This document shows positions 1-64,000 of a stretch of 64,000 nt of DNA, piece by piece. The notes under the pieces are model-generated. The model had not been told where the DNA came from. It saw only the letters and a list, made by a program, of their open reading frames with translations, and did not search any database. The stretch comes from Sphagnum magellanicum (Eukaryota > Streptophyta > Sphagnopsida > Sphagnales > Sphagnaceae): positions 24,190,256 to 24,254,255 of the forward strand of contig CM038910.1 of NCBI GenBank assembly GCA_021904315.1. The letters run 5' to 3'. The position numbers were made by a program, and so were the translations under genes. Positions within the stretch are counted from its first letter, which is position 1; each line of letters starts with the position of its first letter.

Positions 1-1560
1 TATGTTTTTACTTAGTCATATTGAACATATTTTTTTATAATGAAAATGAAAATTTAAAAGATTATGAATGCATTTTTGAATTGACATTGAATTTATAAAT
101 ATTGTAGGTCAATTTAAACAAAAATATATATATGTAAATTTATTCATGACATGTAATTTCAATTTTTTTAATTTTTTAAATATAATTTTTAGAATACATT
201 ATTGAATAAGCTTCAAGATCATGTTTTCATTTGTAACATTTAAGTAAATTTTGAAAAAAAAGACGAATGTTAAAGTTGAATTTCCTCAACAATTTCATGT
301 CAAATACAATAAACTTAAACTATTTTTCTTTGTTAATAAAACTTTGAAGTGATTTGGTTGTTAAGACCTTGGTGTGCTTCTATGAGTGCTTCGGTTCAAT
401 GCTTGATGGATGCGTGTGTCAATGTATCTTGCATAAATGTAATTTACACACATGTACATCATGGTGAATGGTGTCCAAAACGACTTGTTTACAAAATCCA
501 AAAAATAATAATTAATTTTGCCATGGCATGTATTTTTGTCACAATGCCCCCATAACAAAAATACAATCCATGACTCCATGATTTGGGAAAAAAAGATTTT
601 TTTTGGGGTTTGATGATGTCGCGCATTATTCTAGGACATATTAACTTGGGACTTCATATATCCATGTCATAATTTTAAAATGAGAAATTATCTAATGCAA
701 CATATGACTATCTAAAATGATTAAAAAACATTTCACTAAAAATGTCCTAATCAACTAGTATTTTTTTACCAAAACCATACAAGGTGCATATTAGTCAATT
801 TTGTCCCATTTCACTAAAAACCTAGTGAATTTGGGTAGTGAAAAAGGACAAGATTTCTTATGGTTGCTCAAATTTTGTGAAAATGGAAAACATATTATGA
901 ATTGAAAACATTGTTGAAAGCATGCCAACTCCCTTGTTTTTTTACCAATTCTAGAATTGACATGGCTAGTTTTGTGAATCTTCACAAGGTGGTTGCTAAA
1001 AGGAATGCATTTTCAACCTTTCCAAGTGCACGAAATGTAATTCAATTAGAAGGTGGGGCAAAAAGTGAAGGGTTGAAGTGCCAATTTTCTTGAATGGAAG
1101 GGGATGTGGATTTATAAGGAATCCTTAAACTAGTTTGCATTCCAAACAAAAAAACACCAAGGAAAAAACCAACTATGGTGAAATATGAAAAAAGGTGAAA
1201 AATATATAAAGAAATTCCATTGTGTATAAAAGAATAATAAATAAATAAATAAAAACAAAAAAATGGAAAAACCATGAAAGACATGATGAAAAAAAAAAAA
1301 AAAAAAACCAAAGGTTAACCTAATTCTCTGACATGTCAATCACACATTTTGATATTGGACCTTCAAATGGACCTTAAGCCTTTAGACACACTCATTGTAC
1401 CATAAGAAAAAATGTTTTTTTCAATGTGCAAAAAGGTCCAATTCAAGGTTCAATTTGGTTTAAATTGGTTTCTAGGCTTTTGGTCCCTGGACCCTTGTCT
1501 AAAGTGGCCCTAAAGGTCACAAGAGGTATGACACTTTTTTGCACTTGTATTCCATATTGA
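1..1560. other. AT-rich intergenic DNA, no gene seen
   Basis: Very AT-rich sequence with poly-A and poly-T runs. The short open frames here have no recognisable domain and low-complexity composition (Phe/Lys/Asn runs), so I call none of them. No RNA gene or clear transposon end was seen. Confidence 0.6.
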
Positions 1561-1574
1561 CTTGATGCTTGGTG

Positions 1575-2060
1575 GACTTATAAGTGTTGGATAATAAGGT
1601 GGCAAGCATAATTCTAACAATTTTTTCTTCATTTCAATCGTCAACTTGATTTTTGATGGAGCCATTAAGGTGGATAATAGGGTGGCAAGCAACATCACAA
1701 AATTTCAACTCTTCTATTATTTAGTTGTTTAATGTTTGGTGTAACTATTAGGGTGGATAATAAGGTGGCAAGCATAATCAAAACAATTTTTCTCCACCTG
1801 CATTATCAATTCAATATGTTTGGTCAAGCCATTAGGGTGCATAATAGGATGGCAAGTAGTATGATATTTTTTCACATTTTGACTACTTATTGGCTTGATG
1901 TTGGGTGGAATTAGTATAGTGGATAATAAGGTGGCTCAAGTCAACTTATTCTCACTTCCCCCGAATGTTTTCCACTTAAACACTATTGGTTTTAAATGTT
2001 GTTGGAACTTGTTAGGTTGGATAATAAGGTGACAAGAGTTTTCCTTGCTTCCTTTTTTCC
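1575..2060 (+). repeat. Minisatellite family, cluster 1 (about 6 degenerate units)
   Basis: The core GGATAATAAGGTGGCAAG recurs near 1588, 1671, 1752, 1837, 1920 and 2018, at 80-100 base spacing, with substitutions such as GGGTGGCAAG, GGATGGCAAG and GGTGACAAG. Between cores are diverged stretches containing CTTCCTTTTTTCCTCCACTT-like and TTGGTNNAACTTATT-like segments. This is the most diverged of three clusters of the same family; the others are at 13.85 and 19.24 kb. No coding capacity was seen. Confidence 0.75.
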
Positions 2061-2279
2061 TCCACTTTAACATTATTAGCTTTATCTTTTGATCAAACTT
2101 ATTCCAACAATGATGATAATTAAATCTAGTTTAGGTGAAAAAAAGGGTAGGATTTAAGGTTGCCTTGAGGGATGATCCTAAGCTAAAGATGTTTCAAATG
2201 TCTCTCTAAGTATCTCTAGTAGTAATATTTTTAAAAATAACATATATATTTATATTTTTTTATTCAATTTTATTTCCTC

Positions 2280-2760
2280 CTATTGTCCTTTAACATTTTC
2301 TTGAAGCTACCTTATGTTTTTTCAACATTGCTTGGTGATTTTTTAATGATGCGAAATATGCCGCATCATTTTCTTGATGTTATTCGACATTTTTTCAATG
2401 TTTTTCTGATGCCCTTGTAATCTCTCAAAATTTTTGCAACATCTTCAAAGTTTTCAAAACATTTTTCTAACACCTTTGAAATTTGTCCAACTTTGCACAA
2501 AATTGGCCAAGGTCCTTCAACATCTCCTTAACATTACTTAACATTTATCTCACATTATCATCATCGCCTAACATTTTCCCAACATCCTCCATCATGTGAA
2601 AAAAAATTCAATGTTTTCTAATTTTTTTCAACATTGTTGAGTACCCCTTACATTTCCTTAACATTAATCGATGTCCCCCAACATTTCCCCAATGTTATTC
2701 AATGCCCCTATCATCCCCCAATGTCTTCTCAATATCCCCCCATCACCAAGCATTATCACA
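2280..2760. repeat. Degenerate CAACATT/CCCCAATGTT short-motif repeat
   Basis: The stretch consists of loosely repeated 10-16 base words such as CAACATTTCC, CCCCAATGTT, TTCTTGAAG and CAATGTTTTTC. A similar patch lies at 4045-4210. It looks like an old low-order satellite, not coding DNA. The open frame from 2634 is built from these words and is not called. Confidence 0.5.
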
Positions 2761-4640
2761 AATGTGTGTCTTTATTTTTTTTTATGATTAAAATTTTAAT
2801 GAAAGCGAATAAGGAACAATTCATTTATGCCAAAAATTTGATTGTATTTTATATTATTTGAAATGACTAAAACTATTATTTGATATAACAATATTAAACC
2901 CAAAACCCTTTTCAACCACAACCTTAAACCTTTACCATCCAACAACCACCTCACATGGTGATATAAAATGTTATTACAAAATGTGTACATGCACTTTTTT
3001 TTAATATCATGCATTGTAACTTTATTATATTCGACTATTCATAATTAAAACTTTTACACATTTACATCTTTATTATCGTTATTAAATTTTAATTCAATTT
3101 TTCATTTAATAATTACATTGCAATTTATGATGCCTTTTGATTTCAAGATGTAAATTTTTTTAATTTATATCATTTCATTCAATTTTATAATTTCTATAGT
3201 CCAAATGGTAAAACAATACATTATTTTATATATCTTGATTTGAGAAAAAATTCAAGACTAATAAAAAATATTTTTTTATTTTTTAAATCTCACCATGAAA
3301 TTAATTTAACTTCTAAAAACATATAATTAGAATGCACATGTTTTTAGTATACATATAGAATTTTCAAAAAAAAGTTCTAGTTTCACATGTTATAATAGTT
3401 TTTTTTTTAATTTAAAAAATCAGTTTGATATTCCATTTTTTCACATGTGTTTTATGTTATATTTCAAATGTTGTTTTGTGGTTCTATTTGTATTTGAATA
3501 ATTAAAAACAACAAATGACAACATGAAATTCATAATTTATTTTTATTTGTTTTAATAATTCAGTTCAAAAAATATTTTAATATTTTGAAATACTTTTAAT
3601 ATTATCACATCATCAAAAATCGCATTAAAATCATAATTAGTCATATCAAATCACATTAATCAAATTAGATAATCATGAAAAGAGAAAATATTGATTACAA
3701 CTTGTTGTTTGCAATTCAAAGTGCCAATTGCTATTATTTTGTAATTATAATAATAATAATAAATTACATTTTTAGTCACAAATGACAACTTGTAAAAAAT
3801 GATTTTTCTAGTAATGAATTCATCTAGGTGCCACATACACCACATGTTCAACATAAATGTCTTGTTTTTACTAAATAACTATTTTTCAAAACCAAAACAA
3901 ACATACCTAGTTTTTATTTTAGTCAAATCAAATATATTTAATCATTCCAAAAAAATTGACTTGATTTTACAATCATCTTAGTTGTGATGTTATTAGTGGA
4001 AAAACCATGTTTTGTAATAATGAAGGAAATCAAAATTTTAAAAATAAAAATGTTTCCCCAATTTTCCCTAGTGTTTTCATAATGTTACCCAACATCCCCT
4101 ACCATTTCCTAGTGTTGCTTGGTGTCCTTCGTTGTCTCCACAATAATGTTCAATACCCACAATGTCCCCTAATGTCATTCTAACTTCCTTTCATTGCCTT
4201 TGAAATCAACTATTTTTTCCCCTATTTGTTTGAATAGGTGTTTTGGAACACATTTGTTGGATTTGAAACAAAATAGGTCACCTATGTTGAAACTTCTTAA
4301 GACTTATTGTTAACACTTCCACCATATGAAAACTTAGGTGAGGTTGGTTTTAAAAATTATTATTTCTCACCTATTCAATCAAGTATGTCGTCTTGCCATC
4401 AAATATATTTTGTCACAATGAAGAATACATTGAAAGACACAATCCCCAAATAGTCAAGGGCTAAATGCCTATCGTATTTCATCCAATTGCATTTTTTAAA
4501 TAATTTTTTGTATGAATTTTTCAATGCATACATTATTGTGATAAATTTAGTGGAAGATATTTTGCACTCAAAACAACACAAGTTTCAAGTTAATTCTAAG
4601 TTTTGTAACAATATGCAAATTCAAAACATGTTTCCTATCT
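2761..4640. other. AT-rich intergenic DNA
   Basis: Long A/T runs with no recognisable domain on either strand. A second patch of the CCCAACATCCCC/CTAGTGTT short-motif repeat occupies about 4045-4210. Confidence 0.55.
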
Positions 4641-5600
4641 CCCACAAAAAAAGATGTGGGGGCTTTGGGAAGGAATTAAAACTAAACCACAACACAACTT
4701 CAAAATGAAACCAGTCAATCTACAGAAACCAAGAAAGAAATTAATTAATGCAATTTGGAATCAAAGTGGTGCATGGACAAGCAACACAATTGACCCAATT
4801 CATAAGACACATCATGGCTCAACCTTGAAAACAACTCACCATTTTCCTTGTTTATGACTAGTGGTGGGTGTTGCATCAAATTAGCAAAAAACTTATAAGT
4901 GGTGGAATGTTTGGGGGATAATTTTATGGTTCACAAAGGCACAATAAGCCCAAGTGAGCATTCCAAAGGTGACAACTCCCAAGCTAATGGCAACTTCAAG
5001 GGAGAAAAACAAATGCAAATGAAAAAGGGTGCATCACAAAAGGAACTTTGAGATGACAAGAAATTGAAAGGTGATGTGAATAAGATGATTAAATGTCTCA
5101 ACTATAATCAATCGGGGCATTTAATCAAAAACTACCCCAAACTAATAAAGGTAAAGTAGGAATTGTAAGACAAAGGATCTATTGTCAAGGAAAACTTAAT
5201 TTCACTTCATTGTGTTATGGGAACTAACATTGTTTTTTGGTTGTTGGATTTAGGAACCACACATTTGTTCATAAGTTCAATTATTATTGAATGATTGAAG
5301 TGTGATGCACAAAGGTGGCAAAACCCATCATTCCTTATTCTCAATTTTACAAGTTATGAATCCCATAATTATGCATGTTCATCAATTTCATAATCATAGG
5401 CTTTGAAAAAACCTTGCAAATGTTATATTGCATGTTCAATTTGAAAATCATTTCACCCTTATTTGCCCAAATTTATTGCCTAGGAGTTGAATTACCAATT
5501 TGACTCCCCGCCATTATTTTGGCCATACCTTGATTTTCAAATTTTCTAAATGGAAAATGTGAATTCATTTTCAATATCTACAAAAAACACTTTCATGTTG
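4640..5600 (+). mobile_element. Decayed Ty3/gypsy-type retrotransposon fragment (gag zinc knuckle and protease)
   Basis: The conceptual translation near 5083-5155 reads CLNYNQSGHLIKNY. This is a CCHC zinc knuckle (C-X2-C-X4-H-X4-C) with the second and third Cys changed to Tyr. About 90 bases on, near 5235-5285, LLDLGTTHLFIS resembles the retropepsin signature DSGATHxFIS, with the Ser after Asp changed to Leu, and an in-frame stop follows soon after. A polar stretch of likely gag origin precedes the knuckle. Order gag then protease on the plus strand, with stops in all frames, indicates an inactive relic. No LTRs were found. The downstream limit is a guess. Confidence 0.6.
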
Positions 5601-6425
5601 GCTTGCAATTGGCATAAATATTTGGCAAATGGATTTATAATTGCACGTTCAATCTTATTTTATACCTAAACCTAAAATTCAAATTTTAAAATTTTCACAA
5701 CTTTAAACTAAATATAAAAACCTAAATGTTAGAAATAATATGTATATTTTTCAATATGGATATTTTAATGCCATTAAAATTGGAACCAAGTTCCATGTTA
5801 TTGAACAAGGCTCAATATATTTCTAATCAATTAACATTACAACGTATTTTTCAATTTTCAATTAAACTATGTAATAATCATCATCAAGGTCACATTTAAA
5901 GGAATTTGATATATTGTAAAGTAACCATATATTATTGTCCATCATAAACTATGTTTTTTAAGAAGAAAAACCTTATTATCCAATAGTAAAATGAAATGCC
6001 TTTTACAATATATTAAAAAGTCCACCTATTTGTTTGGGGATTGCCATGGATGAAAATTTAACACAAGTTGTAATTTTAATTTACATAAAACTATCTAGTA
6101 GTGGACATTGTAACACAATAACACATATTGGGTTTTGTGACTAGTTTTTAAAATGACTATCGTATTTTTTGATAATGTTTACAACTATTTGATCACAAAA
6201 ATTACTATGTAGTTGTAAAGGACATCAAGATGCCATGTGGCATCATAATTTTACAAATATAGTCAATATGACAACTTGTTCACTTTTTGGGTATATATAT
6301 AATTTATATTAATATATTTCAATGATGTAAAATTCAAAATTCAAAATTACCATTTATTTTTGTGACAAATAGTAACTAATATGACTCAATTTGTAATGAT
6401 GATGATGTGGCATGCCATGTATTGA
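5601..6425. other. AT-rich intergenic DNA
   Basis: No coding, RNA or repeat structure recognised beyond A/T runs. Confidence 0.5.
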
Positions 6426-6432
6426 CAAGGTG

Positions 6433-6790
6433 TTACAACTAGTAATCAACCTCATGATTCATGACATTGATTTTAATGAACTTGCATTTATTGATTGGTA
6501 AAAAATGTTCATAATGCAAAAACATGTCTTTTACAACTTATCTTATGTAACTACAATGTCTAACATAATTTTTTAAATGATTAAAAATGTTGTAATAACT
6601 AGTAATCAACCTAATGATTCATGACATTAATTTCAATACAATTACATTTATTGATTAGTAAAAAATGTTCACAATGACAAAACATGTCTTTTATGACTTA
6701 AGCTATGCAATTACAATGTCCAACACGATTAAAGAAACAACTAAAAATGTATTTAACAATTAGTAGTCAACCTTATGACTCATGCAATTA
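6433..6790 (+). repeat. 160-bp direct tandem duplication, about 2.2 copies
   Basis: The block starting AGTAATCAACCTCATGATTC at 6441 recurs as AGTAATCAACCTAATGATTC at 6601 and, truncated, as AGTAGTCAACCTTATGACTC at 6762. The periods are 160 and 161 bases. The interior (CATTTATTGATTGGTAAAAA, AACATGTCTTTTA and others) is conserved between the first two copies. It has no coding potential. Confidence 0.8.
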
Positions 6791-6889
6791 CTAAAAATGA
6801 CTAAAAAAATAACTATAATTGCATAGGACCTAACAAGGATGCCAACATTGTGGAGTTAATTCATTCAAATGTTCATCCATAACTTATAA

Positions 6890-7140
6890 TGAATTTATAC
6901 CTAATTCCTAGTTTAGTTTCAGTTCATTTTTAGTTGGTTTTTAATTAAGTGTTAATTTTTTTAATTCATTTATAGTCCACTTATAGTTCACTTTTAGTTC
7001 ACTTCCAATTAATTTTGAGTTCATTATTAATTAAGTTTTAATTTAGTCATAATTCATTCATAGTTCACACATGAGTACACATGGGCCACATATGGGTGTG
7101 CATGGGTGCACATGGGCGAACATGGGGCACATGTAGGTTG
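6890..7140. repeat. Short-motif repeats (TTAGTTCACTT and CACATGGG)
   Basis: At 6900-7070 the words TTAGTTCACTT, TAATTCATT and TTAATTAAGT recur. At 7065-7135 CACATGGG/GTGCATGGGTG words recur every 8-15 bases. These are simple degenerate repeats without coding potential. Confidence 0.55.
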
Positions 7141-7169
7141 GAAATTTCTTGAATTTTTTTTAAAAACTA

Positions 7170-7260
7170 AGTGCCCAATATGTATAAATAGGGATAAAAT
7201 TTCCCATTACCTTCAATCTATTCAACGTCAATTTTAGGTACATTTTCTTATCATAACCTT
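7170..7260 (+). promoter_or_regulatory. Possible core promoter (TATA box), orphan
   Basis: TGTATAAATAGGGATA at about 7180 is a good TATA-box match in otherwise AT-rich DNA. It is followed by a pyrimidine-rich stretch (CTTATTTTGTTCTTATTTTG). No gene follows, so it could be an old LTR promoter or chance. Confidence 0.2.
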
Positions 7261-7589
7261 ATTTTGTTCTTATTTTGTTATTGCAATACAATCTTGTTGA
7301 ATTTTTGTTTTGCATTTGTCGTGTTTGTGTTCTTATTTTTCTTGTTCCATGATTTGGATTTGAAATTAGACGTGGCCTTGTTTTTGTCTTGATTTAGGAA
7401 ATCTTGTAAAGTTGGTTGTTTTCGTGCCCGTGATAAGACCACTCATTTTATTGGCTATGTTTATTTCAAATAACCTAGTGTAGTTTATATAATTTTATCA
7501 CAATTTAGCCATATTTAGTGATGTATTGTTTCAATAGTGAACTTTATCTTAATTTTTCCAAATTCAACCAAATTTAACCTCAATATTCA

Positions 7590-8230
7590 AATTTAACTTA
7601 ATTTATCATTGTTTAATCATGTTTAACATAAAATATATATTTATTTTCATTTATGGTAATTTAGCCATGTTTAAACTAAATCAATATTTTTTTGAAAAAT
7701 ATTAATTTAACCATATTTTAATAATTTTCAACTATTCTTAACCTAAATAATTGTGTTTAAAGGTGTTTAGCCATGTTTAGCCAAAGTAATTGTGTTTAAC
7801 CATGTTTAGTTGAAGTAATTATGTTTTAAAATGTTTTAAAATGTTTAATCAAAGTAATTATGTTTAGCCATGTTTATGTTTGTGTAACCATGTTTAGTTT
7901 AACTAATTATGTTTAATCTAATTTATATATTAATTTAGCCATGTTTAACCTACGTGATTTTTTTAACCAAAAATATTTAAAGTAATTATGTTTAACCATG
8001 TTTAGACTAACTTAATCTATGTCTAACCTAAATTAACGTAGTTTAATCTAGGTCTACCATAGATTAACTTAGTTTAATTTAAGTGTAACCTACTTTAATG
8101 TAAGTTTAGCCTAAAGTCTAAGTAATCTTAGCTAAATTAGATTAAGTTAATTTACTTTCAGCATAGGGAAGCTTAAGTTAATCTAGGTTAAGTTGACCTA
8201 GGAAGTAGGTAGGTTGATCAATGTCATCCT
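7590..8230. repeat. Degenerate TTTAACCATGTTTAG repeat
   Basis: Words of the form GTTTAACCATGTTTAGCCAAAGTAATTAT recur at roughly 30-45 base spacing between 7600 and 8000. They grade into CTAACCTAAATTAACGTAGTTTAATCTAGG words up to about 8230. This is a low-order, strongly diverged repeat with no open frame. Confidence 0.6.
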
Positions 8231-8304
8231 GGGGTGGCCTAATTTAATTTAAGGCTAAATTTTTTTATCTTTATCATTTTATGTTTAATATACTCAGTAT
8301 AAAA

Positions 8305-8372
8305 AAATGTGGTAGTGCAATGGACGATGGCTTGAACCCCAAAATGGAGGTGAGGGGTTTCAATCCTTATTC
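8305..8372 (+). repeat. Possible tRNA-derived SINE head
   Basis: GTGGTAGTGCAATGG (about 8309) resembles a pol III A box. GGGGTTTCAATCC (about 8355) resembles a B box at tRNA-like spacing, with a TTGAACCCC stretch between. There is no cloverleaf and no 3' end was defined. A chance match is possible. Confidence 0.25.
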
Positions 8373-11300
8373 TTGCAACTTACGATACCTAAGTCACTTG
8401 ATGAAAGTTAGGAACCTCGTCTAGGAAGCCAAGGGTTTGTTTTTAACCTAGGCCACTTAGTCTAGGTTAAGTAGCCCAAGTTAATTATATTAGGCTAGGT
8501 TGATTTTTGGCTAGCTACTTAGGTTAAATTCAATTGACTTTTGCTCATGTGTGATGACTCATAATTAAACATGTGTTTATAGATTTTTAACACATGTGAT
8601 CCAACTATCAAAACATTTTTTGTAACTTTTAGTTGAATATAACGATTAGGTTGACATGGCATGCATTTTACATGCTAAACCAAAGTTAATGATGACATGG
8701 AATTTTTCAATATTTAACAAAATAAAAAATCCTAACTGATAAGATGAATGGGATTTGGAACTATATGTCCTTTGCAACTAAATGGGTGAAACAACATGGG
8801 TTTAGCAACTCAATATTCATTAGTCACAAATGTCATTTTTAATACATAGTCATAAAGGCAAGTTGCAAAACCCAAAATGTGTTCTTATGTAGGGAGTCAA
8901 CCACTAAAAGTTATCGTTAAATATTTGTTAAAGTCCAAAATTTATTGGTAACAAAAAAACACCAATCTTTGTAACTAGACAAAACATTGATTAAAATTTT
9001 GGAGGTTGTCATTCACTAACAACTAGATGGTAGGACCTATGACAATATTAATAATTGAACAATGTTGGTTCATATGACCAAACAAATCAATGTGTAAAAT
9101 TTGGAGGTTACTAATGTTGACTAATAATTAAATGTCAAGATTTGAAACTAAACAATGTTATTCCCCAAATTAGACAAAACAATTAAACATCATGTTGGAG
9201 GTGGTTGTTGACTAGTAATTGGTTAATAGGACCCAAACAACAATAATCAAACATTGTACCAATCTTGTGACCAAATGAAATAATGGGTGGTGTGTGACTC
9301 AATATTTCCCCACTCTCTATCATTACCATGCATTATCTTCTCGTTGTTTCTTGCTATGTTCATTTTTATTTCTTAAATTTTCTTGTCTCTTGTTTTGGGC
9401 TCCTTTGTGTTTCTCAATTTTTTTTGCTTATCACTTTAGGTTCCTTTGTGTTTTCTAATTTTTGTTTATTTTTAATTCTTGGGTCCTTGGCTTTCAATCT
9501 TCTTTTGTCTTTTGCAATGGGCTCCTTTGTTTCATGATCTTTGGGTTGTATTTCATTTTTGGCTCCTAAGTTTCATGATCACTTATTTTGATTCTTGTTC
9601 TTGGTTTTTTGTTTCATGATTATTTTTCTCTCTATTATAATTTGGTAATTTGTTTTGTAATTTTGGCTTGTGAGGCTCATAAGTGTAAATCATGTAAGTA
9701 ATTTTTTAATTGTCATGATTGTGCAAGCTTGTCAATTAATTCCCTTTGTAACATTTGAACATGAATTCCTCCTTTGTCAACCATTACATTTCTATTTTTT
9801 AACAATCATTTTTCTAACATGTTGACCTCAAAGGCTTGTCACAAGGTATCAAACTTCCCAATAAAATGGGACATGAAAGACTTAAAAACTTTGGGCATGT
9901 TGCTTAAGTCTTTGCAAGTAAGCATTAAAGGGGCATGCGAAAGGTCTATAATGGGACTAGGATGAGCTTTTCAAATTAACCTTGTGGAAATGTGAAAATA
10001 CACTAATCAAAATCAAAGGGTGGTTTATGCATTTGGAACCAAGTTTGATCATGGACTCACCTAGAACTCACATGACCTAGACTTGGGATGAATCACCACT
10101 TCCTCCCTTATAGTATATTCTATGATTAGCCACATTTGATAATGAATATTCCAAGAAAAGGATTCTTCAACAAACCTAGTTTTCCATTATGGAAGTTATC
10201 ATGACCACTTGGAAAACCATCAATCAACATAGGATTTACATAGACATTAGTAGAAACGCTAGTATTGATATTAGTTTCAAGATTCAATAGTGTCACATAA
10301 TATTTTTGGAGTGCGCAAAGGTGCCATTAAATAGTCTTTCTTTTTCCCTTTGTATTTTCTAAATGCTTTTAATTGTTGATGTGTTTGTCCTTGCATTTCC
10401 CATTGGGGGTTTCATATGTGGAATGTGATTACCCCAGAATTCCCCATTGGAGGTTACATTGAAATGGCAAAAACTCATGGGAATCCCAAACTGGATTACC
10501 AAAACTAAGGCAAATGCCCCAAAAATTTGAAACATCTTAAATCCTTCAAAACAAGTTCTTTGAACATGAAACCTCGCCATCTTATAACTCTTGTCAAGAC
10601 CTTTCCAATGTTGTGTTGCATGTTCCAACCACAAGTCATTTGGACCATGTTTTATGGATTTTTAATGGTCAAAAGTCAACTTGTTAGTTTGATTTCAAAC
10701 CATTTTTTAACCATAGTTCCTAATTCATGGGTTCAAATGCAAGCTCAGTTTTGATATTTTCATTTCAAGAACTTTTAAATGATATTTTGAAGGGCTAATT
10801 TGGATCACAATTATTATTTTCATTTTTGTCCCAAATATTTGGGACATTTCAAAGTTCTATTTTTCAAAGTGATTTTCACTTGGTAGTGCTTGGGATTCAC
10901 TTCCTTTGCATTTTCATAACATGTGAGAGTGTGGTTGAGTCCTAGGAGTTTTTCCTAGCCCATTCCCTTTATCATAACCTCTTAATTTTAGTCATGGCTC
11001 ATGTTTTCACTTAGAAGCATCTTTCATCCCAAGGACATTTTGTTGTCCTTCCTAAGAGTTGGTCACACACACCCATGCTAAGATCACAACATTTCTAAAA
11101 AAACTACCCCAATTTAAATTCAGTTGGGATGCTAATAAAAAATTTCCATGCCATTAAAAAACCTTTAATAGTTTAAAAAAATTCAAAGATGCTAACTCTT
11201 GTCTAAAAAATTCAAAGATGCTAACTCTTGTCTAAAAAATGATAATAAACAATGGAATCATACATTGAATCATTTGCAAAAAAATTAATTAAAAATAAAT

Positions 11301-13840
11301 TGATGTATCATTGTTAGAACTTCATTGATACCATTATAATTATAACCTTATTTTGTTCAAAAAACAACCTTGCACATGTAGATCATAAATCAAAACAACT
11401 TGAACTACACAAATTGTTTGAAGTCCAAATGAGAACACAATCCTTTTGTAACTATAGGAAATAGGTGGCCTTTGATTACAACTATGCCTATTCACTAATA
11501 TCCTTTCAAAAAATTCATTGAAAATGAATTCCATTAATAACCTATTGCAATATGTATGGGGGTGCTACATGTATAGGTTAAAAAAAATCATCAAAGTTAT
11601 CCAATAATACTTTTTCAAAATGAAAAATGACAAAAACTTCACATTACAATATACATTGAAGTTCAACTTTGTTGATAGGTTGGACAACTATCCATTCCTT
11701 ACTTGGCTTATCTATTAATAAACATACCATTGTAAACAAATTTGACACAATATTGGACAATTGGTTTAATATCCAGTTTATGATCATTGTTGAAATGTCC
11801 ATGGTAGGTTGTAACTGTTTATTATAATACATTTGACATTGCAATAATTAAAGTCAAGCATGTTACCATTTGGAAAGCTTAACATTCAATATGTCATAAA
11901 ACAAATTGTTTCCATTATTAAAACCCAAAATTTAACACCTTTTTTTGAAAATATACAAAGGAACGAAATTCGTAATCATTGAATATTTATATCCTTAATT
12001 GAAAATTGAGAATGGAACCATTGGTTACATTCAAAATATTTCAATCATAAAATCCCAATGGATTCAAAAAAATCGTTTGATGCACCCATTTATATATATT
12101 TTTGTTGATTTAAATAAATTCATTCAAAACACAACACTTTATGAAAACATAACACTACAAGGCCTACTCAAAAATGTCATACCAATAACACTAATATCAC
12201 AAACCTTTTCATATCATCATTAATACCAAAATCATTTACCATCAATAGATACCAATTACCATTTTTCCATGCTTCCATTTGTCCAATTTCATTTCAAAGG
12301 TAAAGGATAAACATTTGACCACTTGATCATAGATTTGAAACATTAGGAAAAAAATGTACCAATTAACGTGCATAGCATATATACAACATTAGATGGACTC
12401 ATAATTTTAAAGGATATTTTTATTTAAAACATGTGTAAAACTAAATTTAAAAAGGGTCATGACAAAAAATATATATGCATAAAAATAATACACCCATTTC
12501 ACATAATAATTGCCAAACCAAACTAGCTCACATCAAAACCAATGGAAAGGTTAAAATTTCCAATGATTCAAAAAATGACCGTAGTGATTATAATAGAATG
12601 ATTATTGACACAAGGATCTCAAATTGAATAAAATAAACAAAATAACCTTCTTTGACCCATATGGATGGTTAAGTGATCAACATCTAAGAATTATTATGCA
12701 AATATTATATGTTCAAAAAGTACAAACATTAGAATATGATAACAAATGTACCCAATCATAGGAAACACTGGTAAATTTATTAAAAAATGTTTTCAATGCA
12801 TATTTATAAACAACAATCATTGAATTTTGATAAAAATACACATGTCCATTCCATATTTGCATTGAACAATGTTGTGCCTACAACTCATGTTTGGCACTAA
12901 TTAATTCCTAAGAGGATGAACTACGGATAAAAAACTAAAAATAGCTTGTCAAAATTCTAGAGAATTAAACCCAAATTAAGACACAACATAACTTTGAAAC
13001 TTTTTTGGTGTATTTAACATGATTTATATTGTTGAAAATTTAAAATATTCAGAATTAATCTATTGGATTTTATTTATTATTTTTAAAAAATTGAAAAGCT
13101 TTTATGAACATGAGTCATGGGTACAATAAAAAATTTTGATAAAAAAAAATTACCAAATGAAACAATTGAATTATTAAGCAAACCTATAAATGTTCAACTT
13201 TATTATAGACATGTGTGAATGTCATGCAACAAGTAGACAATCCATCATGTGGTTTTTTCACAATAACACATGCAATATATATTGCATTTGTATTTGAATT
13301 TTTTTGTAGTTAACCACAAATGTGAACACATTTATGAAACTTCGTAAACAATAGTATTATTTTTCCATTTCCAAAATATCCAACACAATAACCTATCATT
13401 CCTATTATAAAATCAACATTAAACATGTCTGATTAAAACAACTATATAATATAGTAAAATGATAATGGCAATGCATAATAAAATGAAGTCTAAACAACTT
13501 GTTCCAAACATGGTCATTTTCCAAAAATAATAATTAGATGAGCATTAAATCTCATGCCCATATTCCTCCAATGTTTTTACTAAAAAATATATTGAAAAAG
13601 TGCAAATCATAATGTAAGAAATGATTTATGGTTAAATGTAGTTCATGATATTAAAAAAATTATAGGAATAGTTGATATGGTTATATAATGGTTTCATTTG
13701 AATGCATTACTATATAATTGGACAATTGGATACTAAATGATGTCAATGGTTTCATTCGTCTACTTGATGAAAATGATCTCGTTAGTGAATGGGCTTTTTT
13801 TTCCTATTTGATTTTCACTAGGAATGCAAAGCCCAAGTTT
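8373..13840. other. AT-rich intergenic DNA, no gene seen
   Basis: Several open frames of 60-90 codons exist (for example 9328-9537 plus and 10359-10634 minus). None shows a family motif, and the first is made of repeated GGGCTCCTTTGTTT-like DNA words. A duplicated word, TTCAAAGATGCTAACTCTTG, lies near 11180-11235. No functional feature can be supported. Confidence 0.5.
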
Positions 13841-13844
13841 GATT

Positions 13845-14160
13845 ATGTAATAAGGTGGCAAGAATGATCCTTGCTTCTTATTTTGTCCACTCCAATGATA
13901 TTGACATGATTGTTTTACGAAACTTATTGGGTTGAATAATAAGGTGGCAAGCATTAATCCTAGCTTCCTTGTTTCTTCTCCCCCCCCCCCCCCCCCCAAT
14001 CAACATTATTATTGGTTTTACATCTTGGTGAAACTTATCAACTTGAATAATAAGGTGGCAACCATTAGTCCCAACTTCCCTATTTTCTTGCAAATAATGA
14101 CCTCATGTCTTGGTAAATCTTATTAGGTTTGGATATTAAGGTGACAAGCATTAATCTTCT
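13845..14160 (+). repeat. Minisatellite family, cluster 2 (4 units)
   Basis: AATAAGGTGGCAAG cores lie near 13850, 13938, 14047 and 14132, each followed by ATTAATCCTAGCTTCC-like sequence and preceded by GNAACTTATTGGGTTG. The unit length is about 85-110 bases. One unit contains a run of 17 C at 13981-13997, and the third cluster has a C run at the equivalent place. Confidence 0.85.
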
Positions 14161-14864
14161 TTCATTTATTGGCTTTGCCCATAGTGAAGAGATTACGCAT
14201 CTATGCAACATTTGGACTTGGGGATAAAATTTTGACTCACTCATCGGCCATGCAGAGATGACAAATGTTCACAAAATGAAAGTTTTCACATGGATGTAAT
14301 TTTCCATGTTTGGGTGGATGTAACCCTAAGTACATTAGGTTTTCAGGTAGTTGAATGTTATAGGTTTTGATAACCATTGCAGAAGTTAAAAGATTCTTTT
14401 CTTTAACCAAGTTTTCTATTATTGGAATTACAACTCTGGTTGGAATGGTGATTGTCAATAACCATGTTAATGACCTTCATAACTTACAAAATCTCAACAA
14501 CAAGACTCTGGATTTGGTAGGATCGAACCAAATAGACCTGTAAACCCAAATTTAAAAATATATATTGTATGATAACAATAGTTGCAACATCTTCTTTTTC
14601 CCAAAAGTGTTGGTACTAGTCACTTGCTTCAAAACCAAATTTCTTGATTGTAGTGTTCAGTAGTGGCATATGAATGGTGGAGAAGGCAATTTGGTTATTT
14701 GAGTTCTTGTTGTGTTTCTTCCAACCACAACATAAAAGACCTTGTTTGGGATCATGTTGTGATTGCCACAAAATAAATGGGGAGAAGAGAATGATATTTA
14801 TTTGTTCACTTTTTGTTTGGGGTTTTCCTTCTTGACATTGTCATGTATGCTAGGAAAGTAGAGA

Positions 14865-16395
14865 GAGCCGATGTTGGAACTGAAACAAATATCAATTCTA
14901 CCATGAGATTTACTACCATCATCTAGGCACTAACCAATTAGAAGATATATTTTGTTAGAAGGATTTGGAGCACCTAGAATGGTTGTTCTCTGCAAAAAAT
15001 ACTAATGATGGCCAAGTTGCACATTAAAGTGTTACTTGTTCATACTCCTTTTAAAGCAATTGAACAAGCTCTTTTAATGTGTTCTAATGTGTTTGAACAT
15101 ATTTTCTCTTTACTTCTTTTTATATGTGCTACATAAGGCAATAGGTTTAGGATCTCCATCTTGTCATTCCACTATCTTAATGTGGATGGTTTGTTGTATG
15201 GTTAGTAGTATCTGGTTTTGTCAATTGGAGTTAGGTGTGACCATGTCAACAAACTTTGTTATTGTGATCTCACCACAACACTTCTAGAAGGTCTTTGAGG
15301 ATACAACAAGGGAAGTAATTCCCTTTCAGAAGCTAGTCGACAATTTCGAAGCCCAGTCTTAGTTGGTAGCAAATGATGGACCCATCTTCACCTTTTTCAC
15401 CAACAAGGATGCACCTAGATATAAACTTGCTCAAATTGATTTGAATGTTCCAAGAAACTTGATAGATGTGATACCTGAATCAAATATTGATGTGCTATAA
15501 AAAGTTTGTTGCATAAACAGACAATAACTATTGTTGTGCTACATTAATGATGTCAAACATTTGCTTTAGATACATGATTTGGAGATTAACATTTTGTAGC
15601 ATTGGATCCCCTTGGAGATTGGTACAATGATCAATATATCAACAAAATGAAAGGAATCAATTTTTTTTTCAACGTCATTAACTTTTTTAACTCCTAAAAC
15701 TATGTATCATTATGATTTGAAGGTTACCAATGAAGAACCGAAGGTCAAGTTCTTAAGGGAAATTGGTGGAGACATTTTTTATCGTACTACATTTGAAACT
15801 TGGCAAATGTTTGTACCTAGTAATGATGGCACTAAGATCCCAATGTTCATAGTGACACATAAAGGTCTTGTTCCAGATGGAAACCACCCAACATTGTTTT
15901 ACGATTATGGGGGATTTAACATTAGCCTTACTCCCAATTTCAATGTGTCTAGCTTAGTTCTCGTTCGACATTATGGGGCAATTATGGCAATAACAAACAT
16001 TAGAAGTGGGAAAGAATATGGAGAAAAGTGGCACAAATTTGGCTTTTCTTTTTAAAAGTAGAATTGTTTTGATGACTTTGTGTCATATGTAAAGTACTTG
16101 ATAAAGGAGGGCTACACACAATCCAACATACTCTACATTGAAGGTGGTAGTAATGGAGGTTTACGTGTAGCTACTTGCATTAATCAATTTTTTTTGTAAT
16201 TCTGATATGTCTACTCCTTTCTACTTCACATATTTTCATTTTAAACAGTGCAATAAAATTTGTGCCTCCTTGTTTTCAATGAGCTTACTCGGAGCGAATC
16301 ATTTATTGTGCATAGATTATAATTTTCTGATTGTGCTTTGGCCCATGTAGGTGTGATGGATATGTTGTGATTCCACAAATTCATAATTGGTGAAC
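14865..16395 (+). pseudogene. Prolyl oligopeptidase (S9A) pseudogene fragment
   Basis: Prolyl oligopeptidases are cytosolic serine proteases with an N-terminal beta-propeller and a C-terminal alpha/beta-hydrolase domain. Pieces in family order on the plus strand are: GTETNIN and LGTNQLEDI (14870-14960), FTFFTNKDAPRYKLAQIDL (15385-15450), DVKHLL (about 15550), DGTKIPMFIV and YGGFNISLTPNF (15825-15945), GKEYGEKWHK (16010), the nucleophile motif EGGSNGG (16138-16160) and AHVGVMDML with FHKFIIG (16340-16392). In-frame stops, frameshifts and intron-like gaps (for example 16190-16320) interrupt it. It ends before the catalytic Asp and His, and the start of the propeller is missing. Retained intron positions suggest a genomic duplicate, not a retrocopy. 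Confidence 0.88.
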
Positions 16396-17500
16396 CAACA
16401 ACCAACATTTTCTTCATGATTTTCTCACACCCACTGGAATGAAACATAAAGGGATGGATTTAGGGTTTAGGGATTTAGGGTTTTTGGGTTTGGGGAAAAC
16501 AATCATCACTTGAGACAATTTTCAATGTTTTGGTTAATTTTGAGATCTAAACATCTCATTAATATTCACTCCCCATAGTTGACCACTTAGGTTGTGTTAC
16601 TCTTCTTCCAAATGGAATGCTAGTCTTGCAATTTTGAAGCATGGCACTTGACCCCATCATGGGGAATCATGCCTGCATGGCATGCATGGATTATAAATTA
16701 TGGTTGTTTTGATAAAGAAGAGGAATTTGAATGGCTTATCAAGTGAATGTTTGTGCCTTCTTGATCATTTTTTCTGATCATGTACAACAAGACTAGCCAA
16801 CATATAGATATTTTGGAAAATTGGGTGGTAACTCAAAACCATTTGGGTATACTTGGGGTTCAGACCTTGGTGAAGGTGTTCGATAATTGCATTGTTGCCA
16901 TTATGGTAGTAGGAAGATGACCACCACCTATTTGGAAATGTGGAAGTTCTACTAGGGTGAAAAGTCACCACCGAATCATGTGGTTTTAGTTGGCAAACTA
17001 AGAATATTTTCCTAGTTTTTATTATTGTAGGTATTCACCACTACACAATGTGAGGAGGCCATCGGACATAATGAATGGTGTGTAGGAGTAGATGTGATGT
17101 CTACTAGCATGCACGTCATTGTGATAATAGGGTTAATCCCTAGAAAAAAATTTCTTGACTGCACATCCTTCATTGCAATATATAGTTTGTTATGTCTTCC
17201 TCACTTCCTATTGCCATTAATAAGGTTGAAGGTTGCACCTCTCTCTTTCTTTCTGTGTCTTTTCGAATACAAAAGGTAAAAAATCAGCCATCTTCAGTGC
17301 ACAAGGTTTGAATGGCATGCATGCTCCCTTATTGCTCTCTTTGAACCATGGTAGAATTACACGTTGCGTGCAATTGTATAACAAAAGGAACAAGTCACAT
17401 GAACATTGAATCTTGCACTCTACCACAAAGATGTCCAGTTAATGATGTAGATGTACTAGTTTGTTTTGTTGGTTTTCCTCCAAATAAAAGTACTATGTCC
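16396..17500. other. Intergenic DNA between two pseudogenes
   Basis: No gene recognised. Near 16450-16490 there are GGGTTTAGGGATTTAGGGTTT words resembling degenerate plant telomere repeat on the plus strand. Confidence 0.5.
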
Positions 17501-17514
17501 CTATTGCCTCAAGG

Positions 17515-18340
17515 GCAATCTTAATGGTCGTGTGTGGTGATCCAAACAAACCTGCCCTCCTCACTTACCCTGATGTTGGACTGAATTGTGAGAACCTAAC
17601 CTATTTTAATTACTCTTTCATAATTTTTCCATCCTTAGAAGTTAAACTTTTTTTGCTCCCTCAAAGTTATGCAAGTATTTGGAGTCTTAATAGACATTGG
17701 ACACAAAGATCTAATGAGATTCTAGTGGCTTCCATAAACCTTTATATGCTATGGTAGAGAATCCATGATGATGAAAAGTTTCATTGTTGAAAAAAGAAAT
17801 AAACACACCCCACTATTTAGAATATGGCATTCACAACATTTGGAAGATAAACAGATTTTTTCGAAGTGTGTGCCCTTGATTAATGGAGCAAGAGGTGTGG
17901 GCTCCAGCACTTTGATATTTACCCTAGGTTTTGTGTTTTGTTATTTGCAAATATCTCATCCTTTGAAGGGTTTGTTTAATGCTTCGAGGCATCATCGGTG
18001 TTGTACCATAATTTTGCATTTACCATGTTGATGCACCAAGTTGTGAGGCAAACACGTCACATGATAGGTAGTAGGCAACATGCATCTACAGTAGGACAAA
18101 TTGATAGTTGCAACCAAAGCCAATTTTCTATCATACTTAGATGTTTAGTCTTACATACCTATTCTATTTTGGATCCAGGATGCAGGATGCCACTAGAATT
18201 TCCTAACCCATGATTCTTTTGAAATGTTATTAGATTGGGGCTATTGAAATCCTATTGAATTAAGCTTTGTTGAGTGTGGATGCATACCAAGTGGGTGAAG
18301 TCTTAGATTATTTTGGGCAAGTGTTAGCATCTAGACCCTA
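17515..18340 (+). pseudogene. NDR/N-myc-downregulated-like (NDL) pseudogene fragment
   Basis: NDL proteins are plant alpha/beta-hydrolase-fold signalling proteins that bind G-protein beta subunits. Three pieces appear in the order of the family: VVCGDPNKPALLTYPDVGLN (17527-17586), KGLF then, after a frameshift, CFEASSVLYHNF with VDAP (about 17965-18045), and SVDAYQVGEVLDYFG (about 18276-18325), which matches the family segment LADQVAEVLDYFG. Gaps of 230-370 bases look like former introns. Everything after this segment is absent. Frameshifts and truncation make it a pseudogene. Confidence 0.78.
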
Positions 18341-18535
18341 TCTTCAACACTTTATGTGAATTACGTTGTTGTCTTTTTAGCCCTTAAGGTGGAGCTAAAT
18401 TTGTTTTATTATAAGCATAATATTCATATGAATACCTCTATATTAATAGTGCCAAAACATAACTATACTACAATTGGTTGAAAATCAATAGTTTTGCTTG
18501 CCTAAATTTGATGGACTTCTTGAGCATTCTTGTGT

Positions 18536-19012
18536 TTTTGCAAGTTTTGAGTATTTAGACATTATAGTTTTTAGTATTCAGACATTTTAGTTTTTAGTTT
18601 TTAGTATTTAAACATTTCAATTTTGATTTTCAATATTCAGACATTTTAGTTTTCAGTTTTTAGTATCTAGACAATTCAAATTTCAAATTTTCAGATTCCT
18701 TCTAGACATTTCACAAAGAAATTTCAATTTTCAATTTTCAATTTTCAACTTTCAATAGTCACACATCCAAATTTAGACATTTCACTTTTCAAAATTTCAA
18801 ATTCCAGACACTTCACATAAAAATTTCAAATTTTAATTTTCAATTTTCAGCTTTAAATATTCGCACATCCCAATTCAAACATTTTAATTCTCAAAATTTC
18901 AGATTGCAAACATTTCACACACAAATTTCAATTTTCAGCTTTTAGTATTCACACATCGGAATTCAAACATTTCAACTTTCAAAATTTTAAATTCCAAACA
19001 TTCCATATACTA
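18536..19012. repeat. Degenerate TTTCAATTTTCA / ATTCACACATCC repeat
   Basis: Words TTAGTATTCAGACATTTTAG dominate 18540-18680. From 18680 a larger unit appears, containing ATTTCAATTTTCAGCTTTTAGTATT, CACACATCC and AAACATTTCAACTTTCAAAATTTCAAATTCC. Copies of CACACATCC-like words near 18761, 18863 and 18951 give a period near 90-100 bases. It is non-coding. Confidence 0.65.
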
Positions 19013-19234
19013 TAGTACCTTGGCAAGTTTGGCACATGCCTCCTAAACAATTAATTAATTTTGAATATTTAATTTCAGAAATTTTTTAAAAAAAACTCTT
19101 AATTTTTTTTTATTTTCCTTCCTACGGAGTTGGTCTTTGGAATAAAATATTGATCATGGTCATTCAACATTGGGCAGAGCCATTATGCAATAAGCTGCTT
19201 GTTTTCCTCCATTTCAGCACTATTGGCCCAATCT

Positions 19235-19950
19235 CTTGCTGAAACTTATTAGGTCAACCAATAAGGTGGCAAGTATGAGTCCTTATTGGCAATTTTTCTT
19301 CACATCAACAATGAACTTATCTCTTGGGGAACCTTATTAGGTTGGGAAATAAGGTGGCAAGCATTAGCCTTCCTTCCTCATTTTCCTTCACTTCAACACT
19401 ACCTAGTGGCATGATCTCTAGGTGAAACTTATTAGGTTGAGTAATAAGGTGGCAAATATTAGTCCTTACTTCCTATTTTCCACCCCCCCCCCCCCCCCCC
19501 ACCCAAACAATGAACTTATCTCTTGGGGAAACTTATTAGGTTTGGGAAATAAGGTGGCAAGCATTTAGCCTTCCTTCCTTATTTTCCTCCACTTCAAAAG
19601 TAGGTAGCTAGTGGTCTGATCTCTAGGTGAAACTTATTAGGTTGAGTAATAAGGTGGCAAAGTATTAGTCCTTACTTCCTATTTTTCCCTCACATCAACA
19701 AAGAAGTTATCTCTTGGGGAACCTTATTAGGTTTGGGAAATAAGGTGGCAAGCATTAAATTAGCCTTGCTTCCTTATTTTCCTCCACTTCAACACTATTG
19801 GCCTGATCTCTTGGTGAAACTTATTAGGTTGAGTAATAAGGTGACAAGTATTAGTCCTTTCCTCCTTTTTAGCCCCATATCAATGATGAACTTATCACTT
19901 GGGGAACCTTATTAGGTTCGGATAATAAGGTGGCAAGCATTATCCTTTCT
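19235..19950 (+). repeat. Minisatellite family, cluster 3 (8 units, alternating A/B types)
   Basis: AATAAGGTGGCAAG-type cores occur near 19257, 19349, 19442, 19549, 19648, 19741, 19836 and 19924. Units alternate. B units have GGTGAAACTTATTAGGTTG upstream and (A)TATTAGTCCTTACTTCC downstream. A units have TTGGGGAACCTTATTAGGTT upstream and CATTAGCCTTNCTTCC downstream. The higher-order period is therefore about 190 bases. A run of C lies at about 19484-19500. The last unit ends less than 300 bases before the bS6c start codon, and copies here are more alike than in clusters 1 and 2. Confidence 0.9.
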
Positions 19951-20231
19951 TCCTTCGACGCTTTCCGCCCCCCACCCCCCCTTGCGAGGTTGCGCGGCGC
20001 TGCTGCCGCTTGTGTCTTCTTGCGTCGCTTCTCTTCTGTGGCTTCTGTTTTTTTTCTTCCCACTTTGCAGAAAAAATACAGAGATGAAGCTTTTGTAATT
20101 GAATCATTTGACGAAATCACTTGACGGGATTGGAGTTTTTGTCAGGTGGTTGGAGTTTTTGGCGTGTGGAAGGGAAGGGAAGAGAAGGCAAGGGTGGGGA
20201 GGGGAGGGGTGAGGAGGGGAGAGTTTGAGAT
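19951..20231 (+). promoter_or_regulatory. bS6c promoter / 5' leader region
   Basis: Base composition switches abruptly to GC-rich at about 19957 (CGACGCTTTCCGCC, GCGCGGCGCTGCTGCC) immediately after the last minisatellite unit and stays high into exon 1. A purine-rich GGGAAGGGAAGAGAAGG/GGGGAGGGG tract at 20170-20222 directly precedes the start codon, as often seen in plant leaders. No clear TATA box was seen, so the transcription start is not defined. Confidence 0.45.
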
Positions 20232-21853
20232 ATGGGGTTTGCGGCTGTCGCAGCTTCGGCGGCGGTTGCTCTGCCAAGAATGGCGATGGTTCAAGGATGT
20301 GTGGGATTGAGTGGCGGTTTAGCTGGGAGTAGTAGCCTAGAGCGCACAGCTTCTCCCGCATCATCATCTCCTGTCTTTGGAGCGCTTCCATTGTTGAGAG
20401 TGGCGTGCAATGCTGGGAAGCAGCAGCAGCAGGCGAGGAAGGAGGTGACGACGGCGTCGGCGGCGGCTTTGGGATCTGCTAGAGCAGTGGCCATTCAGGA
20501 CTCGTGGACAGGTATGGAGGAGGACGAGGAGGGAGTTGGCGATGATCTTGGAATAGGACAACGGGAGATTCGACAGTATCCTCCCGGGTTGCAGCGATAT
20601 GAAACAATGGCTGTTTTGCGCCCTGACTTGACAGAGGATCAGCGGCTTGCGCTGACGCAACGCTATGAGGAGGTATGTTGTTGTTGCTGTTGTTCTTCTC
20701 CAACTTTTACTCTACTTGGAACATGCGGCACATAGCTCTATGTGCAGAAAAAGCTCGTTGCATCGTTCCTGGACGCAAATTACCATCACAGTACGGCGCA
20801 CACACTTTGTTCGAGCTCAATGGATTGAATCCAGTTATCCATTGCTCAGTAGAGGGTTTCAGTGCAATTTCTCTTCATTGTCGTCACAACCACAACAAAG
20901 AATTTTGGTTGTGCTTTGTGCTTTAAGAACATCTGCACTTGCCACGCACACCAGAAGTCTTCCCTGCCTGTGAGCTATTTTATCATGTGTGTGATTTCTA
21001 GACAAAGAAAAGGTCTTGAGCCTTCACCAAGAAAATGGTCACATATTTGTTCCTTGTTGGAACTGTTTTTTTTTACCAATTCTCCCCAGTTTCATTCCTC
21101 TGAAAACCAAGGGTACAAACTGTCTCATGATCAAGTATCCCTTCAAATTTGCAGAGAAATGACAAACACATATTTCCCACTGGCAGGGATGTAAATTGCA
21201 TGTCCATATTCCTCCCCCTCTTGGTTTGATACAGCATCACCATCACCATGCTAATGATGGGTGATGTTGACATAAGCTTGGCCAAATGTCACTCCCTGAA
21301 ATACAAATCCATTTCCAGTTTGCATTGATTATTGGTTGCATCAAGCATCAATCCAACAGCAAAAGCAGTTTCGTGACTCATATTTTGTGTTTGATTCATC
21401 CCTAGGCTGCGCCAGACGCTCTCTACAGTTGCAAACCTAACTATAGGGGGCTCTCTTGATAAACCAGACAATAGCAAGAAATGTGGGTAGCTTATGACAG
21501 TTTAAACTACTCTTGCTAGAAGATCAAGTAACTGCATTTGCATGATACTTGATCACTGGAAATGCTGCATGGATGTGATCTCAGGACCCACGTTCAGCTG
21601 ACTATGGTAATTTGTATGGCAGGCAATAATCTCTGGGGGAGGATTGGATGTGGAGATGTTCAACAGAGGGATGCAGCCTCTTGCATACAACATAAAGACA
21701 AGGAACATGGGAGGTGTTTCCAGCAGATACTTGGATGGCATTTACCTGCTATTCACCTATGTGATAAAACCTGAGAGTCAGCTTGCCTTGCAGAAGAAGT
21801 TGAATGCAGATGATGACATCATTCGATCAACAACATTCAGGCTCAAAGCCTAA
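20232..21853 (+). CDS. RPS6: Plastid 30S ribosomal protein bS6c (S6 alpha), two exons
   Basis: A component of the plastid small ribosomal subunit that binds 16S rRNA with bS18. Exon 1 is 20232-20672 and exon 2 is 21623-21853, joined GAG|gtatgt...ggcag|GCA in phase 0, giving 223 aa. Residues 1 to about 85 are Ala/Ser-rich with few acidic residues, as expected for a chloroplast transit peptide. An acidic linker (EEDEEGVGDD) follows. The S6 fold begins at YETMAVLRPDLTEDQRLAL (about 120) and continues in exon 2 with EMFNRGMQPLAYNIK and YLDGIYLLFTYVIKPES, ending DDDIIRSTTFRLKA. Family members often end with a basic KIRKRK tail, and this one stops at RLKA. The ATG at 20232 is the first in frame with the transit peptide. 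Confidence 0.93.
20673..21622 (+). other. bS6c intron 1
   Basis: The GT-AG intron of 950 bases inferred from the S6 reading frame. No nested gene was recognised, and small open frames in it have no family signature. Confidence 0.85.
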
Positions 21854-23925
21854 TCTTAGTTTTGTGCTTCCAATCTTTGTAGTGTAGCAATTGCAGTTGG
21901 AGCAAACGAGCTTTGTAGGACTGCAGTTGCAATTAGAGACCAGCCTGAATTCTGGTATCTAACAGGCTTCACCCAAGTGATCAAACTGTCAGGGCTGGTG
22001 GTTCCTTTGGATAAGTATTGTTTAGACCCTAAATCATTTTTCCTGCTTCCACGAATTTGCCTGCCTGTTGTGAGACAGATTACATTTGGAATTTTAAACT
22101 GTTTATTTTCTTTGTTGAATAGGCTTGGTTGGGTGGTCAGTGATGTCTGCTGTGTCAAAATGCATGGTGTATATTTGCATTACAGGATAAGGCACTCAGA
22201 CAATTGAGGTCTTTTTGCGAGTTAGTCCCTTGTCCACAGGCATTCAAGCAATTTGTGGTGGATTGAGCCATAGGTCCAGATGGGCATCTCATGTCTATCA
22301 ATGCATGGGGATTATGAAGTATATTGTCATGCCTGTCTTGGTTCCGCACCATCAGAGGTCACAGGAATGTTGAAGTATGTGCTAACCATGTATTTGGAGG
22401 AGATAATCATTCTCCCATCAGACCTATAGTAAGTGTGCACTAGCATACTCCTGTACTTGGATGAATTGACTAAGTTATGGTACATTCATCTTTTGAGAAA
22501 CCTCTTTTTGTGGGCAGTGTATGCTGGTGGACCTGGTGTGTATTCAGATTGGGAGTTTTTATGAAGAAAGTGGAATCAGCTATGGGACTCAAGCTCTCTC
22601 AAATTTTTGAGTTACAGTCACTCAGTTGTTGCCCTTGCTGCAGCATATGAAGTAAGTTGTCAGATTTGAGGCTTGAATTGGATTTGAATTTAAATGGGAT
22701 AGGGAATATGTTGCATAAGAGAGGGGGCCTTTAGGTGGTTCTACTAGACTTTCCATAATGGGTTCTCGATGTTGGTACTTTTGACAGCATTGGTTGATTA
22801 CTAAAATCAGTGTGTATACTGGGATATAGATGGACAAAATTTTTGCACTTGGAAGTTGGCATGCCATTGTTGACGCCTGCAGAGTTCTCTCCACAAGACA
22901 ATCACACATGTAAGAGCATTTCCTACTTCAGGGACAAAATCGAGATTTGGGTATGTCCTTTGAAAAACATACTCTGTTTCGAATTGAATCTGGACAACTT
23001 GACTTTGAAATGTAGTACCAGGTTGTGCATGCTAGAAAATTAATATGCATGCATATATTGTTTCTCTGATGTTGATTCAAACGTTCATGTCTACGATGTC
23101 CAAAACCCAGCCCTCCATAAGGATAATATGCTGTTGAACTGAACCAAATTAGCATACAAAACCGCACATGGTTTTTATAAACAATAGAAGTCACTTTTTA
23201 ATTCTGTATATGAACTGATCTTTCATTGTCATTTTTGTTGTACACAACAGATGATTAGCAATTTTACAAGGAAATGCAATCTTTGGAAGAGTGTGCTTGA
23301 TCAGGTTCCTATGCTGCTGCAGTCCTGCTTGCCACTTCACAGAGGTAGTTTTGGAATCCACCGATGAGTTTTCTGAAATAGCCCACTTTCCACAATAAGT
23401 GTATCCATTAGAGTGTTTGTCCTTTAGCCTTCACATAAGGTTTCTTAGAAGTGCACCCCATATGGAGAGTTTGTTATTTTGGGTACAGTGATTTTTATAC
23501 TTAACACTTTTGTTCCTATCTGCACCTCATGTTGTTGGAGTACCATTAAACAAATTACCTCCGATGACATGAACCTTCGAGGGGTTGGAAGAGGGTGTGC
23601 ATGATTATGATTCCTAATGTTGCAGTAAATTTGATGTGAAGAAAGTGTCACTGGGTGCATAGTTGGTTGAGAAAACTCAACTAATCTAAAACATAGTTGA
23701 CGTTGTAGAACACTCAGGTGATATTATCTTGGGGTTGTCGTTGAATATAGAATGATTCTCATGTGGAAATTGTTTCCATATTGAAAGACATTTTCTGCCT
23801 GTTTCATGTTCTAGTTCACTCTTTGTGCCAGAGTTCTTGCAAGTGTTTGTACATTTTTGTTGTTTGAGAGTGGTAATGAAGGGAATGAGGTTGATGGGAC
23901 ATAAATTAGGACAAAACCAAGAAGT
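21854..23925. other. Intergenic DNA downstream of bS6c
   Basis: The first few hundred bases are probably bS6c 3' UTR. Nothing else is recognised: open frames on both strands are short and without motif. Confidence 0.5.
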
Positions 23926-23929
23926 ACTT

Positions 23930-25440
23930 ATATTAATGTAAGACCTAATTGCATTGGCTCTACTTGTGCATTGTCAAAAATAATCACATTTGGGTACCAA
24001 TCGAATGCTTGTTCAAATAGCCTTTGATTAAGCTTTCACAACCATGGTGTAGTGTCTTCCTCCTTGCCATGACATGTAATGAGGAATGCTATTGGGATCC
24101 CATTTTGCAATTCATCAAAGATCATGAGGGTGTACAAAGGATACTACACAATGCAAACCTTATTGTAGGTTAGAATGTCACAAAAAGAAATGTGTAGTAG
24201 GACTTTATCATACAAAGTAAAACATTCTTTGACCAAGTATGCAAGACATTGCCATGCACGTAGGACATTGTCATGCAAGTAGGACATTGTATGAGTAGTT
24301 TTGCAAGACAATGTAATGCAAATAGGACATTAATTGAGTAATTTTATAACACAATGTCAAGCACATAGGACATTATTTAAACATAACATTTTGTAATTGA
24401 TTTCATCACCTTTTGTTCATTTGTTTCAAAAGCCACTTCACTTCACATGAAATTTTTTCCTATTCGCATTTATGATCATCATTTGCATTTGCCATTCCAT
24501 TTGAATTCAAATTGTAAATGGCACATCTTTGTTAAGAATGGAATTCAAGTCCAATACTCCATATTCATTGTAGTAAAATACAATTTTTTCATTTTCATTT
24601 ACCCACATATGAACACTCATGGGATCTTTTGTCTATTTCTACCATAGTTTTGAAATCACTTATTATATAGATTATGCACATTGACTATAAGTATAAAGGT
24701 GTCCCTTCTTGGTTTCCGATTCCTCAATGCCATGTCCCACACATGTGCCTCGTGTTATTGCATACTTGTGCAAGAAAGAGGCATGTCATTTGCTACAACA
24801 TTATATAGTGTTTTGTCCTTGCCAATAACCTAGTATTCAATGAATGTTGAAAGTTCCATTGCAATTCCATGCCATGCATATCTCACAACATTGTTGTGAT
24901 ATTTTATGACACACATATTATTGTTCATGTATGGCCATTTTGCATTGAAGCAGCACAAACATCCCATTTTCATGTCTTGACCTACATTGAACTTGGTCAC
25001 TTTTTTTTTCAAATGGATGTTTGTGGAAGAAGAATTAAAGGTTCAACAACTTTTCTCCGTTTGTTTATTTATGGTGAATTGTAAGAGAAGTTTCAAGTCA
25101 TCTTGTATTGTATGAATGTTGTTTAATGGACCAAATGAATGATGGAATCTGCATGGGTGTCACTCTTTATAAAAAATTATGTTATGACAATACTTTGGAG
25201 ATGGGACATAACAATGGTGGAACATGTCATTGGTGAAGGAGTCAATGGTACTTAAGGACAATATTATCATCCTTAGCTCTTGGAACTTTCACGCATCCAA
25301 ACTTGTTATTTCTCATTGTGTCTTTCATGAATTCACATGGGAATTTTGGTCTAGATAGTTCGCTTGCCACGAAATTCATCAAACGATCATAAGGGATGAT
25401 AACACCATGGGTTTCATTTACCACTCCTTGCCTATTATTC
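23930..25440 (-). mobile_element. Decayed MULE-type DNA transposase
   Basis: Read on the minus strand, 24155-23945 translates to YPLYTLMIFDELQNGIPIAF, then LITCHGKEEDTTPWL, a stop, and KLNQRLFEQAFDWYPNVIIFDNAQVEPMQL (quoted in parts: LFEQAFDWYPNV, FDNAQVE). This matches the core of Mutator-like transposases (family pattern FDxWxNGVPVAxxIxS...DWxPxAFIVDDAQAE). Upstream, at 25012-24830, a Cys/His-containing frame (KFNVGQDMKMGCLCCFNAKW, YHNN) resembles the N-terminal zinc-binding part of such proteins. Stops and gaps break the frame. No terminal inverted repeats were identified. A direct word repeat, GCAAGTAGGACATTGT, lies inside at 24240-24370. Confidence 0.62.
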
Positions 25441-27594
25441 CATCCAAAATCAAGTACACCAAATTTGTTGTATCAAACAACCATTTAGGAAATATTTGCA
25501 TTTTGTTTTCCAATTTTTGAATTGCAAGAATTTTTGTCTTCAAATAAGACCCTAGGAAACTAGCAGAAAGGTTGACCACAAACCTGTTTTGCATGAAAAA
25601 AGTTTTGTGCTTGTTGCATTAGAGGAAATTTTGCAAAAAAATCAAGAGGGTGAAAAGAAAGAAAGAAAACACAAAGAGTGTTTTTTGTGTGCATGAAAAA
25701 TAACCTTCAAATCTCAATAGGATGAATTGTTGCACTACATACCAAAGGAGCTTGTTGACACAAATGTCAAAACTTAAGCAATAAATATTATATCCTTGAG
25801 TTGATAAAGACATTTAACTATGATCTACATGTTAATGATGTTGGATGATGCCATTGAGCCTTCAAATTTAGGATCATGTGTACACTCAATCATAATCAAA
25901 GTGATAATATAACCCATCACAAATTATAATCTAATTTTAATTGTCTTAAGGCCTTAGTAGATAGAGCATTAGTTGGAAATCTCATATTGCACAACATGAT
26001 CATATGACTAATCAATAATTTATACAAAAAATTAAATTAAATTAGTGTTTTATCAAAAAAAAATTCTCTTTCACCATATCTTGTTCCAATGAAGTAGGAG
26101 AAGGTCTATCATCAAAGGATATGCCATTGGTAATCATTAAGATAAGAACAATTGAAGAAAATTTCCCTTAAGCTACTATACTCTATAATGAATCTAGACA
26201 CAATAGTATCCTTGCCTTTGTAGGCATGGCCAAAAATATGCACAAATATACAAGAATATACCAGGGTTTGTAGAAGACCACTAGGGTGAACCCATTGCAC
26301 CCATGTTGGTACCTTCACCTCCTTTTGAAAGAGTTATGCCTAAGGGGTAGAAAACAAAAAAAAGAAAAAAAAAGAGAAAAAGAAAGCTTGTATGACTAAT
26401 GAATGAGGTTGTTACAATGGTAGACTTGAATTGTTTTGAGGAGTTTTCTCTTTACTAAGCTCACACTTGAACGTTGTAAAGAAAAAAGAACTTGGGTGTT
26501 TGATGAGATTATTTGAATTGGTGCCATAAATTGTTTTTCATTGTGTGGAATTTAGAAGTAAATCTCTTTGTTGGCCTTGCCTACTACCAAGGCCCTTAAG
26601 GATATTATGTTTAGATTCAATATAGAGTATTGTAGCTTAGGGGATTTTGGCTCCTACTAGGTAATAATAATAATAATAGGTCTATTTATTTTTATATGAG
26701 GATTTTTGAAAGATGATATTATGGCTTGTGTTGAAACTTGAGATTAGTTATTATAGAGTTAAAATATATTGAAGGACTTTGGTTTCATTTAGAGTATTTT
26801 TTGAAGAAGATTGTTATGTTTGCATGGTGAAATATTTGTAGTTTTCATAATTCTTCTTTTGCCTTAAGAAGATAACTTTTTTTCATGTAAATGGCAAGGC
26901 CAAAGTGTGACACACCCCTTAATAGCACTATTTCAGCCATAGATCGTAAATGTGTCACTAGTTTTGAGAGGCGAGACCTGGTGTGCACACATAACATTGC
27001 ACAAGCTTAAATAATAAACGAAAGAACCCAGAGTACCGTAGTAGAATTTGTAACACAAAAGAGTTTTGATCTCAGTCACTGAAATTCATGTACACAACAA
27101 CATGTGTGTTCTGTCTTTTTGCAGTACTTTTTTTTCTTGTTTAAACAAGGAGGGCATATGCTATCATTTTCCAGGATGTGCAAAGCAGTGCCTTCTGTTG
27201 CAGTGCAAAAATGCACACCAGGCTTGCAGATAAATGAAAAGAAAACATTAATTCTTGTTGTTGGTATGCAGTTGTTATGCACACATCAACGAAAAGAACA
27301 TCAGATCAACTATGTAACAAAATCAGAAAACACACTACATGTGTTTTGGGTGCACATGGTGCCATTTCTGCAAAGCTCAGAACAACTAAGACAAAAATGA
27401 GTGACATATTGCCATCAGATTCCAGTTTGAAGCAGATGCTTCATGTGTACTGTTTTCATCACTCTCTGCCATCACCAAAAATCCTCTGCGCAACAAAAAA
27501 TGTCAAGGAATAATAATGACATGGATGCCTCCTGTAGCTTCTTTAAAAAAAAAGACCTCCTCCTGATTTATGTATTCAATTGCCAAGGAGTCCC
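25441..27594. other. Intergenic DNA between MULE relic and helicase 3' end
   Basis: No gene recognised. The part next to 27595 is probably 3' UTR and terminator region of the helicase gene on the minus strand. A purine run lies at 26350-26385. Confidence 0.5.
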
Positions 27595-30500
27595 TCACCA
27601 TCCCTTGTTGGTGGGAGGTTGCCATTTTCCACCAGGGTGGTGGCCTCTGCTATAGTCACTATGGCGTCTTTTCCATGGCAGTTGATTTGCAATTCTTCCC
27701 CTTGGTTTGTGCCAATAGCTCAATTTTGGCTCACGAATTCCCTGCACACAACAAAAATAGAAGAAAAAAAAAGATTTGGGACACTTCCATCTTTGAGGGT
27801 TGTGTGGAAATTCTCAAAACTCTTTTCATGGTGTTTTAAACTACATGAAGCTAAAACAAGAACAAAATTGGCTGTCTGATATTGGATACACAAAGCCCAT
27901 GAGTTTGAACCATAAGATTTACCTGAGAAGGGCCTGGACCTGATGAATATCTTGGAACATAAATCTGTTCATGTTCCCATGATTTTGGAACATGATACTT
28001 GTCCTCCATGACTTTTGTGTTCGTGTTATAATCCAAATGAGGAGGATTTCTTGCACAACTCTCCCCAACTTTCAGTTGAGCAGCATCTTTTGCAAACGAC
28101 TCTCCCAGTACATGTGCTATTGTGTTTGGAGCATCTCTAACACCTTTAGAGTCCTTACAGTTTGTGTAATCCTTTTGGCAGGCTGCAGAATTGGTCATGC
28201 AAATCTGTTTTTCACCAGATGCTTCTGGTCTCCAGATGCCAACCTCCACTGAATCAGATCTCACAGGAGTTGTCTTTGGGTCCCAACTCCTGCCTGCTGC
28301 TGAAGCATGCTCATTCTGCGGCAAATGTAGATTCCTCCTCCTGCCATAAGCAGACATTTCAACAATGCATTGCTTCAATTGCGAAGTCAATGACATGACA
28401 TCTCCTCCCTGTCACTAAGAATACACTTATCTCCAGATCAGATTGTGGAAGAAACTAGAACCATATTTGACAGGGCTTGAAGGTGAACATTTTTTCCAAT
28501 TATAAAAACTGTACCCATCTCAAGAAACTCACCAGGATGTATCAGAAAGTGCTGTACACTTTACCAGGAAGAAGACATGGACTAAGATAATCTACGAAAC
28601 TGAAAGAATTGTTAGAGGTACTAGGATTCTCAGGCTTACCAGCTGTTGCTATTTCTTGGAGGCAGAACTGGACCTGTAATGGGCTCTTCATCCACTGATG
28701 TCTCCTCATTTGGCATATCCCATCTAGTATGATTCCTACCTAATGGAGTCTTTGAAATGGACACCACCACATCCTTGCTGTCAAAATCATCATGCCTGGG
28801 CACCAGATGAGGTGGTGGACCAGGCATCTCCTCGATTGAAACATCATTTTTCTCTTTGATTAAAGAGATTTCCTCATCAAGATCTGTTCTTTCTTTTGGT
28901 TCCTTTACAATCTCACTCTTTCGCTGCTTTTTGTGCCCATTGTCTGTCTCTTTGTCTGATTGATTCATACGTTTTTTTTTGTTGTTCTTTGGAGTCCCAT
29001 TTGTCATCTGCTCTTTCTCAAAACCACTGTCACCTCCATCAACCTCATCCTTCACTTTTGGCTTGTTGGGTGTGAGGGAACTCCCAGTAGGTGATGGTTT
29101 GGCAAGCTTGGATCTTTCTCCCAATACTGGTTCCTCACCCTCAAATCCCATGCCTCCATCCTTATGAAATTCTATCAAGTCTGGCACTTTCTGCCTGCAA
29201 TATTGTCAGTTTCTTCCAGTTACAATCCACATAAAAAGGAAGGGTTTTCCTCTGCTGGAAAAAAAACCTATGGAAAAAAATCAATCATAAAAGCCCCACA
29301 ATCAGTCAGCACTAATCCATTTCCTGACAACAAGTGCAAATAGACCCCTGGGCTTGCATAAGTAGATTCCTCTTCTTATTTATGAATGTACAAAGAGATC
29401 TTGTAGCAGTTTCAAAACAGCATTCAAAGGTGTAAAAAAATTGCTAGTCAGTGCTTGCCTTATAAATGACTTTTTTCTTCTGTTACCCTTTGTGAGAATC
29501 TGGTAGCATCCACGGTTGTGAGCATCATCAATTAATGTGCCCCAAACAGGGCTCCATTGCCGAAGAGTTTCAGCATGACCAACAATAATGAGAGCAAATC
29601 TGGCCCTCGTCAATGCCACATTCATACGACGCTCATCTGAAACAAAACCCAATCCTCGATTGGCCATCGCACGCACACAAGACAGCAAAATAACATCCTT
29701 CTCCCTTCCTTGAAATCCGTCGACTGTGTTAACCTCACACATTATGCCATCAATCCCACGTTCCTCAAGTTGGCGTTCAATCAGCCCTCGCTGAGCAATG
29801 TACGGTGTAATGACACCCATGTTCGGCTTGCATCCAACTTTGAGTGCTTTCGTCACTCCCTCAATTACACTGCACACCACTTGAGCTTCTTCGTAATTGG
29901 ATCGAGAGTGACCCACTGCTTCTTCTTGTTCTATTCCCCAGCCCACATCTACAAAACAATAATGACCAAGATTCAAAGTTGACCCATTTATCACAACTTT
30001 CTCCTCCTCGTTGAATATTGACTGCAATTTACGTGTCTGCAATGAGTTCTTCAGAGCTGCATTATAGAATCGTTGTGATGGGTATTGGGAAATCTCTGGG
30101 TGCATTCGGTACTGTGTTCTTAGGAAATGAACAGGAACTCCAGCCTCCTGTAGACGCTCGAACAAACTCCGCAGGAATGCAGTAGCTGTGTACACACAGT
30201 GTCAAATCATTAACCGGATAGAGCTTGCTTACTACTCAGACCCCTACCAGTGCTCTCCTATAGCAAAGCTGAACCTTTATCTTTGAGGAGATCTAGACAT
30301 TTGTCTCTAGCCTGACAGGTGAATCAAGGTGGAAAGAAGGGAAAAAAAAAACAGGCTCTGTTTTAGATTGTCACAAACCTGGTCTCTGAAATACAGTAGC
30401 TGGCAATTGGCAGGGATCCCCAACAAGTACACATCGTCCCTTGACCCTCTTTAGTGCTATTAATACTTCTGCCTCTACTGCCTGGTTTACATACAACATT

Positions 30501-33500
30501 GTCAGCCCAACCATAGGAGGATCTAAGAAAACTGAAATTGTATGGAAAAATGCAAGATTTAATATTTTGACCCATGTGTTTCCACAATTTCTACATCTCT
30601 AAAGTCATAATGCAATCCATTTTACAGATTCTAACAAAAAACACTCTTGGGTGTTTTGGAAGCACTGGAGCCAGCAGTAAATGACAAGAGCAGTTGCTTT
30701 TCACTCATTTTTAAGGTCCATAATTGTAAAACATAGCAAAACAAAGGAATAGCTGCAAAAGGTCAGGATCATCTCACCTGAACTGCTTCATCTGTAATCA
30801 GCTCACAAGTCACCCCAAAGCAGATATAACCCCAAAACCCATCAAAACCCAGATAAATCCAGAAGCATAAAGGAACACCATGATAGAACAATCTAGCCAA
30901 ACAATCTCAGTACATGTGGCTAGATGTTGCTAGAATTTGCAAGTCTGTATTAGATCTCGATAGATGAATTTCACATGTCTGTCTAGCAAAGATCTGACAT
31001 TCGGAAAGGCAGTTAGTGTTCTACTGACATACCAATAATGACAACATCAAAAGGTCGAGAGAGTTCATCAAAAATGCTCTGACCACATCCGGAAAGAGTG
31101 GCGCAAACAATGGATGCACCCTCCAATATATCAACCCAGGATCTGGAATGCTCGGCACTCGTAGTAGATAGGCGGGCAGAGAGCTGATCCAAGCTGACGG
31201 ACTGCACATCTGGATGCATCAACTTCTTAGACCCAAACCGCACCAACGATCCAGCTACTGGGGTATAGAAGTCACCAGCTTTGTCAAGCATCCGGTGCAT
31301 CAACCGTGCCACCAATTCATCCAAAGCTGCATTTGATGGAGCACAAACTAACACTCGTACCCTGCACCCAAATTCAGTACAAAAAATCATTACATTAATC
31401 ATCTTAACCACCTTGCATCCAAGTCATTGTGGAACACAATTGTGTCCTGAACCTTCTTCGAATTTTCTATCTTTTGTCATTGATGCAGCATCTGAAGGAG
31501 CACCCAAAAACATGAAAAGCTCAAATTGGGTCCATGCATACTTGGCTCTGTTATTGTTGAAATCATCAAATCACCAAAAAAACACATAAATTCAATGGAT
31601 TACAGAAATAAATCTACAGTCTATAAACTAGTGTAAATCATGGGTGGGTATTAAATGTAGATTTATTTCTGTAATTACATCTCATATTTTATTTTAGATC
31701 CTCCTTTTTTGTTAAAGAAAATCATCAGAGAAAAAAAAATTAAAAAGCCTACATTTTGCCCTGGGATTTTACAGAGGGGGCAGAAATCTTCTGGAGGTTC
31801 TGGCAATTAGCCAGAAATATGAAAGGATTCATTAATTTTTTGTACTTTCTACTGGTTTGTAGCCAGATTTGGCTGAATCTACCTACGGAAGATCACCACA
31901 TTTGCTGTATCTTTTTATGGATGATTGCCACTTTGGCTCTGTCACAAAATTCCTGAAACAAACACTGATGTCCGTGCAGCTTTTGGCTGATTGTCAGATA
32001 CAAAAAAGGCACTAAAACATGTAAAAAAGCAGAGGAGTCATACCCAGCTTCTTCAATCAGCAGGGATGATATCATTCCTGTGTTGAATAAACAAAACAAA
32101 AAAATGGTCAGTGTTTGTGGGAAGTGCAAGAATTTGTAAGGTTCTTCAGTGTGGACCTGGTAGCATCAGATTGCACTCAAAATCTACAAACAAGACAGAA
32201 GTTGGCAACTTATGACCGATAAAGATACACAAAGCATGAAATTGGGTCAAGCTTTTGAAGTAGATCTGCAATATCTACTGTGAAGACAACATCCAAATCA
32301 AAATCCACATTGCATGAATTCCAGAGAAAAAAAAACCAAAGCAAGGGTTTCAATACTCACCGACAATTGCAGAGGTCTGGAACCACAGTTGGAAACCACA
32401 GAACAAAAAAAATGTCAGAATGAGAGGGACACAATCAACTACCTGATATTTAAGTACACAACAAACTTGTGCCAAAACACCTCTCAGAAAGCAGTCACAG
32501 GATTACCAACTTTGCCCATTTGGATCACTAAATTCTCTCACTTTTCTGTCACACATTCAATCAACAAACTACTTGGAAACACAAGCATAATTTCATATCA
32601 GTGTGTAGGGGGAGAATTGTGACCAACCTTGCCAGTTCCTGGAGGACCTGCGAAAGAACAACACAGATATATGTCAACTCTTATCTTCTCTCATAATCAA
32701 TGCCAGTAAGAAAACACAGGATTTTGGCATATTGTACCACTCCCAAATTCTTTAAACACACAAGCAAATATAAAGGAGATTATAAAGCTGACTTAAGAGC
32801 ATCTCCAACAGTGCTCAGTATGTGACCCTGCAAAAATATTTCTCACATCCAAGTTTTAGTTACTTACATTATTTCCAACCCCACCCATAAAATTAAAACC
32901 GGGACTGCAAATAGGTGGCAGACTGCTAATCGCAAACCACTTGGACCAATCATTATGATTGGCGAATCAGAAACAGGGGGCAGCAGTCATTATCATATTT
33001 ATTACACTCTTCTCTAGCAGGTGTTAGGTTTTGCTGTGCCTCTCACTGGCCTCAAAAAACTGTACAAAAATGCTGGGCCAAAACCATTTTGCTGAGCCAA
33101 ACCAGCACATTTTCACTTTTCTTCATCCAATTTTAATTTGCAGGGTCACATGCTGAGCACCACATTGACTTGAAGAACTTGGGAAATGGGGCCCCTTTAC
33201 CTTGTACAAGAAGGAAGCCTTGGCGCAAACTGAGAAGAGCAGAAACAGCCATCAATTGTGTGCTGTTAAGAATCTTGCAAACTTTGAACGTTTCTAGACT
33301 TTGAAAGCTGCATTGGATGATGGCGGGTGACAATTGCTTACAGGACATTGGGTCCAAAAGCTGCCGCTGCAATGGACTGAACATTTCCCCAATTGATGAA
33401 ACAGAGACAAACATGCGGCACAGTGTCACCATGTTGCTGATTCTCACTAAAACACACTGTTTTTTTCTCCACCCACCCAACAAACCACCCACCAACCCCC

Positions 33501-36500
33501 CACAACTCAGAGAAAATCAATTACAAACAGCTGGGTTCAGCACAAGTTGACAGAAGTAAGCAACAGTATGCATTTCAGCATTGCTTTTATAAACACAACA
33601 GCATAAAAGCAACAAACATATTCAAATCCCACACCTGTCCAAGTGAGGAATCCCAAGCAGCACGTGCTCTGAGAACTGCACTACAGGTACGGTCTTTAGA
33701 ATAGACGATAGCAAGAGCCTTAATTTGCTTCGTCTCTGGCACCATCATCCCCAGCAGTTCCCCAATATCTAATTTCAGGTTTGGCCCTTCTGCATGCCTC
33801 ACCTCCATGTAATGGAATGGGTCACCTGGGGTTTGTATCATTCCCTGAACATTCCACCTTGTTGCCATCCCCCTCTCAGTTGTTTGACCCACTACTACAC
33901 ACACACACACACACACACACACCCATTGTTTAACCCAGTTTAGACTTCCAGTGTTGAAACTCTCAGCAGCCCTGAGAAATCTGACAGAGAAACATTTAGC
34001 TTGAAGAGAAGTGGATCAAAACCTGCAACTTGTTCATCTCTCAAGATGTGAAGAAAGTCAATGAAAGATTTTAACTACTTGAAACCAAACATGGGTCATA
34101 TTTTTTTATGAGGTTGCGGAGCATTCCACATCCCAACACAAGATCCAGCATAGAATTACAACCCCATTCATTTTTTTCTCTTCACCTGTTTGAGAGATTT
34201 TTCAGGCTAGGAGACATACTAACGCCTTGTGTAGACAGGTCCTTGAGCTCCACATCAGGATTCTGCTCTGCTACATACTCATCCCAGTTGGTCAGAAGGA
34301 AAGCCTTTGCCTCTTTCAGTACCAGTCCTTTGAAACTTGTGATGTAATCAGATGTGGAAGAGAACCTTAAGACAAGAGGTGACTGATTTTGTATCTGCGC
34401 GATTGGCTCTGAAGCATTCTCATGGGTAGAGGACAAGGGAATCCATGGCCCTTGGAAACCCAAAACTGTCCAGTCAAAATGGTCTTCTGGAGGTGCTTCA
34501 GCAGCAGGAGATGCTGCCACTGCTGCTCTAGATGGTCTAGGAGGACGGATTCGGCCCCTACCTCCTGCCCCGCATATATGGGTCTGCATCAAAACCAAAA
34601 AAAACACACACAGAAGCCCAAGTAGTTTCTTCAATGCTGGAGAACATCAGGTACTTCTTCATTCACTGGAAAAGAAAAGATTATGTGGGTAGGGCTTTCA
34701 AGCAAAGACAAGAACTTGCCTGTTTCTGCAAGGTTTTCCTTTGAGTATTCTCCTCATCACTACTGGATGATGATCCACTTTCAGAGCTAGCTAACACTAG
34801 CACCTGTTTCGGCTGCCACGTAGTGAGTGGCATCACTGCTGTTGGCCCATACTTGGCTGTCTGGATTACCTCGCTGTGCTTTTCTGCTATTGAAATGTTT
34901 TTGGGATTGGTCTGTTCTGCTGGCTGATTTTTCCCAGCACTGTTCTTTTCAAACACCTGGACTTTTCCCTGGCTTGAATCACCTTCACTCGAGGTGTCAG
35001 AAGAGCTGCTTGTTGATGGTTGTGAGCTTGAAACTTCAGGGGTTCTGTTCTTTGGATCCAAAGATGAGCTGTCAGATTGACTCGATGGTTGTTTGGACCT
35101 GCCAGAGTGTTCCACGCCATTGCCCAAATCCAAGCTGCTTATCCTAATAGGTGTGTTCCACATGCCTTGTTCAGGCACCTTAAGAGTACTATCATGGTAA
35201 TGCAAAAAACCCGAAACAGACATGACACCACCCACATGACCCCCCCATTTTTCAGCTGTAGAAGTTAATGCTTCAAAACACAAGCTCCCAAGAAAAATTC
35301 CAACAGCAAGAATCGAAAATAGAATTGTAGCTGTTGAGAGCTTTGATTCATAGCATTTGAAATTTTCTTCAAATTGAAAGAAAAAAGGAGACGCAACCAG
35401 AGTGCAAAGATCCATTGTTGGCAAAGAATCATCCCACTGTCCAGCTTTAAATTTTGCCAATACTGGCACATAGACAAACACAACCAAACAAAAAACCCCA
35501 TGTAAGTGGAAAATAGCAAACCTGGAAATGCCACTTTGGTGCAGTTGTCTTTCAGATGATCTCTTCTTCTTGCCGCTGCCTTGAGACAGGCTTGATCCTT
35601 TCCTAGAATCCCTATTTTTTTCTCGGTGGCTATAATCATATGGGTGGTTGTTGTTGTTGTCGTCATTGTTGATCAGACCTTCATTCTCTGAGGGATTATC
35701 TGAGATATAATAGCAGAAAGTGGTTTCTGTTATCCTTTGTCAAAGACAAGACCCTTTGCTACTCGAATCCCAAACAAATCCAGTCACAGAACTAATCTTG
35801 CTAAACATTCCATGACCATACTGTTGACAATCTAGTAGTCCAAATGATAACAATCATGTTCCATTACAGATTCAGCATGGATAAGATCAATAGCTTGCAC
35901 TTTTGCCAAAAAACTACAGAAATTCAGGCTCATCGGGTTATCAGTTTAGAGAAAACCATATGTGAAAAAAAATGGCTTCTGAGATTTGGAAGATCACAAT
36001 CTACAGAGTTTGGTTACCAGACATGAGTAGAAAACATCAGAGAAATCTCCCTGACAACAGTTTGAAGGTTTAGGATGATGAAGAAGACAACATACATAAT
36101 ATAACATAACATAACAGATAGACTACCTGAGGAATAGAGAATGAGTGCATTGTTGTTGTCAGCAGCTGTCTGTTCTGGAACTGGAGACTCAGAGCCATGA
36201 AGAACTGGAACAACAGAATCCACTGGTGTATTCTCAAACCGTTTTGTATTCGTGTTATATCCTGGGCCAACAATTTCCATCATGCAATGAAAGTTTGATG
36301 AAATTTAGAAACTTTTTTTTTTTTTCCTGAGTCTCTAGATCCTAAACCTGGGGTACTCGGAGGAAACGGACGGTGAAATCTGTTTGCACATTCTAATCTC
36401 ATTCTCCTCATTCTCACTCTCCCGTAACAAAGATTTGCACAAATGTGAAAGAAAATGCACATTGCAGAGGCAAAAATAACAATGGAAGCTTAAACCCTAA

Positions 36501-36788
36501 ACCCTAAACCCCAACAAATCTGAGCTTCATGAAAGGGGTCGTTGGGTTGTTGTGGGGGCAGGGGGGGGGGGAGGAACCAGAACATCAACCCACTTTTAAC
36601 ATACCCAAAGGAAATGCAGGCTCAGAAAATTGGCGATACAGAAATTCAGCATGTGCTTTCAGCCGCTGCAACTCGCCTTTCAATCTCTTCACCTCCTTTT
36701 GTCTCACCCTCACCAAATCCACTATCGCCCGCTCCGCTGCTTCCTGCACTGCATTGTCCCCATTCTGCTCACTCCCTAGACCCTTCAT
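27595..36788 (-). CDS. SEN1/UPF1-like superfamily 1 helicase, 17 exons, 1422 aa
   Basis: A likely ATP-dependent nucleic-acid helicase of the SEN1/UPF1 (MAA3-like) group, acting on RNA or RNA-DNA hybrids. Exons on the minus strand are 36788-36605, 36261-36127, 35699-35522, 35188-34720, 34583-34220, 33891-33635, 33456-33201, 32647-32628, 32376-32361, 32077-32044, 31361-31033, 30791-30778, 30481-30379, 30185-29392, 29190-28640, 28340-27923 and 27741-27595 (4269 nt). Residues 1-60 form a probable coiled coil (RQKEVKRLKGELQRLKAHAE). A Ser/Asn-rich disordered region follows. The helicase core has GPPGTGKT (615-622), CAPSNAALDEL (about 641), DEAVQ (748-752), GDPCQLPAT, QYRMHPEIS (811-819), VDGFQGREKDV (941) and RRMNVALTRAR (972). 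The C-terminal 370 residues are charged and low complexity, ending in a basic Trp/Gly/Arg tail. An in-frame TGA lies 15 bases upstream of the start codon. The exact orthologue is uncertain. Confidence 0.88.
28640..29190 (-). other. Helicase exon 15: charged, probably disordered tail
   Basis: This exon encodes about 183 residues rich in Lys, Glu, Asp and Ser (KKKRMNQSDKETDNGHKKQR) after the helicase core. It joins to exon 16 in phase 2 as ...NSNS|W|RRN. The apparent stop (TGG TAA) in the open frame is the splice donor TG|GTAAGC. An alternative is that translation stops here if the intron is retained. Confidence 0.75.
29392..30185 (-). other. Helicase exon 14: second RecA domain (AAA_12)
   Basis: The largest exon, 794 nt, carrying helicase motifs IV to VI: QYRMHPEIS, TPYIAQRGLIERQL, NTVDGFQGREKDVILLSCVR and MNVALTRAR. 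All key Gln/Arg residues for ATP binding and hydrolysis are intact, so the enzyme is predicted to be active. The donor is TTT|GTACAT in phase 0, which avoids the stop 12 bases further on. Confidence 0.88.
31600..31674 (-). other. 19-bp perfect inverted repeat in helicase intron 10
   Basis: TTACAGAAATAAATCTACA at 31600-31618 is exactly complementary to TGTAGATTTATTTCTGTAA at 31656-31674, with a 37-base loop. It lies in the intron between the 34-nt exon and the motif Ia exon. It could be a foldback element, a miRNA-like hairpin or a splicing structure; none is proven. Confidence 0.7.
32797..33165. mobile_element. MITE-like insertion in helicase intron 7
   Basis: GTGCTCAGTATGTGACCCTG at 32811 and onwards is matched, in inverted orientation and with one mismatch over about 24 bases, by CAGGGTCACATGCTGAGCAC ending at 33160. 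The left end begins AGCATCTCCAACAG, a word frequent at ends of plant miniature inverted-repeat elements. TGACTT words flank both sides (about 32789 and 33166) and could be a target-site duplication. There is no coding capacity. Confidence 0.55.
33897..33922 (+). repeat. (CA)n microsatellite at helicase intron 5 acceptor
   Basis: An uninterrupted AC/CA run. On the gene strand it is (GT)n ending a few bases before the TAGTAG acceptor of exon 6. Confidence 0.9.
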
Positions 36789-37035
36789 CCTTGCATTCCA
36801 TCACCACATTCTCCGCATTCTCCTCTCTACATACAACCCACTCCCTCCTTCTTCAAATCTTCTTCTCCTTCTTCTTCTCCTTCAAATCTTCTTCTTCTTC
36901 TTCCCTGTCAATCTTCTTCGTCTTCCTCTTGAAGTCCCGCAGCAACCCTCCTGGAATTGCTGCCTGAAAGTAGGATCTCCTTGAGCCATTTAATGCTAAA
37001 TCCCTTTGAGCCTTAAACCCTAAACCCCATACAGT
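36789..37035 (-). promoter_or_regulatory. Helicase 5' leader / promoter with CTT-GAA tract
   Basis: Upstream of the helicase start on the minus strand lies a GAAGAAG-rich stretch (complement of TTCTTCTCC, 36849-36905), typical of plant leaders. Next come telobox motifs (AAACCCTAAACCC on the plus strand, 37013-37050, and a further copy at 36492-36512 within intron 1). Teloboxes are common near the start sites of plant growth and translation genes. The start site is not defined. Confidence 0.45.
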
Positions 37036-37775
37036 CTTAAACCCTAAACCCTAAGACAAAAACCCCGCCCTTTTTTGTCTTTTGCTTAGGAATCAACTTC
37101 TTTCAACTAAAAAGAACACCCAACTCTTTTTTCTTCTGCACAAGAAGAAAGAGTTGATGGTTTTCATCTTTCTCAAATTATTTCAATATGGAAAAACACA
37201 CACACACACACACACAATCCCTTAAACCCTAAAGCCTAAGACAAAACCCTCACTCACCTTTTCATTTGTTTTGCTTAACAAATCAATTTCTTTCAACTAA
37301 AAGAATACCCAACTCTTTCTTCTGCACAAGAAGAAAGAGTTGATGGTTTTCATCTTTCTCAAATTATTTTAATATGGAAAAAAAAACACACTATAATTAC
37401 CTCCAACTTTGTGCATTAAATGCTGAGTTTCAGCATTTCATACTGAGATTTAATAAAATTTCCTTACTTTGAGGACCTCACTCAAAGAGGGGATTGGGGG
37501 GTGAAAACAGGCTCAAAGGCAGGGTGAAGACAGGATGACTTCAAGGAAAACTCTATTGTATTTGAAAAAAGCATGCACAATCCCTTAAAGCCTAAGACAA
37601 AACCGCATTCTCTTGTCTTTGGCTTAGCAATCATTTTCTTTCAATGGAAACTACCCAACTCTCTCTTCTTCACAAGAAAGAGTTGATGGTTTCATAGTTT
37701 CATCTTTCTCAAAATATTTTTATATGAAAAAAAACATGCACAATCCCTTAAACCCTAAGATAAAACCGCACCCTT
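37036..37775. repeat. Telobox-containing tandem repeat, three copies, each with a hairpin
   Basis: A unit of about 175-185 bases is repeated at about 37041-37215, 37216-37385 and 37568-37735, with a fourth start at 37740-37775. Each starts with CCCTTAAACCCTAAG-like telobox sequence, then TTTGCTTAG..ATCA.TTTCTTTCAA, then a hairpin, and ends GATGGTTTTCATCTTTCTCAAA.TATTT. In copy 2 the hairpin is perfect: CAACTCTTTCTTCT / AGAAGAAAGAGTTG, stem 14, loop GCACA. Copies 2 and 3 are separated by an unrelated insert of about 175 bases (37391-37565). Confidence 0.85.
37201..37217 (+). repeat. (CA)n microsatellite
   Basis: ACACACACACACACACA inside the boundary between tandem units 1 and 2. Confidence 0.8.
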
Positions 37776-40700
37776 TTCTAACATGATGACCACCATATTC
37801 CTTAATTTATTGCCAATAATGAAAAATGAATATATGTTCTTGTGCCTTGGCAAAAGATGATCACCAATTCATTAACATTGGTAGATTTCAAATTTTTGTT
37901 TAAAAATCTTTATAACATGATGACCATATTCCTTAATTTAATGCCAATATATAGTTTCTTTTCATTAGCTTTGGAAATCAATTCTTAAACAAACATTTAC
38001 CACTATCAAAAGTGTTACCAAAAATTTCTAAGAATTCAAAAATTGGGAAAGTGGCATTCCATGAAAAGCCCTTGAAATATAATGCATTATTAATGAGTAA
38101 TTAGCTAATGAAAATTTTGTTCATTATTTTGTGTATTTTAATGTAAAGCAATGGTAGAGGCAAGTTAATTACTCCAAACATGAAAGGTCCAAATTTGGAA
38201 ATTAATTGTTCATGTCAACAACCATTTGTCACTCGTTATGAGGAATCTCCAACGAACATAAGTCCATGCATCCCAAAATGTCGTATTGAGTTTTGTATTT
38301 CACAATGATATAAAAAAGTTCATCTAACAAACAAGTTCCTTAGTGTCTTTTGATGTGACTTTTGTTTTAAAGAGATGATATGTAATTGATGCTAAAACCA
38401 TTGATTTGGAAACTAGTTCATGGTCCCTACAAACAAATGTCACAACTAAATGTAAAAATGTTGATTTTAAACAAATATCAACTTAATATAATATGCATGC
38501 TTTTTTAATTTAAATGTTGTTCAACATTTAAATTCAATATGTCAACATGTTAAAACCCTACCCACAAAGTGCATGTTCAAATCCACATTCAGGATGAAAA
38601 AAGTAGATTTATTTCTTGCCATCAAAAAATTTACATTTTTTTTTGGTAAACTATTAACAACAACAAAACTAGGACATGTCATTTGCATTGGAAACTACAT
38701 TTGCTTCTTCTAAACACATTTCCTTCCAATTACACCAAAGAATCAAAAATTGCATTTTGCCAAAATAAGTGAAAATTTTAACCCCAAAAACTGAATTTGC
38801 ATGTTTAATCTTCCAAAATATTTGTGATTTGTTAAGAGTTTTAAAATTCATTCCCCTCCAAAGAAACATATCCGCAAAAACAATAGTTTTTCAATTGTTA
38901 CATCTTTTTCATTCATTACAATTGAATGTTTTGTATAAATTGCAAAATCAAAACGCATGTTTATAGCTTGGAAATAAATCTAAAAGGAGAAAAGCCAATG
39001 TTTAGGATGAAGGATTTCTTTTGGTTTAACAATCCAAAATTGATAAAAAGTGTTGTCTTCTCATCCAACGGTCCAATCGAAACAAAATGTTAAGTGATGG
39101 ACAATTATCATGTTTATATGACACATGCCTTAATATTTCACAATCTAAAATTTATGGTTTCCTTGAGTCTCATGTGATCATTAAAAGAATTAACATCAAG
39201 TCAAAATACTTTGCTCATAGTTTTATTTGTCTTCTCATGCATGAAATTATGTAAATTTTGCATGTGTTTTTTGATGAATTAAATTCTCAATCCAATTGAT
39301 AAGTGATGCATGCATCACAAATTTGCTACGTAGATTAAAAAGACATGATCTTAAAATAATCGAGGAAGCTATTTTCATTTGCCTTTTGGTAATAAAAACA
39401 AATTTGTCATTGTAATCATTCTTCTTATTAATCTTGCTTGAACATAACTATTGTTATGTGTGTTAAATAATTAAATAATTTTAAATATTCCCAACTAGTG
39501 GAAAGGATTCTTTATTTTCCTTCATATTTTTTTTTAATGGAAATTACAACACATTTCATCACAACACAAAATGTGTTCAACAAAATGTGAAAGATGCTTT
39601 AATTATGTTATAAGTTTACAGTAAACTTTATGGCTAGAGTTTTAAACACCAATAACAACAACTTTTTGATAAAAAAAATTCTAAATTATAATCATCAATT
39701 CATCAAAATCAATTTAATATTTTCAAAGGTGAAAACTCCTTTAATAAAAAATTAGAATGGTTGAATAGGAAAATTAAATCCATATTTCAAAAGATTCATA
39801 TGTTTTTACAAAAGTGTGTTTTACACAACCACTTACAAAATTATTGAAAAAGGAATATTCATTGAACTTACGTAAACACATTATTTATTTTTCAATTTGA
39901 TTTCCAAAATCATATTTCACATAAATTTCATGAAAAAAAATATTAAATTTCAAATTTGAAAATTTGAAAGGATGTTGAAAAAAAACTTAAATAAATATTT
40001 CATAGGATTTGCACACACATGTCCAAAAACGTTCTCTTTTACACAACCACTTTTAAAGATACAAAATTATTGAACTTATAAAATATTTAAAATAATTATT
40101 TACATAAATACTTAATTTAATTTGATTTTTCATTTCCAAAAATATTTTTTACACAACCATTTTACGAATGTTTCTTATTTTATTATTGACAAAATAATAA
40201 TTGAAATTTGGAATTTTGACATGTATCAGAAAGTGGGTGTTTCAGTGAGTGTCGTGTGTTTTGAACCATAAAACATTTGGGATTATTATCGGGAATGTTA
40301 TGGTAGGCAATTAATACCATATATAATGTATATGTATAAAATATATATAACCTTTAAAAGTCATAGAAGATGTGGTAATACCCACTTTTCAATTTTATGT
40401 GTTTAAATAGGATGGGGAGTTTCCAATTTCAATCTTGAAGCATGGTAAAATGAATGTAACAAGTAATTTGCTAAAATTTTAGTCTGAGAATTTTGGCATA
40501 AATGTAAAAAACTTACTACATGGGCAAAATTATGAAAAATCAATGTACTTGAAAATTATCAAACCTAAAAATTCATTGACCATTCATATTTGAATGAATA
40601 AATTTGGATTGGCATGACTTGTTGTTAGAGATTCAAGAATCAAAAGTCCTATTCCATGTGAGCAACCTCTTCAAATATCAATTCATTCAATAAATAATGT

Positions 40701-41250
40701 TGTTTAACATGTTGGTTTTCAAGTGTTTTGCATTATAACTTTTTATTTGGAATGTGTTTCACACACATTGGTGTAACATATAATAGGAGGGAGTAGTTAT
40801 TGATTTGAGAAAAATCATTAATTTTTCATATATCATTGATCATCTACCCAAAGATACCATTTTTAGGATTGTGAAAGCAAGGTAATATGCATTTCTACTG
40901 ACTAAAAATGCAAATTGAAGATTAAAAAAACGCTACTCAATTCCAATAAAATTAGAAACAACAAATCCTTCGTGAATCACCAAGTTATCATTATAATATT
41001 GATTGCCTATGACCTATAAACATTATTGATAATGTGGATTCAAATCAACCAATAAGCTCCAACAAATATGTAATATGTTAATTTTCAAGAAAGTTGATCA
41101 CTAGTAGTATTTCACCTTTTCCCTTAAAGGGCAAACAAACTAATGAACCTAAATTTTGATATTAAGTTACAACATAATTGATTGACATTTGCCCTGTACT
41201 CAAATAATCAAATACACTTTGTAACCATCACATTGTAAAACAAACAATGT
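37776..41250. other. AT-rich intergenic DNA
   Basis: No gene recognised. The downstream part (about 40200-41250) could be the remainder of the gypsy element on the minus strand, but no integrase motif could be read with confidence. The minus frame 38869-38669 is not assignable. Confidence 0.5.
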
Positions 41251-41254
41251 ACCA

Positions 41255-42665
41255 TCAATTGTTTGATAAATACACCTATTGATTTTGCCATCATTTGAAA
41301 ATTAGGATAATGCATCAGTTACATGGTGGGATCAACTTGGTTTATAAACAACTTGAAATTGAATTCCAAGAATAATTTATAACCATTTGGTTATTTGTCC
41401 TTAAGTCTTTAGTTTATTGACTAGATAGATTAAAACCATGTGATCAATAACAAGTGCAAATCTATTGCTTAACAAATAATGACAAAATTTATGCATTGCA
41501 TAAACCATAGTTAAAGTTTCACACATTGAACAAGTGTAATTTCTTTTAGCATGATTTAATAATCAAGATGCATGTACATTCAACTAGTCAAACTTTCTGA
41601 TTTAGTTTTGAATTAATATAACTGTTATCACAAAATACGAAACATTAATAGGAACATGAAACTCTAATTTTCAATTAAGACTAATGAGGATCAATGTTTC
41701 TACATATTGATTCTTGATATATTCCATGTTGATTGATATTAATTAATCCATACAAAAGGTTTCAATTTTCATATAAACCTGGGTAGGTTCCATGGTGAAA
41801 GCAAAATTTCAAATAAAACATTAGTACAATTGTGCCATCCAACTAAAACCATGAATATGTGTTAAAGTAATTGGTATCAACATATTGTAAATGACCTAAA
41901 TATTTTTGGAATCATGAAATTTGCCTTATTGTGACATAATAAATCCAAACATTAGTATAGATAATACCAAAAAGTCATATTTTTCCAATTTTAAATTAAT
42001 ATCAAATCCCCAACATTTGAAGAAATGAAGTTTCAATTTCTCCATGGAAATATCAATAGTGTTAAAATTAATAAAAATCATCAAGGAAATTTTTCATAAA
42101 CATGTTAATAAATTCTTGAAAAGTTTTGTTGAAATTGCATTGATATATTTGTGGTATGTTTTTTACATCGAAAGACATGACAACATATACAAATACTCCC
42201 CAGTTAGTAATGAATGTTATTTTGTGTTGATCTATCATGTAATAAAAATTTGCTGATATTCGAAAAAAATTAAATTTCATGTTTTACAACAATGATGAAC
42301 TTCATCTATAAAGGGTAAAAGATAAGGATCATTTTTTATTATAACATTAAGATTTTGGAAATATTCACAATCCATAAATGTTTGTTTTTTGTGGTATCAC
42401 AACAATTGATGATAACCATGTGGCCTTGTTTATAAGTTGAATGAATCTTGCCACTAATAGTTTATCAATGTCATGTTTAATGATAACAACATAATTCAAA
42501 TTTAACTTGTACCAAGCTTGATGAATTAGCAAAATTGATGTGTGAAATTTAATCCAATGTTGAGCAATTTTCGATGGGATGCCCTTGAGATCCTTGTTGT
42601 CAAGGTGAACACATATTTAATCTCATGTAAAAATGTTGATAATGATTTGCTCCAAAGTAACATTG
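41255..42665 (-). mobile_element. Decayed Ty3/gypsy retrotransposon pol (reverse transcriptase and RNase H)
   Basis: On the minus strand, pieces in the order of Ty3/gypsy pol can be read: LKGIPSKIAQHWIKF and HQAWYKLNLNY (42620-42500), HDIDKLLVARFIQLINKATW with VVIPQK (42490-42390), TFITNWGVFVYVVMSF and FMKNFLDDF (42210-42045; catalytic DD pair present), KCWGFDINLKLEKYDFLV with FGFIMSQ (42030-41940), then an RNase H part with KRNYTC, MVYAMHKFCHYLLSNRFALV and DHMVLIYLVNK (41545-41400), and HVTDALS (about 41310). Many stops and frameshifts make it dead. No LTR or primer-binding site was found. Confidence 0.85.
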
Positions 42666-45600
42666 GTCTTGACGTATTACATGGATTTTTCGATGTTTTC
42701 AAATCCTATATTGAATGACATTATGTTTAATGTGATAGTGCCAAAATAAAGGAACATTGTTATCAATGTCAATTATAAAATGTTTGAATATGTTATATAA
42801 TGCATGATTTTTTATGAAATGTGCTCTAATGACATGGAATAGATTGGAATGTTAAAATATATATGAATTTTTTTGTGCTATGGCATCTTGATGTGCATTT
42901 CACTATTACAAAAATATAGTTTTTATGTTAATAAGATCATGATTAAACTAACTATAGAGTTAAGGATATTACTATGAAATGATTGGTTATGTTCATTTCA
43001 AATGATATCAAAATTAGGTATGTTCATTATATTAACAAAAGTTATATGTCTAATTAAATCAAACATAATGTTACACATTTAATAAATGTTGTTTTACATG
43101 GATTTGTTGGACTTGATTAATGTGACTCAATTGTTTTTGTGCCATGGCCCATGTGATTGTAATGTTATTTTATGTGCATTGTTATTATTTTAATTATCTA
43201 ATTATTATTTTGAATTTTGGTACTCAAGAAAAAGATATTAAAAAATAATTCTCATGTTTTCAAGTACAATAGTACAATAGTAATTAATAAAATAAAAATA
43301 GAAATAAATGAAATTACCAAAAAAAAAGAATTATGACATGAAAATTAGATCATTAAATTGGAATTTTGGACATTTAGTACAAAAAAAGAACATAATTAAC
43401 ATAAATGTGAAATTTGAACTATTCATATAACATAAATCTTGCCTAATTGATGTTCAATATTTAACATAAGTCATGTAAGTCCAAATAAAATTAGAAACCA
43501 CCACCAAGGCGTAAAATTTATAATTTACATAAGATGATGATTGCTCATATTTTTAGATTCTTATACATTTAGAAATGCAATTTCAAATTCCTATGAAATT
43601 GTAGAATCCATTTATAATATTCATATATTTCACATGTGAAATTAATTTCATTATGATATTACATTGAATTACATAAATTAATTGATGTCAGAACCAGTAG
43701 AAGGATAATTGTCGTTTGCAACCAATTTTTACAATTAAAAAATGTTGTTTGTGACTAAAAAATGTCATTTACATTTACTTTTCAATTGTGAATGACTTTT
43801 TTAATGTGCAAAAATTGCTTGTAATTGACATTTTTTCTTCTAGTATACTTAATTACATGCTTATCCCATTGAAAATTTAAAACATTACATTAAGAACTTT
43901 GGAATATGTTTTTGAAAAAATGTAACATTTTTTTACATTTAAAATAGAAAATCACTAAAAAAAAACTAGAATTATGAAATTAAAGACATTTGAATTTGAA
44001 TTATATAATTTCAAAAATAAAGTTAATTTTATTTTTACTTTTAAAGATAAAACATTATACTTGAATTTATGACCCAAATAAAAATATTAAATTATTTTAC
44101 ATTTTTGACATTGAAATTAAAACTAAAATTATAAATATATTGGATGGAATTTTAAAATATATATTTGACTTTATAACCCAAATCAAAATTTAAAACACCA
44201 CATTTGAAATTTTTGAAATAGGTATTTAAAATTAATGTTAATACCATTTTACATTTTGAAATTAGAATGCATCAAACACTTTAATTGTAAAATATGTGTT
44301 GTTGCTTACATAGATGCAATTTTTTACAAATGTTTTTGGCTAGTAGTTATATGTTTTATGATTAAATTTCTTATCATCATTTGAGGTGGTGGTTAGATGG
44401 TATTAAAGACTTTAGATTATGATTAAAAAGGTGAAGGTTCAAATATCAGTTTGGATATAATATAATCATTATTTGCATGATTCAAATCAACAATGATGAT
44501 ATGACAAAAAATAATAATAGTGATAAACACACACATGAATCATAGTTTTGAACAATCCATTTGTGGGTTTAGCAATATGTTGATAATTAGCCTAAAATAA
44601 ATAAACAATCTTTTCATTGAAATGAAAGATTAATGTGATCACATTTTGGACTTGTTCACAATATGATCAAAATAAAATGAAAATAACAATAGTTCCAAGT
44701 CATGGGTCCAATGCATTGTGATAACCTTTTTGATAATAATTGTTATTGTTATTATTATAATATTAATTTAAAAAAAAAAATCTTTGCACATTGATTAATA
44801 GTGCATACATCTCAACTAACATGGATTTAATCATTTTGTGGCTTAAATGATTGGTCCATTTTAACTAAAACCATTTTTGTCCAATGTTCATTGTGTTTGA
44901 ACTCATGATAACCTGATTTTAGACATGTGTTGATTCACTTTTAAGATTGATCAATGTAATTTCAAACTTGATCAATCTAGTTATGAACTTGATTAATTTG
45001 CTTGTGTACTATGTTAATGTGTTGTTAAATTTGTTGAAATACAAATGAGGCCATGATAACACATCTTCCTCAAAGTCTTGCCTTGTGATGGGAAACATTT
45101 GATTTCCAAATACACATGAACACCATGTGACCAAAAATGGGGTTAGATACAAGTCATGAATTTGCTAACAAATAGTATGCAATGAGATTATCATAGAACA
45201 ATTCTCATGGATTCACATCATCTAGCTTTGATTCAAACCACAACATAGATACTTGGTATTTCAATTTCATATAGGTTTGATCAATATACGACAACAACGT
45301 TTTTGTAGCTTAGTGCAACTTAGTGCTTTTTGCTTTGAACACTAAATTTTATATCATGCACATAGTGGGATTAGATACAAAAGGACCTCACATTTTAACA
45401 TCATGGGAAATCCAAATATCGGCATTCATAGTCCCACCCACAAAATCACATAAAGACAATAAACTCCCAAGCCTTCAATCCATCAAGCTCCTACTAGTAA
45501 ACACATATATCTTCCATGACATGTGACCCACTTCTTGCATGAATTGTGCTCCCCAATACCCAACTAGCCTACCTCAAATTTAACTTGCACATCTCTTACA

Positions 45601-46313
45601 TAACACCAATGACATGTATTGTCAATAAATATAGACCTAATTCATCGGACTCACTCATTTAGTGAACACAAGTGACATATTGCACACAATTCTCATCATG
45701 TAAATACTTCCCATCACTTCACAAAATTCGATAACATGAATTGTATTCCAATTCCACTAATTCCACACGTACACAAAACAATGATAGTAATAATAATAAT
45801 AATCACTCAAGTTTTTTCATCTCGTGGGTCCTTGATCAATCCATGTTCACATTTACATAAACATGGGGGAAACAAGGTGGACACCCAAACCCTAAACCCT
45901 AATTTCTAATCCTCCACAAATGAATTGTCACTCATTTTGAAATTGTCACTACACACCATGTCATGTTATTTCATATTTATTCTCAATTTCCAAAGAGAGC
46001 TCAAAATGGGAATTTTTTTTTTTTGGGTTGTGTACACATATAGGTGACATGGTTCTTAAGATTTTATTTATAGCAAATTTGTCATGAAAAAATTAGCCAT
46101 GAATGCTCAATACAATGAAATATTTTTCACTTGGAAAAAAAACCGAATCTTAACTCAATAATAAAAAGAAGCCTTGGCTTTGGCTAAAGGACTTCAGCAA
46201 ATTGGTGATTTGCTTCCATTTGCAAGTTCTTGTTATTTTTCATGCACATGCTCATGCATGCTCAAAATCAATTGATCTGATCTGGTTTTTTCCAAATCAA
46301 GAATAAATGTTGT
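42666..46313. other. AT-rich intergenic DNA
   Basis: No gene recognised. A TTGATCAATNTANTT-type word repeat occurs at 44945-45010 and AAACCCTAAACCCTAA at 45887-45903. Part of this interval may be the protease/gag end of the gypsy relic. Confidence 0.45.
44386..44450 (+). repeat. Possible tRNA-derived SINE head
   Basis: GGTGGTTAGATGG (44388-44400) and AGGTTCAAATATC (44435-44447) resemble pol III A and B boxes at suitable spacing. There is no complete cloverleaf and no defined ends. Confidence 0.28.
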
Positions 46314-49300
46314 TTACAGCCGATCAAGTGGCATTGTGTTCAAATCAGAAGTAGTTTTGCGAACCTCATTGGTGAGACCTGAGAGCCACTCGGAGTTCAA
46401 ATTTGGTGTGCGCCACTGAGTGCGCGATGATGCAAGCATAGGCATGGCAAACACCGATGACGCCTGGACACGGTCTTGGCCTAAACCCACTGACATCCTG
46501 CAAGTTGACTGCAAAAAAAAATTTCCAACCAAAACATAACTGCGTATATAAATTAAGAACTAATTAAAAATTGAAACAAAAAAAATAAAAATAAAATTTA
46601 CACCCTTCTTTCTTTCTAGACCTCCAAGAATTATATAATAATCTCATTAAAAATTGAATTAAAAAAAAAAAAAAAAAAACACTTGATGATTCCATTCTGC
46701 GTGAGAAGATAAAAATTGTACCTTGGCACGTCCCATGACCAAGGCTACATCAGAGAGAATACTCTGCACGAATGATCGCCGGTGTGAAGCCTCCCTACGC
46801 TCTGTTGGCAGCATTACTCTGCAACCCAGAAGAAACAAACATCTCCCACAGAATTAAGTCTCTCTACTACTCCCCTCTTTGTCCTCCTTGGTCGATGATC
46901 AACTTCCGTGTTTGAGAGTTTTCTGTGACCAAGAATCAGCAACTAGCAAAGTAAAACTTGCTTAAAATCTCGCATTTTTTATAGTGTCGCGCCAGATATC
47001 ACCACGTTTTCTATCTCCTAAAATGTTGCATTTAGATTTCTGGTCAGAAGTTAGCTTTCAAAGTCTCTCTTTGAAATTGCAGTTTATAGTTTTTTGGTCA
47101 GAGGTTTGCTTTCAAAGGTTGCCTCTTTGAAACACAGCTAATACACACACCATTGGTCAACTTATCTTTAATAAGAAATGAGCAAAAGTGGAAAAACCAC
47201 AATGAACAGTGTTGTTTCTAAAAGTTAATATGCTGATTAGTGCAGGTGAGCCATAGATAAAAAAAAAAGGGTAGAAACCAAGCACATACCCATCAGTCAT
47301 AAGAGGCACAGACTCGGTCTCATCATCATCTTCATTTTTGGTCCCAGCACCTGAACAGAAGAAGCATACCCAATGAAGAGAAAATTTAGTACCTGGAACA
47401 GAACAGACCCATAAGCCAAGAAGGTACCAACCCAGGATGACCACCAAGAGACAATAGCTGTTTATGGAATTGATGGGGATTGATTGTAATAACCACCTCT
47501 AGAGCCTTGGGGAGCAAGAAGTGACATGCCGAGAAAGAGTAAGAAAATGCCAATGGCAAACATATACGATCGAAGCCTGTCAAATACCTGGCAGCTTCAC
47601 AGAACAAACACTTTGTTAAAGAAAGCAGAAGAGATGAACAGAAGGAAAATCACTCACACTACAATGAACAACAACACTGAGAAACAAAAGAAAAAAAAAT
47701 CAAACTCATGTGGGTTGAAAGCTCAAAGGGTGCTGCACTAATAGTAGTAGGGGCTGTGCAGACCCTGTATTCCTCAAAGTAGATGAAACCGGTGAAAATT
47801 GAAAAGAAAGTCCATGCGATCTGGAGCATTGGTACAATGAGAATGGCATCAAACATGGCCAACCCATCGTTCAACCTTGCCATCTGCATCACCACCCAAT
47901 GCAAGTTTTGTCATAGTGTAATGAGATTGATGAATTAGAGGTTACTTTGAGGCTTTAAGATTCTAGCCCTTTCCTGTTGTCTGCAGATGGCGCTGTTAAC
48001 TGATCATGCACTCCAACCTCTTGGTTGTGAAAAAAATATCGAGATTCCATGACCCTCAGTGGATTGCTTCAGTTTGCTTTCTTAAAACATGATTTGATTG
48101 TTGACAGAGAAATGTTGGTACTCTGTGACCGTAACTAAGTCATAAATGCAAACAAAAGGGTATGAATCAGATAGTATAATAAATTTAAGCACAGAAATAA
48201 AACTGTTTCACAATAAAGCCAGCACATACCCAAAATGATGCTGTCCCAACAAAGAGTAACAGCACAAGATATGTAAACCACTCATCCAATTGGTTGTCCC
48301 CTTCCATTGACAACCGTAGCAAAATTGACCTGGTCCCATGCATGTTTTTCAATTCCAGTACTCAAAGCCAGTACTAAAGTTTCGGTTGGCAGGCCAGCTG
48401 AAATCTCCATAGCACAATCAAGCAAGAGATTTGACGTGCAGTGTTGAAACATAAATGCTTACAAAACACCCTGTCCAAAAGTTCCACTGATTTTCAGCAA
48501 TGATTCGGCAAGTGTGACATACAGTGATTTGGCAAACAAGACTGAATGTGATCCAATTGCACCGGAAACAACAGAATACGCATATGGCAACAACATCCAC
48601 CAGTGTGGACCAACCCCATCTTCCCCGTATGCAGAGATCAAGATTCTCCCACGCCTGCCAATCCCAGTTTACCCCAAGAAAAATGAGCACCTATAAAGAT
48701 GCCCTACATACAGACAGACATACATTATGCACAACTTTAGTATACCAAAATGTTTTAACAACACAAACAGTTCAATTTTTTCATCTTTAATCTGACACCC
48801 GGAAAACTGGGTACCTGAGCATATTACACCATACTGTGTATTGCCATGAGGTTTACCCAAACAAAGGGACTGTTTTCCAGTCAACTTTCAATAACCACAG
48901 AAATCTTGATCTGTTCAAGAATCCAAGAAACTAACAAAAAACAAAACCCATTTGGTATTATGTGCATTATCAGTTTCTAAGATGAAATTTTCCATTCAGT
49001 TTTTATTTCTTAATTGTTTTCCCCCTCATATTCTTCTTTCTGTCAGTTGATGTAAAACATGGTAGGTAAGGGAGAACAGCAAACCTGTAAATCACATGGT
49101 GGAGAGCAACCAAAAGAATAAGCACAAAACAATAGACAAGATATGCATGGCCCTTGTAGCTTGCCAAAAGCTCCTCATGAGTATAAACTGCAGCCCAACA
49201 AAAACCAAAAAAAAAGGAGGAAAAAAAAAAACCTTCTCTTAATTTGTCTTTTGTCAAAGTTGATTTGCACACACCCAATAAGCAACAAAAAAAGAATTCA

Positions 49301-50962
49301 GCAATTCTGGGGTGCATCTACTATACGGGCAATTGCCAATTTATTTGTGCGTAAAACATGGAGCAAGGAGGCTTTACTTAAAGATTGATGATTTCCAAAG
49401 GCAACAAGGAACACATTTCCAGCCATAATGAATATAGTTGCCAGCACAATTCTGCACACCCAACTCAAGCCAATCCAATCTGTAATGTTAGCAACTGTTA
49501 TAACTAGCCCATCAATTTATGATTCAGAAAGAGGCTCACACATCACTGGTCCCAAGTCTAAAGGTAGTGAATTACATTGGATAGAAAGAAAAGTTAAGTC
49601 CCAACGAAGACAGATTGAGAGCACCATGAAAGAAACTCTTCTATCAAGTTATCCATTTCAGCTCATTGTCGTTCTAAGCATTTTTTGGAGATTGCAATCC
49701 TATATTATAATCAAGTTCTGACAGTTTCGGGTGTTCCAACAGGCTACATTACCTCCTAGTCACAACTTCGTTGAGCAAGACATATGCGAAAAATACGTTG
49801 GTGACAAATTGGACAGAACCCAATGCTGCAAGAAGTGACTGCAAGAAGAAGGAACACAATGTATAAGAGATTAGGACCAGATCAGAATCCACAGAAATTT
49901 TGGGATAAGCAAAACTACTAATTTGTTATAATAATCAACAATGGTGCAGGTTATTACAAAACCCTGAAAAAACCCAATTCCAAGGCACAACTAGATTGAA
50001 GCTCTTGAAACAACTTTCTACTGACTACAAGACTGATCTGTTGACTGATCTCATATTACAGTAAGAAAATGTTTTCCAAAAAATTCTAAAGACTTTGATC
50101 AAGGCAACACTCAGCTTATTCGATAGCAAAAGGTTTTACAAAATCCACCTGTGCTGCATACCCAAAGGAGATAAAATTGAGGATGTTTCCCAACATGAAC
50201 ACAACCACACCTGCAGAAGTGCACTACCACCACATCATAACCAAAATCCTCACAGTTGGCATACAGAGCAGAAAGAGGCCGAAAATGATGAAAAACCACC
50301 ACAAAAAGTATATAACTGCCACACTCAAAGAATGAGATACACAAAGTAAGAAAGAAGAATGACACTGTGTCTGTATGTCCTTGGGAAAAAGTGGAGACTA
50401 CCCAATGACTGAATCAAGGAAAGGGAGTTGAATGTGTTCAATCCCGTAAGCCCAAGATCCCGCTCTTCAGATTATGTAATGACCCAACAAGTGCTGCCAT
50501 TTACATATATGTGATTGGCAGAGAGAAACTGGGCAAAGAGTAGGAATGTGGACACACCAACACGCCATGCCTGGAAGTGAGTGATAGGTTTCTTGAGCAC
50601 AGCTTTCTCTCCTGTTTCTGCTGCTTCTGCCAGTGCCAACCGTTCCCTCTGAATACACAGAAGCTACTACTGACATCAGCAAACAATTAGGGATGTCCCA
50701 GTAAAACTAACACCTTTTTCTCACCAGAATTTGCCAAAAATTTGAGACAACCACAACTTTCTGGAAAAAAAAACCAAGTCTTAGGTTTCTAAAAACAACA
50801 GCAGCAAAATTTAGGTTGGCTAAAGAGCCGAAACATATTTTAGCAAAAAAAGCATTTTTTTTTTCTTACCTGATTGTGACCAAGCTTAAGCAGATTTGTA
50901 CCAAAATTGATGCTCACACTCCCCAGAACATTAATTGCAGCTCCTGTTATCCATTCTCCCAT
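46314..50962 (-). CDS. NIPA8-like magnesium transporter (DUF803), 13 exons, 434 aa
   Basis: A multi-pass membrane protein of the NIPA/DUF803 family, thought to move Mg2+; closest in layout to plant NIPA8. Exons on the minus strand are 50962-50870, 50648-50558, 50210-50149, 49838-49753, 49451-49378, 49187-49085, 48654-48523, 48329-48230, 47883-47764, 47587-47497, 47350-47290, 46818-46722 and 46508-46314 (1305 nt). Recognisable parts are MGEWITGAAINVLGSVSIN at the N-terminus, LGNILNFISFGYAAQ, SLLAALGSVQFVTN, LNEVVTR, VFLVAFGNHQS, YLVYCFVLILLVALHHVIY, WWMLLPYAYSVVSGAIGS, FAKSL, FDAILIVPMLQIAWTF and IYFEEYRVFDRLRSYMF. About nine hydrophobic segments are present. The C-terminal 85 residues are a soluble acidic then basic tail. 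The intron 9 donor is GTCTGC, weak but frame-preserving. Confidence 0.93.
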
Positions 50963-52136
50963 TGCTATGTTCAAATTGTCTGAACTGGGGTTTTCATTCC
51001 AGTATCCACTGGCATGGTGTCAAAATTCTTCCTGTTTCATCAAAGACCAAACAACAACAACAAAAACTCCTCATGATGCTTCTCACACATGAAACACCAT
51101 ATCATATGCAATGGTACACCCAACAAATGAGTGATTCCTTCATTCATTGGAAATAATGCAACTCCTTATACAAACCCACTTCGAATCTTAAAGCATTTAT
51201 TCATAAATCTTACTGGAAACCATATTCAGTTTTTCTCCATAAATTCACGAGCATTTTACATTTTTGCTGTTGGCATCATCACAAATGTTTCCCCTGTTTT
51301 TCTGGTTTTTTTCCAAAGGCTCTGGCAGGGGTCTTAGATTGTCCAATACTCTCTGTTCCTGCAAAATTTAACAGAACTCTAATGAGGATTTGAGAAACCT
51401 ATCTCTCCAAAATTTCAAAGTGGGGGAGATGGATCCCTGAATTAGAATTCAAGACCAATCATGCAAGGAGGAGAAGATTTGAGCCATGGAAAAGGGGAAA
51501 TCTGAGCATTTGCCAATTTGGAGCCAGAAGAAGCAAGACCCAAAAAACTGCAAATTTTTTCTGTGGGTTTTTGGATCCAAATTGGGATTAAAAAAAGCCC
51601 CATGTTGCACTTGAGATCATCATGATCATGAATCATCATCTTATGAAACCACACAAACTGCAATTGCCCTGAAACCTGCAAATCTGCCACCACCATCAAA
51701 GTGGAAACTTGTGCAATGGAGGGTAAAAGAAAAAAGAAACGCAGAGACATGAAACAACAGAAATAGCCTTGACTACTACCCGTCTCTACAATAACCACAG
51801 TTGACAAAAATCCTCAAACCATCTCAAAACCTAAATTTCTCATTGGAAAACAAACTGGCATTCTTTTCACAGCCAAAACAAGTTCAAACACACACATGGT
51901 ACCCACCATCAGTATCACACCACCCTCATCACCAACACCATCTTGAATGCAAAAAAACTTCAAACATGTTGTTTTTGGTAAGAAAACAGCAATTGGGTTT
52001 CTCTCCAGAAGCCAGCAATTTGAATTTTCCCCTCCTTTCTTCCCAAACCAAGTGCACCATAAGCAAAAGACATACTAGAAACAAAATGGATCGTGGCAAA
52101 AAAATTGCTACCCTAATCTCCACATCCACATCCGCA

Positions 52137-52161
52137 CACACACACACACACACACACACAA
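52137..52161 (+). repeat. (CA)n microsatellite
   Basis: An ACACAC run of about 25 bases upstream of the NIPA gene. Confidence 0.9.
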
Positions 52162-52316
52162 AACATAAAAGATTCCTTCCTTCTTTTGTGTTTGTGTGAG
52201 CGAGGGAAAAAAACCAAACCCAACCAAAAAAAAAACCCCCTAAAAGATAGACATCTCCCAAACCCCAGCAAAAACCCAAAGAAACAACACATTGATTGGG
52301 TCCTGAGATTCATTAC

Positions 52317-52358
52317 CTCCTTCTCCTCTTCCTCCTCCTCCTCCTCCTCCTCCTCTTC
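52317..52358 (+). repeat. (CTC/TCC)n trinucleotide tract
   Basis: A CTCCTTCTCCTCTTCCTCC... run, reading GAG/GGA on the NIPA strand, about 1.35 kb upstream of its start codon. It may be in the 5' leader. Confidence 0.85.
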
Positions 52359-52643
52359 TATGAATGTTCCAGGCCCACACAAAATGCAAAAAAAAAAAGC
52401 TTAATGTTGGTGAAGTCCAAACGCTTACTCCATTGCAATTTGCAATCTTCCAAAGAGAGACAGAGAAGAGAGACAAAAGGACACAAAGAGACAGAGCAAA
52501 GATGGGAAGGAAAACAAAACACTTACCATATGCGTGGCAGAAAATTATGAAGTCTTTGGCTTGTCAGAGAGAGTGGGGTATGAGTGTCAGTGAGAAAGCC
52601 TATTATTATGATTTGTAAGAATGCAACTTTTCAGCCATGAATG

Positions 52644-52735
52644 AATATGGAATGGAATTTGGAATGGAAGAATTCTGAATGGAATTTGGAACAGAAGAAC
52701 TTGGAATGGAAGAATTCTGAATAGAATTACTGTTT
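52644..52735 (+). repeat. GGAATGGAAGAATTCTGAAT repeat
   Basis: GGAATGGAAGAATTCTGAAT occurs twice (about 52662 and 52704) with GGAATTTGGAA words between. It is a short local duplication in non-coding DNA. Confidence 0.7.
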
Positions 52736-53635
52736 CTTTCACTGATCATTTTGTTTCTGCATGCGGATGAAAGTAGCTTTTTTCTATCCATGTACCCACC
52801 ACCCCCACAGGTGATGGATGTGAAGTGGAAGCTGTGAGTAAGGCAGTAGGTACAAATATGGAATACTAACTAGGTAGAGCACAGATGTCCAATGAGGAAG
52901 AGACACATCAATTTTGATCTGGCCCCTTAAAGCTGATTATGAACCCGTAACCAATTTCTGAGCTGCATTGTCCAACACGTCACTTGCTCATTGGGTCCAG
53001 AGGACCAGAGGAAGAGGGGTTATATAACACATAATTATCTCCCTTCTCTACTCTAGTTTTTAGTCACTTTCTCATTGGTCCAGAAACCGGGGGTTCTGTG
53101 CTTCACACTTGCAAAATTATGTGTGAAGTTAAAAGCCTTGTGAGCAAGGCATCTACCATGCATAAACACGTACCGATTGTACAGGGCACTTTTCACAAAT
53201 CATTTGAACATGTTAAACTGTGAGAAAACAAACTTCAGGTGCCAATCATAAATGCATACCCCTTCCTCCTCAGTTTCCATGCACACATTTGTCAATTACA
53301 ATCATCTCATCAATTGCCTTCTCCTTAGCCATGCACTTGTCTACATAACAACCTCAACAAATAAAATCCTTGGCCATGCACATGTCTGCGTAACAACCTC
53401 GGGAAAATCGTAGTGTAAATTAGGGATCACAAGCAACCCCATGGAAGAATCCTAGCAAAATTCCAACCAATCCCCAATCACCTACAGATGCATACCTCCC
53501 TTCACCAAACTGCTGAATCAACTGACATTTTAGCACATGAGAAAAATGTGAGCCAAGGCATTCAACAAGGTAAGCTCTCCACTAGAAGAGACCCTGAATG
53601 CTTACAAGATTCTCATCAAGTCTGGACATCAAGCA

Positions 53636-56600
53636 CTACGATTTCAAAGCTGCCAGAAGATTTCGGTACCGTGGAGTCTCCTCATCAAAGATATAAGTCA
53701 GTGGGGACACCAAAACCCCGCTGCCTCCTGCCTGCATTACCAAACACTTCCAGTCAATTGAAGTATTCAAAAGGAGCAACAGTCTGTGCAGTAGTGATTG
53801 CTGATGAGTTTGTTTTTCATGACATTCAACACTGCACATGGAAACCTGTCAAACTGAAAAAGCCAGGATGAATGTACCTTCCGCAGTTGGCGTACAGCAT
53901 GGTAGAGTTTGGGCTTTGGCACACATATGACAATTGCATAGTAGTCCACACAGATGTTTCCAGCTTTAGTGGTGTACACAGGACTTATTGTGGGTCCCTG
54001 AAACACCAACAAGACATTCTGAGCTATTGATTTGAATTTACACCATAAAAAGCAAACAAATTTAGGTCTGTCCTGTGAAGTCACATTGCTTACATGAGCA
54101 TGTATCAGAAAGATATCAACAGCTTGTTTCCAGTTCATTTCTAGATATTGTGGCTTCTAACAACTTCCACAAGAATAACAATTACTTCCTTATGCCCTAC
54201 ACATGTGTACCGTTGCAATACCTGCAGTCCTGGAAAGTCTGTATGCTCTAAAATCCGTTCAGCTACTTCTTCTGCTGAGCTGCCTCTCATATTGGCCACT
54301 ACCTGTACTTAGCAAACTAACCATGTCAGTTTTACAACATTGGTGAGAACCCGTTCTGCAGAGCCTTTCCAGATCCTCTGATGGATGAGCCAAGCAAGCT
54401 GTTGTGCATCACAATGATACGGTAAATACATATACAGCAATCATACACCATCAACACAAGTAAAGAAGGAGAAGAGCAGCTCAGTTGTGAATGACAATAC
54501 CGTGAACTGGCCATGTGCAGTCAGATGAGCTTCAAAACGCTCCAGCAATTCATGGGCTACATCAAGCACTTCCTTGCGCTCCATAAGTGCACGTTTGTTT
54601 GCAACAAATACACCCTTCAAGCATATGTGACTCTGTGTTAAACCATTTGCCTCTTGAACATATGGGAATGGGCATTGGGCAACAACATTCTGAATCACAA
54701 TTGTGCCTTTATTTCCACCTAACTCAATATAATAATCATGCTTCCAACTATTCTCATAACTTTTCAAATTTGAGGTTTTTTTCTGAGCTCTATTTACCTG
54801 GCTGCTAAGCACTGCTCCACCATTAATCTCCTTGAGATTGTTTTCACGAAGTGTGGTTCCACTGCTCACAAGATCCAGTATGGCATCAGCTGTGCCCATC
54901 TGTCCATGGCAACACCAGCCACCATACTAATTTAAGGTCTCTTTCTTGGGTCTTCAGGATTGGTCGGAGCTGCAAAGCTGCTGCCAAAATTGAGGTTGAT
55001 AGATAGTAAGCTGAATTGATGTTTTAGAAAATCAGCTTTCTGGACACACACTTTGACAAGCATAAGCAAGTGCTTCATCATGTTTTGGAAGAAGATGGAC
55101 CAAGTTGACAAACTTCAACAATCTCAAAAGACAATTTTCTCCTCTGATCTAATTTGCTTACCGCTGGCGCAGCTTCTAAGGCTCCATCAGCTGTTGAGAG
55201 TTGCACATGTTTCAACCCTTTTTCTTGAAAAAACTTCTCTCCAAGCTGCATCCATGGGCAGCCAGCCACATGAACCCAAATGAGACAAACATGAATGGCT
55301 GCAGTGGAACTGGTTGTACCACAACAAACTAAAACTCACCAGAGTCACACCAACTTCAAAGGGGAGTGGAATAATACGGACATAAGTATAGCCTGTGACA
55401 ACTCGCAGAGGCCGATCTTCAGTCCACTGTGGCATAGCTGCTAACTGGCTTAACGATGAGATGTTTTCAAATATACCATAAGTTGGAATCTGCAGAAAAG
55501 ATCAGGGAGCACAGCCCATATAGTAAAAAAGTTGTGTATTTAGCACACAGAGACCCTTGAAAAAGATGTGAGACATTTGAAAATAAAATCCAACTCCTGA
55601 ACCTCAACAAAGCCAATGTTTAACCTCTCCCTCTTCCTGAGAACCCTACAGGCAAGAGTACATGAACCATACCCCAATACCAAGATGACATTCCCCGAAA
55701 CCAAGCGCATCGTGAATGATAATGAGATCCTCATCGTCCTGGTCCAAACAAGGAAACAACAGCATATTTTAAAATCAAGCTTGAGCATGACCACACATGC
55801 AGATTCCACAATCTACAAAGAATCACCACAGACACAACAAACTTTTTGCACAATAATTAACCAAATGACACAGATGGTGAACGATCCCTTGACATGTGGC
55901 CCCTTCAGCATCAAAACCCTAACCTAATGCATAGGAGAGAAGTTCTTCAAACCAACCTCCCCATATTCTCGAACCATGTCATATCCCACAATGCCCATGT
56001 CCACATCTCCTGATCGCAATTTGCGTACCACGTCTGATGCCCGCTGAAACCAGACTTCAACATTCTTGAGCTGTGCACACACACCCACTTGCCACCATGA
56101 TGTTTCTCATTATTGGAGGACATCTAACAAAACTATTTGTCAACTATTATTGCCAAGATATGTAAACCTGAAAAGGCAAGAGGAAAAAAAAAAGGCTAGC
56201 TACTAAGGGAACTCACTTCAGAGATATCTGCAATGTATTGGCGAGGATTGAGCTTGCGTACTGAAAGCTCACACTCCTATCCACCAATTCCCCCCAGAAA
56301 GATACAATGTGACAATTCTCTTCTTTGAGACAATCATGTCCTCAGTCTCAATCTACAATCCCTGAGGGATCTATCTCAAGAGATCTACAACGATTCACAT
56401 GACAACTTCAAGGGTACTAGGGTTGAATAACCTGGAGAAGAGCAAGTGTGTCCTCCGCCATTCGTCCTTTACTTGGCAATGCCATGCGCACCGTTTCTCG
56501 CTCCACTATGGATGCCAGCTTCCTAATACCTGAAATAATGATTTTCCTCCATCCTCATTACCATCATCAAAGCCGTGACAAGGGATAGTAGACTGAGACT

Positions 56601-57095
56601 GAGGACATGATTGTCTGTTGTGATTGCTTTTTAGGGTTTCTTGCTGCCCCCACAGCACAGAACATAGACTCCATAAATACATTTTCCCATCCTCCGTTTT
56701 ACAGGAAAAAGCTTTGGTGAGCAAAAGAAAAAAGAGAAAGAAAAGAAGAAGAAGAAGAGAGAGAGACTAGAAGCAAACAAAGATCATGTAGTACCTGTGA
56801 TGTTGACATTGAGGTGAGGAAGAGTGGTTGGAGGAGGAGTTGGAGTGGCCTGACATCGCAGCTCCAAAACACCACCATCACCATCCCTTCTCACCATCCT
56901 TGAATTACAGTTGCGCAACAGCAAGGAAGAAGAAGCCTTGTTGCAACAGAGTTTCGACCCCAAGTAGGAGGCAGAAGAGGAGGAGGAGGAGGAGGAGGAG
57001 GAGGTACTATGAAATGATGACGACAACAATGCAAGCTGTGTAGTTGCCACCCCTGCTTGTAGCATTACTTGATGAGAAGAAGAGGCCATGGCCAT
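53636..57095 (-). CDS. HISN1: ATP phosphoribosyltransferase, plastid (histidine step 1), 12 exons, 447 aa
   Basis: Joins ATP and PRPP to phosphoribosyl-ATP, the first and feedback-controlled step of histidine synthesis, in the plastid. Exons on the minus strand are 57095-56795, 56529-56432, 56276-56217, 56070-55957, 55738-55673, 55489-55382, 55245-55162, 54899-54798, 54614-54501, 54302-54222, 53997-53878 and 53731-53636 (1344 nt). Residues 1 to about 90 are Ser-rich (a long Ser run) and fit a transit peptide. The enzyme follows: [16 protein letters not shown] (114-129), [42 protein letters not shown] (265-277) and [18 protein letters not shown] (PRPP loop, 282-299). A C-terminal ACT-like regulatory domain ([22 protein letters not shown]) marks the long form of HisG, which is inhibited by histidine. 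All but exons 1 and 2 join in phase 0. Confidence 0.96.
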
Positions 57096-57977
57096 CTTCG
57101 CCGCCCTTCCTCAAGCACACCAACTCACCTTCTCTTCTTCTTCTTCTTATTTCCCTTTCACAAATGCACTTTCGAATCCCGCAAATTCTCCCCCTCCCAA
57201 GAGACTAAAAATTTTAAAAAAATAAAAATCAATATCAGACCCCAAAAAAATTGTAGGAGCAAAACCCGAAGAACCTCACAAAGGTTCCGATTTGGAAAAA
57301 CCCTAAAAATCTTCGCCAAATCTTTCTTCCTTCCTCTCGTGCGAAGAAGAAGAGGAAGAAAACGAAGAACAGCGGCTTCTTCTTCATACGCGCGTAGCAG
57401 AAACCCTAAAAAGACCTAGAAGACAGGGTTGGCGAATACAGGTAGCCAAGTCATCCATGAGACAGATTGCAGATGATTAAGTGCTTCGTGGATGAAGAAG
57501 AACCACCAATTTGAGTAACATAGAAATTCATTCATCTCCCTCTGGATTGTTGTTTTTTCTCATCCACTGAGCACGCTTGGCTAAACCCTGGCTATAGTCA
57601 GGTTTCCGCGGACGCGGACCGCGACGACGACGACGACGACGTGCCTGAACTTTTGCGAGGGAGAGAGAGAGAGCGCGAGAGAGAGAGAGGATAGTGCGGA
57701 ATTTAGCATTAGAAGATGCAGAGAGAAGAGTGCTACAGCCCTTACTCTCAGTGATTCTATTGTCGCAGATTGATGAGGTTGTGATTTTTGTTTTTAGAAA
57801 AGAAATTTGCTTTGTAGGGTTTGGGAGATAGGGTTTTGGAGCTTTCTGAAGGGAGAAGAAGTGGATTCTGTCCCGGGGTTCAGGGTTTGCAGAAGCCGGG
57901 AAGGCAGCTGAGGTGGTGTTTGCGAAAAAGAAGAAGAGGAAAAAGAACCAAAACCGGAACCGGAACCAGCAGAAGAT
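57096..57977. promoter_or_regulatory. Bidirectional 5' region between HISN1 and CDKC
   Basis: 882 bases separate the two divergent start codons. Telobox-type motifs occur in both senses: AAACCCTAAAAA near 57297 and 57401, and TAGGGTTT / TAGGGTTTTGG near 57816 and 57830. A GC-rich core with a (CGA)n run (57605-57642) sits near the middle. A GAGAGA tract (57659-57690) lies on the CDKC side, probably in its leader. No TATA box was seen on either side. Confidence 0.6.
57659..57690 (+). repeat. (GA)n tract in probable CDKC leader
   Basis: GAGAGAGAGAG with one GCGC interruption. Such GA tracts are frequent around plant transcription start sites and leaders. Confidence 0.85.
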
Positions 57978-59231
57978 ATGACGGTGGCTTCTCCTGGTCA
58001 GCTGAATCTAGACGAGACGCCATCATGGGGTTCCCGGAGCGTGGATTTCTTCGAGAAAATCGAGCAAATTGGAGAAGGCACATACGGGTATGGAATTTTT
58101 TCCATCTCATAGAAATCATTTTGTTTCCATTTGTTCGTCTTGCTGTGTTTTTCCTTCTTTTGCAGCGGGATGGGATGCTGTCGGCCGAACCTGAAAACCC
58201 TCCTGATTGACTGACTGACTGACTGACCGACCTACCTCCCTTTTGAGTGATGTCCTTACCTTTCTTTTTAGGGTTTTCTTTTTTATGGTCACAGTCTTGC
58301 TAGAGAGGGTAGTGTAAATCATCGCCATGTGTGACAAAGGATGGGAACCTGCCTATAACATTTCTGATATGCCTTGACTATGTGCCATGGTGGTAGTAGT
58401 AGTAGTGGTAGTAGTAGTACACAGCCCCAAGTTGTAAGATTTTGCAAGCTCTATGAACACTTGTCTCTATGTTTTGTTCTTTTGTGGTCTGAAACAACCA
58501 TCTGCTGATTCTGCACACTCCGGAAAGTCTCTTCCTGGAAAAACATCAGTGTCAGAGATTTATGTGAACTCTTCTTCTATATAGCAAAAGTGTTTCACAA
58601 AATAGCCTGTGTGGTCTATCCAAGATGCTCAAGAACAAAGCTTCAGTTCTTCAAGAAGAGAACTCTCATAGCTACGTTACTTGATCAACACTGCTTGCTG
58701 TTCTTTGTTGGTCCTGTTTCCAAGCTTGTTGATTCTCTCTGTCTCTCTCTGTCTCTCTCTCATTCCATCTTCTATCCCTTTTTTCGACTACCTAATAAGT
58801 GCTTTGACCAGTCTGCCCTTGTGAACTGCGGGATGAGCTTGGCATGAAGATGTTTTAAACATTGTTAGTGCTGCAAAAGCCTGGTTGTGGTGTATCAATT
58901 GATGTGTAGTGATGGGAACTGCTAAATTCCATGGGCAATGTCAGTGGCCACTTTCTGTTAATGGAGAATAGGCTAATTATTGTCATGATAGAACTTTCAC
59001 ATATGCTTATGTATGCTCCCTGTTGGGAGCTGATGAACTCAGTGGGGTAGTAGCTAGGTAGTCATGGCAGCCCGTCACTGCTATTTGTGATGAAGGTGAT
59101 GATATGACATTTTGTGAGTGATTCTCATAATGTTCTGACTGCACTTGTTTTCCTGTTATCTTCAAATTGTTGCTGTGGAGACTTCTCTGCAATTTTGTAA
59201 GTATGATTGACTATCGAAGTTCCAATCTTAC

Positions 59232-59265
<34 letters not shown>

Positions 59266-62200
59266 CTTTTTCCCATGCATTCATTCTTTGTTGGTGTAAG
59301 GATAGATTTTTTTTTCCCTTTTGACTTAAGGATCGGTATGTGCTATGGTCACATTTTGACATGTCTATCTGATACTCAACACAATAACAGAGATGTGCAC
59401 ATATCCTTCCACTCATTACTGGGGGAAAAAACCCTTGTGCACTCTCATCTAACTCTTTGACTTGAAATTTGGCTCACTAATATAAAAAATTTGATATATC
59501 TATGAGCCTCTGCAGGTGTACGTTAATGTTGTGATGTCCCAGCTTCTGTGCAAGATCATTCAACCCAATTTTTTTGTCATGTGCTAAGGATATGTTCCTG
59601 TCTCCTTGTACATGCAGGCAAGTGTATATGGCACGAGAAAAAGCAACTGGGGAGGTTGTAGCACTGAAGAAAGTGCGTATGGATAATGAAAAAGAAGGGG
59701 TATGGCATTTACGTTCTATTGTCTTCTCAATCTGCTTGATCAGTGATAGGAATAGTAGCATTTGTCTCAGCAGTCTTATTGATGAGGTTAGGCATTGTGT
59801 GATGAAGAAATTTGTCTTTTTCTTTCTTGCATGATCAAACAAGAATCAGTAGTAGTCCTTGAAGCACCTGTATCCACTTGGTGTCAGCTAGGCACATGGC
59901 AATGCCAGCACATGCAATGTGGCTTCAGGGAATTTTTCTCACTATTTGTGGTGCAATCTGTGGATGCTAACCCTTTGGCTTTAGCAAACTGTGTCATGAC
60001 TAGGTTTGGCAATTGATTGAAGTGTGAACAGAATGTCTATCTCTGATTTGGTGAAATACTTAAGCTTGGTAAACTCATCCAGGATACTTTGGACTGATTG
60101 ATGACAGGCAGGCTTTGTTCTCCATGCCTGGATCATTTCTGTAAGTTTTGTGTGTGTGAGCCTCGCGTCATTCTATCATTGCTGTACTGATTTGGCAAAT
60201 TGGGGTCTGTTTGGTTTACACAGTTTCCAATCACTGCAATACGAGAGATCAAGATCCTGAAGAAGCTGCAACACGATAATGTGATCAAGTTGAAAGAGAT
60301 AGTAACTTCTAAAGGTTTGTTCCTTCAGAGCAAGATTCTCTTCTGTGAAAGGGGGGCAATATGAGTTTCATCTAATATATCCAGGGATCCAACCTGTGCA
60401 ATGGCTTGATGAATGGCAGTTTAATGTCTTATCTAGTTCAGATTCTAAAATGAATGGCAGCTTTGCCTTTGTTAAAGTTGCAGAGATAAGGCAATTTTAA
60501 TGGTATGCTTGTGGTGCTGAGCAATTGTGGAAGAAGAGAAGTTTATATCTGCCATATTTGGTAAGGTTTGACATTGGTGGTGTTGATCTTGATTGCAAGC
60601 AGGACCAGAGAAAGAGGACCAAATAAAGCCAGGTAGGGGTTGTCATGTGCTCCTCTGTTATGACATGTTGTCTGGTTTATTGGCTCTGGCCATAGGGAAA
60701 ACACTATGCATTGGTGTACAATTTGGGCATAAAAATTTTGGTTCAAACTTGACCCAATGTGAGAGTGACATCTGGAGTACTTTATGTGCATATGATGGAT
60801 GGGTATGTTCCAAAGAAGTGCATGCATCTACATGACAAGTTCTAGATCCAGTAAGGGAAGTTTTTAGTTTGAACTTTGAACTTTGCCATAAAGGGCAGAG
60901 TCATTATGCAATGAGCTGCTTGTTCATCTAGAGTCCACACTGCTTTTGTAACTAACCTGACTCTGTGGAATTGCAGGGGATGCAAACAAGTTTAAAGGTT
61001 CAATATACATGGTGTTTGAGTACATGGATCATGATTTGACTGGCCTTTCTGATCGGCCTGGAATGCGGTTCTCTGTACCCCAAATCAAGGTTGGTTTGCA
61101 GTCCAAGGAAGTAGCTGTGCCTTTGTATCCTTTTGGTTTCATAGATTCTGTAGTAGTGACAGTGATCTCAGATTGGTTTCTCTACTCTTATGAAAGATAT
61201 TTGTTGTGTGCATGGGGGGGGAATAGTGTTACATGAGACAACTTTTGACTGGCCTCCATTACTGCCATGTTAATCAAGTTCTCCATCGTGATATCAAAGG
61301 TGTGTGTCAGATTCCGTCCTTTCAAATTTACTTCTATTTTGAGTTCGCAATTGTAGAATCATTGTTACAATAACAGAAATTGGTCCATGTTTTTGTATCC
61401 TTCATGACCTGGGACCTCACTCATATCTCTGAATGTTCAGGGTCAAACCTGTTGATTGACAACAATGGAAACCTGAAGCTTGCGGATTTTGGGCTGGCAA
61501 GGTCATTCACAAGTGATCAGAATGGCCAACCACTGACAAATCGTGTAATTACACTTTGGTACAGGTAGGGTTTGACTTGAGACCACCTATATATCCTAGG
61601 TCTTGCTCTGATTTTCTTTCTTCTAAAAAGAGTTTCTGACTCAAGGGGACCTCATTGTGCAACCCACTAGAGGGCTGTTTGGGATCTAGTGGGGAAATGA
61701 ATTTTGGCTCTTGGTTTTTTGCTGCTGAATTGCTGTCAATTGTTGCTGATTGCCCAGGCCTCCAGAGCTGCTAATGGGGTCCACAAGGTACACTCCAGCA
61801 GTGGACATGTGGTCTGTTGGCTGCATCTTTGCAGAGCTTCTCCATGGCAAGCCCATTCTTCCAGGCAGAAATGAGGTTTGTACTTTAGCTGTCAATGTGG
61901 TCACTTTCTGACACATGCCCTTTCTACCTTGTCCCAATTAACAGTGCATCTCTGAACATTGTGGGTCTCCACATCCTGTTAACCTGAATTTGTACAAGCC
62001 AGGAGACCTAGGGGCCTTCTATGCATGGCTTGACCATGGTGATATATTATTATGGAACTCTGCTTACAAAACATTATAACCCCTGTAGCATAAGAAAAGT
62101 CAGTCGAAAATGTCTGATTTGGATTGCTAATGACACTTTGTTCTGGACTTGCATTTCCATGTTGTAAAGATCTGCAGCAAGGACTGTAGGTACTTGCCTT

Positions 62201-63916
62201 GCTTAAGGACAGTTAACCCATGTTTGTTGTGAATCTTGATAGAATTGAAAAGCTAACAGCTGCACTTACCATCCCATTTGGGGTTTTGTAGACAGAGCAA
62301 ATGCAGAAAATTGGAGATCTATGTGGGTTTCCAGATGAAACAACTTGGCCAGGAGTGAGTAAGCTGCCATTTTATAAGACTCTCAAGCCAGATCGGCCTA
62401 CCAAGCGACGTGTAAAAGATGTGTTTAAATCGTAAGCAATTTTTTGCTCTTTCTCTGATCTTAAAGTTGTGTAGGTTTTATAGTCTACATGGGTATATTC
62501 TAACTGTCTAGTGGCAATGCCAAGGTTTTTTCCTGTAATGTTCTTTGGTTCCAGATTAAGCGTGTGTTGTCAAAGAGAGAATGCTAGATAACATTTAAAA
62601 CTGAGTCTTTGTATCAATTCTGGGAATGTGGCAGAATTTCAGGACATGGGTTTTTGTATTGTTGTTTGCTTGGAGTTTTGAGCAGATTATTATGTACATG
62701 TTTAGATCTCACTGTTGGGAGCTGATAGGTTAGTGGGGAGTAATGGCCACTAGTCACTGCCATTCATGGTGAAGGTGATGGGTCTGATTCACCAGAAGCA
62801 GGAGTGACCAAATAGTAACCTTTTTTTTGGGTGTCTGACAGTTTTGACCGGCATGCCCTCGAGCTCCTGGAGCGCATGTTGACATTGGATCCTGAATGTG
62901 TAAGTGACCCCTCCTTATCAACCACCACAGTATATGAAGGTTCCAAAGTTCCTGTTTTGTATGTTTCCCTTGTGTATACATAAAACTTACTCAAGGCCTA
63001 GCCACTACTCAATGCCTCCTTTTTTGGCTTTGTCAGGTTAATGGCATCATTTTCCATGAATGTCAATTTGGTTTTGTCTTCTCAGATATCTTTGTCATCT
63101 CATTCTCTATTGTCTGGGTTCTGCAGAGAATTTCTGCAAAAGATGCATTGGATGCTGAGTACTTCTGGACAGAGCCATTCCCTTGTCAGCCCAACAGGTT
63201 TCTTTCTATCTGCTTTGTGTCACTGCTGCACCCCCTTGTTAGCAGCACAGCAGGTCTTTGTCTTCTGCTTTATGTATCATTTTTTCACCTAACAATCTCA
63301 ACCATAGATTTGACTACAAACATCAGGGTAGGATTTTGTGGATGCTATTAGTTGACAGCTGTAGAGTGTGGCTTGAATGCAAAATTTTGACTGCAGCTTA
63401 CCAAAGTATGAAGCTTCACATGAGTTTCAAACAAAGAAGAAGCGGCAGCAGAAGCGACAGCAACAAGAGGAGGCTGCCAAGCGCCAAAAGACTATGCACC
63501 AAGCACCTCCACATGCCCGTCTTCCACCAATCCAACAGCAACATATACCTGCCCTCCCTCTTCGGCCTGGGCCAAACCAACCAACTCAACACAATCTAGG
63601 CCAAACTAGTCAGCACTATGGAAATAATATCAATAGGGGAGCTGGTGGTAACCAAGGCCGAGCTCAGGGGCGACCACCACATGGAGGGTCAAACCAGGGA
63701 GGTGGATATGGACCGAATTGGGCTGTGTCAGGAGGTGGATATGGAGGACCAGGTGGGGGAGGGTATACTGCTCCAACCATGGTGCCACAAGGTGGAAGAG
63801 GCTATGGAGCTCCTAGTGGTGCCACTGGCTTCTCTCAAGGGGTTCCATATGGTGGGATGGGCGGAGGCCGTGGGCCTTCAGTTGGTGGTCGTGGACAGCA
63901 ATTTGGGTATGCTTGA
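57978..63916 (+). CDS. CDKC: Cyclin-dependent kinase C (CDK9-like, PITAIRE), 12 exons, 509 aa
   Basis: A plant P-TEFb-type kinase that, with cyclin T, phosphorylates the RNA polymerase II C-terminal domain and promotes elongation and splicing. Exons are 57978-58087, 59618-59699, 60224-60314, 60603-60632, 60977-61089, 61227-61299, 61441-61564, 61758-61875, 62292-62431, 62842-62899, 63127-63197 and 63397-63916 (1530 nt). Motifs: GEGTYGQV (32-39), ALKK with catalytic Lys54, the cyclin-binding helix PITAIRE (66-72), HRDIKGSN (162-169), DFGLARSF (182-189), the activation-loop Thr in [14 protein letters not shown] (Thr199) and [14 protein letters not shown]. The C-terminal 170 residues are Lys/Gln-rich ([12 protein letters not shown]) then Gly/Pro-rich, as in plant CDKC proteins. 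The length matches the family (about 505-515). The 30-nt exon 4 encodes the CDKC-specific [10 protein letters not shown] insert. Confidence 0.97.
58388..58422 (+). repeat. (TAG)n/(GTA)n microsatellite in CDKC intron 1
   Basis: A GGTGGTAGTAGTAGTAGTGG-type imperfect trinucleotide run. Confidence 0.85.
59233..59263 (+). repeat. (TC)n microsatellite in CDKC intron 1
   Basis: A pure TCTCTC run of about 30 bases, far from the splice sites of exon 2. Confidence 0.92.
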
Positions 63917-64000
63917 ATTTTTCCAGGTCAAATGTTTGTATTGTTACCAAGAGCAGTGTTGTTATACTCAGGTTGCATATCATGTAGCATTAGATTCCTT
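63917..64000 (+). other. CDKC 3' UTR start (window edge)
   Basis: The 84 bases after the TGA stop are U-rich. No polyadenylation signal is visible before the window ends. Confidence 0.6.

Follow-up and report, generated by a model that had tools for sequence, protein, structure and literature searches.

Micro-exons carrying the catalytic motifs of a Sen1-type helicase gene in a moss genome

The locus analysed here raises the question of whether the ATPase core of a helicase is put together, in part, from coding exons of 14 to 34 nt and, if so, whether their inclusion in the message could turn the enzyme on and off. A preliminary description had placed four such micro-exons, of 20, 16, 34 and 14 nt with AG and GT ends and fitting phases, in a 64-kb window of moss DNA (i.e., the whole stretch analysed in this work), and had assigned to them the Walker A motif, the helix that follows it and the Walker B motif. 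All four are present there letter for letter on the minus strand, each with AG directly before it and GT directly after, and their coordinates, borders, frame and motifs are the same in our independently rebuilt model of 17 exons, as is the numbering of exons 7, 8-10, 11 and 12.

In this model, exon 7 (33201..33366; 166 nt; minus strand, like all exons and introns of the gene given below) ends with the first base of the codon for the initial G of GPPGTGK, and this last base together with exon 8 (32647-32628; 20 nt; GTCCTCCAGGAACTGGCAAG) encodes GPPGTGK itself, the Walker A loop or motif I. Exon 9 (32376-32361; 16 nt; ACCTCTGCAATTGTCG) carries the T of GKT; it had been described as encoding TSAIVG, of which TSAIV stands, whilst the final G has only its first base there. 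Exon 10 (32077-32044; 34 nt; GAATGATATCATCCCTGCTGATTGAAGAAGCTGG) completes the helix that follows Walker A (G-MISSLLIEEAG). Exon 11 (31033..31361; 329 nt) then runs from motif Ia (CAPSNAALDE) into the Asp codon of motif II, where it ends after one base, and this last base together with exon 12 (30791-30778; 14 nt; ATGAAGCAGTTCAG) encodes DEAVQ (Walker B, motif II). The motif III region (VGDPCQLPA) lies in exon 13 (30379..30481; 103 nt) and motifs IV-VI in exon 14 (29459..30185; 727 nt), which ends at a GC donor. If the name micro-exon covers any internal coding exon that has canonical splice sites and does not exceed 51 nt, all four belong here; with a limit of 15 nt, only exon 12 does.

The whole coding span extends over 27595..36788, where the 17 exons add up to 4074 nt and form one continuous frame, 1357 codons followed by a stop. 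Exons 1-9 measure, in order, 184, 135, 178, 424, 364, 260, 166, 20 and 16 nt, and exons 10-17 measure 34, 329, 14, 103, 727, 555, 418 and 147 nt. The introns are GT-AG in 14 of 16 cases and GC-AG after exons 4 and 14; the two GC donors, at 34720 and 29459, are otherwise consensus-like (CAG/GCAAGT and AAG/GCAAGC). The part of the model that covers the helicase core is strong. The N-terminal exons are its least certain part, because the acceptor of exon 4 is weak, intron 3 (35521-35144; 378 nt, a multiple of three) is free of stops, such that its retention would add 126 in-frame residues, and five other loci carry matches, 76-78% identical, to a 909-nt stretch (35291-34383) that begins late in intron 3 and runs through exon 4 and intron 4 into exon 5. 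Around it, these five loci share longer sequence with each other (93-95% over 1.7-9.1 kb, for the five of ten pairs compared). A mobile element could have captured this fragment of the gene or, conversely, that part of the gene could itself derive from an element.

Such repetition of part of the gene, inside larger shared sequence, is also what could be expected of a pseudogene, left intact by chance after its expression was lost. This is very improbable here, considering that 17 exons and 16 GT-AG or GC-AG introns give no stop in 1357 codons, that the helicase motifs are kept when compared to Sen1, and that no second copy of the helicase core, which could have taken over as a replacement, was found by nucleotide and protein searches of the same genome (438,994,042 bases in 31 contigs). 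The core protein has 28 matches in this genome; four are the gene itself and the other 24 are weaker, with at most 62% identity over short stretches.

Other features of the window lie outside the gene. Upstream of it, at 37036-37391, there is a tandem duplication of about 186 bp (87% matches) beside telomere-like TTTAGGG runs. An open stretch at 54444-54926 (minus strand) matches HisG, the ATP phosphoribosyltransferase (E 7.4e-09), and an isolated one at 15651-16052 (plus strand), perhaps the remnant of a gene, resembles prolyl oligopeptidase weakly, its match (E 0.0054) falling short of the Pfam cut-off. Nothing in the window was picked up by Rfam or by a tRNA scan.

The protein is, judging from its sequence, a helicase, in line with the preliminary description, and more precisely a Sen1/UPF1-type SF1B helicase. 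Pfam finds AAA_11 (6.7e-49) and AAA_12 (5.8e-57) in its 1357 aa, each of which makes up one half of the SF1B helicase core in UPF1/Sen1-type enzymes, and SF1 motifs I-VI are all present alongside them. Its best PDB matches are 8ftm, a "5'-3' RNA helicase-like protein" that we take to be the Sen1 of Chaetomium (2.2e-69), Helicase SEN1 (2.5e-66) and UPF1 (6e-59), followed by SMUBP-2, DNA2, ZNFX1 and Aquarius. By the bit scores of this search (221-238 for the Sen1 entries, 194-203 for UPF1/NAM7, 143 for SMUBP-2, 135 for DNA2, 84 for ZNFX1 and 70-72 for Aquarius), the protein is nearer to Sen1/UPF1 than to DNA2, ZNFX1 or Aquarius. It shares with the Sen1 structures 8ftm and 5mzn aligned GPPGTGKT, CAPSNAALDE, DEAxQ, VGDPxQLP, QYRMHPEI and RRMNVALTRAR motifs, and the pieces of 8ftm are 41% identical to it over 415 columns. 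The distance from the motif I helix to the motif Ia strand differs, with six residues in the moss protein as opposed to 29 in both fungal Sen1 rows. Without the residues encoded by the micro-exons, the AAA_11 score falls from 184.7 to 113.2 bits, so these residues are part of the domain. Helicases of the Sen1 clade unwind RNA or RNA:DNA hybrids at the expense of ATP, and the moss protein would be expected to have a similar biochemical activity, with 5'-3' polarity.

Exons this short could in principle be chance matches, motifs I and II being encoded by other, larger exons, and the DNA around them leaves some room for this, since windows of 90 to 270 nt around the micro-exons are stop-free. Their splice sites, nevertheless, are strong. 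With scoring matrices that draw only on the remaining 12 donors and 12 acceptors of the gene, the four micro-exon donors surpass 94.1-97.4% of the intronic GT decoys (304 in number), and the corresponding acceptors 96.4-98.8% of the intronic AG decoys (253 in number).

The exons were also sought with a spliced protein-to-DNA aligner written for this purpose, with fragments of the Sen1 proteins 8ftm and yeast SEN1, as well as SMUBP-2, serving as guides; the longer loop after the motif I helix was left out of the fungal guides, whilst that of SMUBP-2 is short. With splice scores and an intron cost of 32, the Sen1 guides recover exons 8, 9 and 12 exactly, as well as the start of exon 10, and with splice scores the SMUBP-2 guide recovers exons 8, 9 and 10 exactly at both ends. 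The fungal guides end exon 10 at 32062, through a GC donor, instead of at 32044, both when splice-scored and at a constant intron cost of 8; this constant cost, used without splice scores, still recovers exon 9 and the start of exon 10. The calls do depend on the cost of introns. Spurious exons of a few bases are added at splice-scored costs of 16 and 24, and a constant cost of 12 or 16 without splice scores loses exons 9 and 10 in favor of an exon 11 extended from 31411. This last result speaks for larger exons, but the extended exon 11 turns the GKT of Walker A into GKV, and exons 8 and 12 are recovered at all the settings tried, with constant and splice-scored costs alike.

The same larger-exon reading has to contend with shuffled DNA. 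When the DNA between exons 7 and 11, or that between exons 11 and 13, was dinucleotide-shuffled and realigned at a cost of 32 only, none of 300 shuffles reached the score of the real sequence in any of four guide tests (z from 6.3 to 8.6), the real score and the best shuffle being 175.4 and 148.2, 112.4 and 85.5, 260.8 and 242.0, and 134.3 and 117.8, respectively. Considering all this, we see very little chance that motifs I and II are encoded by exons other than those of the model. A processed copy of the gene was also looked for: in the same genome, exons 7-13 joined together (682 nt) match nothing but the exons of the gene itself (two candidates, four matches), exons 8, 9 and 12 being too short to show in this search. 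With no processed copy found, this search gives no proof of splicing.

What would happen if a micro-exon was left out of the message? The preliminary description held that skipping any of them would destroy ATPase activity or shift the frame, and a shift is indeed the result: skipping exon 8, 9, 10 or 12 alone leads to a stop after 583, 578, 586 and 778 residues, respectively. Among all the 15 possible combinations of skips, only those of exons 8 and 9 (1345 aa) and of exons 8 and 10 (1339 aa) leave the frame open, i.e., early stops follow from 4/4 single and 9/11 combined skips. Similarly, retention of any one of introns 7-13 leads to a stop after 585 to 744 residues. Mis-splicing of any one micro-exon would then give an early-stop message, and messages of this sort would probably be degraded.

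It had further been proposed that inclusion of the micro-exons could act as an on/off switch, in which case the helicase would be turned on or off by tissue or condition. Single skips do remove or frame-shift the ATPase core, the joint skip of exons 8 and 9 (36 nt) deletes the Walker A loop in frame, leaving a 1345-aa frame that might act as a dominant-negative form, and there is a precedent for regulation in Arabidopsis, where GRP20 is required for some micro-exons to be kept, including those of flower genes (PMC10808074). This proposal finds little favor in our results, as all four micro-exons have strong splice sites and skipping one of them gives an early-stop message instead of a switched protein. 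In addition, the percent spliced-in of most plant coding micro-exons of 1-15 nt is above 0.5 according to PMC8831610, and constitutive inclusion of the exons described here fits this. A regulated switch is thus very unlikely, although it is conceivable in the one narrow form that involves exons 8 and 9, the usual outcome of mis-splicing being an early-stop message. A more elaborate version, in which these two exons are a symmetrical 36-nt cassette skipped together in some cells to give a full-length blocker without Walker A, within a deep and maybe distinct lineage of the Sen1 clade, seems to us less likely still.

The alternative that we prefer, and which in all probability is correct, is that of an ordinary nuclear SF1B helicase gene of the Sen1 clade, with micro-exons as 4/17 of its coding exons, all in the catalytic core and likely constitutive. 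The micro-exons would be defined by the strong splice sites flanking them and would be present in nearly all mature messages.

How these exons came to be so short may be approached through relatives of the gene, for which our comparisons cover sequences in the PDB and in the same genome. Eight further helicases of this genome were modelled automatically. Three of them stand out for their identity to the moss gene described here: a MAA3-like gene (L033, region of C2:4111071; 43%), a third gene (L030, also on C2; 40%) and a Sen1-like gene (L029, region of C14:13186500; 39%), the MAA3-like and Sen1-like labels being our own and presumed. In a tree of 10 rows, the moss gene groups with these three and with the 8ftm protein (support 94/94); among the five, it is the first to branch off and the other four are joined at 83/84, which is not firm. 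The moss gene hence falls outside the group that holds the separate MAA3-like gene, in a tree without a true MAA3 sequence and at a fork left open by this support (83/84).

The introns of these relatives show both similarities and differences. Walker A is cut or bordered by introns in three of the nine genes, each time at a different place: residue 571 phase 1 in the moss gene, 571 phase 0 in the MAA3-like gene and 574 phase 1, inside Walker A and three codons further on than in the moss gene, in the Sen1-like gene. The gene L030, on the other hand, holds motifs I and Ia within one open exon. The MAA3-like gene, which by identity is the nearest relative in the genome, has one intron next to Walker A and another after motif II, as here; its Walker A lies in an exon of 46 nt and its motif II in one of 93 nt, and the intron after motif II is at 710 phase 0, three bases beyond the 709 phase 0 of the moss gene. 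In the Sen1-like gene this intron is at 709 phase 0, exactly as in the moss gene, but there is no intron shortly before motif II and hence no 14-nt exon. The model of the Sen1-like gene also has a possible exon of 17 nt (5025-5041 of L029), which appears at an intron cost of 30 and is absent at 36.

The shared 709 phase 0 intron is only suggestive of common ancestry between the moss gene and the Sen1-like gene, since under uniform placement the probability of at least one exact match at 709 is 0.036 for the Sen1-like gene alone, 0.11 for the three nearest relatives and 0.24 for all eight. Left out of the count behind these figures were a duplicate in L035 and, because that stretch is a single open exon, the first two intron calls of L030.

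It could also be asked whether the introns around the micro-exons were made by an intron-creating transposable element (introner), as two of these introns do contain dispersed repeats. Intron 7 holds a high-copy element just upstream of the Walker A micro-exon (33160-32811; 40 of 2829 candidates were scored), which matches, at one of its ends, the opposite end of its copy L051 in inverted orientation, and intron 10 holds a second repeat (about 31967-31690; 72-81% identity to the copies scored, 40 of 516 candidates). The first of these starts 40 nt inside its intron and the second lies well inside, so neither is the maker of the intron in which it is found. With the borders of the repeats being internal, and with introns 8-9 and 11-12 matching only themselves in the same genome, an introner origin was rejected; it strikes us as scarcely probable, if with less certainty for introners that are old and decayed.

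The micro-exons of this ordinary helicase gene most likely arose, instead, when introns ended up near one another within conserved coding sequence, presumably by separate gains or losses of introns in each gene of the helicase family. One suggestion for the 14-nt exon is that a second intron may have landed 14 nt upstream of an older one at 709. In this way three exons of 14-20 nt, together with one of 34 nt, would have come to carry the Walker A loop, the helix following it and Walker B.

Should RNA confirm this structure, gene finders and splice aligners could be cleanly tested on the gene: the enzyme is otherwise well conserved, yet its catalytic core breaks as soon as any one of the four exons of 14-34 nt is missed. 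The relatives in the same genome, with catalytic motifs cut by introns at different places, would be useful for the question of micro-exon origin.

Micro-exons are already well established in plants. PMC8831610 reports 2398 of 1-15 nt across ten species, the moss P. patens contributing 158, with 51-90% being coding depending on the species; the annotated share varies from 17 to 78% among the ten plants and is 73% in P. patens. In Arabidopsis, 1,186 genes contain annotated micro-exons of 25 nt or less, 1,317 in total (PMC10808074). Land plants as a whole have 45 conserved clusters of coding micro-exons (PMC8831610; MEPDB, PMC12409088), the members of a cluster having one size and phase and a similar 36-aa tag in three or more land plants, and another helicase, RECQ3, contains two such clusters (PMC8831610). 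Terms for Sen1-type helicases are absent from the main text of PMC8831610 and PMC12409088, and by title none of the publications among the matches listed deals with micro-exons of Sen1-type helicases or with this gene.

Four micro-exons in a single catalytic core may be unusual. The moss helicase gene is nonetheless a well-supported further instance of a known phenomenon, and does not by itself constitute a new mechanism. Just like the conserved micro-exons of other plants, those described here are internal and coding, fall within 1-15 nt (exon 12) or within 51 nt (all four), and are located inside a conserved catalytic domain.
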